Below, piece by piece: positions 1-64,000 of a stretch of DNA of 64,000 nucleotides. This DNA comes from an uncultured archaeon (GTDB lineage: Archaea; Thermoproteota; EX4484-205; JAAOZP01). The stretch covers positions 1-64,000 of the forward strand of contig CALIBN010000012.1 in assembly GCA_938045545.1 (NCBI GenBank), read 5' to 3'. Under the pieces are notes generated by a model. It was not told the DNA's origin. It was given only the letters and a program-made list of their open reading frames with translations, and ran no database searches. Each line of letters starts with the position of its first letter. Position 1 is the first letter of the stretch. The translations under genes and the position numbers were made by a program.

Positions 1-1
1 T

Positions 2-196
2 ACTGAGCCGGTTTCAATGGACACCCTCTATGATGCTTACTATAGGCCAAATTGGTATGAGGAGATTGAGGTTTCATTAACAACAAGCGTAGAGTATTCG
101 GGCGATATCGTAGGCTTCGTTTCTAAAGTTGTTGAAACTGCAGGAAAACTAGACGAGATGAAGAACAGGTTTGAACAGCTTCTCAGAGGTATGTGA
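2..196 (+). CDS. C-terminal end of a hypothetical protein (runs in from the left)
   Basis: The frame is open from the first complete codon at base 2 to a TGA at 194-196, giving 64 residues. It ends in a charged stretch (ETAGKLDEMKNRFEQLL) that looks like an amphipathic helix or short coiled coil. The start lies outside the window, so family and length are unknown. It could equally be the tail of a decayed gene, since its downstream neighbours are fragments. Confidence 0.5.
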   Translation, partial: TEPVSMDTLYDAYYRPNWYEEIEVSLTTSVEYSGDIVGFVSKVVETAGKLDEMKNRFEQLLRGM

Positions 197-332
197 AAAA
201 TTTGATGACCAACGGAAACGCTGAGAAGATACTAGGAGCACGCATGCGCTTTAACGCACACTTCTCCATTTTTCCTAATCCGACTTAAAAATATCGGGAC
301 CTAGTTCATCAAAATACTTATTTATTCCATAA

Positions 333-716
333 AACGGATTAGGATACCCCGATGATCTTTATTGGAAGTTCATTGTTGCCGCGGAACTCGACACAATTCC
401 ACTTTTCATAGTTCACTGGCTAAACCCTGAACAAGTACCACTAATAAGAGAACTCGGCGGCGAATACATTATCTTTAAAGAAGCACTATACCCTAAAACG
501 TATGAACCGTTGGTTAAAGAATGTAGAGATATGCTCGGAATGCCTATTGTAGCCCTAGATGAAATCGACGATGACTACTTTAATCGCAAGGTAAATGATA
601 TACATCAGAGAACTAGACTCAGCTACCAAGATAAAAGAGACCGAATTAAAGAATTTCTATCTGCAGGAAAAACTGATCCTAGAGTAAGGAGAACCTTAGG
701 AGATAAAACAACATAG
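333..716 (+). pseudogene. 5'-truncated hypothetical gene
   Basis: A frame of 127 codons is open from just after a TAA at 330-332 to TAG at 714-716. Its protein-like sequence (YWKFIVAAELDTIPLFIVHW near the start, GKTDPRVRRTLGD near the end) has no ATG or GTG start; the first usable start is a TTG at 510, deep inside the conserved-looking part. I read this as a gene that lost its 5' end. The product is not recognised. Confidence 0.45.
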
Positions 717-884
717 CTGGCAAGACGATAGACGGTAAAAGATCTAGACGGTGCTTAATATTTTTGCCTTTTAAGGCGAAAAAGAACAAAAACAGGAAGA
801 TTATGTCTTAAACAGCCCGGAAAAATACCAATTTAAACCCATTAGCCGCAAGTTTGCTACATATTTAATTTGGTGAACACAGTG

Positions 885-972
885 TCATAAGATTGTTTTT
901 ATCAGCTCCAGAGCGTACTCCAATTGCTCTTTGTCATTAATCCTAAATTCTTTAGCCACGCTATAGATCCCG
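885..972 (-). pseudogene. C-terminal gene fragment, unknown family
   Basis: The minus strand encodes a plausible helical C-terminus (SVAKEFRINDKEQLEYALEL...) ending at a TGA at 887-885. Upstream of it the sequence runs straight into an oppositely oriented fragment starting near 980, so the gene has lost its N-terminus at a rearrangement joint. Not recognised. Confidence 0.35.
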
Positions 973-979
973 AAGGCTC

Positions 980-1140
980 TGTGCAAAGGAGACGATGCTG
1001 CTGAGCTTGATGTAAAGACGACATGCACCTTCAAACTAGATTTCAGAGATCCTGGAAGCCCGGAGGTCATTAAACTCATCCCATCATGGCTGTCCCAATG
1101 CCTCACAGTGTAATAAGGCGCGCGCTTAAAAGAATCATGA
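980..1140 (+). pseudogene. Diverged partial copy of the 4371-4817 gene
   Basis: About 150 bases match the 3' part of the gene at 4371-4817, including codons for ELDVKTTC and for DPGSPEV, then the end of the shared reading near 1105. The parent reads ataaggacgttaaaag where the copy reads ataaggcgcgcgcttaaaag, so the copy carries a GCGCGCGC tract at 1118-1125. Reading is broken (stop at 1111-1113). A decayed duplicate, not an expressed gene. Confidence 0.6.
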
Positions 1141-1244
1141 TTGAAGACATGAAGGGATATTGAAGCCTATATAATCGTAGTAATTAAAGTAGATCTGGAA
1201 ACGGGCTTGTTGAATATAGAGAGAACCAAGGAGGTTTCAAAGGA

Positions 1245-1376
1245 TTGAGTGAGGAGGAATTTTTGGAAAAGTTGAAAGAATATCTGACCAACCGTTATAA
1301 TAGAGAGGAGTTTGTAAAGGAACGAGGAACCTGCTGGTTCAGTATTGAGAGGAACCTTCAGCTAAAAATCTCTTGA
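1245..1376 (+). CDS. Small hypothetical protein (43 aa) with strong RBS
   Basis: A TTG at 1245 follows the ribosome-binding site AAGGAGGT (about 1228-1235) with good spacing, and the frame is open to TGA at 1374-1376. The product begins MSEEEFLEKLKEYLTNRYNR, is highly charged and probably helical. It resembles the N-terminus of a longer protein, so it may be a truncated gene in this fragment-rich region. Function unknown. Confidence 0.35.
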   Translation: MSEEEFLEKLKEYLTNRYNREEFVKERGTCWFSIERNLQLKIS

Positions 1377-1569
1377 GGAAACTAGCTTGAAATGGCGAAT
1401 AAGCGGTAATGGAACTTACCCCGAAATAGAAGAGGATTCCGAAATGAACCGCTTAACATCGTCAGTTATCCAAGAAGAAAGACTAACCTGATCAACCCTT
1501 AATGCAGCTACATTAGCCTTTTGGCTAGCACTTCTAATACCGCCATTCCAGACATCATCGAACTCTCAA

Positions 1570-1859
1570 CTAAAAGGCATTATCAAAGACACGATTCCTT
1601 GAGTTTTCAAACTTCTTGACCGCGTTCTCCTTCTTATCTTCAGATTTCTTTGCTCTTAAAACTTCCAGTCTTTCTATCTGGTCTCTCAGCCATTCAACCT
1701 CGGCTTCCAACACAGCTACACGTTCTTTATAAAACCTTAATTGCTCTTCGTATTTAACCCTGTATAAAATACGAAAAAGTCATCATCCACGATAACATCT
1801 TTCGCTATTTCAGAAAATCGATCTAATAACTTGAATGAACTATCACCAGCTAATGACAT
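1570..1859 (-). pseudogene. Frameshifted coiled-coil protein gene
   Basis: An ATG at 1859 opens a 40-residue frame (MSLAGDSSFKLLDRFSEIAK...) that stops at 1739-1737. In another frame, beginning inside the same stretch, a heptad-rich coiled coil follows (KERVAVLEAEVEWLRDQIER...) to a TAG at 1572-1570. One indel between about 1740 and 1775 joins the two into one protein of about 95 residues with an N-terminal head and a coiled-coil tail. The family is not recognised. A sequencing error is the alternative to true decay. Confidence 0.55.
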
Positions 1860-2115
1860 AAAAATAATAAGCACCGAATATAAAGGTTAAGTCCCTTTGA
1901 GTTAATCCGTGGAGGTTAGCGCGCGTTAGAGAGATATTCAGCCCTGGAAGAGCAGAGCTATGCGGCCTAATAGCTTCAGACAGTACTATTTGTAAATATG
2001 AAAGGACGTATGAAGTTTCTTTAAAAACGAGGATAGTGCACTAGCAAGTTAAAATTGATGGTGTTAGCGCATTATTCTTAAATATTACGTAAGTGGTCTT
2101 ATTTTAGAGGGCATT

Positions 2116-3717
2116 ATGAAAGAGGAGCAACTCTCTGAGGAGGAATTACATGTGCTTGATATAATTACTAATCTGGCACCCTTATCGCAATATGAGCTAT
2201 CTGGATTCTGGATAACAAAGGATCGATCTTTCACACCGGATGCGTTAAAGGAGATTATAGATAAACTCCTACTATTAGGATTAATTTTAGTTGAGAAGGT
2301 CGGATATCAAACGAATATTTCGATGACTACCAATATGAGGGAAAAAGCCGTCCAGATACTAACTGAATTTTGGCAGCATAAGAATGTTAAGGATGAGATG
2401 CTCAGGACTATAGCTGAACAGAATTATGTTGGAGTGCTAAGATTCCTTGAACTAATATCATCGTATGCCGATAAGCCACGTGTTACATTCTCGGATTATT
2501 ACTTTGATTCCGAAGCGCATCATCTTTGCTTAGAGTTGTTAAGCAGTCGCATGGTGTTTAAGCACACATCGTCGAGTAGAAAACACTCTTATGAGGACTA
2601 TTATATCCGCAGGATTCCGATTGATGCGCAAGCATTTTTACAGACTTTTCTCTTGAGCAAACTTAATCCAGAAAGACTAGACCTTGAAAGCGATTGGAAA
2701 GTTTTAATAATTCCTCTATTTTCAGAAAAAAATGTAAAAATTTCAGATATCAGGCTTAACTTTCCAGCTTTGACGCAATATGAGATTGATGAGATTTTAG
2801 CCAGATTGGAGAAGAGGGGGATGATGGTAAAAGAGGGAGAGGAAATAAAGTTTCCTAAGGCCACTAAAGATATTATGAAACAATATTTTGCTGCAAAATG
2901 TTGGAGAGCATTTAAAGCTATGTTAATGCAAGATTTAAGAAGAAGAATAAGTGAAAGAAGCTCTAACTTGTTTTTCTTAGGACTAATAAAGAGATTGCTA
3001 ATTTCCGCGAAAGTTCAAAAACCGTTGGAACTGTTTTTTATTATCAGAAGAGATGAAGTGAAGAATGTTAACGAGGATGATCTTAAAGAAGCTGTTAAGC
3101 TTGGTGTTATTTTCCTAACGGAAAATGAAATTTTAATACCTCATGAAGTCCTTACTGATATAGAAGCTATACTCAGTTCTTCAATTTCAGATAAGGCCAT
3201 CATTAGAATACCTGCAGGTGACATATTTGCAGCGGTTAACAATTGGAGAAAAATCTTCAGTGAATGTAGGGACTATATTAAGATTCAGGACGAATGGGTG
3301 AATGAAGAAACTCTCCAAATAGTCCAGAGTTATTCGCCAATTGAAGTGGAGATCATAATTCTAACTGGTATAGAAAAAGCTAGAGACGTAGATATAGAGG
3401 AAATGAAACAAAGATTAGATGCGATAAGAAATTCGGGGAGAAAGATAGAATTGTTCTTCATTGGCTATGAATCGGGGAAAGCGCCTTTTCATTATAGGTA
3501 TATAATTGGTAAAGATGTTTGCTATTCTATCTCTACATCGATAAAGGATGTGGGAAAGTCTAAAGAAGCCGATTTCATACGCATTTCTAAAGAGGAAAAG
3601 GAGGGCCTTATAGAGCCAGCGTTTGACTACTGGATAGGTCTACCAAGGGAGAGGCTTAAGGAGAAGGGTATCAAGAGAATGAGTTTTGATCAATGGCTAG
3701 CATGTGCGCACTACTAG
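2116..3717 (+). CDS. Multi-winged-helix protein with C-terminal PLD-like domain
   Basis: A 533-residue protein. The N-terminus (EEELHVLDIITNLAPLSQYEL...) and the middle (residues about 190-260) look like winged-helix modules that pair a helix-turn-helix with a short wing. The last 120 residues resemble a phospholipase D-like domain of the MIT-C/HKD kind: an alternating strand (VEIIILTGI), then FHYRYIIG, then SISTSIKDVGKS. In canonical enzymes the histidine motif is HxK; here it is HYR, so catalysis is doubtful and the domain may bind nucleic acid or lipid. The gene is AT-rich compared with the biosynthetic genes further right. ATG 2116 is chosen because the frame closes upstream. PLD-like domains combined with DNA-binding modules occur in some defence and mobile-element proteins, but no function is assigned. 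Confidence 0.7.
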   Translation: MKEEQLSEEELHVLDIITNLAPLSQYELSGFWITKDRSFTPDALKEIIDKLLLLGLILVEKVGYQTNISMTTNMREKAVQILTEFWQHKNVKDEMLRTIAEQNYVGVLRFLELISSYADKPRVTFSDYYFDSEAHHLCLELLSSRMVFKHTSSSRKHSYEDYYIRRIPIDAQAFLQTFLLSKLNPERLDLESDWKVLIIPLFSEKNVKISDIRLNFPALTQYEIDEILARLEKRGMMVKEGEEIKFPKATKDIMKQYFAAKCWRAFKAMLMQDLRRRISERSSNLFFLGLIKRLLISAKVQKPLELFFIIRRDEVKNVNEDDLKEAVKLGVIFLTENEILIPHEVLTDIEAILSSSISDKAIIRIPAGDIFAAVNNWRKIFSECRDYIKIQDEWVNEETLQIVQSYSPIEVEIIILTGIEKARDVDIEEMKQRLDAIRNSGRKIELFFIGYESGKAPFHYRYIIGKDVCYSISTSIKDVGKSKEADFIRISKEEKEGLIEPAFDYWIGLPRERLKEKGIKRMSFDQWLACAHY

Positions 3718-3790
3718 GGAGATTTTCATCACCTTCGTTAATAATTCTTCCACAGTTTAGGGTCTTGACAATCGTTCTTATACGATTAAG

Positions 3791-3939
3791 ATGGAAATAA
3801 AGGGCATCGCACGCTTAAAAAGCATGCTCCTGATGGTAACCCTCTTTATGTCATAAATCCTCAAAACATTGTTAGAGTGGTCGATGTTCCTAAAAAGCTG
3901 AAAGCTAAACTACCAGAAACTACTTCTAAACTTGTATAG
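3791..3939 (+). pseudogene. Small gene split by one indel in an A-run
   Basis: ATG 3791 begins MEIKGIARLK; after the run cttaaaaagc the sensible reading continues in another frame as KHAPDGNPLYVINPQNIVRV and ends at TAG 3937-3939. Adding one A to the run restores a single protein of about 49 residues. It overlaps the start of the next gene (3932), which suggests a former operon. Either a broken small gene, a sequencing error at the homopolymer, or slippage. Family unknown. Confidence 0.4.
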
Positions 3940-4318
3940 AGAGCGTGCGAAAGGCTACAAGCGAGTGAGTTTTGAAGTATCCTTAGAGGGGATAGAAGCG
4001 GAATTTTCTTCTGAAGAAGGAACATTGAGGATAATGTATGGAAGACGACCTATATTCATAAAGTTCAAGAACACGAAACATATGTACGAGTTCAAAAAGA
4101 CCCTTTCATACCTCGTTTACGAGATTCAACACCGTCCTAGGGAAGTCGTTCAATATAACATAGTTGTAAAGTTTAGCATAGACAAAGATGGAACGATATC
4201 CGTGCAGTGCCCACATTGCGGCGCCTCAGCCCCGCTACGCATTAAGGAGAGCGAAGTAACCTGTAAGTATTGCGGAAAACAGTATATTATTCCCAAGAAA
4301 CTCTTGGACTTAATCTGA
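3932..4318 (+). CDS. Hypothetical protein with C-terminal zinc ribbon
   Basis: 128 residues from a TTG at 3932; a GTG at 3965 is an alternative start. The body is a mixed alpha/beta domain, with MYGRRPIFIKFKNTKHMYEF near residues 35-54. It ends in a classical zinc ribbon, CPHCG then CKYCG, about 18 residues apart. Four cysteines in two CxxC knuckles imply structural zinc and possibly nucleic-acid or protein binding. It sits directly upstream of the 4371 gene, probably in one transcript. No family name is assigned. Confidence 0.6.
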   Translation: MYRERAKGYKRVSFEVSLEGIEAEFSSEEGTLRIMYGRRPIFIKFKNTKHMYEFKKTLSYLVYEIQHRPREVVQYNIVVKFSIDKDGTISVQCPHCGASAPLRIKESEVTCKYCGKQYIIPKKLLDLI

Positions 4319-4370
4319 ACACGTGCCAAGCCACATAATGTCAGGAGATTTAGGAATCCAAGGAGATGAT

Positions 4371-4817
4371 GTGACAGATAAATCTGAAGGGAAAGAAGTA
4401 ATTAGGAGACCTCTAAGTAAGCCTAAGGAGTTGAGGATGAACTTGCTGAACTACTTTACTGACAGAAGGAACCTTAAAGACATAGGAGCCGTTAGCCCAT
4501 CGCTTGCTGAAACGTTGGAAAGACTGATAAACTATTTCGAGAGAAAGCGAATGGAAGGATTTGTGAACGTGGCTCTTCACCCAATTGGATACAGTGATTC
4601 ACCGCCGCTGATTTGGAGAATGAATCCTGAAGACAATGTGTGCGAGGAAGATGATGCTGTAGAGCTTGATGTTAAGACGACATGTGCTGTGAGACTGGAT
4701 TTCCGAGACCCCGGAAGCCCTGAGGTCGTTAAACTCGTTCCATCATGGCTGCCCCAATGCCTCACGGAGTATAAGGACGTTAAAAGAATCATGCTCGGAG
4801 GGTATAAACAAGACTGA
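4371..4817 (+). CDS. Hypothetical protein, parent of the fragment at 980-1140
   Basis: I chose GTG 4371 because AAGGAG at 4360-4365 precedes it at a suitable distance; the frame is open back to a GTG at 4323. The product of about 148 residues has an N-terminal helical part (LAETLERLINYFERKRMEGF) and a C-terminal beta-rich part with VNVALHPIGY and DPGSPEVVKLVPSW. It is not recognised. A diverged copy of its C-terminal half lies 3.2 kb upstream on the same strand, so this family has been duplicated locally. It lies 4 bases after the zinc-ribbon gene when the longer start is used. Confidence 0.5.
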   Translation: MTDKSEGKEVIRRPLSKPKELRMNLLNYFTDRRNLKDIGAVSPSLAETLERLINYFERKRMEGFVNVALHPIGYSDSPPLIWRMNPEDNVCEEDDAVELDVKTTCAVRLDFRDPGSPEVVKLVPSWLPQCLTEYKDVKRIMLGGYKQD

Positions 4818-5044
4818 GCCTCCTTATCTCAGGTATTTCACAGTAGAATGGCCGCCTAATACCGGTAGCCCTGAGAAGCGTATGCTAATCATAAGGTGTA
4901 CATACTGAGAGACTGCTCGAAATTAAAAAGGGGAGATAGCACTGAAGAGAAGCGCGCGTTATTTTTATATTCTTCTGTTAATCAGGAATATGTCTGGCAA
5001 TTGGCTACGTTAGATTTTTAAGCCTACAGGTCTAAACATTCCCA

Positions 5045-5407
5045 TTATGCTTGGGGAACGGATAAAAACGACCCTGGGGTGGGCTGGGGCTTCTGGGACA
5101 GTAAATGGCTCATTCTTCCTGTCATGTCAGCATAAAAATAGGGCTTTCCAAAGTCCAAATCAACATCCCATTCGGGTTTTGATAATAATCGTTTAATGGA
5201 GTATTTAGAAGCCGAGGTCATCACGCTGAAGGTAAATAAGTCGGTGTAAGCATGTTTATATGAACGTGCGACGATAATCCAATCCTTAGACTCCGTCTCC
5301 TTTTTAGCAAACCAGTCTCTGAATGATAAGAATGATAAAACGTCTAGCGTCTCAGGTTGTTCTTCAAAATCACGTACAACACTCGGGATTCTATTATTTT
5401 GACTCAT
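5045..5407 (-). CDS. Hypothetical protein (120 aa), possibly truncated
   Basis: ATG 5407 starts MSQNNRIPSVVRDFEEQPET and the frame is open to 5045. Composition looks like a real globular protein rich in aromatics (FLSFRDWFAKKETESKDWII). The last residues (PQPTPGSFLSVPQA) look less natural, so the gene may have lost its C-terminus. It is the only minus-strand gene between two plus-strand AT-rich genes. Not recognised. Confidence 0.4.
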   Translation of the reverse strand: MSQNNRIPSVVRDFEEQPETLDVLSFLSFRDWFAKKETESKDWIIVARSYKHAYTDLFTFSVMTSASKYSIKRLLSKPEWDVDLDFGKPYFYADMTGRMSHLLSQKPQPTPGSFLSVPQA

Positions 5408-5591
5408 AATTATGCAAAATATGCCGGAACGCGCTTATTAACGTTTATGCTACAGCATTTCTTGATCCTAATTGCCGGCATTCCCTCTTTAAGATGCTAG
5501 ATTGCGTACTACGCAGGCTTCCATTTTATGTCTTCAGTCTTTAAATTTATAAAAAGGAAAAAGCGTTGAATATGGAGGCGATACATAAAGG

Positions 5592-7514
5592 ATGGATACA
5601 GCAGATTACAGTAAGAAGGCCGTGACAAAATCTATAGATATGATTTTCTCTTTCATAAATGTGTTGAAAATTGCTTCTGAAACCCATGAGTTTCGAAGAT
5701 GGCTTAAAAACTATCATAAGATAGAGAATGATGAAGATATCTTTGAGGGGTATAGGTTCTTTTTAATGATTTCTTTGAAGTGTCTTATTGAATCGATAGT
5801 TGATGACAGTGCATTAGAACTGGAAGAAGATGATGTCTTTTTTAGAGCAACAGCTGTTGGAATAGCATTAGAAGATATACCGAATACATGCGAAAAAATA
5901 ATTTTTATAAAAAACATTTGGAACCTAGCTAGGGGGATTCGGAAATCTAAAAACTGGGAGCAGCTTGAAGTCGACTTAAAAATCTTAGAGAAGCTATTTT
6001 TAGTATTTGATAGAATTCATGATAACATAATCCTCACAAGAAATATAAGTAAGGATGATGCCTTTCGAATAATTACAGAAGCTTACATTCATATTTTCTT
6101 AAATGATACGCAACGTATTTATCCACTCGGCAACATTTTATCATCAACCACTAAGAAATACCCGAAAAGATATTTAGATGCAAAAAATGTATTCAAAGGA
6201 TACGTATATTCTCTACAATATTTGTGGTTCATTTTATTAGGAGCAAATAGATTTGAAGAATCCTGCATAAAGAACTTACATAGAGCACCAGAAATCTATT
6301 CTGAAGAAATTGAAGACCAAGAACTTCGTAAGTTTTTTGCGGAATTCGAACAGATTTCCGAAAAGGGTTTAAAGAAAACAGGTAAAGAAAAACTATCACA
6401 AATAAAGGAATGGCTTGCCTTAGATAAATTCTTTTGGAAAATCGAAATGGAAATTATGGCACCAATAGAAAAAGAAATTAGAATGAAACTTACAATTGAT
6501 CCATTGCTATTACTTGAAAAAGTTGATAAATCCATTTATAGGGAACTTCTATCTAGGGATAATATAGAGGATCCTGAGTACCTACACAAAAATGACAAAA
6601 AATCGATCAAAAAACAACTTGACTACAATCTATTATGGTATGAGGTAAATACCCTCGATATCAAAGGAGTGACTATTTTTAGCGGCGTACCTGCCTTCAT
6701 TAACACTTTATTAGGCGCCATAGGATTAAAGGAATACTATGGTATTGACGAAAAAGTCTTAGTTAGAATTTTCAGGCACCCTACACCAGAAAGGGGAAAG
6801 TATGATTATAGTTTTGGTATAATTATAGGAGCCTATAGCGAAATTTCTGACTATTCTGGATGGTTGATATTCTTTAATTGTGCAACAGACTATTCTGGAT
6901 TTGGCGGCTCACTGTACAGGAGGACTGAACACTTCATAAGGAAATTTAGTGAAAAAGGATTAATAGAAGTAAAGGAATTTTTAATCGATAAAAACGTATT
7001 TAGAGAGTACCTAGCTGAAAGAGGTATATCCTCGGTTTATCAATTGAGTTTACCACTAATCAGGAATTATATAAGTAATTTTAAAGGGAGGTTCTTTGAG
7101 TATGTTTTTCATAAATGGATTAATGAAAGCGGCAAATACAATAGTACCAGGTGTGATTTTTATCTAGCTGGAGAAGAGATTGATTGTATTGGTATAACAG
7201 AAAACGAGATCGAAGTTTTTGAGTGTAAACTGGACTTACATATGAACGAAATTGATAAAACTATTGAACAGATAAGAAGGAAAACAGAAGTTATCAGGAA
7301 AGAAATGAAAAAGGATAATGTTAAACCAAATTTAGTGGTTTTTTACGATATACGTCCGAATTTGGAGTTAAAATTTAGAGGAGAAGGAATAAATGTTATA
7401 AAGAACTTCCGAGACAAGGTTAAAGATGACAGGATTTTTAATGGGGTAAGAAAAGAACTTTTAGAACTCTTGGACTACGGATTTATTAAAAACATTAGCA
7501 GATACAAAGCCTGA
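5592..7514 (+). CDS. Large protein with C-terminal PD-(D/E)XK nuclease-like domain
   Basis: 640 residues from ATG 5592, preceded by a TATA-like tttataaaa near 5548 and GGAGG at about 5575. The first 490 residues are helical and unassigned. Residues about 498-600 carry the marks of a restriction-endonuclease-like fold: a helix with a glutamate (KGRFFEYVFHKW, E503), then GEEIDCIG (D531) and EVFECKLD (E544, K546), the D-x12-ExK arrangement of PD-(D/E)XK nucleases. The gene is AT-rich and stands alone between a minus-strand fragment and TBP. A DNA-degrading role in defence or mobile-element biology is a reasonable inference, but no substrate is known. It may also be a standalone REase of a novel family. 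Confidence 0.65.
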   Translation: MDTADYSKKAVTKSIDMIFSFINVLKIASETHEFRRWLKNYHKIENDEDIFEGYRFFLMISLKCLIESIVDDSALELEEDDVFFRATAVGIALEDIPNTCEKIIFIKNIWNLARGIRKSKNWEQLEVDLKILEKLFLVFDRIHDNIILTRNISKDDAFRIITEAYIHIFLNDTQRIYPLGNILSSTTKKYPKRYLDAKNVFKGYVYSLQYLWFILLGANRFEESCIKNLHRAPEIYSEEIEDQELRKFFAEFEQISEKGLKKTGKEKLSQIKEWLALDKFFWKIEMEIMAPIEKEIRMKLTIDPLLLLEKVDKSIYRELLSRDNIEDPEYLHKNDKKSIKKQLDYNLLWYEVNTLDIKGVTIFSGVPAFINTLLGAIGLKEYYGIDEKVLVRIFRHPTPERGKYDYSFGIIIGAYSEISDYSGWLIFFNCATDYSGFGGSLYRRTEHFIRKFSEKGLIEVKEFLIDKNVFREYLAERGISSVYQLSLPLIRNYISNFKGRFFEYVFHKWINESGKYNSTRCDFYLAGEEIDCIGITENEIEVFECKLDLHMNEIDKTIEQIRRKTEVIRKEMKKDNVKPNLVVFYDIRPNLELKFRGEGINVIKNFRDKVKDDRIFNGVRKELLELLDYGFIKNISRYKA

Positions 7515-7530
7515 GTCCTATTTTTCAAGA

Positions 7531-8106
7531 TTACCTAATCAATAATCCCTTCTGAATCAACTCGTTCATGAGTTTCTCAGCGGCATCATAAACCATCTTC
7601 TCGTTAACAGCACCAGTACATACAAGTTTCCCAGAAGCAAATAAAAGTATAACTACATCTGGATCATGCATTCTATATATAAGGCCCGGGAACTGCTCTG
7701 GTTCATACATTGTTCTTTCTAGTGTGGTGACTGCGTGTTCGAGGTCTATTTTTCCGGGTAGTGTTGCTGATGCTACGATGTTTTGTACGGTGATTTGTGG
7801 TTTTGTTTTTCCTATTATTTTTTTGTTTCTGAGTTCTCTTACGATTTTGTGTACTGCTTCGTGTGCTTGTTTTTCGCTTTTTGCTCCTGTTGACACCATT
7901 TTTCCTGAGCTGAAGATTAGTGTTGCGGTTTTTGGTTTTTCTAGTCTGAATACTAGGCCGGGGAATTGGTCTGGTTTGTATTCTACGTTTTCGAAGTTTC
8001 TGACTATCATGTTTAGGTCTATTCTTTGGTCTAGGATTACTGATGCTACTACGTTTTGGATTTCTACTATTGGTTTTTCCTCGGTTTTTTTGGTTTCCTC
8101 GGACAA
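7531..8106 (-). CDS. tbp: TATA-box-binding protein
   Basis: 191 residues forming the two imperfect TBP repeats: IQNVVASVILDQRIDL... FPGLVFRLEKPK... IFSSGKMVSTGAKS and VQNIVASATLPGKIDL... FPGLIYRMHDPD... LFASGKLVCTGAVN. The paired FPGL/FRL and SGK/TGA signatures are diagnostic. It recruits RNA polymerase to archaeal promoters together with TFB. The start is a TTG at 8106. Odd feature: the coding strand uses almost only A- or C-ending codons from 8106 to about 7735 (first repeat) and switches to ordinary T/A/G-ending codons for the second repeat, as if the gene were mosaic. Truncated copies of its 5' end occur at 9497-9532 and 11158-11233. Confidence 0.97.
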   Translation of the reverse strand: MSEETKKTEEKPIVEIQNVVASVILDQRIDLNMIVRNFENVEYKPDQFPGLVFRLEKPKTATLIFSSGKMVSTGAKSEKQAHEAVHKIVRELRNKKIIGKTKPQITVQNIVASATLPGKIDLEHAVTTLERTMYEPEQFPGLIYRMHDPDVVILLFASGKLVCTGAVNEKMVYDAAEKLMNELIQKGLLIR

Positions 8107-8490
8107 TGCTCTGTTTATAAAGGGGGTTTTGACTATTTAAATATTGGTTTAGGATGGTTTGTTGGTATGTTTTCGCCTTTTTAACGGGTTTTTCCGGGTT
8201 TTCTCGGGCTTTGTTTTTTCCTCGGCTTCATGGTGGTTGACGTGGGGAAATGCTTGCAAACTTTTTTCAAATTGATTCAGAAGTGTTTTTTGTTAGATTT
8301 TTAATTAATTAGTGTTGTCATTTCGGGTCTTGCGGGGTGGGTGGAATATTTGGGTTTTAAGGGTTTTAGAGTCTTGTTGGAAAGGGTTAGGCTGGGTTTA
8401 AGGATGGTTCTGGCTGGTGTTGTCTCCTGCTTCTGGGGCTTAGGCGTGAGGTCACGTTTTTAAGCCTTTATTTTTTCTGGAATTAAGAGT
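8107..8490. other. Intergenic, strongly G/T-rich on the plus strand
   Basis: 384 bases between the divergent TBP and riboflavin kinase genes with no convincing ORF. A TATA-like atttaaata near 8140-8149 can serve TBP on the minus strand. A TTTTTAAG box at 8457-8464 lies about 30 nt before the kinase ATG. The rest is poor in A and C on the plus strand, a continuation of the skew seen in the first half of the TBP gene. Confidence 0.5.
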
Positions 8491-8892
8491 ATGGATGGAT
8501 ATGGGGAAATAACTGTTAGAGGCAGGGTTTCTAGTGGGGAAGGTAAGGGGGGCTTTTTCGTCAGCAGACCTTGGGTAATGAGACAGATTGTGGAGAAGCT
8601 TGGTTTCGAACCATATCCTGGGACGCTCAACATCAGACTGCCGCCGGAATACGTTTTCGCCAGAAGGAGGCTGGATAGTCATCGTGGAGTTAAAATAGTG
8701 CCTAATGAGGGCTTCTATCCCGGTAAGTGTTTTAAAGCAATAATAGCTGGAAGAATCGACGGGGCCATTGTGATTCCTGAAACTCCCCTTTATCCTGAAG
8801 ACTTGCTGGAAGTAATAGCTTCCTTCAATCTGCGTAAGGAACTGAAAACCAAGGATGGGGACGAGGTAGAGATTACGATACTACTTGAATAA
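8491..8892 (+). CDS. ribK: CTP-dependent riboflavin kinase
   Basis: 133 residues of the archaeal DUF120/RibK family, which makes FMN from riboflavin with CTP as phosphate donor. Diagnostic sequence: GRVSSGEGKGGFF (glycine-rich nucleotide loop), then LGFEPYPGTLNIRLP, then a C-terminal cradle-loop barrel (IVIPETPLYPEDLLEVIAS). Length matches standalone RibK without an N-terminal DNA-binding domain. A TATA box about 30 nt upstream puts transcription start at or near the ATG, consistent with a leaderless mRNA. It is divergently oriented from TBP. Confidence 0.93.
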   Translation: MDGYGEITVRGRVSSGEGKGGFFVSRPWVMRQIVEKLGFEPYPGTLNIRLPPEYVFARRRLDSHRGVKIVPNEGFYPGKCFKAIIAGRIDGAIVIPETPLYPEDLLEVIASFNLRKELKTKDGDEVEITILLE

Positions 8893-9261
8893 AACGATTA
8901 CTGTTTGAAATATCTAGAGTAATTCTAAGCAATATGACGTTTATTACAGCTGTGGCTATGAAGATATGGCTGCTAGAACAACTGTAATGAATGCTTTTCA
9001 ACCATCCGAGTCTAGAAATGTTTTATTAATGCCAACCAAATTATGAAAGGAGTCGAAGTCTCAATCAAACCATGTAGGAAATATCCTAAAGCTACATCTA
9101 GAATATCCTTCCAAGGGCTGTCTCTTCGGTTTTAACTATTCCACAGTAGCGCGCCCTGGATCGTTGTTCTTGGAGTAATTCCGTGAATTCTAGCCAATTT
9201 GGATGTGTACATGTAAAATTTTAAATACTTCCATTAGCTTCTATTTTATTGGTGGAATGGT
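8893..9261. other. Intergenic with gene debris
   Basis: 369 bases without a convincing gene. A 30-codon reading (ATG 9043 to TAA 9133-9135) resembles a leftover fragment. A GCGCGC palindrome lies at 9149-9154. A TATA-like ttttaaatac at about 9218-9227 plus GGTGG at 9250-9254 serve the following tautomerase gene. Confidence 0.4.
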
Positions 9262-9471
9262 TTGCCGTTGGTTCAGGTTTCTGTTTGGGCTGGCATAAGC
9301 CTAGAAAGTAAACGGAGGATCGTTCAAGGAATTACTAAAGTGTTTGAGGATATAGGGGTCCCCAAAGAAGCTGTAGAAATAATCATCTACGAAGCGCCTA
9401 AAACGAATTGGGCAACAGGCGGACAACTTCATTCAGAATCAGAGAAGCTTGCAAAGACAAAAATACCATAA
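9262..9471 (+). CDS. 4-oxalocrotonate tautomerase family protein
   Basis: 69 residues with the family's hallmarks: initiator followed directly by Pro (PLVQVSVWAGISLESKRRIVQG...), the catalytic Pro1 after Met removal, then a helix and the VEIIIYEAPKTNWATGGQ segment. TTG 9262 is the start because it places the proline second, as catalysis requires. The enzyme tautomerises unsaturated keto acids or a related substrate; which one cannot be told. It appears monocistronic. Confidence 0.88.
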   Translation: MPLVQVSVWAGISLESKRRIVQGITKVFEDIGVPKEAVEIIIYEAPKTNWATGGQLHSESEKLAKTKIP

Positions 9472-9496
9472 CTACGCATAAAAACACGGTGCGCGC

Positions 9497-9532
9497 TATT
9501 TCTACTATTGGTTTTTCTGCTTCTGCTTGCAT
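9497..9532 (-). pseudogene. Truncated TBP 5' end, copy 1
   Basis: On the minus strand an ATG encodes MQAEAEKPIVEI, matching the start of TBP (EEKPIVEIQNVV), and then homology stops exactly at a GCGCGC palindrome (9491-9496). 35 bases (9498-9532) are repeated with one mismatch at 11199-11233. The two copies share the MQAEAE beginning, which differs from the intact TBP (MSEETKKTE), so they descend from one another or from a different TBP allele. Confidence 0.65.
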
Positions 9533-9567
9533 TTTGAAATAAGCTTATATACAGCCATTCTGTACAA

Positions 9568-9807
9568 ATGTGTAAACGATGGTTTTCTGAAGCGTTAAGC
9601 ATCAGGATAAGGAGGGATGTTAAGAGGAGGATGAGGGAGTTGAGGGATGTGGATTGGAGGAGGGAGATAGAGGGTTTCATTGAGATGAAGATAAGGGAGA
9701 GGGAGTTGTTGAAGGCTCTCGGTATGATCGATGCGGCCCTCTCCGGGGTTCAGGCCTCGAAGGAGGCTGCTTGGCAGACTGTCAGGGAGTTCAGGGAGAA
9801 GAGGTAG
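9568..9807 (+). CDS. vapB: VapB-type antitoxin (CopG-like)
   Basis: 79 residues. The N-terminus SIRIRRDVKRRMRELRDVDW resembles the ribbon-helix-helix antitoxins paired with archaeal PIN toxins, followed by a helical toxin-binding region ending WQTVREFREKR. A TATA-like cttatata at 9544-9551 sits about 20 nt before ATG 9568. The toxin gene begins 5 bases after its stop, a normal vapBC layout, but that toxin is damaged. Confidence 0.7.
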   Translation: MCKRWFSEALSIRIRRDVKRRMRELRDVDWRREIEGFIEMKIRERELLKALGMIDAALSGVQASKEAAWQTVREFREKR

Positions 9808-9812
9808 GGGTC

Positions 9813-10238
9813 TTGCAGGTTCTTGATTCGAGCATTTTCGCCAGCATAGTGGTGAAAGACGAGTATTATGATGAGGCTGTTAGTTTTATTAAGAAACACC
9901 TGAGGCGGGAGAATGCTACGCTTGAGCTGGCCTTCATAGAGACTGCTAATGTTTTGTGGAAGCATGTCTCCGTGTTTAAGAGGATGCCTGAAGACAGTTT
10001 TGAAACGTTGAAGAGCAGTATAAAGCCTTTGATGAACAACGCGGCGCAGTTTTACAGCAGCCTGGATGTTTTAGAGGATGCCCTGGATAATTCGGTTAAA
10101 TACGGGTTCTCCGTGTATGCTTCCCTGTATGCTACGCTGGCCTTGAGTTAAAAAATGTAGTTAATGAGCTTCGATGAAAGGCTGAAGAATATGCTTGTTG
10201 AAAGGGGCTTGGAAAGCGTTTTAGCGTCTGACGCGTGA
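9813..10238 (+). pseudogene. vapC: Decayed VapC (PIN-domain) toxin
   Basis: TTG 9813 begins QVLDSSIFASIVVKDE, the typical first strand with the catalytic Asp, and ELAFIETANVLWKHV supplies the second acidic residue. Where PIN proteins have YDALY with the third Asp, this reads VYASLYATLALS and then stops at 10149-10151. The family's C-terminus (SFDERLKNMLVERGL) follows in another frame and ends at 10236-10238. Loss of the Asp plus the frame disruption indicates an inactive toxin left beside an intact antitoxin. Confidence 0.65.
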
Positions 10239-10465
10239 AAGACACGTTGATGGGCAGCTTCGAATTCAAAACAGTGAAAATAGCCTGTTGGTAAAATCTT
10301 CCTAAATCCTCTTTTTTTCTCCGTAAAAACCCGTATTAATTATTATTTTTGTTACCTAATAAACGGAGAATTTATATCCTCTTTATAAATACCCCGCTTG
10401 AATATTTAAAATATTGGTTTTCTAGACTTTATGGTTTAGGGGTGTTTTATTAGGGTTGAGAGGAA

Positions 10466-10501
10466 TTAGTGCGCACTAAGAAAATTTTTAAACACATGTG
10501 T
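10466..10501. promoter_or_regulatory. Promoter and palindromic operator of vapBC
   Basis: A 14-base perfect palindrome TTAGTGCGCACTAA (10466-10479) lies immediately upstream of the TATA box TTTTTAAA (10485-10492), and a 10-base palindrome ACACATGTGT (10492-10501) lies immediately downstream. The ATG at 10515 is about 25 nt from the box, so the mRNA should be leaderless. The palindromes bracketing the core promoter are the expected binding sites for autorepression by the VapB/VapC complex. Confidence 0.6.
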
Positions 10502-10514
10502 GCACTTATAAATT

Positions 10515-10730
10515 ATGGTTAAGACTATCACTATAAACGACGAGGCCTACAGGGCTTTGGCCGAGCTTAAGGGAGAGGGTGAGAGCTTTAGCGAGGTTAT
10601 AATCAGGATTCTTAAGGGGAGGAGGGTTAATCTGGGGGATTTCTACGGAGTGTTTCGCGATAATGCGGATCTCTGGCTGAGGATTGAGAGGGAGATTCTG
10701 GAGGGTAGGAGGAGGGCTTCTTTGCGATGA
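10515..10730 (+). CDS. vapB: VapB antitoxin (DUF217-like)
   Basis: 71 residues beginning MVKTITINDEAYRALAEL and continuing KGEGESFSEVIIRIL, the pattern of archaeal DUF217-type antitoxins. A short C-terminal tail (LWLRIEREILEGRRRASLR) would wrap the toxin. The stop overlaps the toxin start (ATGA at 10727-10730), so the two are translationally coupled. Two palindromes flank its TATA box and probably mediate autoregulation. Confidence 0.85.
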   Translation: MVKTITINDEAYRALAELKGEGESFSEVIIRILKGRRVNLGDFYGVFRDNADLWLRIEREILEGRRRASLR

Positions 10731-11134
10731 GGCTGCTGGATACTTCGGCTATAATTAGTGTTCTGAGGGGGGATGCTGAGGCTAAGAGTATTCTGGGGAA
10801 GCCTGCTGAGGAGGGGCTTTGCACGACGACGATAACGCGTTTCGAGCTTTTCTCCAGAATATACCATAGGGGGCTTCTAAGGGAGGGGAGGGTGGTTAGG
10901 AGGCTGGTTAAGGGCCTGGTTCTCTTGCCGTTTGACGAGGAGTCTTCGGAGAAGGCTGCTGAAATCATGGGGTTCTTGCTTAGGGCGGGCAAGGCTGTCA
11001 ACGTTATTGATGTTTTGATCGCCGGCATCGCTGTGGCTAACGGCGTTGAAGAGATAGTGACGAGGGACAGGGATTTCAAGACTATTGAAGATATTTACGG
11101 CCATATGAAAGTAGTTTTGCTTGCTGGAGACTAA
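10727..11134 (+). CDS. vapC: VapC toxin (PIN-domain ribonuclease)
   Basis: 135 residues with all PIN acidic positions in place: RLLDTSAIIS (Asp), TTITRFELFS (Glu), NVIDVLIAGIA (Asp) and IVTRDRDF (Asp). These coordinate Mg2+ or Mn2+ for endoribonuclease action. Length is standard. It overlaps the upstream antitoxin by four bases. The truncated TBP copy at 11158-11233 follows it on the opposite strand. Confidence 0.92.
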   Translation: MRLLDTSAIISVLRGDAEAKSILGKPAEEGLCTTTITRFELFSRIYHRGLLREGRVVRRLVKGLVLLPFDEESSEKAAEIMGFLLRAGKAVNVIDVLIAGIAVANGVEEIVTRDRDFKTIEDIYGHMKVVLLAGD

Positions 11135-11157
11135 TTCTTCTTTGAAGAGAATGCGTA

Positions 11158-11233
11158 CGCTATTTTTGGCTAGGATAACTGATGCTACTACGTTTAGGAT
11201 TTCTACTATTGGTTTTTCCGCTTCTGCTTGCAT
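11158..11233 (-). pseudogene. Truncated TBP 5' end, copy 2
   Basis: The minus strand encodes MQAEAEKPIVEILNVVASVILAK before homology to TBP ends next to a GCGTACGC palindrome (11154-11161). It aligns base by base with the TBP gene around 8020-8085. The final 35 bases (11199-11233) repeat copy 1. Together the copies form direct repeats bracketing the two vapBC units. There is no promoter signal for it, and reading beyond the homology is nonsense. Confidence 0.7.
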
Positions 11234-11308
11234 GCCAAGCGCGAATCGAAAGGTTCGTGATCACCGGCACGGGTAAAAATTTATATAAAAGATAAGGGTT
11301 ATTCACAT

Positions 11309-13609
11309 ATGAGAAAAGTAGTCTTATTCTACTTTCTTCTCTTTACTATCGGCTTCACTGGTTGCGTTTTCCTGTATTCTTCTCCAGGGCCTGGTCTCTG
11401 CACGGCCAGCCTCCAGCCAGTGGCGGATACATATGCTGCGCAAAATAATCCGAATGTGAACTACGGGTCTGAAACGTCGCTCATAGTTTCTCCGGGCTTA
11501 AAGGCTGTTTGCAGGACGTTGGTCAGGTTTGACTTGGCGCAAATACCGCCTGGCTCGAAGCTTGCCGGTGCTCAGCTTAAGCTCTACGTGGCCCGAACCG
11601 GGTATGCGGCTGGCAGGGGGACGTATGAATGCTACTTGCTGGATAGGGACTGGGCTGAAAGAACTGTGACTTGGAATAGTCAACCCGGCTCTGTCTCCGG
11701 GTTCGCCGTCTATTCAACAGTCCCAGCTGCCGGCAGCTGGATGACGTGGAACGTTGCATCATCAGTCAGCCAAATCCTAGCGGGAACCAGGTCCAACTTC
11801 GGATGGGGCGTAAGAGACCAGGCTGAGGATATGCGTGCTGAAATTGTTCCTTCAACCGTCTTCCCCTCCAAGGAAAACCCGACTAACAAGCCTATTCTTG
11901 AAATCTCGTTCTACCCGCCTAAGCTGGCAATATCCGGGCCTGCCTCAGGCTTTGTCGAAACATGGGTTAAGCTAACGGTTGAAAGAAGGGATGCTGACAA
12001 CCAGCCAATAACCCGGGGTGATCTCAGGGTTCAGCTTTCGTCCAGCTCAGCCTCAGCAAGGTTTGCGCTGTCTGAAGGAGGCTCGCAGATAACAGAGCTG
12101 ACCATTCCTAACGGGGCTTCGAAGAAAGACTTCTACTATTACGACACTAAGGTTGGTTCAGCCACGATAACCGCTGACACTAACCAGTATAGGGCTGATT
12201 ACTATGAGGAGGGCCGCTTCAGCATCACTCTTGGGGCTAGGGATGTTGAGGGGCCTAAGGTAACCATAAGGGCTATTCCGGAGAAAGTAAAAGACAAGGA
12301 GAGCGTGAGGGTGGTCGTCGATGCCTCGGACCCGAGCGGAATAAAAAAAGTCATGGTCATACAGCGGGGGATCGCGTTGGGCGGAAGCCCATGGGAGCAG
12401 CCCCTATTCATGGAGGCTTACACAGACCCTCTACAGGCAAGCTTCCATAGGGAGGTTGAGTCCGGACCGTTCCCCGGCATGCGGATGGTAGAGTTCGAAG
12501 CTGAGGCAATGGACAAGTATGGAAACATAGGGAGGAGTTCAACGAGCGTCACTATAATTCATCCCCCTCCGAAGAGGACCTGTGGATGCAGGATAAGCTA
12601 TTCGTTGAAAACGAAGGACGTTAAGGTTTGGACCCAGTGGGACTCAATCGCAACCGGCGATGTGGTCGGCGATGGAAGAGACGAGGTTATCGTGGCTCAG
12701 GATGACGAGGGTGGCAGACTGTTTGTCTACACGTGGAACGCTGAGGAAAATGCTCTCGAGCCGATGAAATTCTCGGGCAAAGCATTCACTAAGGTCAGAT
12801 TCACGCATTACGACAGGATGGCGGTTGGTAACGTGATGGGCGACGAGAAGGACGAGATCCTTATCGCAATAGACGAAGATGGAAAAGCGGGAATAATAGA
12901 CATCTACCAGGTTAAGCAGGCTGCTGACGGCTGTGAGCTCACCCTTGTTTCAAGCATAGACTTAGACGCGTTTGGATGTAAATTCACGCATTTCGACGCC
13001 CTCCTCGTGGGCAACGTTTTCAACGACGATAAGCAGGATGAAATAATTCTAGTGAGGGATGATGATGACAAGCTATTCGTCTTCGACCCTACTGCAACAG
13101 GCTCTTTCACCATGCATACTTTTACAGTGCCCGCGGGCTTCGACGAGTTCAGGTATACCGGGGAAACTGATAATGAGAATGATGATGACAACGGTCATGA
13201 TGAGATAGCTGTCGCCAACCTCTTTGGAGACGATGCTGAGGAGATAGTTTATGCGCCCAACCATGAGGATAAGCTGTACGTTTTCTCCTTCAAGCAATCG
13301 GGAGGAGCATGGGTGATGGAAGTGGCGTACAGGCTCCCTGTCGAATTCACGAAATACGATGCCATGAGCGTTGGCGACGTGCTTGGAGACCCTAGGCCTG
13401 AAATACTTTTCTTCAGGGATGATGACAGGGTCGTGCTGATATACGATGTCTTCCTTGGGCCGATAAAGCTTCAATACATCTTCTACTCCAAGTATGACGG
13501 CGTCGCAACCGGGGATGTAGTAGGACTGGGTAAGGGGCAGATACTGGTTGCTACGGACGACGAGAACGATATTCGCCTAGCATACTCGGAGGAACTCTGG
13601 GAGGGTTGA
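11309..13609 (+). CDS. Secreted DNRLRE / beta-propeller protein
   Basis: 766 residues. An N-terminal signal peptide (hydrophobic VVLFYFLLFTIGFTGCVFLY) is followed by a DNRLRE-type domain, residues about 35-200 (ADTYAAQNNPNVNYGSETS, RTLVRFDLAQIPPGSKLAGA, then WAERTVTWNSQP). Ig-like beta segments follow at about 205-420. At about 445-766 there are six or seven FG-GAP/VCBS-like repeats of the form xxxGDVxGDxxxEIxxxxDDxxxxxVY, which predict a calcium-binding beta-propeller as in integrin heads. An AATTTATATAAAA promoter sits at about 11275-11287. The stop is 3 bases before the next gene, so this is the first gene of a three-gene exported-protein operon. Likely a surface adhesin or carbohydrate-binding protein; the ligand is unknown. 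Confidence 0.8.
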   Translation: MRKVVLFYFLLFTIGFTGCVFLYSSPGPGLCTASLQPVADTYAAQNNPNVNYGSETSLIVSPGLKAVCRTLVRFDLAQIPPGSKLAGAQLKLYVARTGYAAGRGTYECYLLDRDWAERTVTWNSQPGSVSGFAVYSTVPAAGSWMTWNVASSVSQILAGTRSNFGWGVRDQAEDMRAEIVPSTVFPSKENPTNKPILEISFYPPKLAISGPASGFVETWVKLTVERRDADNQPITRGDLRVQLSSSSASARFALSEGGSQITELTIPNGASKKDFYYYDTKVGSATITADTNQYRADYYEEGRFSITLGARDVEGPKVTIRAIPEKVKDKESVRVVVDASDPSGIKKVMVIQRGIALGGSPWEQPLFMEAYTDPLQASFHREVESGPFPGMRMVEFEAEAMDKYGNIGRSSTSVTIIHPPPKRTCGCRISYSLKTKDVKVWTQWDSIATGDVVGDGRDEVIVAQDDEGGRLFVYTWNAEENALEPMKFSGKAFTKVRFTHYDRMAVGNVMGDEKDEILIAIDEDGKAGIIDIYQVKQAADGCELTLVSSIDLDAFGCKFTHFDALLVGNVFNDDKQDEIILVRDDDDKLFVFDPTATGSFTMHTFTVPAGFDEFRYTGETDNENDDDNGHDEIAVANLFGDDAEEIVYAPNHEDKLYVFSFKQSGGAWVMEVAYRLPVEFTKYDAMSVGDVLGDPRPEILFFRDDDRVVLIYDVFLGPIKLQYIFYSKYDGVATGDVVGLGKGQILVATDDENDIRLAYSEELWEG

Positions 13610-13612
13610 AAA

Positions 13613-15910
13613 ATGGAGAGTAGAAAGATATTCTCAATCATTATCCTGCTGTTGATACTGACTGCAGGCACACCCGGCTCTTCACCGGGACGAATAAGAG
13701 TATTAGGCAGCCCGGCTGGAGGTCCTGATCTGAAGGTTGACAGTGCAGTCTTCTTTCCACAACCCGTCGCCGGGCTAAGAACAAGGATGATTGTAACCGT
13801 AAGCAACAAGGGTAGTCCTGTTAAACAGCTGTTCTGGGTGTCAGTAAAATGGGGCGGATGCCAGCTTGTCAACGGTACGTATGGGCTTGACGGTGGGGCA
13901 ACAGCCAGTATTCTGTTCTATCCCCTGTTTCTACAGGCGGGGAAATACTCGCTTGAAGTGACTGTGGATCCCTACGGGGAGGTTATGGAGACGGATGAAA
14001 CGAATAACGTTCTAGTGCTTTGGCAGGAGGTTATACTTCCTAAAGCCGGGGGCGTGAAAGCTCCTCCTACTGAACTGGATTTTGAAAGCGAGGAAGCAGT
14101 ATGGGGTTATATTGGTAATCTGCCGAGTGGAGAACCATCTATGCATGCACTGCCTGACTACGTTTTAATGGGAAGGCTCGACCCCAATGATCCGAACTCG
14201 CCCTTCGAAGCGCAGGGAGAAACGAGTGCCTGCGGCACCACATCGCTGGCTGGTATACTGAGATACTTGTCCAAGAAGGATTCCAGCGTTTACAATCACA
14301 ATATCATAGATACGTGGGTCAGGGGGGGAGGTGAGATTGATGTATACAGTGAAGGTTTCTCTCTCGCAGACTACGCTAGAGGTAAAGGCTTCGAGGCGAG
14401 AGTATACGTGGATGGAACCTTCGAAGACGTAAAACGGTTTATCGACATGGGGATACCTGTGGAGATGTGTATAACGACTGACGGAAGCCACGATGAGATG
14501 AACGTTCTCAATGGCCACTGGATCGTTGCAGTATGCTACTGGGAGGATATGAACTACGGCACCATGATCGGCTACTATAATCCTTGGGGCCACTTGAGCG
14601 CGATTCCCCAGAGAAGGTTCGAACTATACTGGACAGAGCAAAACCTTCTGGGGATAACGCTGTGGAACAGGTTTTACGTCGCGATATGCAACAAACCAGC
14701 TCCCCCAGATATGCCTCCCAGCAACGCGGGTGCTCTTGAGAAATATCATGGTGCACTCGTAGAGGGTGTCAGCATTTTTTTAAACGAATTAGGCTCAAGC
14801 ATCAGGATGATAAAGTCTGGTGATGCAGGAGAAAAGATAAAGGGCTTAGGGCTCCTAATCGGGACCGTGATTTTTGGCTCCATGCTTCTTATTCCCGTCT
14901 CGCTGACGCTTGTTGCCGAATGGGTTTGGGAAGGAATAAAGGCGGCTGCTGAATTGATTTGGGAAGGGATAAAGGCTTTAGGCTGCAAGCTGTTCGGCTG
15001 GGGTTGCAAGAGTAAGAAAGAGTATTTCTACTATTTCTACTCGTCAAGTCCCTCTTGCGAATGCTCCAGTCTTTTAAACGACATGGTTAGGGTCGAGGCA
15101 GTCGGATACATATTCACCTCCCAGGTTGGAGACGCTGTTCCAGTCTACGAGTATGCTGAGGTGGATGAGCAGACCCGCGAGGTGATAAGATACTTCGTGT
15201 CGACAGACCCTAATTTGCCGGAGACTGGAGCCCCTGGTGTCAGAAGGTTCCTCTACGGGAGGCTCGGTTATCTTAATAAATCTGAGATCCAGGGGGTTCC
15301 AAACGAGAAGCTGGTTGATTATCTTAAAACGTATGGAATTGACTACGACGCATCTGTCTCAAACCTGTGGGTTTCCCAGTACTATCTGGAGGGTTCAAAA
15401 ATACTGTGGATGTTCAATATGACCAGTGAAACGTCTTGGCGCGCTTTCCTCAGCCCAGATGAAGCCGGAGGCACCAAGACTTTTCCGTACGTGGCTGTTG
15501 ACTATAAGGGGGAGAGCAGGGGGTATCACTTCACCAGGGACTACGTTGTCGGCTACGTGCATTACAACCATCTCCGGGGAACGGCGCCTCTCTACAGGTT
15601 TTACGACCCTGATAAGGAAGAGTTCTACCTCACTACTGATTTAAACGATGAGCCGAAGGAGCTCCGCCCTGTTAGGGAAATGGTTTTCTCCGGCGTGGTC
15701 GGGTATGTTTTTCTCGAGCAGAAGCCTGGTACTGTACCGCTTTACAAGTATCATGCTCATGAAAAGGGGGCGCACTACCTTTTCACCACGAAGGAGATTG
15801 AGTCTGACAAGTTCACCCGGCTCGGCGTAATCGGCTACGTGTACGAGTACGAGGAGGATTGCACCGTACCGCTCTGGCTCTTCTGCTTCAGACAGGTGAA
15901 GGAGGAGTGA
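13613..15910 (+). CDS. Secreted C39-like cysteine peptidase with CARDB and DUF5648-like repeats
   Basis: 765 residues. It has a signal peptide (FSIIILLLILTAGTPG) and a CARDB-like Ig domain at about 40-125 (DLKVDSAVFF... DETNNVLVLW). A papain-fold C39-type domain at about 190-345 shows catalytic Cys in QGETSACGTTSLAGIL, His in GHWIVAVCYW and the polar partner in GYYNPWGH. A hydrophobic segment at about 418-440 (LIGTVIFGSMLLIPVSLTL) is followed by aromatic and basic residues. The C-terminus has at least three copies of a module of the type GYVxxxxxGTxPLYRFYxxxxxEFYxTT, as in DUF5648/lectin-like repeats. The multi-domain plan suggests a membrane-anchored surface peptidase with a glycan-binding tail. 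It probably acts with the adhesin-like protein upstream (3-base gap) and the small membrane protein downstream. Confidence 0.75.
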   Translation: MESRKIFSIIILLLILTAGTPGSSPGRIRVLGSPAGGPDLKVDSAVFFPQPVAGLRTRMIVTVSNKGSPVKQLFWVSVKWGGCQLVNGTYGLDGGATASILFYPLFLQAGKYSLEVTVDPYGEVMETDETNNVLVLWQEVILPKAGGVKAPPTELDFESEEAVWGYIGNLPSGEPSMHALPDYVLMGRLDPNDPNSPFEAQGETSACGTTSLAGILRYLSKKDSSVYNHNIIDTWVRGGGEIDVYSEGFSLADYARGKGFEARVYVDGTFEDVKRFIDMGIPVEMCITTDGSHDEMNVLNGHWIVAVCYWEDMNYGTMIGYYNPWGHLSAIPQRRFELYWTEQNLLGITLWNRFYVAICNKPAPPDMPPSNAGALEKYHGALVEGVSIFLNELGSSIRMIKSGDAGEKIKGLGLLIGTVIFGSMLLIPVSLTLVAEWVWEGIKAAAELIWEGIKALGCKLFGWGCKSKKEYFYYFYSSSPSCECSSLLNDMVRVEAVGYIFTSQVGDAVPVYEYAEVDEQTREVIRYFVSTDPNLPETGAPGVRRFLYGRLGYLNKSEIQGVPNEKLVDYLKTYGIDYDASVSNLWVSQYYLEGSKILWMFNMTSETSWRAFLSPDEAGGTKTFPYVAVDYKGESRGYHFTRDYVVGYVHYNHLRGTAPLYRFYDPDKEEFYLTTDLNDEPKELRPVREMVFSGVVGYVFLEQKPGTVPLYKYHAHEKGAHYLFTTKEIESDKFTRLGVIGYVYEYEEDCTVPLWLFCFRQVKEE

Positions 15911-15928
15911 TTCCGGAGGCTGGGGAAA

Positions 15929-16369
15929 ATGGTTCGTGAGAAGTTTGCAAAGGGAACACTGGGTTTCGGAATCCTGGTTACGCTTCTATTCATAGTGGTT
16001 TCCAACATGGTGGCGATATTCCTGAGTCTCTACCTGTTGGTCTTAATCATGCCGATCCTAGCGGGGCTCGTAATAGGATTCTACGCGAAGGGGAACAGTT
16101 TGGCCAAGGGGAAAGCTGGCTTCAAGGGGGTTTTCGCCGCCACGCTCATACTACTCCTCTTGTCCGCGCCGGTCATCATAATGGCTTTTTCAGAGATAGT
16201 AGCGTTATGGACCGCCATTCCGTTGATCCTACTAGCGGTTTCTCCAATCGTGATGGGGCTTCTGGGCTTCGTCGGAGGCTTGATGAGCGGGATGTTAATA
16301 AAGCTGGCTAAGCGGCCTAAATACGCGGAGGAGCTTCCACCACCTCCACCTCAGGCTCCATCAACATAG
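15929..16369 (+). CDS. Small four-helix membrane protein
   Basis: 146 residues with four hydrophobic segments (residues about 12-30, 33-50, 65-88 and 95-125) and a short proline-rich tail (ELPPPPPQAPST) likely on the cytoplasmic side. It begins 18 bases after the peptidase gene and is surely co-transcribed. GFYAKGNSLAKGKAGFKGVF between helices resembles DUF5518-like archaeal membrane proteins, but this is uncertain. It may anchor or export the two secreted partners; that role is inferred from position only. Confidence 0.6.
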   Translation: MVREKFAKGTLGFGILVTLLFIVVSNMVAIFLSLYLLVLIMPILAGLVIGFYAKGNSLAKGKAGFKGVFAATLILLLLSAPVIIMAFSEIVALWTAIPLILLAVSPIVMGLLGFVGGLMSGMLIKLAKRPKYAEELPPPPPQAPST

Positions 16370-16551
16370 CTAACTAAACAATCTGGGGAAACTAGGCTTT
16401 AGAATTAGGGTTTGCGCGCCGGGTTTTACCCTCTTTTCCTAAGTTTTATTGGTTTTCTTCTCTATCGGCTTTTTCTCTAGGTTTTTTAAGCTGATTGCTT
16501 CTATCCTTCATCTTTTTCCGCTTTTCGTTCAGCTTCCGACTTGCAGCTTAG

Positions 16552-17004
16552 TTAAGGTGTTAGCTGGTCTGGCGTTATGATTGTGTCTTTCAAACCCTTC
16601 ACACGTATGAATTCCCTTAGCTCTTTATCTAATGTGAGCAGTTTCAGGTTGAAATGGGCTGAGCTTGCGTAGAGTAGGTTGTCAACCATATCTCTGTGGC
16701 CTAGTGAGTAAAGCCTTAGGGCCTCGTTGAAGACTTGAGGATCCTCCTTGACTTCCCCGTACCTGCCGCTCTCCATGATGCTTCTCAGCCCCGTGTTGAA
16801 AGCATCGTCTACGACTCCGCCTGTTAGCTTGGCTACCACCCAGAGTGCCTCTAATATGCTGAAGCGTGAGTAGAGTGTTTCTACACCAGTTTCCGCAAGC
16901 TTCTTTAAGCCTTCAACAGCCTCTCTTCCAACATCGATCCCGAGGGAGGGGAGTATGAAGGATGTATCAAGCAGGATTCTCAGTCTGTTTTGCCTGCTCC
17001 TCAA
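16552..17004 (-). CDS. vapC: PIN-domain protein (VapC-type toxin)
   Basis: About 150 residues from TTG 17004. PIN residues: RILLDTSFILP (Asp), SRFSILEALW (Glu), HRDMVDNLLYASS (Asp) and LTLDKELREF (Asp). It overlaps the AbrB-type antitoxin gene by 38 bases, so translation is coupled. The N-terminus of a decayed duplicate is found at about 18953-19070. Confidence 0.87.
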   Translation of the reverse strand: MRSRQNRLRILLDTSFILPSLGIDVGREAVEGLKKLAETGVETLYSRFSILEALWVVAKLTGGVVDDAFNTGLRSIMESGRYGEVKEDPQVFNEALRLYSLGHRDMVDNLLYASSAHFNLKLLTLDKELREFIRVKGLKDTIITPDQLTP

Positions 17005-17221
17005 GGCTTATCGCCTCTACTTCCTCAGGCTTTATTGAAACGAATTTCTTCCCGACTGTGGCAAGCTCTATGGGGTCGCGGATTATTTCCAAGATTATGC
17101 TTTCTCCCGAGACTCTGAGCATCACCCTATCACCCTCCTTTATGCCGATGGCCTTTGCGACGGCCTTAGGAAGGTAGATAGCGTATTTTTTTCCGATACG
17201 CGTTTCTACAGTCAGACTCAC
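16967..17221 (-). CDS. AbrB/SpoVT-type antitoxin
   Basis: 84 residues from GTG 17221: SLTVETRIGKKYAIYLPKAV followed by GIKEGDRVMLRVSGESIILE, a swapped-hairpin AbrB fold used by VapB-type antitoxins and transcription factors. The C-terminal tail (PEEVEAISLEEQAKQT) would bind the toxin encoded directly downstream. An inverted repeat around its TATA box suggests self-repression. Confidence 0.88.
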   Translation of the reverse strand: MSLTVETRIGKKYAIYLPKAVAKAIGIKEGDRVMLRVSGESIILEIIRDPIELATVGKKFVSIKPEEVEAISLEEQAKQTENPA

Positions 17222-17248
17222 TCGCTTTTCACCAGTTTATTTATTATG

Positions 17249-17276
17249 AATCAGATTTAAAAAGATATCTCTGATT
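17249..17276 (-). promoter_or_regulatory. Promoter with inverted repeat for the AbrB/PIN pair
   Basis: Arms AATCAGA (17249-17255) and TCTGATT (17270-17276) flank a minus-strand TATA element (tctttttaaa). The same promoter sequence, with changes, is still visible beside the decayed copy at 19299-19326 (aaaagtatctctgatta), which supports it being part of the functional unit. Confidence 0.55.
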
Positions 17277-17388
17277 AATTCTGAAAAATCTGAAAAAAAC
17301 GGGTGTCCTTTAAAGCAGTTTTGGGCGTTTTCTCTAGGTTTTTATGTTTTTCATCGGTTTTGACTTCCTGATAGAATGTATTTTCATG

Positions 17389-17416
17389 GTTATCATAAAT
17401 GATAACTTTAAATATA
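17389..17416 (+). promoter_or_regulatory. Operator palindrome and TATA box of abiE
   Basis: A perfect inverted repeat GTTATCAT-aa-ATGATAAC (17389-17406) abuts the TATA box CTTTAAATATA (17406-17416). AbiEi antitoxins are known to repress their own operon by binding inverted repeats upstream, so this is the likely site. The box predicts transcription start near 17438, which decides the GTG 17440 start. Confidence 0.65.
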
Positions 17417-17439
17417 CGAAAACTGCTGCTTCGATTCTT

Positions 17440-18156
17440 GTGAGAAGCGAGAGGCTCATCAGGATGCTGCGGGATTCTAGGCTTAGTGTTTTTTCTCTAG
17501 GCGATCTGGTGAGGATTTTGAATAAGGATGAGGGTTATGTCAAGGTTTTGCTGAATAGGCTTGTGGAGAGAGGTCTTCTGGTTAGGGTTGAGAGGAACAA
17601 GTATTCGCTTCCGGGTCAGAGTGTTTTCAGCGTTGCTTCTCTTCTTGTTTTCCCTTCCTACGTTTCCTTTATTTCAGCGTATTCTTACTATGGTTTGACT
17701 GTGCAGATTCCTTCAACGGTTTTCGTCGTCTGCTTGAGGCAGAGGAAGGAGGTTTTCTATGAGGGGTGCCGGGTTAGGTTCGTTAAGTTTTCTAGGAGAA
17801 GGTTCTTCGGGTACTTGAAGGAGTATGTGGAGGGTAAGACGGTTTTTATCGCTGAGGTTGAGAAGGCTGTTCTGGATAGTCTGCTGCTGCCGAGGTATTG
17901 TCCTGTGTCTGAAACTTTTTCAGCGTTGAGGGAGGCTGGGTTGAACCGTGAGAGGCTTCTGGAGTATGCTGTGAGGCTCGGCTCGAGGGTGGTGGTAAAG
18001 AGGCTTGGATACTTGCTGGAGCTTGCCGGCCTGGATGTTTACCCTTTTTTGAAAAGCCTTGTCGATAAGAATTATGAGCTGCTTAATCCTCTTAAGCCTT
18101 CTGTTGGCGAGAGGGTTGAGAAGTGGAGGCTCATTGTTAACGAGGTGCTTGAGTAA
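17440..18156 (+). CDS. abiEi: AbiEi-type antitoxin/repressor (type IV TA)
   Basis: GTG 17440 is chosen as start because the TATA box (17406-17416) lies about 27 nt upstream; the open frame back to 17344 would begin before the promoter. The 238-residue product has an N-terminal winged helix (FSLGDLVRILNKDEGYVKVLLNRLVERGLLVRVERN with a following wing) and an AbiEi C-terminal domain (EVEKAVLDSLLLPRY is characteristic). It neutralises the AbiEii nucleotidyltransferase indirectly and represses the operon. Stop and next start overlap by one base (TAATG). Confidence 0.85.
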   Translation: MRSERLIRMLRDSRLSVFSLGDLVRILNKDEGYVKVLLNRLVERGLLVRVERNKYSLPGQSVFSVASLLVFPSYVSFISAYSYYGLTVQIPSTVFVVCLRQRKEVFYEGCRVRFVKFSRRRFFGYLKEYVEGKTVFIAEVEKAVLDSLLLPRYCPVSETFSALREAGLNRERLLEYAVRLGSRVVVKRLGYLLELAGLDVYPFLKSLVDKNYELLNPLKPSVGERVEKWRLIVNEVLE

Positions 18157-18911
18157 TGCTTGACAGGGGGAGGCTTCAGGAGTTAACCAGGGTTTCCGGC
18201 TTTAGCCTTTGGCAGACGGAGAAGGATTACCTGCAGCATGTTTTCCTCTTGTTTCTCTCGGTTGAGTCCAAGGGGGGCTTCGTGTTTAAAGGAGGCACAG
18301 CTCTGCAGAAGGTTTACGGTTTGAACAGGTTCAGCCTGGACTTGGATTTTACTTCTAGAAACAGCAATGAGGAAAGGGTTGTGAAAAGAATAGCAAGTGA
18401 TATTGAGGATTTCGGTTTTCCTGCAGAGTTTTCCAGAGTGGAGAAGTTTAGAGACATAGGTAAAACGCTGGTCTTAAGGATCCGTGGTCCTCTTTTCGAC
18501 GGTTCTGACAGGAGCATAACCCTGCTGAGGATTGAGATCAGCCTGAGGAGAGACCTTGTTTTGGAGCCGGAGGTAAAGGAGGTTGTGCCGATATATCCTG
18601 ATGTGAGGCCATACTTGTTGCAGGTGATGAGGCTGGAGGAGATTCTCGCTGAGAAAGTAAGGGCGATTTTTCACCGGGGGAGGGCTAGCGACCTTTATGA
18701 CCTCTGGTTTCTAGCTAGGAAAGGAGTGAAAATGGATTTGGAGCTGGTTAACGCTAAATTAAGCTATTATAAGATGGTTTTCAGCGGGGAGGAGTTTAGA
18801 AGAAAGGTCATGGGGATGGAGAACACATGGTTGGAGGAATTGAAACCAGTAGTAACCTTCGTTCCACATTTTAAAACGGTTATAAGAGATATCGAGGTTT
18901 TTCTTCGATGA
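18156..18911 (+). CDS. abiEii: AbiEii-type nucleotidyltransferase toxin
   Basis: 251 residues. Motif I is intact: FVFKGGTALQKVYGLNRFSLDLDF (GG-TAL...DxD), typical of DUF1814/AbiEii toxins. The second motif EKVRAIFHRGRASDLYDLWFL (KxxR...DxxD) is also intact. Such toxins transfer nucleotides to tRNA or other targets and give abortive phage resistance in bacteria. The pair is complete and looks functional. Confidence 0.9.
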   Translation: MLDRGRLQELTRVSGFSLWQTEKDYLQHVFLLFLSVESKGGFVFKGGTALQKVYGLNRFSLDLDFTSRNSNEERVVKRIASDIEDFGFPAEFSRVEKFRDIGKTLVLRIRGPLFDGSDRSITLLRIEISLRRDLVLEPEVKEVVPIYPDVRPYLLQVMRLEEILAEKVRAIFHRGRASDLYDLWFLARKGVKMDLELVNAKLSYYKMVFSGEEFRRKVMGMENTWLEELKPVVTFVPHFKTVIRDIEVFLR

Positions 18912-18952
18912 TATGAATGCTAATACTGGTTTACTAGGTTTAAACAGGGTTA

Positions 18953-19327
18953 GCGCGCGAGTAAAGTATTTCTGCATCGGTCTCCGCAAGCTTCCTTAAG
19001 CCGTGGACAACCTCTTTTCCAACGTCGATCCCTAGTATGGGAGTATGAGGAAGTGTCAAGCAGTATTCTTAGCTTGTTCTTCAGGGCTTATCGCCTCGAT
19101 TTCTTCCGGCTTAACCGAGGCAAACTTCTTCCGGTTAAGGCAGCTCTATTAGGTTAAGGATTACCTCTGGGATGATGTCTTCCCGCGTGACTCTGAGCAT
19201 TACTCTATCTCCCTCTTTATGCCGACTGCCTTGGCAAGTATATGGCGTGTTTTTCCCGACTGTGTCTCAACGGTCAGATTCATTAAGTTTCACCAGTTTC
19301 AATAGACTTGAAAAGTATCTCTGATTA
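18953..19327 (-). pseudogene. Decayed copy of the AbrB/PIN pair and its promoter
   Basis: About 370 bases align with 16869-17280: the PIN N-terminus region, the complete antitoxin region and the promoter (ctctgatta). Numerous indels destroy both reading frames. The match ends abruptly at a GCGCGCG tract (18953-18959), where the parent reads gaagcgtgagtag. The copy lies 2 kb downstream in the same orientation, with the abiE pair between. Confidence 0.8.
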
Positions 19328-19343
19328 GCCTATTGTTTTCACC

Positions 19344-19808
19344 CTACGTTAAGCGGCGTTCATCGGGTAGATGTTCTCGGTTAAAACGTCTATGCTCAAT
19401 CATCATGCACCTATCCATTATTACTTTTAAGCCGGTTTTCTCCGCTAATTCAGCAGCCTGCACGTTGACTACGCCTAACTGCATCCATATGAAGAGAGGC
19501 TTACCGTGTTTTTGCTTTAGACGAATCGCCTGCTCAACGATTGGAAGAACTTCTTGAGATGGTCTGAAGATGTCGACGACTTCAATGGTCTTTTGGACTT
19601 CCTCTGGGATTTCAAGCAAGTTTTTGTAACACTTCTCGCCCAAGACTTCGTCCGCAAAAGGGTTGATGGGAACGATACGGTATCCGTTTGCTTTCAGATA
19701 TTTAGCCACCTTATGGCTGTCTTTATTCGGCTCCCTTGATATTCCCACTATAACGATCGTTTTACATTCAAGGGCCGACTTTATCTTTTCATCTATCGAT
19801 GTTTCCAA
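19344..19808 (-). CDS. CoA-binding domain protein (YccU-like)
   Basis: 154 residues: TIVIVGISREPNKDSHKVAKYLKANGYRIVPINP is a Rossmann-type CoA-binding N-terminus, followed by DIFRPSQEVLPIVEQAI, FIWMQLGVVN and the C-terminal DRCMMIEHRRF signature. Proteins of this family bind CoA or acyl-CoA; their exact role is not settled. The same fold is the first domain of the acyl-CoA synthetase at 55853-57976. It appears monocistronic. Confidence 0.88.
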   Translation of the reverse strand: METSIDEKIKSALECKTIVIVGISREPNKDSHKVAKYLKANGYRIVPINPFADEVLGEKCYKNLLEIPEEVQKTIEVVDIFRPSQEVLPIVEQAIRLKQKHGKPLFIWMQLGVVNVQAAELAEKTGLKVIMDRCMMIEHRRFNREHLPDERRLT

Positions 19809-19978
19809 TAATACCCCCTCTTACGATTAAGAGTTAATCCGGCATATTGCATGTTATTAACATTTTCTTTATTCACCTCTTGGCTTTTTTGTGTTGGAAG
19901 AAGTAGTGCCTGAATGAATCATCAGGATGCTGTTTCAACACGTGTTCCCATCCCTTGGTTTTTCGTTTCTAGTTTAAC

Positions 19979-22114
19979 TTACGGGAGGATCCCCTTTTTC
20001 CTATACTTTTCCGGGTTTTTCCTGAATTCGTCCTCGCAATGCTTGGAGCAGAAGTAAACGGTTTGCCCACCGTACTCCAGCCTGCTGTAAGCTGTTTCAG
20101 GCTCTATTTTCATCCCGCACACGGGGTCGGTAACCATTCTTCTCCTCTCCATCTGCATCCCCTCCGGCTCGTATTTTCTCAGGGTCTGAGTATTTAAAGC
20201 AACTATGACTGTGCTCAGCGACATGACTAGCGCGCCCAGCCAAGGCGGAAGGATAACGCCGAGATCATGTAGTACGCCAGCGGCAAGTGGTATGGTTAAA
20301 ACGTTGTAGCCGGTTGCCCACCAGAGGTTTTGAACCATCTTAGAATATGTTTTTCGCGAAAGCTCAATAATCTTTGGAACATCTCTCGGGTCGTTTCTAA
20401 CAAGGATTATGTCCGCGCTCTCTATCGCTACATCCGTGCCCGCGCCTATCGCTATGCCGACGTCAGCCGTGGCTAGGGCGGGCGCGTCGTTAACACCGTC
20501 CCCGACCATAGCAACCCTGAAGCCCTTCTCCTTCAGAAGCCTGATCTTCTCCGCTTTCTCATGCGGCAGGACCTGCGCGAAATAATCGTCCACCCCTAGT
20601 TCTTCCGCAACCCATTTCGCAACTTCCTGCGAATCGCCGGTAAGCATGTAAACCCTTATTCCCATCTTTCTAAGCTTCTCAACCGCTTCATACGATTCCT
20701 TTCTAACGGTGTCCGAGAGGGCGAAAACGCCTGCAAGCCTGCTGTCGACCAGCGTGAAAACCATGGTTTTACCCTGCTTCATCAGCTCGCCCATCTTCTC
20801 GTTTTCAACGCTTATCTTAATATCGTTCAGGAGGCTTACTCCACCGACGTAGACCTCTTTGCCGTCAACCCTCCCGTAAGCCCCTTTACCGGGGATTGCT
20901 CTGAACTCTTTTGCCTCAAGGAGTTCCACGCCCTTCCGCTTCGCATACTCAACTATCGCCCTGGCGGCAACGTGTTCTGATTTCAGCTCGACGCTTGCAG
21001 CCAGTTTTAAAAGCTCTTCCTCCGGGATCAGCGGGATAGTGTCGCTCACGCCGAAGCCGCCGAGGGTTAACGTGCCGGTCTTGTCGAAAACAACAGCGCT
21101 CACATTCCTAACAGTTTCAAATGCCTTCCTATCCCTGATCAGTATCCCGCTCTTCGCAGTTATCGAGGTTGAGATGGCGACTACCAGTGGTATCGCTAAG
21201 CCGAGGGCATGCGGGCAGGAGACGACCAATACTGCAACCATGCTTTCAAGAGCCTGCTCCGGCTTCCCGTAGGCGAGCCACGTGACGTAGGCAGCTATTG
21301 AAACGGTCAGCGCGACGTAGAAAAGCAGGGCTGCAGCCCTGTTCGCCAAGTCCTGGGTCCTAGTTCGGCTTTCCTGAGCCTGCTTAACCAGTTTTAATAC
21401 TTGAGCCAAATATGTGTCCTCACCTGTCTTTTCGATGAGAACCTTCAGGAACCCTTCGCCGTTTATCGAGCCCCCTATTACTCTTGACCCCTCCTGCTTG
21501 CCAACTGGTTTCGACTCGCCTGTTAGAAGAGCCTCGTTCACAAAGGAATCGCCCTCTAAAACAGTACCATCAGACGGGATTTTCTCTCCGGGCTTGACGA
21601 CAACAACATCCCCTGGCTTAAGCTTTGAGACCGGAACGTCGACTGTTTCACCGTTCTTTAAAACGTGGGCTGTAGTCGGCATTATTCTCACAAGCTCCTC
21701 CAATGCTGTTGAGGCTCCGAGAACGCTCTTCGCCTCAATCCAGTGTCCGAGAAGCATCACATCTATCAAGGTGGCGAGCTCCCAGAAGAGCTCCATTCCG
21801 AGTGGGATGAAAACTGTTGCGGCAGAATATGTGAACGCAACAGTTATGGCTGTGCCGATGAGCGTCATCATGCCTGGCAGCCTGTTTTCCAACTCGTTCA
21901 CCAACCCTCTTAGGAAGGGCCACCCTCCGTAAACATAGATGGATGCAGATAGGATTAGCAATGCGTATTCCTGCATAGGGAAAACTATTGCTTTACCTCC
22001 AAGGATCATCGTTTGAAAAGTTTCTGAGAAAAGCAGGATAGGGACTGTAAGGATCAGGCTGGCAATAAGCCTGTTTTTAAACTCGGCTATGTGGTGCGCA
22101 TGATGCTCGTGCAA
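19979..22114 (-). CDS. copB: Heavy-metal P1B-type ATPase, CopB-like, with YHS domain
   Basis: The His-rich start (HEHHAHHIAEF) is typical of CopB, so I favour the TTG at 22114 (about 711 residues); the frame is open to 22261. Features in order: membrane helices, actuator TGES (NEALLTGESKPVG), transport motif CPH (VVSCPHALGLAIP), phosphorylation site DKTGTLT, MLTGDS and MVGDGVNDAPALATADVGIA, last helices, then a C-terminal YHS domain (DPVCGMKIEPETAYSRLEY... YFCSKHCEDEF). The CPH motif predicts Cu2+/Ag+ export (P1B-3) rather than the CPC type. YHS may bind copper and regulate. A minus-strand ATATATAA at about 22228-22235 can act as promoter. Confidence 0.93.
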   Translation of the reverse strand: MHEHHAHHIAEFKNRLIASLILTVPILLFSETFQTMILGGKAIVFPMQEYALLILSASIYVYGGWPFLRGLVNELENRLPGMMTLIGTAITVAFTYSAATVFIPLGMELFWELATLIDVMLLGHWIEAKSVLGASTALEELVRIMPTTAHVLKNGETVDVPVSKLKPGDVVVVKPGEKIPSDGTVLEGDSFVNEALLTGESKPVGKQEGSRVIGGSINGEGFLKVLIEKTGEDTYLAQVLKLVKQAQESRTRTQDLANRAAALLFYVALTVSIAAYVTWLAYGKPEQALESMVAVLVVSCPHALGLAIPLVVAISTSITAKSGILIRDRKAFETVRNVSAVVFDKTGTLTLGGFGVSDTIPLIPEEELLKLAASVELKSEHVAARAIVEYAKRKGVELLEAKEFRAIPGKGAYGRVDGKEVYVGGVSLLNDIKISVENEKMGELMKQGKTMVFTLVDSRLAGVFALSDTVRKESYEAVEKLRKMGIRVYMLTGDSQEVAKWVAEELGVDDYFAQVLPHEKAEKIRLLKEKGFRVAMVGDGVNDAPALATADVGIAIGAGTDVAIESADIILVRNDPRDVPKIIELSRKTYSKMVQNLWWATGYNVLTIPLAAGVLHDLGVILPPWLGALVMSLSTVIVALNTQTLRKYEPEGMQMERRRMVTDPVCGMKIEPETAYSRLEYGGQTVYFCSKHCEDEFRKNPEKYRKKGILP

Positions 22115-22311
22115 CCCCTTATCTTCGAGAAGGAATAGTTTTGAAACCTTACATAAGGCTTTAACGAAAAAACTTTTCCCCGTGCAGATGACGGTTGGAA
22201 ATGTCCGATGCGTGGGGTACGCTACGCTTATATATTCTTTTTTAGCGTTGAGGCAGAGCAAACGGCAAAGGTAGTTTTAACCGGCTGGGGTTATGCATAG
22301 CGTTAAAAGTT

Positions 22312-22509
22312 GTTCGTAAACTGGTTTTCCCTTGGCATAAGCATCTTATCCAGATGGCCGCGAAAAACGGGTTTGAAGCTTCTCACGGCCACGTTTAACC
22401 CGGCGGCTTTCAATATTTAACCGGTAGTGTTGCAGCGTTTATCTCGAGGAAAACCGGGATTTCCGACGCCTTGGTTAAGCAGTCCCCAATCATTCTGGAG
22501 GCTGAGTGA
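22312..22509 (+). pseudogene. Remnant of an unidentified gene with an in-frame stop
   Basis: In one frame from about 22312 the sequence reads VRKLVFPWHKHLIQMAAKNG, a stop (TAA) soon after, then YLTGSVAAFISRKTGISDAL to a TGA at 22507-22509. Both halves look like true protein, so this is probably an eroded gene. No family is recognised. Confidence 0.35.
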
Positions 22510-22609
22510 AAGTATCTGGCTTAGGCGAGGCAGGTATGCTGGAATTCTTGGAAGACTTGTGACAAACGCGCGCAACCTGCCTCAAGGGTCTTTTAAGCAC
22601 TCCACTCAG
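22502..22609. repeat. Nested inverted repeat of about 108 bases
   Basis: Outer arms CTGAGTG (22502-22508) and CACTCAG (22603-22609) enclose inner arms GAGGCAGGT (22527-22535) and ACCTGCCTC (22575-22583) with near-equal spacing (18 and 19 bases). The 39-base loop contains GCGCGC (22568-22573). It could be a small structured RNA, a MITE-like remnant or a strong terminator-like hairpin; nothing decides between these. Confidence 0.45.
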
Positions 22610-22790
22610 TTTTATCGAAGAATCCTGAAAAAGCATTCTCCTCCCCCTTGAACCAGCTTCTCAGCGATGTTTGTAACCGTGTTCCGGGTCTTTCCCGCGC
22701 CGCACAATTCTTGCGTGCCCCACTAGGATGAACGGGTTCTCCAGCAACTAATAGCTATTACGGCGATTAAGCAAGTGGACAGCGCCCTGC

Positions 22791-23903
22791 TCATTTAATT
22801 TCAGGATATGGTAATTCCTCGTTTCTACCTATGATCTTCCTCTTGGCCTTCAGATAGTACACGTAGTTGCTCAGCGACACGTCTGGAGGAACCCTGTGGT
22901 CAACCATGGGTATGTAGCCACCCTCTTTAACTAGCTGCGAAAGGCTTTCAAGCTCCCTGTCTATCGCCTTAGGCCCCTCGATCAAAGCCAGCTTGTTAAC
23001 CCCGCCCATTAGGAGGATCTTATTATCGTATTGCTCCCTAAGCTTCACTGGGCTTGTGTACTTCGCCTCTATGGGGAACATGCAGTTTATTCCCGCTTTC
23101 AACCATCCTGGGACAAGATCATCTATCTTCCCGTCGCAGTCTAGAATGTTTATTTCAACACCGTACTCCTTCAACACGTCCGTCACCTTCTTATACCTTG
23201 GAACCATGAATTCTTCGAAAAGCTTCACTGAGATTAGTGGCCCCATGTTGTAAGCCATGTCCTCCCACCATGTCGCGAAGTCAACACGGATGTTTCTTAA
23301 AGCTCTCCTAATCATTTTTATCCAGAGGTTTACCAGTGTGTCCATCATTTCAGCCATCCAGTCGGGATCCCTGTAGAAGGCTATTGAGATCCCTTGGACG
23401 CCCATCAGGTTCCTCAGCCAGCCGTAGAGGCTTCCAACGCTTATGCCTAGAGGATAATCCCTCTCACTGTATATCTTTATTATCTCATCATAGCTTAACG
23501 GCATTCTCCCAGGGGTATCAGGGTCGAAGAACGGCTTTATTTTCTCCCAGTCCTCTCTGCTTCTAATAGGGTACCTTAAGTACTGGGGAATCGTAGAGGT
23601 CCATTTCTTGGTTATGTAGACTCCTCCTAAACCATCGTCAATAACCTCCTTATCGTCGAACTCCCTGATCCTTCTCGAAGGCGGCGGTGGCCATAGGCCG
23701 GTGTTCACGGGAAGCATGTCTATCGTGTCCCAGCCTTCAAGCATGAAAAAGTCCTCAACGTCCCGGATGCTGTGGAGATGCAGGGGCAGGCCTTCAGCAT
23801 GCCAGCGGTCGATTGTTTCATTCCAGTAGCCGAACTCGTAGTCCGGAACCCTGTCAACCTCTTTAAACTGCAGTGTTCTAAGCAGCCTCTCCCTCTCGTC
23901 CAT
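22791..23903 (-). CDS. Uroporphyrinogen decarboxylase-like (URO-D superfamily) protein
   Basis: ATG 23903 is preferred over the longer frame (to 24014) because a minus-strand AAATTTATTTT box at about 23928-23938 lies about 30 nt upstream and the protein starts typically (MDERERLLRTLQFKEVDRVP). About 370 residues in a URO-D/methyltransferase TIM barrel: GVQGISIAFYRDPDWMAEMM, WWEDMAYNMGPLISVKLFEE, INILDCDGKIDDLVPGWL, GINCMFPIE and LMGGVNKLALIEGPKAID. Many relatives act as methyltransferases or have unknown substrates; heme synthesis is unlikely given no neighbours of that pathway. It is divergent from the M28 peptidase. Confidence 0.8.
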   Translation of the reverse strand: MDERERLLRTLQFKEVDRVPDYEFGYWNETIDRWHAEGLPLHLHSIRDVEDFFMLEGWDTIDMLPVNTGLWPPPPSRRIREFDDKEVIDDGLGGVYITKKWTSTIPQYLRYPIRSREDWEKIKPFFDPDTPGRMPLSYDEIIKIYSERDYPLGISVGSLYGWLRNLMGVQGISIAFYRDPDWMAEMMDTLVNLWIKMIRRALRNIRVDFATWWEDMAYNMGPLISVKLFEEFMVPRYKKVTDVLKEYGVEINILDCDGKIDDLVPGWLKAGINCMFPIEAKYTSPVKLREQYDNKILLMGGVNKLALIEGPKAIDRELESLSQLVKEGGYIPMVDHRVPPDVSLSNYVYYLKAKRKIIGRNEELPYPEIK

Positions 23904-24012
23904 CACGGGGGCTACACTGATGTTGAAAATAAATTTTTCTTCGATCCTGCTCACCGTGGAAACTTCCAGATTTCGCAACGTTTTTAACTCGCCAGCACGG
24001 TCTTGAGACATC

Positions 24013-25284
24013 ATGAGTAGTGAATTCCTAGGGGAGGATGCTTACGACTTCCTAAAGGGCTTAGCCTCTTATGAAAGGCTTGCTGGAACCGTGGGTGAGG
24101 AGGAGGCTCGGAGATACATTGTAAGCGTCATGGAGAAAGCAGGCTATAAGACGCTGCTTGAAGAGTTCACCGTTAAAACCTTCCGGATTCTGAGAAACGA
24201 GTTTCACGTTTTAGAACCTTGGAACGAGGAGATTGACTGCCGGGGTGTCGGATTCAGCGGTTCAACCCCTGAAGAAGGCGTCGTAGCTCCCTTACGGTAC
24301 GTTGAGACCGGTGACCCGCTGCTGCTACCTCGGACGAAGGGAGAGATACTGCTTCTCTCAGAGCCGCCGCCGACTGTTGAAAAGCTGTTCGAGCTCTCCA
24401 AGTATGAGCCTTCCGGAATCGTTTTAAGCGAGGGTACTCCTTTCAGGAAGCCCTCTCAGGTAGACAGGCTTTTCGAAGTGAGTAGGAGGTTCAGGGTGCC
24501 GACGGTCTTCATAAGTTTTGAAGACGCGTTTAGGCTCGTTACGAATAATGCTTCCAAGTCTAGGCTGGTTCTCACGCAGCAGGAGTTCGACGCTGACACT
24601 TGCAACATCGTGGTGGAGAAGAAGGGTGTTAAATACCCTGAGGAGATAATAGTCGTCGGAGCGCATTACGATACTGTTTATGGTGTGAAGGGGGGTGTTG
24701 ACAACGCTGGCGGGGTGGCTCTGCTCATGGAGCTAGCTAAATCTATGAGCAGCCTTGATTTGAAGAGAACGGTTAGGTTTGTTTTCTTCACGGGCGAGGA
24801 GCTTGGGCTCAGGGGTTCTTTCAACTACGTGGAGAAGCATGAGGATGAGGTTGAGAAAGTAATGATGATGGTCAACCTTGATGTGAACGGGGGTGCGATA
24901 GGCGGGTGTAACGCCGTGGTAACTGGACCCCAAGAGGTGAAGACTTATCTGGAAGCCATGTCGAAGGAGCTTGGCGTAAACCTCTCTGTGTCTCAGGACG
25001 TGTATAGCTCTGACAGCATTCCCTTCTCCAACAGAGGAGTGCCGTCTGTAAGCTTCTACAGGAGGAGCGGCGCCGGTGTGCATATTCACACTCCTGAGGA
25101 TGACTCGAGGTTTACAGCACCCATCGGCTTCAAGATGGTTGGGATCATTGTCCGCGAGTTTCTCCTGCGGATGGCTAACGCGGAGAGCTTCCCTTTTAAA
25201 CGGGAGATCCCTGAGGACGTTAAGAAGAAGGTTCAGGAATACCTTAAGAACAGGGGTTTTGAAATGCCGAGTGTAAACGTCTAA
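24013..25284 (+). CDS. M28 family zinc aminopeptidase
   Basis: 423 residues. Zinc ligands of M28 are visible: VVGAHYDTV (His), GGVDNAGGVALLMEL (Asp), FFTGEELGLRGS (catalytic Glu and ligand Glu), MMVNLDVNG (Asp) and a C-terminal GVHIHTPEDD (His). Two-zinc exopeptidase; no signal peptide, so probably cytoplasmic peptide turnover. A CGTTTTTAAC box at about 23980-23989 lies just upstream. It is followed by a dipeptide epimerase gene on the same strand, suggesting joint use of small peptides. Confidence 0.92.
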   Translation: MSSEFLGEDAYDFLKGLASYERLAGTVGEEEARRYIVSVMEKAGYKTLLEEFTVKTFRILRNEFHVLEPWNEEIDCRGVGFSGSTPEEGVVAPLRYVETGDPLLLPRTKGEILLLSEPPPTVEKLFELSKYEPSGIVLSEGTPFRKPSQVDRLFEVSRRFRVPTVFISFEDAFRLVTNNASKSRLVLTQQEFDADTCNIVVEKKGVKYPEEIIVVGAHYDTVYGVKGGVDNAGGVALLMELAKSMSSLDLKRTVRFVFFTGEELGLRGSFNYVEKHEDEVEKVMMMVNLDVNGGAIGGCNAVVTGPQEVKTYLEAMSKELGVNLSVSQDVYSSDSIPFSNRGVPSVSFYRRSGAGVHIHTPEDDSRFTAPIGFKMVGIIVREFLLRMANAESFPFKREIPEDVKKKVQEYLKNRGFEMPSVNV

Positions 25285-25324
25285 TTGAAACGCTCCTGCC
25301 TATGCTTAGGGTGGTCCGGGTGAG

Positions 25325-26428
25325 ATGGGGATAGAACGCGTCGAGGTTTACTCCGTGACCCTAAGGTTTTTCGAACCCTTCCGGATTGCCCCGGGTGCGA
25401 GCGAGAAAAGTCGCAACGTTGTGGTGAAGATAGTCACGGACTACGGTGTTGAAGGCTGGGGGGAAGCGTCTCCGTCTAGAAGAGTCACCGGGGAGACTGT
25501 GGAAACCGTTTTAGAAGCATTGTCCAAGATCGCGCCCAAGCTTATCGGCATGTGTCCTCTTCGGATAGAGCAGAACGTGGAGACAATGGACAGGGTTATC
25601 GGGGGGAACCCTGCTGCGAAGGCTGCTGTTGACACTGCTCTGCACGATATTCTCGGGAAGACCACTGGGAAACCGCTTTTCATGCTTCTCGGAGGCTACC
25701 GGACGCAGGTCTTAACCGATTTCACGTTGAGCATTAAGACTCCGAGGGAGATGGCTGCTGACGCTGTTAAGGCTGTGGAGAAAGGCTTCAGGGCTCTTAA
25801 GGTTAAGGTTGGTGTAAACCCTTCTGAGGATGTTGAGAGGATAAGGCTTGTCCGCGAGGCCGTGGGGGAGGATGTTGAAATAAGGGTTGACGCGAACGGG
25901 GGTTGGAGCCCGGAGCAGGCGGTTGAAGTTTTAAACAGGGTGGAGAAGTTTAAAATACGGTTTGTCGAGCAGCCGGTGCCCGCTCACGATGTGAAGGGCA
26001 TGGCTAAGGTTAGGAGGGAGTCTCCAATACCTGTTATGGCTGATGAAAGCGTGCATTCACCCTCCGACGCGCTGAGGCTCATCCGGGAGGAGGCTGTTGA
26101 CCTGATAAACATTAAGCTTGCGAAGAGCGGTGGAATATTGAAGGCGAGGAAAATATCCGATGTGGCTGAGGCTGCTGGAGTATCCTGCATGATCGGATGC
26201 ATGAGCGAGTCTGAAATAGGTATTGCTGCAGGAGCACATTTCGCAGCAGGAGTTAGAAACGTGAGCTATGCGGACTTGGACTGCGACCTGCTTCACGCCG
26301 ACAAGCTTGTTAAGAAGGGAGGGACAAGGGTTGAAAACTCTATGAGGCTGTTCTCTAGGGAAAGCGGATTGGGAGTAGTTGAGCTGGATACTGGACTGCT
26401 TGGCAAGCCTCTAGCCGTTTACAAGTGA
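25325..26428 (+). CDS. Dipeptide epimerase-like enolase superfamily enzyme
   Basis: 367 residues of the mandelate racemase/muconate lactonizing group. LKVKVGVNPSEDVERI carries the KxK acid/base pair, and the metal ligands lie in IRVDANGGW (Asp), RFVEQPVP (Glu) and VMADESVHSP (Asp). NIKLAKSGGI supplies the lysine on the opposite face and CMSESEIGIAAGAHFAA the C-terminal barrel. This pattern is that of L-Ala-D/L-Glu-type and other dipeptide epimerases. It follows the M28 peptidase by 40 bases. Exact dipeptide specificity is unknown. Confidence 0.85.
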   Translation: MGIERVEVYSVTLRFFEPFRIAPGASEKSRNVVVKIVTDYGVEGWGEASPSRRVTGETVETVLEALSKIAPKLIGMCPLRIEQNVETMDRVIGGNPAAKAAVDTALHDILGKTTGKPLFMLLGGYRTQVLTDFTLSIKTPREMAADAVKAVEKGFRALKVKVGVNPSEDVERIRLVREAVGEDVEIRVDANGGWSPEQAVEVLNRVEKFKIRFVEQPVPAHDVKGMAKVRRESPIPVMADESVHSPSDALRLIREEAVDLINIKLAKSGGILKARKISDVAEAAGVSCMIGCMSESEIGIAAGAHFAAGVRNVSYADLDCDLLHADKLVKKGGTRVENSMRLFSRESGLGVVELDTGLLGKPLAVYK

Positions 26429-26465
26429 TTTTTAAAGGGTTAGCTGTTCCATACGTCGGCTACGG

Positions 26466-26906
26466 TTATAGTTGGCCGAGGCTCAACCCGATTCCCCTAG
26501 AGGGAGCCTCCCCCCTCACTATTCTATCAACCAGGTTCCTAACCATTTTTTCAATCCTGCTCACGACTTTACGAGCATCCTCCAGGCTCATTTCAGCAGG
26601 ATCCTCGATGCCCCAGTTCTCAACATGCTTCACGTTCACCACCGGGCATTCTGAGCCGCTGCATACTATTACCGCGATATCCGCCTCAGCCTCCATCTCC
26701 CTGGTTAGCTTCTTTGGCCTCTTACAAGAGATATCTATCCCCCTTTCCTTCATTAGTTGAACAGCCTTAGGGTTTACGCTTTCAGCGGGCTTTGGGCCGG
26801 CGCTAACCGCGACCCACCCGGCTGGAGGGTTTGAGTTGAAGAACGCTTCCGCAACCTGGCTTCTGAAACTGTTTTGCACGCATATGAATAACACTTTCCT
26901 AACCAT
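26466..26906 (-). CDS. Low-molecular-weight phosphatase / arsenate reductase-like protein
   Basis: The P-loop is at the N-terminus, KVLFICVQNSFRSQVAE (CX5R). Later DIAVIVCSGSECPVV matches the thioredoxin-linked arsenate reductase branch, and WGIEDPAEM is the general acid loop (DP). ATG 26906 is preferred because a TTTAAAAG box lies about 30 nt upstream and it trims a nonconserved extension. It either reduces arsenate or removes phosphate from tyrosine; the extra cysteine motif favours arsenate. No arsenite pump is nearby. Confidence 0.82.
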   Translation of the reverse strand: MVRKVLFICVQNSFRSQVAEAFFNSNPPAGWVAVSAGPKPAESVNPKAVQLMKERGIDISCKRPKKLTREMEAEADIAVIVCSGSECPVVNVKHVENWGIEDPAEMSLEDARKVVSRIEKMVRNLVDRIVRGEAPSRGIGLSLGQL

Positions 26907-26963
26907 TTTAACGAAAGTTGCACCCCGCAAGGGCTTTTAAAGTATTCTGCAAGTAGAAACTGC

Positions 26964-27236
26964 TTAATGCCTTATGGTGAAGCCTTTGAACTCCCCCTTG
27001 TACTCTTCCCACTCCACGCTTACCCCGGTAACCCTGGCTCCAGGCGGCCCCCTTCTGCAGAACTCTATCATTTTTCTCACGAGCATCTCCTCCCCTTCGA
27101 AAACCGCCTCGACTCTTCCGTCTGGAAGGTTTCTCACCCATCCTCCGACTCCGAGCGCTTGCGCGAGCCTCCTAGTTTCATGCCTGAAGAAAACTCCTTG
27201 AACAAAGCCGCTTATATACACGTGGGCCCTAACCAT
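26964..27236 (-). CDS. acyP: Acylphosphatase
   Basis: 90 residues with the acylphosphatase core: [20 protein letters not shown] (the GxVQGVxFR loop that binds the acyl phosphate) and [18 protein letters not shown] with the catalytic Asn. ATG 27236 is the second codon of the open frame and the natural start. It hydrolyses small acyl phosphates such as acetyl phosphate. Confidence 0.95.
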
Positions 27237-27282
27237 CAACTTGAACAGTCTTTTTCACCATGAAGGTTTTTTAAAGTTGTTT

Positions 27283-28383
27283 TCAACCAGAGGCTAAGCT
27301 TGAAGCCAGGCTGTTTAGAAACACCCTGTAGGCTTCCACGCCCTGCATGAACTCTTCAACCGTGATGCTTTCCAGGGAGCTGTGCGCCAGAGAGGGGTCG
27401 CCCGGGCCCCAGGCTAGTTGCGGCCTGCCCCATTTCAGGCCGGTGTAGTTGAAATCGGACGTCCCGAGCTTCCTAATCAGCAGCAACTCCCTCCCAAGGG
27501 TTTTTCTAACAGCCTCTCTGACAGCGTTGATCAAAACCTGGTCCTTGGCTGAAGCGTAGCCGTCTAAATGGTCTAGAAACTCATAATCCGTTTTCATGGC
27601 TCCACCCATGTTCTCTACATACTCGTTCAAGACCGTGGAGAACATTCTGGAAAGCTTTTCAAACCCTATGGGTGGAGGGTAGCGAAGGTTCAGGCGTGCC
27701 TCACAGGAGTCAGGTATTCTGGAGTCACCGTAGCCACCTTTAATCATGGTGATGGAGACACCTATGTTTGAGAAAAGGTCTTTAGAAAAGGTCATTCTCG
27801 TCTTAACGTGTTCAACAAGCCTCATTGTTTGAACGATAGCATTGAAATCATCCATAGGGGATGATGAATGCCCGCCCTGGGTTGAAACCCTTATGCTGAC
27901 TGTTGCGCTACCCCTGTATGCTACTGCCGCAGCCCTAATCCCGGTTGGTTCGCCTATGATCACGTAGTCTGGAGCCGGGATTTCTTCGAGAAGCCTCCTA
28001 ACCCCCTTGCTGTCCGATTCCTCCCCGACGACTGACGAATAGAGTAGTCTGAGACTCCTGCCACCGTAGTTTGACGCGGCCAGCGCCATTGCTACGAGAG
28101 AAGCCTTAGCGTCAACAGCACCCCTGCCGAATATTCTTCCTGATTCAAGCTTGACTTCAATAAGCCCGGGCACAGTATCTACGTGGGAGCAGAAAAGCAG
28201 CGTCCTGCCCCCGTCCCCCTTCTCCCCTAGAACGTTGCCAGCAGGATCCCTCCTGACGTTTTCAAAACCGTTCGCGAGCAGTAGGGAGAAGACTTCCTGC
28301 TGAGCCTCTTCCTCATCCCCGCTTGGCGAATACTTGGAGAGGAGTTTAACCAGCGGTTGAACTGCTTCCAAGCCTCGACTCAT
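27283..28383 (-). CDS. lysK: [LysW]-lysine/ornithine carboxypeptidase (M20)
   Basis: 366 residues of the M20 zinc peptidase family: LLFCSHVDTVPG (His, Asp), GRGAVDAKASLVAMALAA (Asp), SVVGEESDSKGVRRLLE (catalytic and ligand Glu), IGEPTG. It releases lysine or ornithine from the carrier protein LysW in the final step of the pathway. It overlaps lysJ by 38 bases and is the last gene of the minus-strand block lysY-lysZ-lysJ-lysK. Confidence 0.93.
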   Translation of the reverse strand: MSRGLEAVQPLVKLLSKYSPSGDEEEAQQEVFSLLLANGFENVRRDPAGNVLGEKGDGGRTLLFCSHVDTVPGLIEVKLESGRIFGRGAVDAKASLVAMALAASNYGGRSLRLLYSSVVGEESDSKGVRRLLEEIPAPDYVIIGEPTGIRAAAVAYRGSATVSIRVSTQGGHSSSPMDDFNAIVQTMRLVEHVKTRMTFSKDLFSNIGVSITMIKGGYGDSRIPDSCEARLNLRYPPPIGFEKLSRMFSTVLNEYVENMGGAMKTDYEFLDHLDGYASAKDQVLINAVREAVRKTLGRELLLIRKLGTSDFNYTGLKWGRPQLAWGPGDPSLAHSSLESITVEEFMQGVEAYRVFLNSLASSLASG

Positions 28384-29566
28384 AGCTCCTCATCGCTTCG
28401 AAAATAATGCTACACGCTTCCTCGACGAGGTTTAACGGTATGTTGAGCGACGGTAGTAGGCGCACCACAGTTGGGCCGGCTGTTAAAACCAGGACGCCTT
28501 TCTCCGCAAGCAGGTCGACGAGAGGCTTAGACCTGACTTTCAGCTCAATGCCTATCATGAGGCCGCTTATCCTTATCTCCCTGATGATCCTGAGGTTTCT
28601 TAATGCTTCAAGTCCCTCTCTGAAAACCCTAGACCTTTCCTCCACAGTCTCTCTGGTGACTGTTTCCCTAAGGAGCCTCATGGTTGCAGCACCCGCGGCG
28701 CAGGCCAAAGGGTTTCCGCCGTATGTTGAAGTGTGGAAGCCGGGTTCAGCCACTGTCGACGCTTCCTCGCTGAAAAACGTGACTCCAACCGGGATCCCCC
28801 CGGCTACCCCCTTAGCCAAGAGAGCAATATCCGGCGCAACATCTTCTTTTTCAAACGCGAAAAAGGTTCCAGTCCTCCTCAATCCTGTTTGAATCTCATC
28901 CAGTATGAGTAGTGCCCCCTTGTCGGAGGCTATTTCCCTTGCTGCTTTCAAGTAGCCTGTTGGAGGAATCCTGACTCCGCCTTCTCCTTGAACAGGCTCA
29001 AGAATAACCGCGGCGGTCTCCTCGTCAACCTTGCTTTTCAAATCCTCTTCGTCGCCGTACTCTGCAAATACAACCCTTTCACCTAAAACGTGTTCCAAGC
29101 CCTTCTTGTACTCCGGGTTCCACGTGGCGCTGAGGGCTCCCAGCGTCTTACCGTGGAAGCTTCTTTTGGCTGCAACAATCCTGCTTCTCCCTGTTTTCCT
29201 GAATGCTGTTTTAACGGCGAGGTCAACGGCTTCCGCGCCACTGTTCACGAGAAGCATCTTAGGGAAGAAACGCGACGTGAAGCGGGACGTCTCCTCCAAG
29301 AATTCTGCCCTAGCATCATTGTAGAACGAGCCGTGGCAGGAAGATATTTTCTTCAACTGGTTCACGATCGCTTCGACAATCACAGGGTTCGAGTGGCCAA
29401 GTATTGCAACACCATAGGCTGAAGTCAGGTCGATGAACCTCCGACCCTTATCGTCGAAAACCTCCGACCCTTTCCCGCTTATTATTGCTATACTTCTCTT
29501 AACGTAGGTTTTAAGCAGAAGCCTGTCCTCAACCTCATAGGGGTTAACCATTTTAAGCATCCTCAT
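28346..29566 (-). CDS. lysJ: [LysW]-aminoadipate/glutamate semialdehyde aminotransferase
   Basis: 406 residues, class III PLP aminotransferase of the ArgD/LysJ type. ILDEIQTGLRRTGTFFAFE carries the PLP-pyridine Asp and LLAKGVAGGIPVGVTFF the Schiff-base Lys. VNSGAEAVDLAVKTAFRKTG binds the cofactor phosphate. It aminates the LysW-bound semialdehyde with glutamate as donor. Its ATG overlaps the lysZ stop (ATGA). Confidence 0.95.
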   Translation of the reverse strand: MRMLKMVNPYEVEDRLLLKTYVKRSIAIISGKGSEVFDDKGRRFIDLTSAYGVAILGHSNPVIVEAIVNQLKKISSCHGSFYNDARAEFLEETSRFTSRFFPKMLLVNSGAEAVDLAVKTAFRKTGRSRIVAAKRSFHGKTLGALSATWNPEYKKGLEHVLGERVVFAEYGDEEDLKSKVDEETAAVILEPVQGEGGVRIPPTGYLKAAREIASDKGALLILDEIQTGLRRTGTFFAFEKEDVAPDIALLAKGVAGGIPVGVTFFSEEASTVAEPGFHTSTYGGNPLACAAGAATMRLLRETVTRETVEERSRVFREGLEALRNLRIIREIRISGLMIGIELKVRSKPLVDLLAEKGVLVLTAGPTVVRLLPSLNIPLNLVEEACSIIFEAMRSYESRLGSSSTAG

Positions 29567-30360
29567 TTAAATATGAGCGTCCCAAGTTTTTTCTCCAGCG
29601 CGCTTGAAACAGGCTTATCGACGAGCCCGGAGGATATTCTCACTGAAGCAGCCCCTTCTTGAAGCGCCTCCACGGCTGACTGCACCTTCCTCATCATTCC
29701 GTGGCCTATGCTTGGAAGAAGAACCGAGGCTTCAGCCATCGTCAGCGACTCGACGAGCTTACCGTCTACGAGAAGACCATCAACGTTCGTAAGGTATAGC
29801 AGGCTGCTCCCCAGTGCTGAAGCAACCTTGGCTGCGAAGGCGTCGCTGTCGACGTTGAGAGGCTCAAACTCCTTGCCTAAGGCTATTGGTGCTAGAACCG
29901 GCAGAATGCCGTTGTCAAGGAGCAGTTTCAAAAGGGCTACGTTAATCCTGTCAATCTTCCCCGTAAACCCGCCGTCCATGAGTATTCTCCTACCGTCCTC
30001 CCTTTTGACAAGTATCTTTTCCTTTCTGTTGGCGCTTGCCAGAGCCCCGTCTACACCGGTTAAGCCGACAGCGTTAACATTCATCCTGAGAAATTTGGAG
30101 ACCACGAGCTTGTTGAGCCTTCCCATAGTCATAAGGTAAACCTGCATCGTCTCCCAGTCGGTCACCCTGCTCCTCATCCCGCTGGCGGAGACAACGAACC
30201 TCGGTTCAATACCCATCCTCCTACAGGTCTCCGTCACTTCCGCTCCTCCCCCGTGGACGAAAACGACCTTCTCTCTTCTAGAGTATTCAGCCACGTCCGC
30301 AACTATCTTCTCAAGAGGACCCTCTTCAAGCAGGGCTCCTCCTGCTTTAACCACTATCAT
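29563..30360 (-). CDS. lysZ: [LysW]-aminoadipate/glutamate kinase
   Basis: 265 residues of the amino-acid kinase family close to ArgB: VVKAGGALLEEGPLEKIV, VFVHGGGAEVTETCRRMG, LTGVDGALASANRKEK and NVDSDAFAAKVASALG. It phosphorylates the side-chain carboxylate of LysW-bound aminoadipate or glutamate. It begins 10 bases after the end of lysY. Confidence 0.95.
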   Translation of the reverse strand: MIVVKAGGALLEEGPLEKIVADVAEYSRREKVVFVHGGGAEVTETCRRMGIEPRFVVSASGMRSRVTDWETMQVYLMTMGRLNKLVVSKFLRMNVNAVGLTGVDGALASANRKEKILVKREDGRRILMDGGFTGKIDRINVALLKLLLDNGILPVLAPIALGKEFEPLNVDSDAFAAKVASALGSSLLYLTNVDGLLVDGKLVESLTMAEASVLLPSIGHGMMRKVQSAVEALQEGAASVRISSGLVDKPVSSALEKKLGTLIFK

Positions 30361-30370
30361 CTTCGAACAC

Positions 30371-31426
30371 TCACGCCGGGTGTAGACCTGGGAAGGTTAA
30401 GCCTTCCCTCTCATCGAAACCGAAGATAATGTTGAAGCACTGGACAGCGTTTCCAGCAGCCCCCTTAACCAGGTTGTCTATGGCTGCGAACAGGATTACC
30501 CTGTTAGAGTCAGCGTCTATTTCGAAACCTATGTCGGCGAAGTTCGAGCCCATCAGGTACTTTGGATCAGGCAGGCCGTGCACCATCGTCGGATCCCTGA
30601 CGAGCCTTATAAACGGCTCCTTGTCGTAAGCCTGCCTGTAGCACCTCCACAGGTCTGGAAAGGACGGAAGCCTTCCGGATGGACGTGCGTGAACGGTTAC
30701 AAGTATCCCCCTCACAATGTTTACAGAATGCGGTGAGAAACCTATGACTATCCCTCCGCCAGCAGCGTTCGAAACCTCTTGAACTATCTCGGCAACATGC
30801 CTGTGCCCAGCCGGCTTATATGGCCTAACCACGTTATACCTCTCCGGATGGTATCCTTCTAAGGTTGGCGAGGAGCCGGCTCCCGACGAGCCTATTTTAG
30901 CATCTATGAATATCTGGCTCCTGTTTACCAGACCGTTCTTAACAGGGGGTACGAGTGCCAGTATGCTCGCCGAAGCCATGCAGCCCGGTACTGCTATCAG
31001 ACTAGCGGTCCTTATCTCGTCTCTGTGAAGCTCCGGCAGGCCGTAGACAGCCTTCTCCAGAAGCTCAGGGTAGGGATGTTTAAAACCGTACCATTTCTCG
31101 TAGGCAGAAGGATCTTTAAGCCTGAAATCCGCTCCCAAGTCTATCACCTTCAAACCCCTGTCGAGAAGCGTTTTAACCACGTGTGTAGACTGGCCATGTG
31201 GAAGTGCTGTGAAGACAACTTCAGCATTAGCCACGTTCTCAACCTTAGGCTCCACGAAGCTCATCTGGCAAACCTTCCTAAGGTTTGGATGAACCTTGTG
31301 AACAGGCATGCCGCTGAACCTCTTAGAAGTGGCCGCTGTGATTTCCACCCTACTATGTGATAGAAGTATTCTAAGCAGCTCTCCTCCGACATACCCGCTT
31401 GCCCCGTACACCGCTACTTTAACCAA
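30371..31426 (-). CDS. lysY: [LysW]-aminoadipate/glutamate phosphate reductase
   Basis: 351 residues of the ArgC/LysY family: VAVYGASGYVGGELLRILLS (NADPH-binding), LPHGQSTHVV, AVPGCMASASILALVP with the catalytic Cys, and the His of PAGHRHVAEIVQE. It reduces the LysW-linked acyl phosphate to the semialdehyde. It is now the first gene of its block because 3.1 kb of unrelated decayed genes separate it from lysX upstream. Confidence 0.95.
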   Translation of the reverse strand: MVKVAVYGASGYVGGELLRILLSHSRVEITAATSKRFSGMPVHKVHPNLRKVCQMSFVEPKVENVANAEVVFTALPHGQSTHVVKTLLDRGLKVIDLGADFRLKDPSAYEKWYGFKHPYPELLEKAVYGLPELHRDEIRTASLIAVPGCMASASILALVPPVKNGLVNRSQIFIDAKIGSSGAGSSPTLEGYHPERYNVVRPYKPAGHRHVAEIVQEVSNAAGGGIVIGFSPHSVNIVRGILVTVHARPSGRLPSFPDLWRCYRQAYDKEPFIRLVRDPTMVHGLPDPKYLMGSNFADIGFEIDADSNRVILFAAIDNLVKGAAGNAVQCFNIIFGFDEREGLTFPGLHPA

Positions 31427-31728
31427 CCTTACCTCCTAATCCTCCAAACTAGGTGTTTAAGAATCTTTTTCTCCTCCGTCGCACAGTAGGACATATTTTC
31501 TCCAGCGTGCTATAGGCTTCTCCGGGTTTAACAAGAGTCAGACGCGTGCTAGACTCAACCAATGGTTGTTTCACAACCTTTTCGGATTAGACACGCAAGC
31601 CATCCGCGTAGCGCAAGCTAAAACGGGATTCTAGTGGAGTGAGCAGAAGCTTTTGCTAGACTATATTCAAACATTGGTCACTCCCTATCTTCATGAAATG
31701 TAAACAGTGAATATGGATAGGGGAACAT
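31427..31728. other. Spacer at the left edge of the insertion in the lys/arg locus
   Basis: About 300 bases upstream of lysY with no ORF. A short hairpin GGTTGT-ttc-ACAACC lies at about 31565-31579. An A/T-rich stretch next to the lysY start may hold its present promoter (caaactaggtgtttaagaatc, about 31446-31466). Otherwise nothing recognisable. Confidence 0.4.
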
Positions 31729-32382
31729 TTAGAATGGACACTTAGCTTGATTCAATCCCAAGTACACGTAAACCTCATCGTATCCCACGTCAACATCATT
31801 AATTTTAAGCTCCTCAATGCTCCCCCGCAACTCGTAGCCGACAACCCCTTCAGCAATACCCCTCTTTATGATTTCACAAACCAAGGATTTGACGTAATCC
31901 CTCAGAACCTCGAAGCCGAGGTCGCAAATCGCCTCTATAATCACCTTGTTCGCTGGTTTAGATTTGAGCTCGCACAGCAAGCGGGTCTCTGGGACGAATA
32001 CAACCTCTTTGCCTTTAGCCACGCTACTTACTCTCGGATCGTTAATGAACCTGCTGGCAATAGCCTCTTCACGTTTCTTAAACTCTTCCTCTATTTCCTC
32101 GATGGGCTTGTGGTGCTGCACGGCTTGCGACACGACATCATCATGCAGCGCGATTGTGACGAAGTCAACCTTAGTTTCTCTTCAGCTAAGTGCTACTTGA
32201 AATAGGCCCTCAGCCAAGCTTCCAACGCTTTTAGGGTCGCTCGTATATGCATCGATGAAATAAAAAATCCACTTATTTCTCTCTCGCGCCATGACTCCAA
32301 TACAGCACTCTTTCGTATTCTCCGTCCACCTTCTGGCTACATATTTTTTCGCAATTAGTCCTAACGTCTTCAATTTTTTCAC
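31729..32382 (-). pseudogene. Unidentified gene interrupted by one in-frame TGA
   Basis: One frame of 218 codons runs from ATG 32382 to 31729, broken only by TGA at 32184-32182. The first part (KKLKTLGLIAKKYVARRWTE... SLAEGLFQVALS) and second part (RETKVDFVTIALHDD... IEEEFKKREEAIASRF... VYLGLNQAKCPF) are both protein-like and in the same frame. Product family not recognised. The single stop suggests recent decay or a sequencing error; recoding is a remote possibility. Confidence 0.5.
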
Positions 32383-32442
32383 CCCAACCCCATACCCTTG
32401 CCGATTTGCTCATTTCCTATATCTTCCCTCTCTGCTTCCCTT

Positions 32443-33383
32443 TTAATCTTCCCTCTCCTTCTTCTTTCTTTTCTCTTCATAAATTTGTTTCATAAGCTCA
32501 AACTTTTCCTGATGGCTTGGCTTTTCAGATCCTATCTCCTCTAGGAATCTTAAGTGTTCCTCTTCAGGGATTCTAAAATAGTAATAGGTTCTATCATCCT
32601 TATGATACTCGTGGATTTCAAGGGGATGAAAACCTAAATCTTCGAGAAGGTTCCTTATCTCCTCTAATCCCTCCTTGTACTTAGAGTCAAAACGTATCCT
32701 ATTCTGAGTCCTATCATACTCCATAGCAACACCATCATCTCCCGTGAAAAAGCCCCTGAGATAGGCCCTCGCGCCCTTTAAGTCCAAGTGTTCTTTTTGC
32801 ACATGGAACTCATAAGGTGACGGTCCCTTAATTCCGAGACTCCATAGGTCAAAATATATACTCCTGTCCTCTATTTCTTCAGAGTAGTGAGGGATTAGGG
32901 TGGTTCATACCTGTATCCATGTGGTCTCATGATAAATTTCCTCAAATAGTTCTTCATAATGCTTGGCCACTTCTTCGTCTGCTGAGGAGAGATATACACG
33001 GTAGTGGCGGTAGTTTTCATTCATATGGAGACCACCATCCGACGCTATTAAGCCACAGAGTTCCGCTTTTTCAGGAGCAAGTATTTCTCTAATGCCCCCT
33101 TCGGATACCTCTAGATATATCTCCTGCTTAACTCAAAGAGGATTCTGTCATCTTGAATTATGGATTCCTTAAATACTCCTATAACTTCCTCCCCTGTAAG
33201 CAGCTCACGTCCTTTCTCTGTTCCTTGTACTTCATATTCTTCAAAGGTTGCAATAATGTGAGAAACATCATTTTCATCTTCTCTGCATTGAAGTTCAGCT
33301 CCCTCTTCAAATGCTCCTTCATACTCTATCTCGCCCACGAAAAACCTTTCTTTCCATTGCCCTACTCTTGTTCCACCGCCCAT
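32443..33383 (-). pseudogene. LAGLIDADG homing endonuclease, interrupted
   Basis: Two LAGLIDADG-type repeats are visible in one frame: KAELCGLIASDGGLHMNENY (about 33058) and KGARAYLRGFFTGDDGVAME (about 32780), each followed by helices of the family. A TGA at 32907-32905 interrupts the frame between them. The part upstream (33383-33114, MGGGTRVGQWKERFFVGEIE...) is in another frame and joins at tatatctagagg by a one-base shift. The C-terminus (KFELMKQIYEEKRKKKERED) is basic. Homing endonucleases spread introns, inteins or themselves; this one lies in the insertion that splits the lys/arg locus. Confidence 0.7.
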
Positions 33384-34377
33384 TACTTTCTCTTCAACCT
33401 CTCTTTTTGAAAGGTCCTCTGCATATCTAACAGGTTGTGAAGGACCAGTATCCTAAAACCTGCTTCCTTATGGTTGAACATAAGATCAATAATCTCCTGA
33501 GGCATCATCCCCTTACAGACTTCACAATTGCATTCTTCAAACCTAACCTCTGAATCATTAAGCATTAATGGTATCCCGTTCCTAAAATAGAGCCCGTGCT
33601 TTGCGTCTAGAAACCATGAAAGATTACTGTAACTCAATGGTTCATATTTTAGCTTCCTACTCACTCCGTATATGATTAGCTCAAAATTAGTCCTAAGCCT
33701 TCTTGAAGCCCTCTTTAGACTCCATAGGGCGTTCTCAACGGGATTGTTGGAAAAGAAGAGCTTAGTTGACCTTCTCTAAAAAGCTCCCTCGCGGGCATGG
33801 CGAATGAAACATAACCCATTTCCATCTGCTTCCTAACTACTAAATCTATTTGCAGAGCATTAGCACCCTTAACCAGACCTATTAGAGGTATATCCAGTTT
33901 AAGGAAGTCGTTTGCAAAGGATATGAGACGGAAGGTTTGCGACCAAGATAGGAACAAGGGGTCGTCACTATAAGTATAGTTGTCCGGGATCATGGTAGCA
34001 TCGGGCCTAAGATCCTCGATTAGCTTAAGGTAATCTTTAGTGGATAGCTTATCGATGAGCTCGTCAGGCATAACCAAGGATAGAAAGATTCTTCCATTGA
34101 ACCCTAACTAATCATGTAGCCCCCTTAAAGCCTCATTCGATACCTTTTTGTGAAGTAGAATCTCTCCAAAAGAGACGAAAATCGCTGGGAATTCAATACC
34201 GTGCTTCCAGAACCAAGATCTGGAATCGGTAATATCAATTCTTGGAACAAACTCTCGAAAGCCAACTATAGTCATGGGTTTTCTACCCAGATGCGGAAGC
34301 TGAACCGGAGTCCTATCACTGGTCCTAAACGGACAGTAGGTCTTAAGCCTACAGAAGATCTTGGAGAAGTTATTCCA
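33383..34377 (-). pseudogene. tRNA-guanine transglycosylase-like gene, interrupted
   Basis: About 330 residues can be followed from 34377 with one in-frame TAG (34110-34108, in LHD*LGFNGRIF) and one frameshift near 33770 (REGQLS to KLFFSNNPVENALW). TGT-like marks: IEDLRPDATMIPDNY, then IPLIGLVKGANALQIDLVVR followed by MGYVSFAMPARELF (barrel strands), then the zinc site ECNCEVCKGM with HNL about 40 residues later (CxCxxC...H). The canonical DSGSF nucleophile segment is replaced by LSLVMPD. This is a divergent TGT or DpdA-like (DNA 7-deazaguanine insertion) protein rather than housekeeping archaeosine TGT. It is broken here. Confidence 0.5.
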
Positions 34378-34396
34378 CTATAACATATGCCTCTTT

Positions 34397-34501
34397 TTAC
34401 ACGAGAGCGCAAGACAACCGGCTGAGACCGTGACAAAGATCCTTAGCGAAGTAGAAACAGTTTTTACAGTCGAGCCCGCATGGCGCCCTCCTCTTCATCA
34501 T
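34397..34501 (-). pseudogene. Cysteine-rich N-terminal fragment (DUF3795-like)
   Basis: ATG 34501 starts MMKRRAPCGLDCKNCFYFAK and the frame ends 34 residues later at TAA 34399-34397. The CGLDCxxC pattern with a following Cys resembles DUF3795-type zinc-binding proteins, but only the first knuckles remain. An A-G-rich RBS (aaggaag) precedes it. Probably the truncated end of a gene at the right edge of the insertion. Confidence 0.4.
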
Positions 34502-34561
34502 CTTCCTTCTGAAATAATGCTCGTCTTGCTTTAAAAGATGAACTGTAATTCTGTGACAGGC

Positions 34562-35416
34562 TCATTTTCTCATTTTGGACACAAGGTACTTGAGAATCTT
34601 CTCTGGAATGTTAATGCCGGTGGCCTCCATGCTTCCCCTGAACTCAGGCGTAGGATTAACCTCGTTAACAACATAGCCCTCTTTAGGGCTTTCCATCACG
34701 TCGATCCCTACTATTTCTCCACCTACCGCTTTGGATGCTTTAAGCACTACTTCGGAAAGCTCGTCGGTGACCTCTGCCTTCTCGCTTTTTCCGCCTATAG
34801 CTATGTTTGTCTTCCACTGGTCTGGTGGGGAAACCCTGTATATTGCGGAAACAACCTCGTCCCCTATTACCGTGGCCCTAATATCTCGGCCAGGCTTCTC
34901 AACATACTCCTGGACGTAGAACACCTGGTAGAGCGGAAACATGTATAAACGGTCTTCAAGCACTGCTTCAGCAGTATACCTGTCCTTTATAAGGGAGATT
35001 AGTCTTCCCCAGCTTCCTATGACGGGTTTCAACACCGCCGGGTAGCCTGTCTTGCTGAAGGAGTCTAGGGCAGACTGGTAGGAGAAGGAAACTACCGTGA
35101 AAGGGGTTTTCACGTTGTTCTTAATGAGCTCAACCGTTGTGAAGAGCTTGTTGCCAGCTATCTGCAGTGTTTTGAAGGAGCTTACCGACGTTATTCCAAT
35201 CCCTTCAAGGTAGCTTGAGAAATGGAGCGATTTAAAGTAGGATACGCATCTCAGGAGGGCCGTGTCAACATCCTGGAGCTCAGGAACCCTCCTGCCGAGT
35301 GTGAATGAATACTCGTCGACGTTTAGCTTTTTGAATGGTATTGAAAGGTTTTCAGCGACTTTGAAAAGCTCCTTCTCTTCAAACCTTATCTGGTCATAAA
35401 AAATGCTTAAAGGCAA
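34562..35416 (-). CDS. lysX: Glutamate/aminoadipate-LysW ligase (ATP-grasp)
   Basis: 284 residues, RimK-type ATP-grasp: LKPVIGSWGRLISLIKD, YVQEYVEKPGRDIRATVIGD, VGIDVMESPKEGYVVNEVNPTPEFRG with the Mg-binding Glu/Asn. It joins the amino group of aminoadipate (lysine branch) or glutamate (arginine branch) to the LysW C-terminal Glu. TTG 35416 lies 9 bases after lysW. Only one lysX is present in the window, so it may be bifunctional or the second copy may lie elsewhere. Confidence 0.94.
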   Translation of the reverse strand: MPLSIFYDQIRFEEKELFKVAENLSIPFKKLNVDEYSFTLGRRVPELQDVDTALLRCVSYFKSLHFSSYLEGIGITSVSSFKTLQIAGNKLFTTVELIKNNVKTPFTVVSFSYQSALDSFSKTGYPAVLKPVIGSWGRLISLIKDRYTAEAVLEDRLYMFPLYQVFYVQEYVEKPGRDIRATVIGDEVVSAIYRVSPPDQWKTNIAIGGKSEKAEVTDELSEVVLKASKAVGGEIVGIDVMESPKEGYVVNEVNPTPEFRGSMEATGINIPEKILKYLVSKMRK

Positions 35417-35425
35417 TTTCTACGC

Positions 35426-35599
35426 CTACTCGCCCCAGTCTTCGCCTGAGAGCTGAATCTTCCTCGTCTTAACCGTGCCGCCGCTTATCTCTATTATCTC
35501 AAGGTCTGACCCGCACTCTGGGCAGGTCACTACTTCACCCACTATCGCGTCATCAGGGACTTCGAACACCGCTAAGCATTCCTCGCATTCCGTCTTCAT
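35426..35599 (-). CDS. lysW: Amino-group carrier protein LysW
   Basis: 57 residues from ATG 35599; an upstream GTG at 35617 is possible but would add a nonconserved leader. It has CEEC and CPEC zinc knuckles (KTECEECLAVFEVPDD... VVTCPECGSDLEI) and the invariant C-terminal EDWGE. The terminal Glu is the attachment point for the pathway intermediates. It sits between argG and lysX. Confidence 0.97.
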   Translation of the reverse strand: MKTECEECLAVFEVPDDAIVGEVVTCPECGSDLEIIEISGGTVKTRKIQLSGEDWGE

Positions 35600-35635
35600 G
35601 AGTGTTGAAGATTCCACATGTTCCTGCTTATAAAT

Positions 35636-36835
35636 TTAGCTTTTACGATAACGCACCTCGTTCGCCCTCACGGTTGAAAGACCCCAGAGCTGTATGAAAC
35701 CGTCCGCCAAGGTCTGGTCGAACCTTGACAGTGACGAGTAGGTTGCTCTCTTCTCATCGTAGAGCGATTTCGCAGAGCGTCTCCCAACGATTAACGCCTC
35801 ACCTTTAAACAGTTTAACCCTAACCTCGCCATCAACATTCTCCTGCGTGAAGTCTATGAATGCTTCAATAGCCCTTCTTAAAGGCTCGAACCACAGCCCT
35901 GAGTAGACGAGCCAAGCCCATGTCGCTTCAAGCCTCCTCTTCTCCTCCAGCTCAAGCCTTGTTAACACGAGTTTCTCAAGATCCTGATGCGCCCTTATTA
36001 TGGTTAACGCTGCAGGAGCCTCATAGACTTCTCTGGACTTTATTCCAACCACGCGATCCTCCATGTGGTCTATCCTGCCGAAGCCGTGTGACCCAGCCAC
36101 CCTGTTAACCCGGAGTATTAATTCAACAGGGTCAAGCTTCTCCCCGTTCAGTCTTGTCGGAACACCCTTGTTGAACTCAAGAATCAAGTACTCCGGCTCA
36201 CCCGGGGCCTCAGATACCGGTCTGCTCCAGACGAATGCCTCCTCAGGGGGCTCAACCCACGGGTCCTCAAGCTCACCGCCCTCAATGGACCTGCTCCAAA
36301 GATTGTCGTCTATGCTGAACCTGCTTTTCCCACGGTCCATTTTAACACCCTTCTTCTCCAAGTATTCAACCTCTCCATCTCTGCTTAATCCCCATTCCCT
36401 GACGGGCGCGAGGATTCTAAGCCTAGGGTTCAGCGACCTTATTGACACTTCGAACCTAACCTGGTCGTTACCCTTCCCGGTGCAGCCGTGGGCAACTGTT
36501 GAAGCACCTTTTTTCTCAGCCACCTCGACGATCTTTGATGCTATCAGGGGTCTTGAAAGAGAAGTGCCCATTGGATAAACACCCTCGTATAGGCCGTTAG
36601 CCTTAATAGCTCTTAAAACATATTGTTCAACAAACTCTCTCCTAGCGTCTATTTTAACAACCTCTGCTGCGCCAAGCCTCTCAGCCCTTTCAACAGCGGC
36701 CTCAAAATCCTCTTTCTGGCCGACGTCGACGAGGACGGCGATAACATCCATGCCGTATTTCTCCCCTATCCAAGGTATCATGACTGAAGTGTCTAAACCT
36801 CCTGAATACGCCAGCACGCATGTCTCTTTCAACAC
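35636..36835 (-). CDS. argG: Argininosuccinate synthase
   Basis: 399 residues: VLAYSGGLDTSVMIPWIGEKYG (PP-loop), VAHGCTGKGNDQVRFEVS, LAPVREWGLSRDGEVEYL, MDRGKSRFSIDDNLW. It condenses citrulline and aspartate. It begins 18 bases before lysW, which ties this LysW operon to arginine synthesis. It shares a divergent promoter region with the gene at 36896. Confidence 0.97.
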   Translation of the reverse strand: MLKETCVLAYSGGLDTSVMIPWIGEKYGMDVIAVLVDVGQKEDFEAAVERAERLGAAEVVKIDARREFVEQYVLRAIKANGLYEGVYPMGTSLSRPLIASKIVEVAEKKGASTVAHGCTGKGNDQVRFEVSIRSLNPRLRILAPVREWGLSRDGEVEYLEKKGVKMDRGKSRFSIDDNLWSRSIEGGELEDPWVEPPEEAFVWSRPVSEAPGEPEYLILEFNKGVPTRLNGEKLDPVELILRVNRVAGSHGFGRIDHMEDRVVGIKSREVYEAPAALTIIRAHQDLEKLVLTRLELEEKRRLEATWAWLVYSGLWFEPLRRAIEAFIDFTQENVDGEVRVKLFKGEALIVGRRSAKSLYDEKRATYSSLSRFDQTLADGFIQLWGLSTVRANEVRYRKS

Positions 36836-36864
36836 GAACCACTGTTTTCCGGCTGCAAAAAAAT

Positions 36865-36890
36865 CTTTTTAAGAGTTTCCCTACGCGTAG
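36865..36890. promoter_or_regulatory. Shared TATA region with palindromic operator
   Basis: CTTTTTAAG (36865-36873) lies about 27 nt before the plus-strand ATG 36896 and about 34 nt before argG on the minus strand. A 10-base perfect palindrome CTACGCGTAG (36881-36890) occupies the plus-strand initiation region, so a bound protein there would block the surface-protein gene while leaving argG freer. Confidence 0.5.
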
Positions 36891-36895
36891 GAGTT

Positions 36896-38716
36896 ATGAA
36901 GAGGCTTAGGGGAGCAGTTGCAAGCAGCGCGACGATACTGCTTATAATCATGCTTGTTGCAGCTGTATACTTGCCTCTACGGGTTTCAGCCGAGCCGGAG
37001 CTAAGCATCCCGCTTTACAGGAGCCCGAGGATAGACGGGGTTGTTTCAGCAGGCGAGTATCCTGTTGAACAGCTCAGCCTACCATGGGGGAAGGCGTATA
37101 CTGTCCATAATGAAAGCTACCTGTTTTTCGCACTAGTTTTGAACAACGCTTGCAGGACGGTTGACCTCCTTTTTAACGCTGGTGTTTTAAACAGCACTGT
37201 CCTCACGGTCAGCACGACGAGATATGCTGTGAACAGGTCGGGCGTGTTAAGATACTTCTACGGGCACGGGGAGGATTGGCTTGAGGAGGCTGCGGGCAAC
37301 ATAGTCCTAAGGGTTGTTAACGGAACTGTTTCCTGGACTATTGAACTGGCCATACCGTTATCGAAGCTGGACGTTTATCCTAACACGCCTAGAACACTAG
37401 GGTTCGCCCTGATCGCCTCCGGAGTAGGGGTTAACTATTCTTGGCCTGCTGGCGCTCTTCTCAGCAACCCGTCCAGCTGGGGCGTTGCCTCCTCTCCTGA
37501 CAACTGGGCGACTAGGTGCGACGTCGCGCTTGAAGGAGTCTACCTGGATAAGAAGAGCCTCATCGCAGGCTCCAACTTGACTCTCATCCTGGTTTTAAGA
37601 AACAAGGGGGACGCGGCTATTCCGGACTATTTGATAACCATCATGCTTGACGATGCTTTGATCGCAAACAATACTGGCAGCCAGCTTGGGCTCAAAACCC
37701 CTATGGTTGAATCAGACTGGGTGCGCTTTGAGAGGATTATCTCCAACGTTACCGAGGGCAGCCACGTTGTAAAAGTATGGGTTAAAGCGCTTAACGTGTT
37801 TCACGACTCGGATGAAGATAATAATTTCGACCAGGCTAGTTTCACAGCCAGGCTTGCCAAGATAAGCGTGTTCAGCACGCCCGGTGTGACGGTTGAGCTG
37901 GATGGTGAAAGCCAGATAATAACAGATGAAAACGGGGTGGTTTTCTACACTACGTATGGCGTCAAGACCCTTAGGGCACAGGAAATACATCGTCCTACTG
38001 AAGGTGTTAGATACGTGTTCACCGGATGGAAGCAGGAAGGCTCAAAAACTTTTTCTCCACAGCTAGCATTGACTGTTGAAGGAGACCTTAAGCTGACAGC
38101 AGAGTATAGGAAGGAATACCTGGTTAACCTGAGCTTCGTTGATAAGGATAATGCTCCGCTACAACCATCATTCTACCTTTGCACGCTTCCTAACAACACT
38201 GTTTACAACGGGACTTTAAGAGGCTTCTGGGTAACAGGGGGAGACCTTAGGCTGACGATGGTTAAATACGCAGGGTTGAACGTTCTCGACGAGGCTATGA
38301 TAGTCTATGTTAATGAGCCTAAGGAGATCAGGGTTTCGTGCAATGTTGTAAGCGGATCCGTGAAAGTGGTCGACCCCTTTTCAATGCCCATAGAGGGTGC
38401 TGAGGTGAAGGTGGTCTTCACGAATAATACTCAGGCCAAGTATGTCACCGGGTCGGGCGGCACCGTTAACATAAGCAGGGTTGCCGGTGGGGAGCTGACG
38501 CTCACAGTAACCAACCTGGGATACTCGGCGACTGTTAAGGTAAGCTTCCTGACGGAGAGAGAGGTAACCATAAGGATACCCATGTCGCTGAACGTGGTTC
38601 TCATAATAATCGGAGCCTTTTTAATAGTGGTTATAATCATAGTGTTTAAAATTCTTCGCACGAGAGAAAGGCTGGCTCCGAGGAAGCCTGAAGAATACGA
38701 GTTTGAAGAACTATAG
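36896..38716 (+). CDS. Membrane-anchored surface protein with Ig-like domains
   Basis: 606 residues. Signal peptide (ATILLIIMLVAAVYLPLRVSA), then a CBM9/DOMON-like domain at about 35-195 (RSPRIDGVVSAGEYPVEQLS), a CARDB-like domain at about 205-320 (GSNLTLILVLRNKGDAAIP), a beta repeat at about 320-400 (FTGWKQEGSKTFSPQLAL), a carboxypeptidase-regulatory-like domain at about 480-560, and a single C-terminal membrane helix at about 566-585 followed by a basic/acidic tail. The body is extracellular. Probably binds a cell-surface or polysaccharide ligand; no enzyme motif is seen. Confidence 0.78.
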   Translation: MKRLRGAVASSATILLIIMLVAAVYLPLRVSAEPELSIPLYRSPRIDGVVSAGEYPVEQLSLPWGKAYTVHNESYLFFALVLNNACRTVDLLFNAGVLNSTVLTVSTTRYAVNRSGVLRYFYGHGEDWLEEAAGNIVLRVVNGTVSWTIELAIPLSKLDVYPNTPRTLGFALIASGVGVNYSWPAGALLSNPSSWGVASSPDNWATRCDVALEGVYLDKKSLIAGSNLTLILVLRNKGDAAIPDYLITIMLDDALIANNTGSQLGLKTPMVESDWVRFERIISNVTEGSHVVKVWVKALNVFHDSDEDNNFDQASFTARLAKISVFSTPGVTVELDGESQIITDENGVVFYTTYGVKTLRAQEIHRPTEGVRYVFTGWKQEGSKTFSPQLALTVEGDLKLTAEYRKEYLVNLSFVDKDNAPLQPSFYLCTLPNNTVYNGTLRGFWVTGGDLRLTMVKYAGLNVLDEAMIVYVNEPKEIRVSCNVVSGSVKVVDPFSMPIEGAEVKVVFTNNTQAKYVTGSGGTVNISRVAGGELTLTVTNLGYSATVKVSFLTEREVTIRIPMSLNVVLIIIGAFLIVVIIIVFKILRTRERLAPRKPEEYEFEEL

Positions 38717-38732
38717 TGTCAAGCCGCTGTCT

Positions 38733-38993
38733 TCACTCCTCCTTCAAACCATCGGAGGAGCCTAGCGTCTCTTCGAAGAACCTGCGGAGGTCTTCAAGCG
38801 GCGTCAGCTCAAGCGAGCCTTCAAGGGGAGGCTCGCCGGTAATAATCTGGCCCCCAGCTTGGTCATACGTTAGCCTAAGGGTTTCAAGGTTTTTCAGATC
38901 TGTTTCACCCGTAATAGTCAGGTATGCGAGCCTCACCAGGACCTCGGCGTCTAGAAGTATGCGAGACTGCTTACGCGGCAACCTGTTTTTCAA
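38733..38993 (-). CDS. Small hypothetical protein
   Basis: 86 residues, convergent with the surface-protein gene (16-base gap). The N-terminus RILLDAEVLVRLAYLTITGETD suggests a helix-strand start, with an acidic C-terminus (EDLRRFFEETLGSSDGLKEE). It keeps a coding-like composition and no competing ORF covers it. The family is not recognised. Confidence 0.5.
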   Translation of the reverse strand: MKNRLPRKQSRILLDAEVLVRLAYLTITGETDLKNLETLRLTYDQAGGQIITGEPPLEGSLELTPLEDLRRFFEETLGSSDGLKEE

Positions 38994-39112
38994 AGCTCCT
39001 GAAAACGTATAAAAATCTTTTATTCTCCAGTTCTCCCATCTCGCCTTTCAAGTATGAAGGGTTTAAAGTAGTTATTACGAGTATAAAATACGATTGCAGA
39101 GAAGTACTATTC

Positions 39113-39166
39113 ATGTCGCGAAGAGTTATTAAGAAGAGTTTGAAAACAATAAGAGACAGCATATAA
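39113..39166 (+). CDS. Possible 17-residue leader peptide before the sugar kinase
   Basis: ATG 39113 lies 31 nt after the TATA box TATAAAAT (39082-39089), so the leaderless mRNA would begin with this frame. It encodes a very basic peptide (MSRRVIKKSLKTIRDSI) and stops 2 bases before the kinase ATG (taa-aa-atg). The layout suggests translational coupling or an attenuating leader. It may also be incidental. Confidence 0.35.
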   Translation: MSRRVIKKSLKTIRDSI

Positions 39167-39168
39167 AA

Positions 39169-40680
39169 ATGAGTTTAGTTCTCACGATCGATGTCGGCAG
39201 TACTAATATGAAAGGCCTTGTTATAAATAATGATGGAAAAGTTGTTGAGAGGAGAATTCATGAGTTAACGCTTCACTTGGAAAACAGGTTTGCCGGGCAC
39301 GAGCCGAAAGAACTTTTAGAGTCTTTCACCTACATGCTGGATTATTTTGGCAAAAAGTATGGGAGAAGCATTGAAGCAATATCAGTTACGACTTACAATC
39401 ATAGCATGCTGCTCGCAGACAAGGATGGGACACCCTTAACTAAAGTGATAACGCACCACGATACTAGGGCAGCAGAGGTTGAAAAAGAGATACTGGAAAA
39501 AGCTAATCCTTATGAACTATACGAGGAAACCGGGGCTCCTCCAATATTTGTATTCATGCCGTACAAGCTTTATTGGTTCATCAAAAAGGAACCTAGTGTT
39601 TTTAAAGAAGCCAAATATCTTTTGTTTTGCAAGGATTACTTATTATGGAAGACTGGTTTAATAACGGAGCCGTATATAGATCTTGCCACAGCCAGTGGGG
39701 GCGGGGTCGTTAACCTCAGGAAACTTAAGTACAGTGAGAAAGTGCTTAACTTACTCGGTATAGATGAAAACAGGTTTCCAAGGCTTTGCGAAGGTGGAAG
39801 AATCTTCGACACCATCCCGTCTAAAGTTTGTGGAGAATACGGGTTTAATCCGGATGTGAAAATCGTCTTTGCAACGTTTGACGGCGCAGCACAGAATTTC
39901 GGCCTAGGCTTAACTGAAAAAGGCACTGTTTTAAACATCGGGAGCACTGGCGTTATTAGAAAGCTTTCTAGTAAAGTGGTTCTAGACAAGAGTTTGGAAA
40001 TGCGGCTCTTTACTTATTATGCGGCAAATGGGCTCTACGCCGTGGGAGGCGCTTCGAATAGTGGCGGAGACTGTTTAAGATGGTTCAGAGACAATTTCGG
40101 TCAGATGGAAACTCTAATCGGCAGCAGCATTGGCAAAGACCCTTACAGTATTCTCGACTTAGAAGCAGAAAAAGCATTTCCCGGTTCAGAGGGCCTTATC
40201 TTTCTACCTTTTCTCACTGGTGAAAGGTTTCCCTATAGAGACCCAAATTTAACAGGTGCTTTCCTCGGCATCTCCAGAAGATGCAGTAGAGCTCATTTTA
40301 TAAGGGCGATAATGGAGGGAGTAGGGTATGTCATTAGAGCGATCGCCGATGCGCTTTCGGAAAACTCGATATGCCTAGATGAAGTATACTTGGTGGGGGG
40401 AGGTTCAAAATCTAAATTGTGGGCGCAAATCCTTTCAGATGTTCTCGGTTGCGAGATTAACGTTGTAGCGACAGGCGAAGACGCTACCAATTACGGTGCA
40501 GCAGCATTAGCCTTTAACGCTTTAACTCTCTCCAGCATAGAGGAGTTTTCAAATAAATGGGTTAAAGTTAGGGAAAAAGTTGTGCCCATAGAGAAGAATA
40601 GAATTGTTTATGAAGAAAACTATGCTACTTTCCTTAAACTAGTTAAGCTGTTGAGAAGCGTTGGAAGAAAAGACTCTTGA
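39169..40680 (+). CDS. FGGY-family carbohydrate kinase
   Basis: 503 residues. LTIDVGSTNMKGLVINNDGK is the phosphate-1 motif; VFATFDGAAQNFGLGLTEKGTVLNIGSTGVI and VYLVGGGSKSKLWAQILSDVL match the FGGY C-terminal domain with the GGGxxS adenosine loop. Relatives phosphorylate xylulose, gluconate, ribulose, erythritol or 2-keto sugars. Given the aldolase and D-hydroxyacid dehydrogenase downstream, the substrate may be a sugar acid or 2-keto-3-deoxy sugar, but this is inference. Confidence 0.88.
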   Translation: MSLVLTIDVGSTNMKGLVINNDGKVVERRIHELTLHLENRFAGHEPKELLESFTYMLDYFGKKYGRSIEAISVTTYNHSMLLADKDGTPLTKVITHHDTRAAEVEKEILEKANPYELYEETGAPPIFVFMPYKLYWFIKKEPSVFKEAKYLLFCKDYLLWKTGLITEPYIDLATASGGGVVNLRKLKYSEKVLNLLGIDENRFPRLCEGGRIFDTIPSKVCGEYGFNPDVKIVFATFDGAAQNFGLGLTEKGTVLNIGSTGVIRKLSSKVVLDKSLEMRLFTYYAANGLYAVGGASNSGGDCLRWFRDNFGQMETLIGSSIGKDPYSILDLEAEKAFPGSEGLIFLPFLTGERFPYRDPNLTGAFLGISRRCSRAHFIRAIMEGVGYVIRAIADALSENSICLDEVYLVGGGSKSKLWAQILSDVLGCEINVVATGEDATNYGAAALAFNALTLSSIEEFSNKWVKVREKVVPIEKNRIVYEENYATFLKLVKLLRSVGRKDS

Positions 40681-40734
40681 AAAATAAAGATAAAACTTAT
40701 ATAGTTTAGATTTTTACTTGGTAAGGGCATAATC

Positions 40735-41643
40735 ATGCATCCTGAGGGCATTGTTACAGCGATAATAACTCCACTTAAAGATGGTGTTGAAGTCGACGAA
40801 GATGGGGTCTCCTCACTAATAAACTTTCTGATTGAGAAAGGGGTTAAAGGCTTTTTTGTCCTTGGGACTTACGGTGAAGGAATACTCGTAAGCAAAGATG
40901 AACGTGAAAGAATGCTTGAAAAAGTAGTTGAAACCGTTCCAGATAAAACCAGCGTGATTGCTCACGTTGGCGCGACAGACGTAAAGACTGCTCTTGAGCT
41001 GGCGAAGCATGCGGCAAACCTGGGAATCGGAGCAATCAGTTCCGTAGGCCCAATCTATCATAAACCAGGCAAGGAGGGGTTGATTTCATACTACAGCTAT
41101 CTTTCAAAGGCTGGCGCTCCATTAATGGTGTACAACAATAAGGGTAGACAGGGATATAATATTTCGCCGAACGATTTTGAATCTATAGTTAGAGAGGTCC
41201 CAAGTGTAATAGGTATAAAGGATACGAGTTACGATGTTGAACAGCTTCAAAATTACATTGATACGTTTGGGAAGACTCATTATGTCGCAGGAGCCGGGGA
41301 CTCGCTAATAGCGGTGACCTTTTTAATTGGAGCTAAAGCCCATGTTTGCGGTATAGCCAACGCGTTTCCAGAAATTCCTTTATCGATTTACTCCGCCGTG
41401 AAAAACGGGGATGTTAAAAAAGCTTTCGAGCTTCAAGGCGTTGTAAACAGAATTAGGAGAGAATTAAGTAAATTTGGGGTTGAAACCCAGGTTGTCCTAA
41501 GGGAAATACTTAGGCTCAGGGGGGTTGACGTCGGTTCGTCACCAATACAGTTGAGGAGGCTCACCGAGGAGGAAAAGTTAGAGGTTAAAAGGTTCTCCGA
41601 GCCTTATATCGAATATGCGGAAAGCTTAGGGTTAGAAAGATGA
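40735..41643 (+). CDS. DHDPS/NAL-family aldolase
   Basis: 302 residues in a (beta/alpha)8 barrel: IVTAIITPLKDGVEVD, VLGTYGEGILVSKDERERML (GTYGE in place of GTTGE), VYNNKGRQGYNISP (catalytic Tyr) and VIGIKDTSYDVEQL (Schiff-base Lys). It cleaves or forms a pyruvate-containing compound such as a 2-keto-3-deoxy sugar acid. A TATA-like ACTTATATAG at about 40695-40704 gives it its own promoter; the stop overlaps the next start (ATGA). Confidence 0.88.
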   Translation: MHPEGIVTAIITPLKDGVEVDEDGVSSLINFLIEKGVKGFFVLGTYGEGILVSKDERERMLEKVVETVPDKTSVIAHVGATDVKTALELAKHAANLGIGAISSVGPIYHKPGKEGLISYYSYLSKAGAPLMVYNNKGRQGYNISPNDFESIVREVPSVIGIKDTSYDVEQLQNYIDTFGKTHYVAGAGDSLIAVTFLIGAKAHVCGIANAFPEIPLSIYSAVKNGDVKKAFELQGVVNRIRRELSKFGVETQVVLREILRLRGVDVGSSPIQLRRLTEEEKLEVKRFSEPYIEYAESLGLER

Positions 41644-42647
41644 GGCCCCGCGTAGCGATTGTGAACTCTAAATCTTTCGGGAGATTTACTGACGCTATAA
41701 GTAGGCTCGCATCAAGATGCATTGTGGATCAAATCGAAGTCTCGAAGAATGTGTCGGGGAAGGAATTGGCTGAGAAGCTCTCCGGATACCATTTTGTTGT
41801 AGCAAGCGTGACACCACGATATGGGGAAGAGTTCTTTAAAAGTAACGCAGACGTTGTCATGATTTTGAGGCATGGCATAGGCCTCGACAATGTTGATTTA
41901 AAGGCTGCGGAAGAGAATGGTGTGAAAATCGTTGCCGTACCTGGATATAAAGAAAGAGAGGCTGTTGCGGAACATACTGTAGCTTTAATGCTTTCCGCAC
42001 TGAGACGCGTCGCAGAAGCGAACGACGCCGTGAGAAAAGGCGGATGGCAAGAGCGCGCTAAATTCGTAAGTAGGAATATAAGTAGCCTCACAGTCGGTAT
42101 TGTAGGCTTCGGTAATATTGGCTCCAAGGTAGCTGAGATCCTTAGAAAAGGATTCGGCTCCAAAGTAATCGCCTACGATCCCTATGTGCAACAGGAGAAG
42201 ATGATGACTCTCGGGGTTGCACAGGTTAGCAGCATGATTGAACTTATGGCTAAAAGCGATATAGTTACTCTCCATACGAATCTCACTCCTGAAACATATC
42301 ATATCATTAGCAGGGAAACGCTAATGGGTGCGAGGAGAGGAATTATAGTGGTTAATACTGCGAGAGGAGAACTCATAGACCAAGATGCTCTCGTTGAAGC
42401 CATAGAGAAAGGCATTGTGGGTGCAGCAGCGTTGGATGTTGTTGAGAATGAGCCTATAGGTCTTGAGCACCCGCTTCTGAAATATAGTAATGTCGTGATC
42501 ACACCCCATATAGCAGCATATACTCGGGAATCGCTGGCAGCCATGGATGAGACGATTGTTGAAGCGATCTTCAACTATTTAGAAAAGAAACCGATTGAGG
42601 GTATTGTTGTAGACCCTATGAAATGCAGAAACTTAACACTTAGATAG
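41640..42647 (+). CDS. D-isomer-specific 2-hydroxyacid dehydrogenase (SerA-like)
   Basis: 335 residues. VGIVGFGNIGSKVAEILRKG is the NAD-binding loop; VNTARGELIDQDALVEAI contains the catalytic Arg; DVVENEPIGLEHPLL the Glu; NVVITPHIAAYTRESL the His. No ACT or regulatory domain is present, so a catabolic hydroxyacid dehydrogenase is likelier than serine biosynthesis. It overlaps the aldolase gene by 4 bases. Confidence 0.88.
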   Translation: MRPRVAIVNSKSFGRFTDAISRLASRCIVDQIEVSKNVSGKELAEKLSGYHFVVASVTPRYGEEFFKSNADVVMILRHGIGLDNVDLKAAEENGVKIVAVPGYKEREAVAEHTVALMLSALRRVAEANDAVRKGGWQERAKFVSRNISSLTVGIVGFGNIGSKVAEILRKGFGSKVIAYDPYVQQEKMMTLGVAQVSSMIELMAKSDIVTLHTNLTPETYHIISRETLMGARRGIIVVNTARGELIDQDALVEAIEKGIVGAAALDVVENEPIGLEHPLLKYSNVVITPHIAAYTRESLAAMDETIVEAIFNYLEKKPIEGIVVDPMKCRNLTLR

Positions 42648-42804
42648 TTTCGTTGCCTAGCGGTGGGACAGTATTATTACTAAAGCGCGAATTTCGGGTA
42701 ACGAATATGTTTGAAACCAGTAAATGTATTAACATAGGTATGCACATTGCACAAGTAATTTTAAGGACGAAAAGCTTTTAAATTTCAACTGGTCTTTCTT
42801 GTAC

Positions 42805-43383
42805 ATGAGTCTTATGGGAAAGAACGTAGTTATAATTGTAGCCAACGAGTTTGAGGATGTTGAGTTGCTATATCCTTTACTGCGTTTGAGCGAAGAAGGA
42901 GCTAAGATCACAGTTGTGCCAGTTAAGAGCGGGCTGCATCCAAGGCCTTCCGCTGAGAAGCCTGTATCCGGCAGATATGGAACGCCGGTGCCCCTTGAAG
43001 TCATGGCTCCAGGTAAGCGTTACATTATAAAAACGCTTGAAGAGATAAAACCCGAGGAAGTGGATTGCCTTCTTTTCCCCGGCGGATTCTCCCCAGATGC
43101 CTTGCGGACCAATGGGAAGGTCATTGAGCTGGTTAAGAGAGCGAATCAGCTTGGAAAGCTGATAGCAGCCATCTGCCACGGTCCTCAAGTGCTGATTTCG
43201 GCGGACATAGTTAGGGGCAAGAGGGTCACAGCATACAAGGCTGTTCGAGACGACCTGATTAACGCGGGCGCGGTTTTCGAAGATGTTCCAGCCATTAGGG
43301 ATGGGAACATAATAACGGGAAGGGTTCCAGATGATCTTCCCGAGTTCTGCCGGGAAATAATCTCCTTCCTCTCTAAACAGTGA
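42805..43383 (+). CDS. DJ-1/PfpI family protein
   Basis: 192 residues from ATG 42805, about 28 nt after the box CTTTTAAATT. FEDVELLYPLLRLSEEGAKI and LLFPGGFSPDALRTN lead to AAICHGPQVLISADIV, with the nucleophile-elbow Cys and adjacent His, typical of PfpI-type proteases/deglycases. Substrate is unknown; related proteins repair glycated compounds or degrade peptides. Confidence 0.88.
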   Translation: MSLMGKNVVIIVANEFEDVELLYPLLRLSEEGAKITVVPVKSGLHPRPSAEKPVSGRYGTPVPLEVMAPGKRYIIKTLEEIKPEEVDCLLFPGGFSPDALRTNGKVIELVKRANQLGKLIAAICHGPQVLISADIVRGKRVTAYKAVRDDLINAGAVFEDVPAIRDGNIITGRVPDDLPEFCREIISFLSKQ

Positions 43384-43455
43384 AGCCGCGACTAAACGTC
43401 ATGATGGAAAGACAGTACGCTTCCAACCTTTAGACTAGCCTAAATCAAGCCGCCA

Positions 43456-44295
43456 TTATTTAAACCGGGTCAGCATCCTCTTCATTTTCAACGCGTCAAC
43501 CTCTAACAGGGGGGATTCACATATTATGATGAACGAGTATCCTTTTTCAACTATTATTTCTGCGAGCTTTCTGAAGTCAGGCCCGTAGTCGCTTCCAAGA
43601 GGATGATGCCGCTTCTCCCCGTAACCCTTCGAAGTCGTCTCAACCTCTGAGAAATGAACCACCAAGTTTCTCATTCTCTCGCTTCCAAGCGTTTTCTCCA
43701 CCGTGTCGAGAATCTTCTCGTAGTCTCCGCGGCTTTTAATAGAGCCTCCCGTCCTAGCGTGAACATGGGCAAAATCAAGAGTAAGCCTAACGTTTTCAAA
43801 GGTGTTTGAAAGCTCGATCAATTCTTCAAGCGTTCCAAACTGGTCCGGCTTGCCCGTTGTCTCAGGCCCCAGCTCCACACTAATCCTTTTCTCATCCATC
43901 TTCTCCAACACATTTTTAAAAGCCTCCTTCTGCGCCTGCATCGCAAGCTCCCTAGGAAGCCCGCTGTAGTAGCCCGGGTGGAAAGTCACATGGAAGGCTC
44001 CCATCCACGAGGCTATTTCAGCGGACTTGACTAGTCTCCGGATGCTCTGCCTTCTAACAAGCTTCCTGTCTGAGGAAAGGTTTATCGCATAGGGGCCGTG
44101 GAGAGTCAGGAGAATATCGTTCTCCGACGCGGTTGAGCCGAGCTCGACGGCAGGCTTCCTGCTTATCCTAAGGCTTCTCACAGCCTGGTATTCCATCGCG
44201 TTGAGCCCTATCTTCCTCAGGTAGGGCATCGCGTCTGTCCCATGCGGACCTTTTAACGGGAACCCGGCTGGCCCGATTCTACACTGGGGCGGCAA
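43456..44295 (-). CDS. Endonuclease IV-like TIM-barrel protein
   Basis: 279 residues from TTG 44295, leaderless according to a TTTAAAAAAC box about 25 nt upstream. Metal ligands: LTLHGPYAINL, HVTFHPGYYSG, ISVELGPETTG, LTLDFAHVHARTGG, LVVHFSEVETT and IIICESPLLE, the trinuclear-zinc pattern of AP endonuclease IV/xylose isomerase-like enzymes. Likely DNA repair, though sugar isomerase relatives look similar. It is downstream of the mevalonate genes but separate from them (89-base gap with its own promoter). Confidence 0.8.
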   Translation of the reverse strand: MPPQCRIGPAGFPLKGPHGTDAMPYLRKIGLNAMEYQAVRSLRISRKPAVELGSTASENDILLTLHGPYAINLSSDRKLVRRQSIRRLVKSAEIASWMGAFHVTFHPGYYSGLPRELAMQAQKEAFKNVLEKMDEKRISVELGPETTGKPDQFGTLEELIELSNTFENVRLTLDFAHVHARTGGSIKSRGDYEKILDTVEKTLGSERMRNLVVHFSEVETTSKGYGEKRHHPLGSDYGPDFRKLAEIIVEKGYSFIIICESPLLEVDALKMKRMLTRFK

Positions 44296-44384
44296 TGCTG
44301 AAGAAAGTGTAGAAGTGTTTTTTAAACATTAAGCCGAGCGGATTCAACCCTAGGGGAAGATTCCTACCGCAGTTAACCCATAGA

Positions 44385-44852
44385 CTAGGTTTGCGCAGTC
44401 CTAGCCTTCTTTTCCGCAAGCAGCTTCCCGTAGTATTCAACCCAGCTGTCGTCGACTGGTCTAAACTTGAAGCCGTAGCTTATTATCCCTCCATCTTCCT
44501 GCTCGAAAAGCTTTCGGAAGCAGACTTCAACCTCCATCCCTATGTGCACGTCTTCAGGCTTGCAGTCCACTATTTGCGAGAGGACCCTTGGACCCTCCTG
44601 AAGCTCGATCAGCCCTATGACGTATGGGGCATACTCGTCGAATGTTTTAGAGCCGACATGGATCACCGTGTAGCTGAAAACCCTGCCTCTGCCTGAGAAC
44701 TCGACCTCCCTAGTCCTGCCTTTTCTCCGGCACTTCGGGCAGATCTTCCTACGTGGGAAGAAGCTTGTCCCACAGTTCTCGCAGTATGTGCCGAGAAGCC
44801 TGTATCTTTCCCTTTGACTCCTCCAGTGTCTAGGCACTCCGGAGACACTCAC
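44385..44852 (-). CDS. DUF35 OB-fold acyl-CoA-binding scaffold protein
   Basis: 155 residues: a rubredoxin-like zinc ribbon YCENCGTSFFPRRKICPKC followed by an OB fold (GRGRVFSYTVIHVGSKTFDEYAPYVIGLIEL). In archaea this protein bridges thiolase and HMG-CoA synthase and channels acetoacetyl-CoA. It is encoded 6 bases after the thiolase, as expected. Confidence 0.92.
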   Translation of the reverse strand: MSVSGVPRHWRSQRERYRLLGTYCENCGTSFFPRRKICPKCRRKGRTREVEFSGRGRVFSYTVIHVGSKTFDEYAPYVIGLIELQEGPRVLSQIVDCKPEDVHIGMEVEVCFRKLFEQEDGGIISYGFKFRPVDDSWVEYYGKLLAEKKARTAQT

Positions 44853-44858
44853 GCTGTT

Positions 44859-46025
44859 TCACCTCCTTGAAAGTATGGTTACGACAGCGGTGGCGCCCGA
44901 CCCGCCTACGTTGTGCGCTAAGCCGATCTCAGCCTCGTCTACCTGCCTGCCCCCCTCCGCCTCTCCCCTCAGCTGCTTCACGATCTCAACTAGCTGTTTT
45001 ACTCCGGTTGCGCCGACCGCGTGTCCGCCTGCCTTCAGCCCCCCGTCGGTGTTCACCGGCAACCTGCCTCCAACATAGGTCTCCCCCTCCTCGTAAAGCT
45101 TGAACGCCTCCCCCTTGGCGCAGAAGCCAAGGTCCTCTAGAGCCAGTATCTCCGCTATCGTGAAACAGTCATGCACCTCAACCAAGTCGACATCCCTCCT
45201 GGCGAGCTTAGCCATCGCGAAAGCCTTCTCCGCAGCTTGCACCGTCGCGTTCAGGGTGCATATGTCCCTCCTTTCAAGGAGGCTGAGCGTGTCTGATGCT
45301 TGCGCCACACCCTTAACGATTATCGGCGTGTCCGTGTATTTATGCGCCTCATCCAGCGGTGCAAGCAGCACGCAGGCAGCACCGTCTGAAACAGGGCAGC
45401 AGTCATTCCTCCTTAACGGATGGGCTACGATGGGGGAGGAGAGCACGTCCTCCACAGTCATCCTGTTCCTGAAGTGTGCAAGCGGGTTCATGCTTCCATG
45501 GTAATGGTTTTTAACAGCTACTTTGGCAAGCGTCTCCGGCTTAAGGCCGTAATCATGCATATATCTGGTTGCCATCAGCGCGTAAACACCTGGGAAAGTG
45601 GCACCGAAGTATGCTTCCCACTCATAGTCCATTGCTGCTGAAAGAATCTCAGTAGCCTGTCCTGGTTCAACGTCAGTCATCTTCTCAACCCCGCCGACAG
45701 CCACAAGGTCATACATGCCTGACGCTACAGCCAAGTAGCCTTGGAAGAAAGCCACCCCGCCGGAGGCACATGCAGCCTCAACCCTTGTAGCTGGCACAGG
45801 GTTCAACCCCAGGAAGTCCGCCACAAGGGCTCCAACATGCTCCTGCCCTTCGAACATTCCTCCAGACATGTTTCCGAAGACGATGTACTGAATATCTTTT
45901 CCGCTTATGCCTGCTTCTTCAACAGCCTGGACCCCTGCTTCCCACGCCAAGTCCTTAAGACCCTTGCTCCAGTGTTCCCCGAACCTTGTTGCGCCAACAG
46001 CCACTATCGCAACCTCTCTCTTCAA
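44859..46025 (-). CDS. Acetyl-CoA acetyltransferase (thiolase)
   Basis: TTG 46025 is chosen since GAGGTGA (46039-46033) precedes it with 7 bases spacing and the family N-terminus ([17 protein letters not shown]) starts here; the longer frame to 46067 overlaps the HMGS gene. 388 residues with [19 protein letters not shown] (catalytic Cys), [18 protein letters not shown] and [21 protein letters not shown] (His). It makes acetoacetyl-CoA for the mevalonate pathway. Confidence 0.93.
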
Positions 46026-46032
46026 ACCATGG

Positions 46033-47094
46033 TCACCTCTCTTTGAAAAGCCTCCTGTACCTCGCATAGGTCGAGTAATCTATGTATTCACGCTTATCCA
46101 GGTAGTATATCACAGGCGGGGCCAGCTTCCTCTTGGAATCTATGGCTGCCGTCACCCTTATGCTGAAAGAGTCTGAGCCGGCTCCAGAACCATATGAGGT
46201 TAGCAGAATCCTTTCCCCGGGGCTTGCAACATCCAAGACTGCTGCCAGGCCGAGTAGAGAGGAGCCTGAGTAAGTGTTTCCGAGGCGGTTGACCAGGAGA
46301 CCAGGATGGAGCTTCTTATCCTCGAAGCCGAGCTCCCTGGCGGCTTTCAACGGGAACTTCGAGTTAGGCTGGTGGAACACTACGTAATCGTAATCCCGAG
46401 GTGTTGTCCCAGTTTTCTCCAACAGGATCCTCGTGCAGTTTATAACGTGCTCGAAGTACGCGGGCTCGCCTGTGAATCTTCCAGCGTGTCTAGGGTAGCT
46501 GTCGCCATCCCTCCTCCAGAAGTCAGGGACATCCTGCGTGTAGGAATATGTTGCCTCAACCTCGGCGATCACACCTTCTCCCGCGCCTATTACGTAAGCG
46601 GCTCCGCCTGCTGCAGCAGTATACTCGAGCGCATCCCTAGGTGCTCCCTGAGCTGTGTCAGCCCCTATCGAGATACCGTACCTTATGTATCCTGCCTTAA
46701 CCATCCCTAAGCATGCTTGGATTGCTGTTGTAGCAGCCTTGCAGGCGAACTCTGTGTCTGCCGCGGTTAGGCTTGGCGTTAAGCCCAGGGCTTCTGCGAC
46801 GGTTGCTGCCGTCGGCTTAACAACATACGGGTGGGATTCTGAGCCCACGAACAGGGCGCCGACCTCGCTCGGCTTAACCTCCCGCGCCCGCCTCATAGCG
46901 TTTCTCGCAGCCTCAACGGCTATCGTCGCGGTATCCTCGTCTAGCGACGGAACAGACTTCTCCTCTATTCCAAGCCCCTCCCTGTAGGAGTTGGCATCAT
47001 GCCCCCAGACTCTCGCTATCTCTTCAACCCTGATTCTCAGCCTAGGCACGTATGCTCCGTAGCCAACTATCCCAACCCTCATGCTTGAATCCAA
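46033..47094 (-). CDS. Hydroxymethylglutaryl-CoA synthase
   Basis: 353 residues: [19 protein letters not shown] (Glu), [18 protein letters not shown] (Cys), [19 protein letters not shown] (His), [16 protein letters not shown]. Condenses acetyl-CoA and acetoacetyl-CoA. TTG 47094 lies about 27 nt from the TTAAATA box; ATG 47082 is an alternative. First gene of the HMGS-thiolase-DUF35 operon that starts archaeal isoprenoid (lipid) synthesis. Confidence 0.95.
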
Positions 47095-47233
47095 TGTTTG
47101 CGCTTCTTCGGGAAACCGGTATTTAACCTTACCATTAGATGTTCAGAAAACATCCGTCTAAAGTCGACTGATTTTCAACCGTAAAAACGTGTTCGCAGGT
47201 TACATCAACCGGAACATAGAAAAGGAGTGAGCT

Positions 47234-48868
47234 TCATCGATAAGGCTTTTGGAGAAGAGTGTTAAGCCGGGTTACTACATGTTCCCTGCCCAGTGTCGCA
47301 AGCAGGTAGCCGAGCCTTGGGCCACTTCCTCTTCCTGTGAAAACCATGTAAAGCTTCTCGAAGAAGCTTGACGAGGGGATGCCGTGCCTACGGGCAGTGG
47401 AGTAAATAATGTTCTGTATTTCCTCGCCGTTAAACTCTTTAAGCGACGACAACTCTTCCACAAGCTCCTTTAAGGCCTGTTTGAAGCCGCTTAAATCCAC
47501 TTCCACGGGTTCCCTCTTCAAAACGTACTTGCTGGCATCCGCGAACGTCGAAAGCCAGTTTCCAGCAAGCCTAAGTCTCCGGAGCACCCTCTCCCTGTCT
47601 TCTTCACACGCCTCCTCTTTTACGACGCCTGCCCTAACCAGGCTTCTGTAAGCCTCCTCAACCGGGTAGAACTGGACGACGTAGCTTGCAAGCAGGTAGC
47701 TTACTCTCAACGGCTTTTTCGCAGGGACTTTTCCAACTATCGCAGGATATATTCTCGCAGCCTCCTCCGAGTCCCCTTTGAAAAAGCTCTCCTCAAACCT
47801 GTCGAACTCCTCAACTAGGAGGTGTAGATTCTTCAAGTCGATATTCCTCTGCATCATTGGCCTCTTAGTGTAGAGGTACTTTATCACCTCGGGCTCAAGA
47901 ACCTTCAGCAGGTCGTGCAGTATGTACGCGTTACCCTTTCTACTCGACATTTTCTCGCCGTTAACAAGGAAGAACTCGTAGACGAGGCTTGCCGGCGGCT
48001 CTATCCCGTAGACTTCCCTGGCCAATGCTTGACCAGACTTCCAGGAGCCCTCGTAATGATCCTTTCCGAAGGGCTCCGCGTTAACCTGGAAAACCCTCCA
48101 CTGTGCAACCCATTCTAGACGCCAGGGAAGCTTACCCTCTTTAAGCGTTGAAAAACCCCTGTGTCCACAGCCCTTTATCACGTATTTCCCGGCTAGAACC
48201 CTCCCTTTACACTCGTACTCAACAGTCTCGCTGCCAAGGTCGAAGCTTAGAGCCGTCGTCGTTATTTTCCCACAGTTGTCGCAGACAGGGTGGAAAGGTA
48301 TCCAGTTTTTCTCAACGTTTCTCTGAAACCTGCTTAAAACCTCCCTTACGAGCATCGTCTTAGAGAGGGTCAGCCTAGTGGCTTCGAGAAACCTTCCGCT
48401 CGCGTAAGACTCGCTGTTATCATAGTTCTCCACGACTATTCCTATTCTGCTCAACCCGTCTTGAATCACGGAGTTGAAATGCTCCCCCCAAGACCTGTGG
48501 CATCCGAAGACATCCGGTATACGGCTGTACGGCCAGCCTAAGTGTTTTTCAAGCGTCGCAAGCTCCTGCTCCGTGAAAACGTGCCACTCCCCGTCCCCGT
48601 CGGGCGCGGAAGGCGGAATAGTTCTGAGAGGATCCATGTCGTCGTTAGTGTAGAGCAGCCTTGCGCGAACACCCTTCCTGGTTAAAGCATCATGTATGAA
48701 GAAGGCGCGTATCTGGTCGTTCAGATTGCCTATGTGTTTCCCTCCTGAAGGAGAGCCGCCGCTCTTAACGGTCACGATGGACATGTTGTTTCTCCTAGCA
48801 TGCTCAATCGCCGCATCGGCCACCGCATCAGCCCAGAACACGAACCTGCCCTTATTCCTGTTCTCCAT
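47234..48868 (-). CDS. lysS: Lysyl-tRNA synthetase, class I
   Basis: 544 residues. Class I signatures: SGGKHIGNLNDQIRAFF (HIGN, HIGH-type) and EKMSSRKGNAYI (KMSxSKG). CDNCGKITTTALS is the zinc site in the insertion. Class I LysRS is typical of most archaea. ATG 48868 lies about 25 nt after the minus-strand TATA box in a promoter shared with a divergent tRNA gene. Confidence 0.97.
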   Translation of the reverse strand: MENRNKGRFVFWADAVADAAIEHARRNNMSIVTVKSGGSPSGGKHIGNLNDQIRAFFIHDALTRKGVRARLLYTNDDMDPLRTIPPSAPDGDGEWHVFTEQELATLEKHLGWPYSRIPDVFGCHRSWGEHFNSVIQDGLSRIGIVVENYDNSESYASGRFLEATRLTLSKTMLVREVLSRFQRNVEKNWIPFHPVCDNCGKITTTALSFDLGSETVEYECKGRVLAGKYVIKGCGHRGFSTLKEGKLPWRLEWVAQWRVFQVNAEPFGKDHYEGSWKSGQALAREVYGIEPPASLVYEFFLVNGEKMSSRKGNAYILHDLLKVLEPEVIKYLYTKRPMMQRNIDLKNLHLLVEEFDRFEESFFKGDSEEAARIYPAIVGKVPAKKPLRVSYLLASYVVQFYPVEEAYRSLVRAGVVKEEACEEDRERVLRRLRLAGNWLSTFADASKYVLKREPVEVDLSGFKQALKELVEELSSLKEFNGEEIQNIIYSTARRHGIPSSSFFEKLYMVFTGRGSGPRLGYLLATLGREHVVTRLNTLLQKPYR

Positions 48869-48888
48869 GCTTGGTTGAGGCGAATTAG

Positions 48889-48898
48889 GTTTAAAAGC
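48889..48898. promoter_or_regulatory. Bidirectional TATA box for lysS and tRNA-Arg
   Basis: The element GTTTAAAAGC (48889-48898) is about 25 nt from the lysS ATG on the minus strand and about 25 nt before the tRNA 5' end on the plus strand. Its near-symmetry allows use in both directions. Confidence 0.5.
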
Positions 48899-48919
48899 CT
48901 ATGTAAATAAAGTTTAACA

Positions 48920-49013
48920 GGGCCCGTGGCCAAGCCAGGATAAAGGCGTCGAGAGGATTGCTCGCGCAGGCCTCCGGAGCCGGAGAACCTGGGTTCAAAT
49001 CCCAGCGGGCCCG
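48920..49013 (+). tRNA. tRNA-Arg (anticodon CCG) with an 18-nt intron at 29/30
   Basis: Acceptor GGGCCCG (48920-48926) pairs with CGGGCCC (49006-49012). The D-arm is GCCA...AGGC (48929-48947) and the T-arm CTGGG-TTCAAAT-CCCAG (48989-49005). The span of 94 nt is 18 too long. Removing 48952-48969 gives a fully paired anticodon stem TCGGC/GCCGG (one G-U pair), loop CTCCGGA and 5-nt variable loop AGAAC, as in archaeal tRNA-Arg(CCG). The intron sits in a bulge-helix-bulge: GCGT/GCGC helix, bulges CGA and AGG, inner stem GAG/CTC. CCA is not encoded. Confidence 0.85.
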
Positions 49014-49119
49014 CTGCCCCAGGTTTGACGCGTTAAAAGGGTACGAACATGCTCGGGGAAAGTTTGTGTTTTTGTCCTGGAAAAAAGGTTTCCAGACGAT
49101 GCTGGTTAACGGCTTAGCT

Positions 49120-50172
49120 TTAAACTCTTCTAGGCCTCCTGTCCAGCGCCTTCGGCAGGGGTGGGAATTTCTTATGGGGCTCAGACTGATACCAGTATGC
49201 TACGCTCGAATAATCGTTACCCTGGTCGTTAGCATGCCCGTGTTCAATAGTCACCCTGATTGACTTCGTGAACCGAACCGGGTCTTCTATGTGAAACCTG
49301 TAGACGCTCCATTTTCCAGACCACTCTACAGTGTCTCCGGCAAGTGAGACGCCGTGATACGGCCCCGAGTACTCCCCGCATGGGAAGCCCCACGCAGCTA
49401 AGAAGTAGTCCTCAGTGCCGGTGCCATGGATGCTGGGAGGCCATTTTTCCCCGTCTACGAAAATCATGTCGTCACCCTCTCCGAACCACGTGTACTTCTG
49501 GTGGAAAGCGTTGAAATTGTCCACGTGGAGAACGCATCCCACATAGTGGCCTACGCCCTCCGCGTAAAGTATTAAATAGTTGTCTTCACCAGTAGTGTTT
49601 AAGCCCTCCCCGCTGTGTTCAACCGGGGTGCACGGATTCTCCCTGTTCCACCAGCAGTGGAACCTGCCGTAGTCGTCAGGTATTTCGTCAAACTGCTCGT
49701 AGTCTATGTGGAAGTAAAGTATAACCTCGTCGTCCTTCTCGTTCTCAACCTCTATCCTAGCCCCGTTTGAGAACGGCATTGGAAAGTAGCAGTTCATCCC
49801 CGCGTTGACCCCTCTGCCGGGTCCCCTCACCATGCTTAACGGAAGCGAAACGAAATGATTTGCAACACCGTGACCGACCCCAAAAAAGTCTCCGAGAGGT
49901 GTTTCAACGCTAGCATCCTGCTCACCATCCCAGTACATTCTCAACACGGCGTCTCTAAGGCAGAGCTTGTTGAGGGAGCTCACCGTGAACCATATGTGTC
50001 TTATTATTCCCGCGCCCTTGATTCCAGCAATATTAACTTTTTCACGTGAACCTATAATCCAGTAATCCTTGTTGCCACCAGTCTTGTCGAAGGAGGAGAG
50101 CCTTCTGGTTTTAGCGTGAACTATCCTAGGCAGGTTTGAAAGCGGCCCGTTTAGAAAGTTTAACCCGTTCAT
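49120..50172 (-). CDS. DUF2961 / GH172-like protein
   Basis: 350 residues with the family core: GIIRHIWFTVSS, DGEQDASVETPLGDFFGVGH, GRGVNAGMNCYFPMPFSNGA, FGEGDDMIFVDGEKWPPSIH and GTGTEDYFLAAWGF. GH172 includes alpha-D-fructo- and arabinofuranosidases acting through two Glu; the Glu of ETPLGD and of GTEDYF are candidates. No signal peptide, so possibly cytoplasmic. It follows a TTTAAAAAG box by about 25 nt. A nucleoside hydrolase lies upstream on the same strand. Confidence 0.87.
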   Translation of the reverse strand: MNGLNFLNGPLSNLPRIVHAKTRRLSSFDKTGGNKDYWIIGSREKVNIAGIKGAGIIRHIWFTVSSLNKLCLRDAVLRMYWDGEQDASVETPLGDFFGVGHGVANHFVSLPLSMVRGPGRGVNAGMNCYFPMPFSNGARIEVENEKDDEVILYFHIDYEQFDEIPDDYGRFHCWWNRENPCTPVEHSGEGLNTTGEDNYLILYAEGVGHYVGCVLHVDNFNAFHQKYTWFGEGDDMIFVDGEKWPPSIHGTGTEDYFLAAWGFPCGEYSGPYHGVSLAGDTVEWSGKWSVYRFHIEDPVRFTKSIRVTIEHGHANDQGNDYSSVAYWYQSEPHKKFPPLPKALDRRPRRV

Positions 50173-50232
50173 GAAGCGGGTGGGAACGTTTGCTTTTTAA
50201 AGGTTTCCCAGTGAAACCTGTTTTTAAGGCTT

Positions 50233-51099
50233 TTAGAAAACCACTTCCTCGAAAAGCCTTAGAAACCTGTCGACGTCAACATTCAAACACACAGATGAAT
50301 TAGGAGTGCCGTTGGTTGGAACGGTGAAGCCGCGCGTATACTCTCCTTTAAGCTCAACCTCAACCCTGGTTTTCTCAGCATTAACAACCTTGCCGTCCAC
50401 CAGCGTGGCTAAAGCCAGAGGGTCGTGTAAAACCGGCTGCCTGAGACCGGTGCTCCCAGTCCAAGCGTCAAGCATTGCTGAAACAAGCCTGTGCTCAGGC
50501 TTCCCGCTGGACTTTAATTTCTCAACCATGTTCACAGGCATTACGCATTTCATCGTGACATCCAACCCGACTAGAAGAGGATTCAAACCTGACTTCAGAA
50601 CAAGGCTTAAAGCCTCAGGGTCGCATTTAACATTGTATTCAGCGCCAGAACCCTTGAAGACCCCTGCCATCGAGGTTAGTCTAACCCTCTTCTCGATACC
50701 GTGGTTAAAGAGTAGTGTTAAAGCAATGTTCGTCATCGGGCCTATGCTGACAAGGTTAAGCCCATCAACTTCACAGGCTTTCTCAGAAATAATTTTCCAA
50801 GCCGGCGTCTCCAGAATGTTTGGAAAAGCCTCACCCTCCTTTAAAACCTCTGCTTGACAGGGCTTCCATCCGGGTTTAAACCCAAGGAGGCTCTGGGGTG
50901 AGCCTTGGGCCACGGGTGTTTTCAAGCCTAGTGTTGATATGAGCTTGGAGGCCAGCCTGGCCCTCGTCTCAACGTCGCCCCAGACGACAGTAACCGCCTC
51001 AAGCTCCAGCTCGCTGCACTTCAGCGCGAACAACAGTGCAAAAGCATCATCTATGTCGTCACCTATATCAGTATCCAGAATTATCGGCTTAACCGTCAT
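50233..51099 (-). CDS. Inosine-uridine nucleoside hydrolase-like protein
   Basis: 288 residues with the calcium-binding N-terminus ILDTDIGDDIDDAFALLFAL, VSIGPMTNIALTL, SMAGVFKGSGAEYNVKCDPEA and VLHDPLALATLVDG (Asp ligand). It hydrolyses the N-glycosidic bond of nucleosides for salvage. 60 bases upstream of the DUF2961 gene; both may act on pentose-containing substrates. Confidence 0.9.
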   Translation of the reverse strand: MTVKPIILDTDIGDDIDDAFALLFALKCSELELEAVTVVWGDVETRARLASKLISTLGLKTPVAQGSPQSLLGFKPGWKPCQAEVLKEGEAFPNILETPAWKIISEKACEVDGLNLVSIGPMTNIALTLLFNHGIEKRVRLTSMAGVFKGSGAEYNVKCDPEALSLVLKSGLNPLLVGLDVTMKCVMPVNMVEKLKSSGKPEHRLVSAMLDAWTGSTGLRQPVLHDPLALATLVDGKVVNAEKTRVEVELKGEYTRGFTVPTNGTPNSSVCLNVDVDRFLRLFEEVVF

Positions 51100-51189
51100 G
51101 CTAAGCCTAGAGAAATGTTTTCTCGGGTTAATAAAGAATGCTTTTCAAAGTTGGATGGATTAAAAATCTTAAAAACGGGTAATGTTTAA

Positions 51190-52082
51190 ATGAAACAGCC
51201 GTTTAATGCTAACTGCATGCATAGATCAAAAGCCGTTTTAATATTAGGTTACGTAAAGTTAACCCGCCCTTTGGGCTCTTTTCTAATAGGCTTAGCTGCC
51301 TTTCTGGGCCAAGTGGTTGCCCTGGAGGGTTTACCATCTTTGCCCCTTGCTGTTTTCCCGTTTTTAGCCTCATTTTTCATTACCGCTTCATCTTTTGCTT
51401 TCAACGACTATTTTTGACTTTGAGATTGACAGGATCAACAGGCCGAGTCGGCCGATTCCATCGGGAATTGTTTCAAGAGGATCCGCGCTTGTTTCAAGTT
51501 TAATATTTGCTTTACTAGGTTTTTCATCGCTTTAACGACGAATATTCAAGCATTTGTAGTATTTTCAATCGCATTCTTCCTATCGGTTGTTTACAGCATA
51601 TATGGTAAGGCTTACGGCCTTCTAGGGAACATGATGGTTGCCTTCTGCGTCTCCACGCCCTTCGTATTTGGAGCTCTTTCAGCCACTGCTTCCATAAGTT
51701 ATGTTGTTTTTTCGTTTTTCATACTCAGCTTCTTTTCTAACCTTGGCAGGGAAATAGTTCAAAGCATTCATGACATGGAGGGAGACAGTTGAAGAAAATA
51801 AGGAGTGTTGCAATTGTTCACGGCCCTCTGGTTGCCGCCATCCTAGGATCAGCGTGCTACGCCGTAACGGTTTTTCTAGGACCATTATTGTTTCTAAACA
51901 TATTTGAAAAAACAGAGCTTTTTCCCCTACTAATCGTTATTGCTTCGGAAATAGGTTTCCTTGTCTCAATATTTTACCTTTTAAAGAATCCCTCGAAAGA
52001 AAGGGCGTTAAAAACCATAAGGCAAGTAAACCTCTGGATGTTTTTAATTCTAATCGGTTCCATCATGGCTGCCAGTCTTTGA
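51190..52082 (+). pseudogene. UbiA-family prenyltransferase gene with three frameshifts
   Basis: Four consecutive pieces in changing frames assemble into one UbiA protein. VKLTRPLGSFLIGLAAFLGQ to FAFNDYF stops at 51415-51417. DFEIDRINRPSRPIPSGIVS (the first Asp-rich motif NDYxDxexD) stops at 51533-51535. Membrane helices with GKAYGLLGN and IHDMEGDS (second Asp motif) stop at 51790-51792. The last piece is 51789-52082. The joints lie at tatttttgac, near ggtttttcatcgctt and at gacagttgaag. Archaeal relatives make digeranylgeranylglyceryl phosphate lipid or quinones. Several indels, two by T-runs, fit real decay or sequencing error. Confidence 0.8.
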
Positions 52083-52120
52083 ATAAAGGTTATTGGAAAT
52101 AGATGTGAAAAATCTTGCTG

Positions 52121-53509
52121 CTAGTAAAATTGCAACTTTCGAATATACTTCCCAACATCAAACTTTCTTTTCAAGCCGTTTTCACTCATATATCTGACCT
52201 TTCCGTAAACCGGTCTTTCTTTCCAAGGACGGTCATGTTTGCCGAAGCACCATGCTACTCCGGCGAAACTATTCGGATCCCTGCCGTCAAGCTCATACTT
52301 ATTGTTAAGGTATAGCGCTAACCGGAAGGCCTCCACAGGGCTTTCAACCCATTCAATGAGCTTCTTAGCCCAATACATCCGCATATAGCCGTGCATTTTT
52401 CCAGTTTTGGCCATTTCCTGTTGAGCCGCGTTCCAGACTGGGTCATGGGTTTCTCCGTTCTCAAGCTCCTCCAAACCATACTTGAAGGGCCGCCGGTCCT
52501 TACGATGCGCCATAAGAGTGTTTTTCGCCCATCCGGGTAGACAGTCGAAAGAATCGTATTTCTCGTTGTAGAAAACGAAGTTCATGCTCAACTCTCTTCT
52601 CACAATGAGTTCCTCCAGATAGGCTTCTCTGCCTGGGCTTTCTGTTTTCAAAATCTCTAAAGCTATGTATACTGGAGAAATCTGTCCGAAATGCAAGTAT
52701 GGACTCATATTTGAAACAAAGTCTAACGTAGGGTCGTTTCTAAGCTCGGGATAGTCATCCAGCTTACGCTTTATGAAAACCCTTAGGTGCTTCTTAGCCT
52801 CGCTCGTCCCGCCTCTGAAGCTTTCAACTCTCTTCACAGTCCTATCGACATTAAGCCCGTCGATCAAGCGTTCAGGGTTTTCAAGCTCGACGGATTCAAA
52901 CTCCAGATCCAGAGAATGAACCCTTAGGCTACTCTCTCTTAAAGGAGCCAAGTATTTTTCGAGAACCCTCGTGAGTTTAGGCCTAAGGGTTGCTGCAGAG
53001 TACTCTTCTTTAGAAGATGCTGTTTCAACAGGGACTACAACATTGGTTTCAACCTGAATAAAGGGGCAGGGTGCTTTTTCAGCTACATACTGATACCATT
53101 TCTTCTGAATCCGTAAGTATCCCCTGTCGCCCACTAGGAGCGACGCGTCTCTAGACAACTCCAGAATACCCTTCTCCGGAGACTTGCCCCAAACAACCAA
53201 CTGTATTCCACGTTCCTCAAGGGACTTCTTGGCTTCGAGAAGGCCTTCGAGCATAAACCAGTAGCTCCTTTCATTAGCCTCGGGAAAATTGCCTGTAATT
53301 CCGAAGAAAGCGACGAGAGGCCTGTTTAATTCATTAGCTTTTTCGACAGCGTATTCGAGAGCATGATTATACTCGATTCTTGGGGAGGCCTGCATCCAGT
53401 AGAGCACGTAGCTGCCATTCCTCAGACTCGCCTCATTAAGCTGCTTTATTCTTTCTTTTTGAATAGGCCCGGGTTTAAACCCGTGGCCGGTTGACATACA
53501 GGTATTCAA
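52121..53509 (-). CDS. phr: Class II CPD photolyase
   Basis: 462 residues: N-terminal Rossmann antenna domain (NGSYVLYWMQASPRIEYNHA, VGDRGYLRIQKKWYQYVAEK), then FAD domain with SNMSPYLHFGQISP, ELIVRRELSMNFVFYN, PVWNAAQQEMAKTGKMHGYM, RMYWAKKLIEW and DGRDPNSFAGVAWCFGKHDR. The class II tryptophan dyad region and C-terminus are intact. It repairs cyclobutane pyrimidine dimers with light. The presence of light-dependent repair suggests surface exposure of the habitat at times. Confidence 0.95.
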   Translation of the reverse strand: MNTCMSTGHGFKPGPIQKERIKQLNEASLRNGSYVLYWMQASPRIEYNHALEYAVEKANELNRPLVAFFGITGNFPEANERSYWFMLEGLLEAKKSLEERGIQLVVWGKSPEKGILELSRDASLLVGDRGYLRIQKKWYQYVAEKAPCPFIQVETNVVVPVETASSKEEYSAATLRPKLTRVLEKYLAPLRESSLRVHSLDLEFESVELENPERLIDGLNVDRTVKRVESFRGGTSEAKKHLRVFIKRKLDDYPELRNDPTLDFVSNMSPYLHFGQISPVYIALEILKTESPGREAYLEELIVRRELSMNFVFYNEKYDSFDCLPGWAKNTLMAHRKDRRPFKYGLEELENGETHDPVWNAAQQEMAKTGKMHGYMRMYWAKKLIEWVESPVEAFRLALYLNNKYELDGRDPNSFAGVAWCFGKHDRPWKERPVYGKVRYMSENGLKRKFDVGKYIRKLQFY

Positions 53510-53877
53510 TAGCTGGAGGAAAAATCATTAAGCTAGATAAAAAACTTCTTCTAATGACATTAGAAATTTATCGGACCTCAGGGAACTTTTTATAAGCAGC
53601 CTCATCCGGTGGCTTTTCATTTCGGAATGAAATACTCCAAGACCAGATCACCCGAGACCGTTTTCGTTATAGGCAGACGGATCAACCTGAATGGAGAACA
53701 GATTCGCTTTCGACGACAACGGTTTAGTAGAGTGGAAAACGGTACTTTATGAGGAGATTTTCTACAGGAGATGGATGGTTCCTCCGTAGGGAATCAGTAG
53801 GATAAACTTGAGCCAGCCTGAATAAGCATGTTGGAAAAACCGTTTAAACGGGTGGGAACAGCCTAATGAAAATTTTT
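53510..53877. other. Intergenic with promoter-like box and short ORF
   Basis: 368 bases. A strong TATA-like CTTTTTATAAG (about 53586-53596) points right. Downstream a 32-codon frame (ATG 53691 to TAG 53787-53789; MENRFAFDDNGLVEWKTVLY...) looks protein-like, ending IFYRRWMVPP. It may be a tiny gene or a remnant. GTTTAAAC (about 53846) is a palindrome seen in other gaps here. No larger gene. Confidence 0.35.
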
Positions 53878-55779
53878 TTACAGGCTTTCAGAGGTCTCAG
53901 CCTCCCGGGTCTCAACCGGATGCCTTAGGTCTATCAGAACCTCGTAGACCCCGTCCTCCACCCTGTACCTCATAGTGTAACCGCACTTTCTGAAGAGATG
54001 CATCATCCTAGTGTTTTCAACCAGAACCCAAGCCTTTAAACCAGTAAAGCCCCTTGCCTTAGCCAGCTCAATAAGGTATTTGAGGAGCTCTGTCCCAATC
54101 CCCTTTCCCTGCCAGTCGTCCCTGACTACGAGGGCTACTTCAGCCAGCTCGGTACCGGGTATTCCGGAGTAGCTGCCAATGCCAACCATGCTTTCAAAAC
54201 CTTCTTCGCTCACCACGGCCACTAGAACCATCTCGTTCTGATAGTCAACTATCACGTACGGCCAAACCCTGTCCCAAGGTAGAGACTTCAACGGTCCCAA
54301 GTATCTTTTCATCACGCTATCTTTAGAGAGCGCGTAGAACAAGTGTTGCTTCATGGTTGCGTCTGAAGGCTTTATCGGCCTTATGAGCAGCCTAGTGCCG
54401 TCCTCTAGGGTAACGTATCGCTTCAACTCCTCAGGATACTCCACCTCTGGGAAGGGCAATACTTCCTCCGGCACATACTTGTGAGACTTAGCCCATTCGA
54501 GAAGCTGGTTTCTAAACTTCGGGTGGGCAACGCCTATGAGAGCCAGCGCCCTCTCCTTTATCGTCTTCCCGGTGAGGCGTGCAACACCATACTCCGTCAC
54601 AACATAGTCAACGTCACCTCTGGTTAGCACTACGCCGGCGCCCTCACTGAGCACCGACTTTATCCTTGAGACTGCACCCTCTTTAGCCGTGGAGGGTATG
54701 ACGGTTATGGCCCTGCCTCCTTCGGAGAGCCTCGCACCCCTTACGAAGTCCGCTTGGCCCCCTAAGCCACTGTAGAAAACATATCCAAGCGAGTCTGCGC
54801 AAACCTGCCCCGTAAGATCGACTTCCAGAGCCTGGTTTATCGCAACCATCTTCCTGTTTTGGGCGATTACAAGCGGGTTGTTAACGTAGTTAGACTCGTA
54901 GAACTCCACCATCGGGTTATTGTCTATGAAGTCGTAAAGGCGCCTAGTACCCATTGCGAATGAAGCAATTATCTTCCCCCTGTGAAGGGTCTTCTTAGCG
55001 CATGTTATGACTCCTGCTTCAACAAGGTCAACGACGCTCTCAGTAAGGAGCTCAGTATGGATCCCGAGGTCCTTCTTATCCTCAAGGGAGCTTAGCACCG
55101 CGTCAGGTATGCTTCCTATCCCTATCTGGAGAGTCGACTCGTCCTCAACCAGCTCGGAAACGTATCTCGCTATCCTGTCTGAAACAACATCCCTAGGTGG
55201 CTGCGGTGCCTCGAGAATCGGCTCATCATGCTCAACAATCACGTCTATATCGTTAACATGAATGAAGCTGTCCCCTAGGACGCGCGGCATGAAACGGTTT
55301 ACTTGAGCTATCACGAGCCTAGCCTTCTCCGCAGCAGTCTTAGTTATCTCAACCGAGACACCTAGGCTGCAGAAACCATGCTCATCCGGCGGCGTCACCT
55401 GTATCAGCGCTACGTCTATCGGCACCATTCCCCTTGATATCAGCTTCGGCAGGTCGGAGAGGAAAACAGGAGTGTAGTCCGCCCTTCCCTCGGCAACCGC
55501 CTCCCTGGTGTTCACGCCTACGAAGAAAGCGTTTAGGCGGAACCTGTCCGAGTAGATCGGCTTTGCGTATGGCGCGACGCCAAGCGTGTGAACATGGAGA
55601 ATCTCGTTGTCAGCCAGGTGCTTAGCCTTCTCGACAAGCCCGTGCACAAGGTACTGAGGCTCCCCGCAGGCTGAGCCTATGAAAATATGATCCCCCGTCT
55701 TAATGTAGCTTAAAGCCTCCTCGAGACCAGCCTTCTTCTCATCGTAAGGCCTTTCTCGCAAACTATCTTTCCTAGGCAT
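53878..55779 (-). CDS. Acetyl-CoA hydrolase/transferase fused to a GNAT acetyltransferase
   Basis: ATG 55779 fits the minus-strand TATA at 55803-55812 (leaderless), giving 633 residues; the open frame to 55968 overlaps the divergent gene. Residues about 1-430 are a class I CoA-transferase/hydrolase: GDHIFIGSACGEPQYLV, TPPDEHGFCSLG, LQIGIGSIPDAVLSSL, ELLTESVVDLVEAG, FYSGLGGQADFVRGA. The last 160 residues are GNAT: ELAEVALVVRDDWQGKGIGT with acetyl-CoA pyrophosphate loop, KCGYTMRY. Such fusions occur in acyl-CoA-metabolising prokaryotes. It is divergent from the acyl-CoA synthetase, suggesting opposing roles in acetyl-CoA/acetate balance or protein acylation control. Confidence 0.88.
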   Translation of the reverse strand: MPRKDSLRERPYDEKKAGLEEALSYIKTGDHIFIGSACGEPQYLVHGLVEKAKHLADNEILHVHTLGVAPYAKPIYSDRFRLNAFFVGVNTREAVAEGRADYTPVFLSDLPKLISRGMVPIDVALIQVTPPDEHGFCSLGVSVEITKTAAEKARLVIAQVNRFMPRVLGDSFIHVNDIDVIVEHDEPILEAPQPPRDVVSDRIARYVSELVEDESTLQIGIGSIPDAVLSSLEDKKDLGIHTELLTESVVDLVEAGVITCAKKTLHRGKIIASFAMGTRRLYDFIDNNPMVEFYESNYVNNPLVIAQNRKMVAINQALEVDLTGQVCADSLGYVFYSGLGGQADFVRGARLSEGGRAITVIPSTAKEGAVSRIKSVLSEGAGVVLTRGDVDYVVTEYGVARLTGKTIKERALALIGVAHPKFRNQLLEWAKSHKYVPEEVLPFPEVEYPEELKRYVTLEDGTRLLIRPIKPSDATMKQHLFYALSKDSVMKRYLGPLKSLPWDRVWPYVIVDYQNEMVLVAVVSEEGFESMVGIGSYSGIPGTELAEVALVVRDDWQGKGIGTELLKYLIELAKARGFTGLKAWVLVENTRMMHLFRKCGYTMRYRVEDGVYEVLIDLRHPVETREAETSESL

Positions 55780-55802
55780 CCGGAGCATTCTTAAGGCCGC
55801 AA

Positions 55803-55812
55803 GTTTATAAAC
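55803..55812. promoter_or_regulatory. Palindromic bidirectional TATA box
   Basis: GTTTATAAAC is a perfect 10-base palindrome between two divergent acyl-CoA genes. It lies about 26 nt before ATG 55779 on the minus strand and gives a predicted start near 55833, about 20 nt before ATG 55853 on the plus strand. Joint control of both genes is likely. Confidence 0.55.
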
Positions 55813-55852
55813 ATAGGTGGAGGGCCGTAGGGACAGTCTGAACCGATGATGC

Positions 55853-57976
55853 ATGATGAGGCTTGAGGCGTTCTTTAACCCGAAATCGGTCGCGGTGATA
55901 GGGGCCAGCAGAGAGGCTGGGAAAGTGGGCCATAGAGTATTCCGGAACATGGTTGACTCAGGCTTCAAAGGGAGGCTTTACCCGGTGAACCCGAACGCTC
56001 AGGAAATACTTGGCTACAGGTGTTACCGGAGCATTAGGGATGTTGAAGATGATGTTGACCTGGCTGTTATCGCGGTTCCCGCTAAGGTTGTTCTCAGCGT
56101 TGCTGAAGAATGTGGTAGAAAAGGCGTCAAGGGGTTGATTGTGATATCCGCGGGCTTCAGTGAAACCGGCAGGGAGGGAACTCTGCTCGAAAGAGACCTT
56201 GTCGCCAAATGCAGGGAGTACGGTATGAGGATGCAGGGGCCGAACTGCTTCGGGTTCATAAGCTCTAGAAACGGTATGAACGCCTCCTTCGCCTCAACCA
56301 TGCCGGTGCCCGGAAACGTTTCAATCGTTTCTCAAAGCGGGGCTCTTGGAAGCGCGATACTGAACTGGTCAAGATTCAACGGAATGGGCCTCGCGAACTT
56401 CATAAGCGTCGGCAACGAGGCTGACCTCACTACGGCTGACTTTCTCGAAGCGCTGATCGACGAGGAGAACACTAAGGTCGTCGGGATATATATTGAAGGC
56501 GTGAAGAACGGTGAGCGGTTCATCAACGTTGCCCGGAGGCTCTCGAGGAGGAAGCCGGTGGTCGTGTTGAAAGCCGGCACCACCGAGGTCGGTGTTAGGG
56601 CGGTATCCTCTCACACTGGGTCGCTGGCAGGGTCTGACACTGCTTTCTCCGCTGCTTTCAGGAAGGCAGGGGTCCTGAGGGCAAGCACGATGAAGGAGCT
56701 GTTCGACCTGCTTTCAGCTTTCGAGGGCCAGCCGTTGCCCAGGGGAAGCGGCGTCATGGTTGTTACGAACGGCGGCGGCCCAGGAATCCTTGCCGTAGAC
56801 GCTTGCGAGAAAATGGGTTTAAACCTGCCTCTTCTGGAGCAGGATCTTTGGGAGAAGCTTAGCAGCCTGCTTCCACCTCATGCAAGCATCAACAATCCTC
56901 TGGACGTGCTTGGAGACGCTGATGAGAAGCGCTACAGGATTGCGCTTGAAGCTGCTTTAAGCAGTAGTAACGTGCACAGTGTGATCGTCATACTGACGCC
57001 GCAGGCAATGACCCCTTCCGAAGAGGTTGCGCGCGTCGTTGTGGAGATGGGAAGAAGGTTTGAGAAGCCTGTGGCAGCGGTTTTCATGGGGTTTGACAAC
57101 GAGTCTCCGGCGATAAGGATCCTGAGAGAGGGAAAGATGCCTAACTACGATTTCCCTGAGCCCGCGGCTTTCGCGCTTAGAGGAATGTATGACTACAGCC
57201 TGATGCTCAGCCGGCCTGAGGAGCAGGCTGTAAACCTGACTGACGTTGACGACGACGCTGTGGCAAGGGTGATAGCCAGGGTTGAGGCTGAGGGCAGGAT
57301 CAACCTTTCCTCAGAGGAGGCTTTCGAAATAGCTTCCGCATATGGGATTCCTGTTCCGGAGGCAAGGATAGCCAGGAACGCTGCCGAGGCCCGTGAAATA
57401 GCTGAATCCATAGGCTGCCCAGTTGCGGTGAAAATCGTCTCCCCGGATATTCTGCACAAGACTGATTTGGGCTGCGTAATCCTGAACGTTGAAACGCCTG
57501 AAGAGGCAAGTGGGGCTTACGAGCTGGTAATGAGAAGGGCTAAGGCAGCAATGCCCCAGGCGAAAATACTTGGCGCATTAATCCAGAAAATGGCTCCTCC
57601 CGGTAGGGAAGTCATAGTTGGCTCAGTAAGAGACCCGCAGTTCGGCCCCCTGATAATGTTCGGTCTAGGGGGAATATACGTCAACTTCCTAAAGGATGTT
57701 TCATACAGGCTGGCGCCGCTCACTTTCTCAGAAGCCATGGAGATGATTTCTGAAACTAAAGCGTACACTCTGCTTAAAGGAGTTAGGGGCGAGCCTCCGT
57801 CAGACTTAGAGTCAGTCGTAAACGTGGTGGCGAGGCTTTCCCAGTTAATGTGCCGCTTCAAGAAGCTGGTAGAAATGGAAATAAACCCCCTGTTCGCCTA
57901 CGAGGAGGGGAAGGGGTGCATGGCAGTAGATATAAGAGGAACGCTTTCCAAGCCTAAAGGAGAGACTGAGACATGA
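55853..57976 (+). CDS. acd: ADP-forming acyl-CoA (acetate-CoA) synthetase, fused alpha-beta
   Basis: 707 residues. N-terminal CoA-binding domain (VAVIGASREAGKVGHRVFRN), succinyl-CoA ligase-like domain with SIVSQSGALGSAILNWSRF and the catalytic His in VSSHTGSLAGSDTAFSAAF, then the C-terminal ATP-grasp (VAVKIVSPDILHKTDLGCVI, GREVIVGSVRDPQFGPLIMF, FGLGGIYVNFLKDVSYRLAP). It converts acetyl- or acyl-CoA with ADP and phosphate into acid and ATP, the archaeal substrate-level phosphorylation route. ATG 55856 is nearly as good a start. The next gene overlaps by four bases. Confidence 0.94.
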   Translation: MMRLEAFFNPKSVAVIGASREAGKVGHRVFRNMVDSGFKGRLYPVNPNAQEILGYRCYRSIRDVEDDVDLAVIAVPAKVVLSVAEECGRKGVKGLIVISAGFSETGREGTLLERDLVAKCREYGMRMQGPNCFGFISSRNGMNASFASTMPVPGNVSIVSQSGALGSAILNWSRFNGMGLANFISVGNEADLTTADFLEALIDEENTKVVGIYIEGVKNGERFINVARRLSRRKPVVVLKAGTTEVGVRAVSSHTGSLAGSDTAFSAAFRKAGVLRASTMKELFDLLSAFEGQPLPRGSGVMVVTNGGGPGILAVDACEKMGLNLPLLEQDLWEKLSSLLPPHASINNPLDVLGDADEKRYRIALEAALSSSNVHSVIVILTPQAMTPSEEVARVVVEMGRRFEKPVAAVFMGFDNESPAIRILREGKMPNYDFPEPAAFALRGMYDYSLMLSRPEEQAVNLTDVDDDAVARVIARVEAEGRINLSSEEAFEIASAYGIPVPEARIARNAAEAREIAESIGCPVAVKIVSPDILHKTDLGCVILNVETPEEASGAYELVMRRAKAAMPQAKILGALIQKMAPPGREVIVGSVRDPQFGPLIMFGLGGIYVNFLKDVSYRLAPLTFSEAMEMISETKAYTLLKGVRGEPPSDLESVVNVVARLSQLMCRFKKLVEMEINPLFAYEEGKGCMAVDIRGTLSKPKGETET

Positions 57977-59043
57977 GGAGACAAGCAGTATACGTGGCTT
58001 CGCCGAGCAGGCTGGCGGGGAAGAGCGTGCTAATAATCTCCCTGGCGCAGCTGGCTGCGGAGAAAGGGATGCGAGTAGGTTATTTCAAGCCGATCAGCGG
58101 TTTCTGCGTGCCGAACCCCAAGGGAGAGCTTGTGGACGAGGATTCTGAAACCATGAGGGAAATCCTTGGGCTTAAGACAAGCCTAGAGGTCTGCCCTTTC
58201 AGAATATGCGGGGGAAGCTTTCTCGACTACTTCTGGGGTGAAGATCCCTCGCGGTTTAGAAATATCATTCTAGAGTCTTATGAGGAGGCCTCTGCTGAAA
58301 AGGATCTGATGCTGATCGAGGGAGCTCAAACGCTTTCAACAGGCTCCTTCCTAGGCTGTCAGGCTCCGCGGCTGGCCTCACTTTTCAACGCGGAACTCAT
58401 CCTAGTTTTAAAATACGAGAGTGATTTCGTCGTCGACGAGGCGCTTCAGGCGAGGGACTACTGCGAACGCTGGGGAGTCAAGGTGTCAGGAGTCGTTCTC
58501 AACCATGTTGAAGAAAACAGGTTCAAGTTTGCAAGGGAGGTTGTGAAACCCATGCTTGAAAAAGAAGGGTTGAGAATACTGGGGATCATGCCTGAGGACC
58601 GGGTGCTCAGCTCCCTCACCTTCAGAGAGGTTTATGAGTCCATAGGTGGAGACCTCATCGCTGGAAAAGGAGGGCTTGAGAAACCGGTTGAGACCGTTCT
58701 AATAGGGGCTATGACTCCTGAAAGCGCCATACAGTACTTCAGAAGGGTTAGGAACGAGCTTATAGTAACCGGGGGCGATAGGACCGACATAGTGCTGGCG
58801 GCGCTTGAAGCAGGAGCCTCCGGCATAATACTGACCGGGAACCTGCGCCCAAGCGTTAAAGTACTGCCCAGGGCGGATGAGCTTAAGATTCCGATGCTTG
58901 TAGTGCCTCAGGATACTTACACAACCCTGCAGATGATTCAGAAGATAGTTGGAAAAATAAGGCCTAGGGACAGGACGCGCATAGCCGCGGCTCGGAAGCT
59001 GGTTCAGGAGAATGTGGACTGGGAGAAGATCCTGAACTTTTAA
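57973..59043 (+). CDS. BioD-like/DRTGG-domain protein (phosphotransacetylase N-terminal-like)
   Basis: 356 residues. An N-terminal P-loop domain of the dethiobiotin synthetase-like AAA_26 kind (YVASPSRLAGKSVLIISLAQ, with GYFKPISG and LMLIEGAQ), then a DRTGG domain in residues about 215-320 (IGAMTPESAIQYFRR, TGGDRTDIVLAALEAGASGI). This pair is the N-terminal regulatory half of long phosphotransacetylases but here occurs alone. It overlaps the synthetase gene by ATGA, so it is probably a regulator of, or partner in, acetyl-CoA metabolism; its nucleotide-sensing role is inferred. Confidence 0.85.
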   Translation: MRRQAVYVASPSRLAGKSVLIISLAQLAAEKGMRVGYFKPISGFCVPNPKGELVDEDSETMREILGLKTSLEVCPFRICGGSFLDYFWGEDPSRFRNIILESYEEASAEKDLMLIEGAQTLSTGSFLGCQAPRLASLFNAELILVLKYESDFVVDEALQARDYCERWGVKVSGVVLNHVEENRFKFAREVVKPMLEKEGLRILGIMPEDRVLSSLTFREVYESIGGDLIAGKGGLEKPVETVLIGAMTPESAIQYFRRVRNELIVTGGDRTDIVLAALEAGASGIILTGNLRPSVKVLPRADELKIPMLVVPQDTYTTLQMIQKIVGKIRPRDRTRIAAARKLVQENVDWEKILNF

Positions 59044-59225
59044 CTTCCAGTGGTATTTTTAGGAGGAACTGTTTAAACGGTTTTTAAGCGAAAGTTTTTC
59101 TCCACGGAAATGCTGTTTAAACCGCTGGCTGGGGAAGAAAGGGTTTGGATCAGACGGAACTAGGAGAAAACTCGATGCAAATCGTGGTTATCTCATTAGC
59201 TTTCCTATAACCATATTTCACAACG

Positions 59226-61970
59226 TCATTGCGCTTCTTTCTTCAACTTGCTTCTAACGAGCTTCCTCACTTCGTCAGCTATGAACACTGTGCCCGAAAC
59301 AAGAATTATGATTACCCAGTCCCATACTGTGAGTGGTTTAGTTTGAAGAGCAACTTGAAAGAAAGGCAGTATTGTCGCCAACACCTGCAGGGAGACTGAT
59401 GATACGATAGCGGCGAAAAGATACTTGTTCGTGAAAAACCCTATTTTGAAAACTGACTTGGTTCTAGAACGGCAGTTCAACGCGTTGAAAACCTGAAACA
59501 TTGACATAACTGTGAAGCCTATTGCCCGCGCCCTCGTTAAATCCCCGTTCATCCACTCAGTCTTGAAAATCCAGAGAGTCCCTATAGCCATGAACGTTGA
59601 AACGTAGAGGGTGTTAATCAGAATATCCCTGTTAATTATCTTCTCGTCAGGCTTCCTCGGAGGCTGATCCATAACATCCTCCTCTTTAGGCTCCATGGCT
59701 AGGGTCACGTCCAGCAGCCCGTCGGTTACAAGGTTAACCCAGAGGATTTGGACTGGAGTAAACAGGATGGGCGCATCAGGTAGTAGAAACAGGGCGGCGA
59801 ATATAGTGACTATTTCCCCAAGATTCGTGGAAACCAGGAATTTCACAACCTTCCTAATGTTTTCAAAAACCACCCGGCCCTCCTCCACAGCGTTAACAAT
59901 GCTGGCGAAATTATCATCAGTCAAAACCATGTCGGCGGTCTCCTTCGTAACGTCAGTACCAGTAATGCCCATTGCGACACCAACCTCCGCCGTCTTTAAG
60001 GCTGGGGCATCGTTAACCCCGTCTCCAGTCATAGCCACCACGTGTCCCCTGCGCCTCAGCGCTTGGACAATCCTATGCTTATGCAGGGGTGAAACCCTTG
60101 CGAAAACCGCGACATCCTCAACCACAGCATCCAGCTCCTCGTCACTCATCTGGTCGAGCTCCACGCCAGTCAGGACTTTCAAGCCCGGCTTCAGGATCCC
60201 TAACTCGCTCGCAATAGCCTGTGCCGTAAGCCTGTGGTCCCCAGTTATCATAACGACCTTGATGCCTGCTCTCTGGCAAAGCTGCACCGCGGTTTTCGCC
60301 TCAGGTCTTGGAGGGTCGATCATTCCAACTAGACCGATAAACACCATGCTGGGTTTAACGCGAATACTTGCCTTGAACTCTTTCAACTTTCCATCATCCA
60401 TCTCCCAGTAGGCTACTGCGAGCACCCTCAAGGCTCTGCCGGCCATGCTCCGGGCAACCTCAAGAACCTCCTCCTTTTTCTCCTCCGACAGCTTTTTCTT
60501 CTCCCCGTTCTCCAAGTATTCTGAACACATCTCTAGTATGGTTTCAGGCGCACCCTTAGCGAAAACCGTTACGCCTCCTGACGGCGCCCTGTGGAAAGTA
60601 GCCATATATCTCTCACCGGGGTCGAACGGGATCTCGTCTACACGCGGATAAAGCTCTTCCAACTCCTCCTTTCCCATACCCGCCTTGGCTGCTGCAACAA
60701 CGAGAGCACCCTCAGTCGGGTCGCCGTGGATCTCCCACCTGAACGCGCCGTCAACCTCATGCTGTATTAAACGAGCATCGTTGCAGAGTGCACCGGCTTG
60801 GAGGAGGAGCTTCAGAGGCTCGAAACCCAACGGGTCAACCGGCTTATCCTCCAGCATGAACTGTCCCTCAGGAGTGAAGCCGGACCCAGTAACCCTCACC
60901 GTCCTACTGGCTACGAAGACCTCTTGCACCGTCATCTGGTTTGTTGTAAGCGTTCCAGTCTTGTCTGTGCATATGGCTGTAACTGAGCCGAGAGTGTCAA
61001 CAGCCTGAAGCTTCCTGATTATAGCGTTGCGCTTAGCCATCCTGTTAACCCCAACGGCGAGGGTTATCGTCATCACCGCCGGCAGCCCCTCGGGAATGGC
61101 GGAAACAGCGCTCGCAAGCGCGAAGAGAAACATCTCAAAAAACTCGAAGCCTCTTAAAAGACCTATTACAACCATCAGGCTGCTCGACGCCAAGGCTAGA
61201 AAACCGAGCTTCTTAGAAAGATCAGAGGTACGCCTCTGAATCGGCGTTTCAACCCTCTCGGTCTCTCTAATCAGCCGCGCTATTTTACCGATCTCCGTCC
61301 TCATCCCGGTGGCGAACACAACAGCCTTACCCCTGCCCCTGGTTACGATCGTCCCGGCGAAAGCAATATTCCTACGCTCCGCCACGGGAAGATCCTTCTC
61401 AAGCTTCTCAACAGTCTTCACAACCGGAATAGACTCGCCTGTCAGCATGGACTCATCTATCTCAAGGTTGAAAGCCTCAAAGATCCTAGCGTCCGCAGGA
61501 ACCCTGTCACCAGCCTCAAGGAGAATCACGTCGCCGGGGACAATCTCCCTCGCTTTAACCCGCATCCCCACGCAGCCACCCTCCTCAGGACAGTCACGAA
61601 TAACATCAGCCTCCGGCGCCGCAAGCCTCTTCAAAGCCTGCAGAGCCTTCTCAGCCCTAAACTCCTGCGTGAAACCTATGGCAGTGTTGAAAGCTATAAC
61701 CACGCCTATCACAGCAGTGTCAACAATCTCCCCGATGAAGAGGGAAATCAGCATTGCCGCAACCAGCACCAGTATCAAGGGGCTCCTCAACTGGTCGATG
61801 ACAAGGGTCAGAACACTGATCTTCTCCTCCTCTTCCAGCTCGTTCGGCCCATACTCCCTGAGCCTCCTCTCAGCCTCCCGGCTGCTCAAACCCCTGGCAC
61901 TAGTCTCCAGCCTCTCAAACACTTCCCGCAGCTCAAGAGCATGAAAAGCATTCTCCTTCTCGCTCCCCAT
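59226..61970 (-). CDS. P2-type cation-transporting ATPase
   Basis: ATG 61970 follows a TTTATAAA box by about 27 nt; the open frame to 61994 covers the promoter side. About 914 residues: N-terminal cation ATPase domain (LSSREAERRLREYGPNELEE), actuator MLTGESIPV, M4 motif SAIPEGLPAVMT, phosphorylation site CTDKTGTLTTNQMTV, KGAPETIL, MITGDHRLTAQAIASELG and MTGDGVNDAPALKTAEVG, and six C-terminal helices (VNLVTDGLLDVTLAMEP). The PEGLP motif matches calcium/manganese or Na+ pumps (P2A/B-like). Ion not determined. Confidence 0.95.
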   Translation of the reverse strand: MGSEKENAFHALELREVFERLETSARGLSSREAERRLREYGPNELEEEEKISVLTLVIDQLRSPLILVLVAAMLISLFIGEIVDTAVIGVVIAFNTAIGFTQEFRAEKALQALKRLAAPEADVIRDCPEEGGCVGMRVKAREIVPGDVILLEAGDRVPADARIFEAFNLEIDESMLTGESIPVVKTVEKLEKDLPVAERRNIAFAGTIVTRGRGKAVVFATGMRTEIGKIARLIRETERVETPIQRRTSDLSKKLGFLALASSSLMVVIGLLRGFEFFEMFLFALASAVSAIPEGLPAVMTITLAVGVNRMAKRNAIIRKLQAVDTLGSVTAICTDKTGTLTTNQMTVQEVFVASRTVRVTGSGFTPEGQFMLEDKPVDPLGFEPLKLLLQAGALCNDARLIQHEVDGAFRWEIHGDPTEGALVVAAAKAGMGKEELEELYPRVDEIPFDPGERYMATFHRAPSGGVTVFAKGAPETILEMCSEYLENGEKKKLSEEKKEEVLEVARSMAGRALRVLAVAYWEMDDGKLKEFKASIRVKPSMVFIGLVGMIDPPRPEAKTAVQLCQRAGIKVVMITGDHRLTAQAIASELGILKPGLKVLTGVELDQMSDEELDAVVEDVAVFARVSPLHKHRIVQALRRRGHVVAMTGDGVNDAPALKTAEVGVAMGITGTDVTKETADMVLTDDNFASIVNAVEEGRVVFENIRKVVKFLVSTNLGEIVTIFAALFLLPDAPILFTPVQILWVNLVTDGLLDVTLAMEPKEEDVMDQPPRKPDEKIINRDILINTLYVSTFMAIGTLWIFKTEWMNGDLTRARAIGFTVMSMFQVFNALNCRSRTKSVFKIGFFTNKYLFAAIVSSVSLQVLATILPFFQVALQTKPLTVWDWVIIILVSGTVFIADEVRKLVRSKLKKEAQ

Positions 61971-62125
61971 TTTCCCCGCCAGTTCAGAAACCAAGGTTTA
62001 TAAATCTTCAACTCATATTGAATAAAAACTATCTATTACAATAAACACACTGGAGAATTGAAGAAAACAACTGAACACGCAACCTCGAAAAATTAATATA
62101 GTTCACAACAACCATACGCTCCGGC

Positions 62126-62243
62126 AGCCCGGTCGTCTAGCGGTCAATGGGAGTAAGGCTTAGATCCCGACTAGGGATGGCGGGCTCTGGATCCCGCGTG
62201 GAGAAGAAACCCGTTGACGAGAGTTCGAATCTCTCCCGGGCTA
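62126..62243 (+). tRNA. tRNA-Gln (anticodon CTG) with two introns
   Basis: Acceptor AGCCCGG (62126-62132) pairs with CCGGGCT (62236-62242); T-arm GAGAG-TTCGAAT-CTCTC (62219-62235). The span is 118 nt. Intron 1 (62148-62174, 27 nt) sits in the D-arm at 21/22: its bulge-helix-bulge is GGTC/GACT with bulges AAT and AGG and inner stem GGGA/TCCC. Intron 2 (62191-62208, 18 nt) is at the usual 37/38. Splicing leaves a 73-nt tRNA with D-stem GTCT/GGAT, anticodon stem GCGGG/CCCGT, loop CTCTGGA and variable loop TGAC. CCA is not encoded. Confidence 0.85.
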
Positions 62244-62316
62244 CTACTTTTTCTCCCGTGTTCCCAAACTTAAAAACATGTTTAGGCTTAAAAGCCTAGT
62301 CTACGTAGCTATAGTG

Positions 62317-62667
62317 ATGAATCCAGAGCTCAGGAAAAGGTTCGTGGATTCCCTTGATTATCTTAGAAAGATGGATTTCTTCAAGGATTACTCCAATTTA
62401 ACATCCGAGGAGATTCTCGAGAAGATCTTTAACGGGTAAATCAATTATGCATATTGGTTGAATGAAAATGAAGGAAAGAGTATAGTAACGTTAGATTCGA
62501 AGCCATACGGATATTATTTAAAGGAATCAATAGAGAAAGATGAAGAGTACAGGATGAAGGAGGGCATTGCTAAAATAGACAATAAAATTTTCGTTTTTGA
62601 TACTAAGAGAGTCATAGTTGAGAAAGTGAGACGATGGTGTATAACGGACTTGGTCAATCCGTCTTAA
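62317..62667 (+). pseudogene. Unidentified gene with an in-frame TAA
   Basis: ATG 62317 (MNPELRKRFVDSLDYLRKMD...) leads to TAA 62437-62439, and the same frame continues as INYAYWLNENEGKSIVTLDS to TAA 62665-62667. Both parts look coding; a GAA-to-TAA change (NGEINYAYW) would explain the break. The product would be about 116 residues, not recognised. No other frame competes. Confidence 0.5.
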
Positions 62668-62795
62668 AAAGATTGGCAAGGATTTCAATAGGGTTTTACA
62701 ACCGCAAACATTAGAGAGGAATGTATAAAGAGTAGAAGAAAAGGAAGAATGCGGAACATATTTAAGGTTTACTTCACTTTTAGAGGGAAAGAGCA

Positions 62796-62993
62796 TTGTA
62801 CGAGATACTTTTAGACGGTGATTACTTTGATAGCCTTGGCATAAGTGAGATAAATAAGCTGATTGAAGATACAGGATACCAATATTATCATATATTTGGT
62901 GAAGACATAGTCATTGTTATGTTGACGGAAAATGAAGTAAATAAATTAGAACGCGAAAGAGGATGGAGGCTGATATTGCCTCAAGGCTCATAG
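62796..62993 (+). CDS. Small hypothetical protein, possibly a 5'-truncated remnant
   Basis: TTG 62796 to TAG 62991-62993, about 65 residues (YEILLDGDYFDSLGISEINK...). A related-looking reading (ATG 62750, MRNIFKVYFTFRGKEHC) precedes it in another frame, so an indel near 62790 may have split one gene. Not recognised. Confidence 0.35.
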   Translation: MYEILLDGDYFDSLGISEINKLIEDTGYQYYHIFGEDIVIVMLTENEVNKLERERGWRLILPQGS

Positions 62994-63125
62994 TTAGGAT
63001 TCTCAATTATTTTCTTTGGATCTATCACGGGCTCAACTCCACTTGAAAAATTAGATGCAAGAATCTCGTCTAAATCTTTAAGCAGCATGACAATAGGAAT
63101 GCCGTATAGAAGTATTGGGTAAAGA

Positions 63126-63323
63126 ATGGTCGAGTCTTTCCTCGAAAGGATTGAGGTCGATGTGGAGAAGCTGGGTGGAAAACCGGTTATTAAGGGTACC
63201 AGAATCCAGGTGGCCTTAATACTCGAGCTTGTAGCAAACGACATGAAGACTGAGGAAATAGTTAAAGAGTGCCCCGAGCTTCCCCCGAAGGACATTAAGG
63301 CCGCCTTTATGCAGCTAGTCTGA
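63126..63323 (+). CDS. DUF433 antitoxin-like protein
   Basis: 65 residues from ATG 63126: VEKLGGKPVIKGTRIQVALI, then ANDMKTEEIVKECPELPPKD and IKAAFMQLV, the GGKPxIxGTRI...L....ELxxxDI pattern of DUF433. These helix-turn-helix proteins pair with PIN-like DUF5615 proteins, found directly downstream here. The end is slightly short, perhaps trimmed. Confidence 0.82.
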   Translation: MVESFLERIEVDVEKLGGKPVIKGTRIQVALILELVANDMKTEEIVKECPELPPKDIKAAFMQLV

Positions 63324-63341
63324 CGGAGAAAGAGATACTGC

Positions 63342-63557
63342 TTGCACTCGAATAACCCTGCTTTCCTTATTGGCGAAAACCTTCCAGTATCGCTTAGAGA
63401 CGCTATTAGGCTTGCGGGATTTACCGCCTACAGGCCTGGCGACATGGGGCTTAAAGGAGCAAAGGATAGCGTCGTGGCCAAGTATGCATTAAATGAAAAG
63501 CTTATCCTAATTACGCTTGATAAGGCGCACGGCGGTAGCGGCGACGCCACCTCCTGA
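63342..63557 (+). pseudogene. DUF5615 PIN-like protein, C-terminally truncated
   Basis: From TTG 63342: FLIGENLPVSLRDAIRLAGF, YRPGDMGLKGAKDSVVAKYA and LILITLDKAHG, matching the DUF5615 Mut7-C-like PIN fold (DExLP... GAxDxxI... TxDxD). The first Asp is replaced by Gly (IGEN) and the family's C-terminal third is missing; similarity fades before a GCGCGCGC tract at 63609-63616. Probably an inactive toxin partner of the DUF433 protein. Confidence 0.6.
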
Positions 63558-63681
63558 AGGAACTTTATCAACTCTGACTTGAGCGGAAAGGCATCGTAGA
63601 AATCGCCGGCGCGCGCTTTATAGTTTGTCGGAGAAAGCTATTTATACGATGCTTATGATAAAGACTTAGAGGTGAGGGTGC

Positions 63682-64000
63682 ATTTTAAGCTGGAACTTTG
63701 AAAGTAGTAGACCTAGAGTAAAGTATCCTAAGCTTCTACTGCTTATTTTAAGCTATGTAATAGCGTTTGCCTTGTTCGCGGAAAGATCTTATGCTCCTCT
63801 TCACGAGATGTTGATCAGCTTGGGATATTTCGGAACCTTTTTAGCAGGGTTTCTCTATGCTTACGCCTTCACGGCTGCGCCGGCAGCCTCAATACTGCTA
63901 ATACTTGCTGAAGAACACAGCATGTTTTTCGCTGGGCTCACTGCTGGTTTCGGCGCCTTGTTAGGCGACCTCATCATATTTTACTTTGTAAGAAATGTTT
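63682..64000 (+). CDS. Membrane protein, partial (runs off the right end)
   Basis: The frame is open from 63682 to the window end with at least three membrane segments (LLLLILSYVIAFALF, GYFGTFLAGFLYAYAF, FFAGLTAGFGALLGDLIIFYF). There is no ATG before 63799; an SD-like GAGGTGA (63669-63675) precedes an ATT at 63682, which may be a rare start, or a TTG further in may be used. A family of small archaeal membrane proteins of unknown function looks similar, but no name is given. Confidence 0.6.
   Translation, partial: MLSWNFESSRPRVKYPKLLLLILSYVIAFALFAERSYAPLHEMLISLGYFGTFLAGFLYAYAFTAAPAASILLILAEEHSMFFAGLTAGFGALLGDLIIFYFVRNV

Follow-up and report, generated by a model that had tools for sequence, protein, structure and literature searches.

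Gene organization and genomic context

The window (the whole stretch of DNA analysed, 64,000 nucleotides) belongs to the genome of a hot-spring archaeon, Candidatus Brockarchaeota G000. From 11309 to 16369, it carries three open reading frames on the plus strand, p1, p2 and p3, preceded by a TATA-like box:

11278..11289, + strand: TATA-like box AATTTATATAAA, read from the sequence
11309..13609, + strand: p1, exported CBM96/DNRLRE – Ig-like – FG-GAP propeller protein (766 aa)
13613..15910, + strand: p2, exported CARDB – C39-like peptidase – hydrophobic segment – DUF5648 protein (765 aa)
15929..16369, + strand: p3, membrane protein with a RPKYAEELPPPPP tail (146 aa)

As a preliminary description of this DNA had proposed, the three genes are closely spaced: according to the ORF coordinates, 3 bases separate p1 from p2 and 18 bases separate p2 from p3. 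The position of the box, whose centre lies 25 bases before the p1 ATG, implies a leaderless transcript, and a similar box, AAATTTATATAG, precedes p1 in the related genome G004. The locus is more than a chance array of frames. Indeed, both the open frames and the gene order are conserved. The sequences are under purifying selection wherever dS can be measured: dN/dS lies for the most part around 0.1-0.3 and peaks at 0.6, in the signal peptide. A cluster of toxin–antitoxin genes surrounds the cassette in the window, namely VapC (10727-11134), VapBC (16552-17221) and AbiEi/AbiEii (17344-18911). On the corresponding contig of the genome G003, VapBC is absent between p3 and AbiEi.

The p1 protein and its relatives

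Like p2, p1 has a signal-peptide-like start (Kyte-Doolittle scan); it is devoid of a C-terminal membrane anchor. Its two recognizable domains are:

11405..11908, + strand: CBM96/DNRLRE domain, residues 33-200 (Pfam PF24517, E=1.5e-26)
12641..13588, + strand: FG-GAP-type propeller, about residues 445-760 (FG-GAP_3, E=2.2e-7)

The N-terminal domain also matches DNRLRE (E=9.8e-30) and a solved DNRLRE relative, 8wab (E=1.7e-13). Six FG-GAP-type motifs can be counted by eye in the propeller, one stretch of which is scored by Pfam; this is in line with the DNRLRE domain and the six or seven FG-GAP-like repeats initially described. As the founding member of CBM96 is an alginate-binding module (PMC9971899), the corresponding domain of p1 may, by analogy, bind a glycan. 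Calcium binding by p1 is also probable.

The N-terminal ~300 aa of p1 are common to a family of exported paralogues, with seven matches in G000, including p1 itself; the identity of p1 to the paralogues is 33-42%. About half of the ten paralogues inspected across the order end with a membrane helix, basic residues and a poly-Pro stretch. More generally, the CBM96-Ig surface proteins constitute an expanded family in Brockarchaeota whose members end in a transmembrane segment, RRRK and a poly-proline cytoplasmic tail (L031:4979-7579, L035:3429-6152, L037:5174-7714, L039:5966-8551 and others), and it is conceivable that a single partner binds these tails in common. One CBM96 paralogue is adjoined, in three genomes, by a conserved membrane protein that has a SHOCT-like tail and no Pfam match (L031:4076-4867, L035:2524-3318, L040:3719-4600).

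Orthologues set aside, the propellers nearest to that of p1 in a search of the phylum lie inside C25 (gingipain-type) peptidases of G007 and G287. In both proteins (L135:7-4630 from G007:C16 and L136:2566-7071 from G287:C46), an FG-GAP propeller is inserted between parts of the peptidase, and the gene lies beside one encoding a PKD-domain membrane protein. This gene pair is conserved in two archaeal families; G007 is a congener of G000, and G287 belongs to another family. A Pfam scan finds no Peptidase_C25 domain in p1 or p2. Related propellers therefore accompany exported cysteine peptidases of two unrelated families, C25 in these proteins and C39-like in p2, next to which p1 is encoded.

The p2 and p3 proteins

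The CARDB domain, mid-protein hydrophobic segment and DUF5648 domain that had been proposed for p2 are all present, together with a C39-like domain:

13724..14014, + strand: CARDB domain, residues 38-134 (Pfam PF07705, E=5e-10; PDB 2l0d, E=5e-6)
14201..14692, + strand: C39-like papain-fold domain (Pfam, alignment, structure model)
14231-14233, 14516-14518 and 14579-14581, + strand: Cys207, His302 and Asn323
14834..14929, + strand: hydrophobic segment, residues 408-439, with a Trp-rich stretch after it (Kyte-Doolittle scan)
15554..15847, + strand: DUF5648, residues 648-745 (PF18885, E=4e-8)

The Peptidase_C39_2 profile (PF13529) scores 24.4 bits on the p2 of the window, barely above its curated cut-off of 24, and 37.5 bits on a 53%-identical orthologue (L049). 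Cys207, His302 and Asn323 are retained in all four p2 orthologues, so that relatives have not lost the triad. Among 17 C39-like domains from archaeal loci, the invariant positions are the Cys, one Tyr, one Pro and the His, the Cys and His being Cys207 and His302 of p2; Asn323 aligns where several homologues carry Asp. A model built from the 17-row alignment (pLDDT 82.2) matches, in Foldseek searches of the PDB, the staphopains best (E 1e-7), then the pseudomurein endoisopeptidase PeiR, PCAT1 and ComA, with a fold-match probability of 1.00 and only 10-20% sequence identity to the solved structures. Its viral matches are mainly uncharacterized proteins, lysozymes and endolysins. The model and the residue conservation support a papain-like fold with intact putative catalytic residues, in agreement with the C39-like Cys/His/Asn domain first put forward. 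A bacteriocin-processing ABC transporter with a C39 domain (PCAT/ComA type) can be discarded, as all three proteins lack an ABC domain in a Pfam scan. A literature search brought up no combination of C39 with CARDB in archaea. A separate small C39-like protein is conserved in all three cassette-bearing congeners (L096 in G003:C83, L097 in G000:C2 and L098 in G004:C46).

Upstream of DUF5648, residues 471-647, which no model scores, resemble additional divergent repeats, which are probably present at 493-647. DUF5648 is a three-bladed (beta3-alpha)3 propeller to which glycan binding has been ascribed by inference (PMC12853789, PMC11299179), and the label 'lectin-type repeats' of the preliminary description was corrected accordingly. 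By analogy, the DUF5648 end of p2 may bind a glycan. The hydrophobic stretch 408-439 is kept in the four orthologues. As cleavage of the signal peptide and a single membrane crossing at this stretch would put DUF5648 in the cytoplasm, a hairpin or a peripheral contact with the membrane is assumed. An AlphaFold model of full-length p2, based on a four-row alignment, was discarded (pLDDT 33).

The p3 protein matches no family. A Kyte-Doolittle scan alone delineates two long hydrophobic blocks with room for four helices, so that p3 is probably a four-helix membrane protein; together with the RPKYAEELPPPPP tail, this is consistent with the small four-TM protein with a proline-rich end suggested earlier. 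The tail is similar to the poly-Pro ends of several p1 paralogues, which follow a transmembrane segment and RRRK; p1 lacks such an anchor, and p3 may supply it.

Distribution of the cassette

Homologues of p2 were sought in three ways: a search with p2 in 101 relatives, a search with a p2 alignment in 398 genomes sampled from the phylum, and a scan of genome contigs. In the 101 relatives and the 398 genomes, full-length p2 was found in three congeners only, G000, G003 and G004; the other matches in the phylum cover CARDB, apart from two, a short match at the C-terminus and another at the N-terminus. The contig scan added a distant MAG labelled 'Thermoproteota archaeon' (G398, locus L049), whose p2 is 51-53% identical. 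The order p1-p2-p3 is found in all of these p2-bearing genomes (4/4), with gaps of 3 and 18 bases or, in G398, an 8-base overlap of p1 and p2, which means that homologues occur together rather than apart. Contig ends truncate two of the copies: only the final 21 residues of p1 are left in G003 (100% identical), and p3 is incomplete in G398 (86 aa, 45% identical). Intact p3 occurs only beside p1 and p2 in the 398 genomes.

Between G398 and the genus, L15e is 55% identical and p1 and p2 are 52-53% identical, whereas the L15e of two order-mates reaches 60-61%; these values hint at a horizontal transfer without proving it. In viral contigs, phages and plasmids, the p2 similarities are limited to two Streptomyces plasmids with CARDB-like matches, and a viral or plasmid origin of the cassette has no support. 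PADLOC, which covers known anti-phage defence systems, gave no match at E 0.1. All recognized parts of the cassette belong to known families, but Pfam, NCBIfam, PADLOC and the searched literature offer no name for their conserved combination, as the preliminary description had supposed.

An accessory element that changes location

The cassette is accessory and patchily distributed, a feature newly recognized here. In G004, it sits between the genes encoding an Obg-type GTPase and ribosomal protein L15e. The same GTPase/L15e site is found without the cassette in G005 and on a second contig of G004, C13, whose end (L062:7242-7520) is about 91% identical to G004:C18 except that the cassette is missing; this contig probably comes from a second strain mixed into the G004 MAG. 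In G000 and G003, the intact cassettes adjoin AbiEi/AbiEii genes, and all that the L15e site retains of the cassette is a relic of 122 bases from the p3 3' end, 81-82% identical to the p3 of G004. Both relics are also detected by the p3 profile (E=0.005 and 1.4e-5). Therefore, the cassette, or at least p3, was formerly present at the L15e site in these genomes and is now elsewhere or gone. Globally, the L15e/GTPase region (L063, L059, L064, L060, L061, L062) is variable: it holds the cassette in G004, is near-empty in G005, contains a p3 relic together with a decayed gene in both G000 and G003, and carries a reverse-strand dehydrogenase-like gene in G007.

Exchange of the putative catalytic block of p2

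The low dS between chromosomal genes of G000 and G003 (0.10 for leuA, L15e and the GTPase; 0.06-0.12 for the AbiE genes) indicates that they are sister genomes. Against this background, one part of p2 stands apart:

13718..14977, + strand: exchanged block of p2, about codons 36-455, comprising CARDB, the C39-like domain and the hydrophobic segment (dS, G000 vs G003)

Within this block, dS reaches 2.4 in CARDB, is saturated in the C39 domain and amounts to 1.5 in the hydrophobic part, whereas it is 0.12 in the signal-peptide part and 0.24-0.29, somewhat above background, in the DUF5648 parts. Nucleotide identity is reduced from about codon 36 to about codon 455, after which it recovers sharply. 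The C39 domains of G000 and G004 are 83% identical, that of G003 being 59% identical to each. It thus seems, from these comparisons, that a block from a distant allele replaced the local one in G003, an exchange first noticed here. It is seen in a single MAG pair, and the G003 contig is 7.5 kb long, so that an assembly chimera is possible; the frame and the active-site residues are intact. By contrast with the block, p3 has a dS of 0.15 and 91% identity between the two genomes. As p3 is unchanged while the block is swapped, it is unlikely to be a cognate immunity protein, which weakens the toxin–immunity form of the idea that the cassette attacks neighbouring cells.

Possible functions of the cassette

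The interpretation given in the preliminary description, of a cassette that builds or processes a surface structure or else attacks neighbouring cells, is partly supported. We consider that the operon has about an even chance of encoding an exported, envelope-associated cysteine-peptidase apparatus aimed at glycans, with p1 as adhesin and p3 as membrane partner. According to this model, the signal peptide of p2 would direct its secretion, its C39-like domain (Cys207/His302/Asn323) would cut an extracellular protein or a peptide link, and its DUF5648 end would bind a glycan and thereby position the enzyme on its target. As the partner adhesin, p1 would bind polysaccharide through CBM96, and its FG-GAP propeller would dock either the substrate or the peptidase, while p3 would keep the exported proteins attached to the cell. 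Most likely, the apparatus would cut glycoproteins that are extracellular or at a surface, whether on biomass, in the matrix or on the cell's own coat. Several points count against this model: the C39_2 score of p2 in the window barely passes the cut-off, a single membrane crossing at 408-439 would leave DUF5648 in the cytoplasm, and the likeness of the p3 tail to those of the p1 paralogues could be generic.

Antagonism appears unlikely. Here, p2 would be a secreted or contact weapon whose DUF5648 end aims at a competitor glycan and whose papain domain cuts a peptide link of the envelope, p1 and p3 displaying or tolerating it. In its favour, one group of BSAP antibacterial toxins ends in DUF5648, the C39 model matches PeiR and phage endolysins, and bacteria-killing hydrolases are made by archaea (PMC12352652). 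The cassette is also patchy and relocating, lies here near VapC, VapBC and AbiE genes, and has had the catalytic block of p2 swapped while the remainder was kept. Against antagonism, p3 did not change with the block, unlike a cognate immunity gene. Furthermore, the Pfam scan finds neither MACPF nor a known peptidoglycan-binding domain, PADLOC is empty, and p1 is similar to housekeeping surface paralogues. The negative immunity result and the resemblance of p1 to ordinary surface proteins are the main grounds for preferring cleavage of extracellular or own-surface glycoproteins over attack. A bolder version is rather improbable: a relocating surface weapon, used against competing cells, in which close relatives swap divergent papain-fold blocks while the glycan-aiming end and the membrane partner stay conserved, and which has no specific immunity gene.

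Equally improbable in our opinion, p2 could be a processing peptidase or transpeptidase acting on p1 or another surface protein of the cell, p3 serving as membrane platform. The genes are indeed adjacent and co-oriented in a conserved order, and domains of the C39 type serve elsewhere in leader-peptide processing, ComA and PCAT1 being among the structural matches; but p2 has no fused ABC transporter, a C39 cut site was not identified in p1, and in G003, the sole genome with a swapped block, the contig leaves out most of p1, so that co-variation with p1 is out of sight. Finally, it is still less probable that the C39-like domain is a mere binding scaffold and that the cassette does no more than attach cells to polysaccharide, since, although the majority of their domains are binding modules, Cys, His and Asn are kept down to 53% identity under strong constraint.

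Brockarchaeota are reported to encode many extracellular peptidases lacking assigned substrates (PMC8065059), and one such candidate now gains a conserved set of partners and a predicted catalytic site. Should both the aiming at glycans and the exchange of blocks prove real, p2 would be a surface enzyme of a kind uncommon in archaea, changing its catalytic end but conserving the aiming one, and FG-GAP propellers would be tied to cysteine peptidases of two unrelated families.

Comparison with known systems

DUF5648 lies at the C-terminus in one group of Bacteroidales BSAP toxins, including glycan-targeting members, and it is also found in GH70 enzymes and in one GH25 endolysin (PMC12853789, PMC11299179, PMC13379245). 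All these proteins resemble p2 by a C-terminal DUF5648 propeller behind an effector or enzyme domain; p2 differs in being archaeal and a putative peptidase, and in being devoid of MACPF, GH70 and GH25. Since MACPF is common to all BSAPs (PMC12853789), p2 is not a BSAP pore-forming toxin, despite the DUF5648 that it shares with the subgroup. The modular archaeal peptidoglycan hydrolases (PMC12352652) are likewise exported archaeal hydrolases with a presumed envelope-binding module, but the Pfam matches of p2 include no recognized peptidoglycan-cleaving or peptidoglycan-binding domain, and assignment to this group was rejected.

With Peptidase_C39_2 proteins, staphopains, PeiR and PCAT1, p2 has in common the predicted fold, the catalytic Cys and His in register and a score above the family cut-off. 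It differs by its Cys-His-Asn, where several homologues have Asp, and by the position of the domain, between CARDB on one side and the hydrophobic segment and DUF5648 on the other. The membrane-anchored CBM96-Ig paralogues of Brockarchaeota (e.g. L031:4979-7579) are homologous to the N-terminal ~300 residues of p1, but they continue with Ig-like domains and end in a membrane anchor, whereas p1 ends in a propeller. Lastly, the C25 peptidases with an FG-GAP propeller (L135, L136) also link an exported cysteine peptidase to a related propeller; the cassette has no PKD partner, its peptidase is C39-like instead of C25, and its propeller and peptidase are encoded by separate genes.
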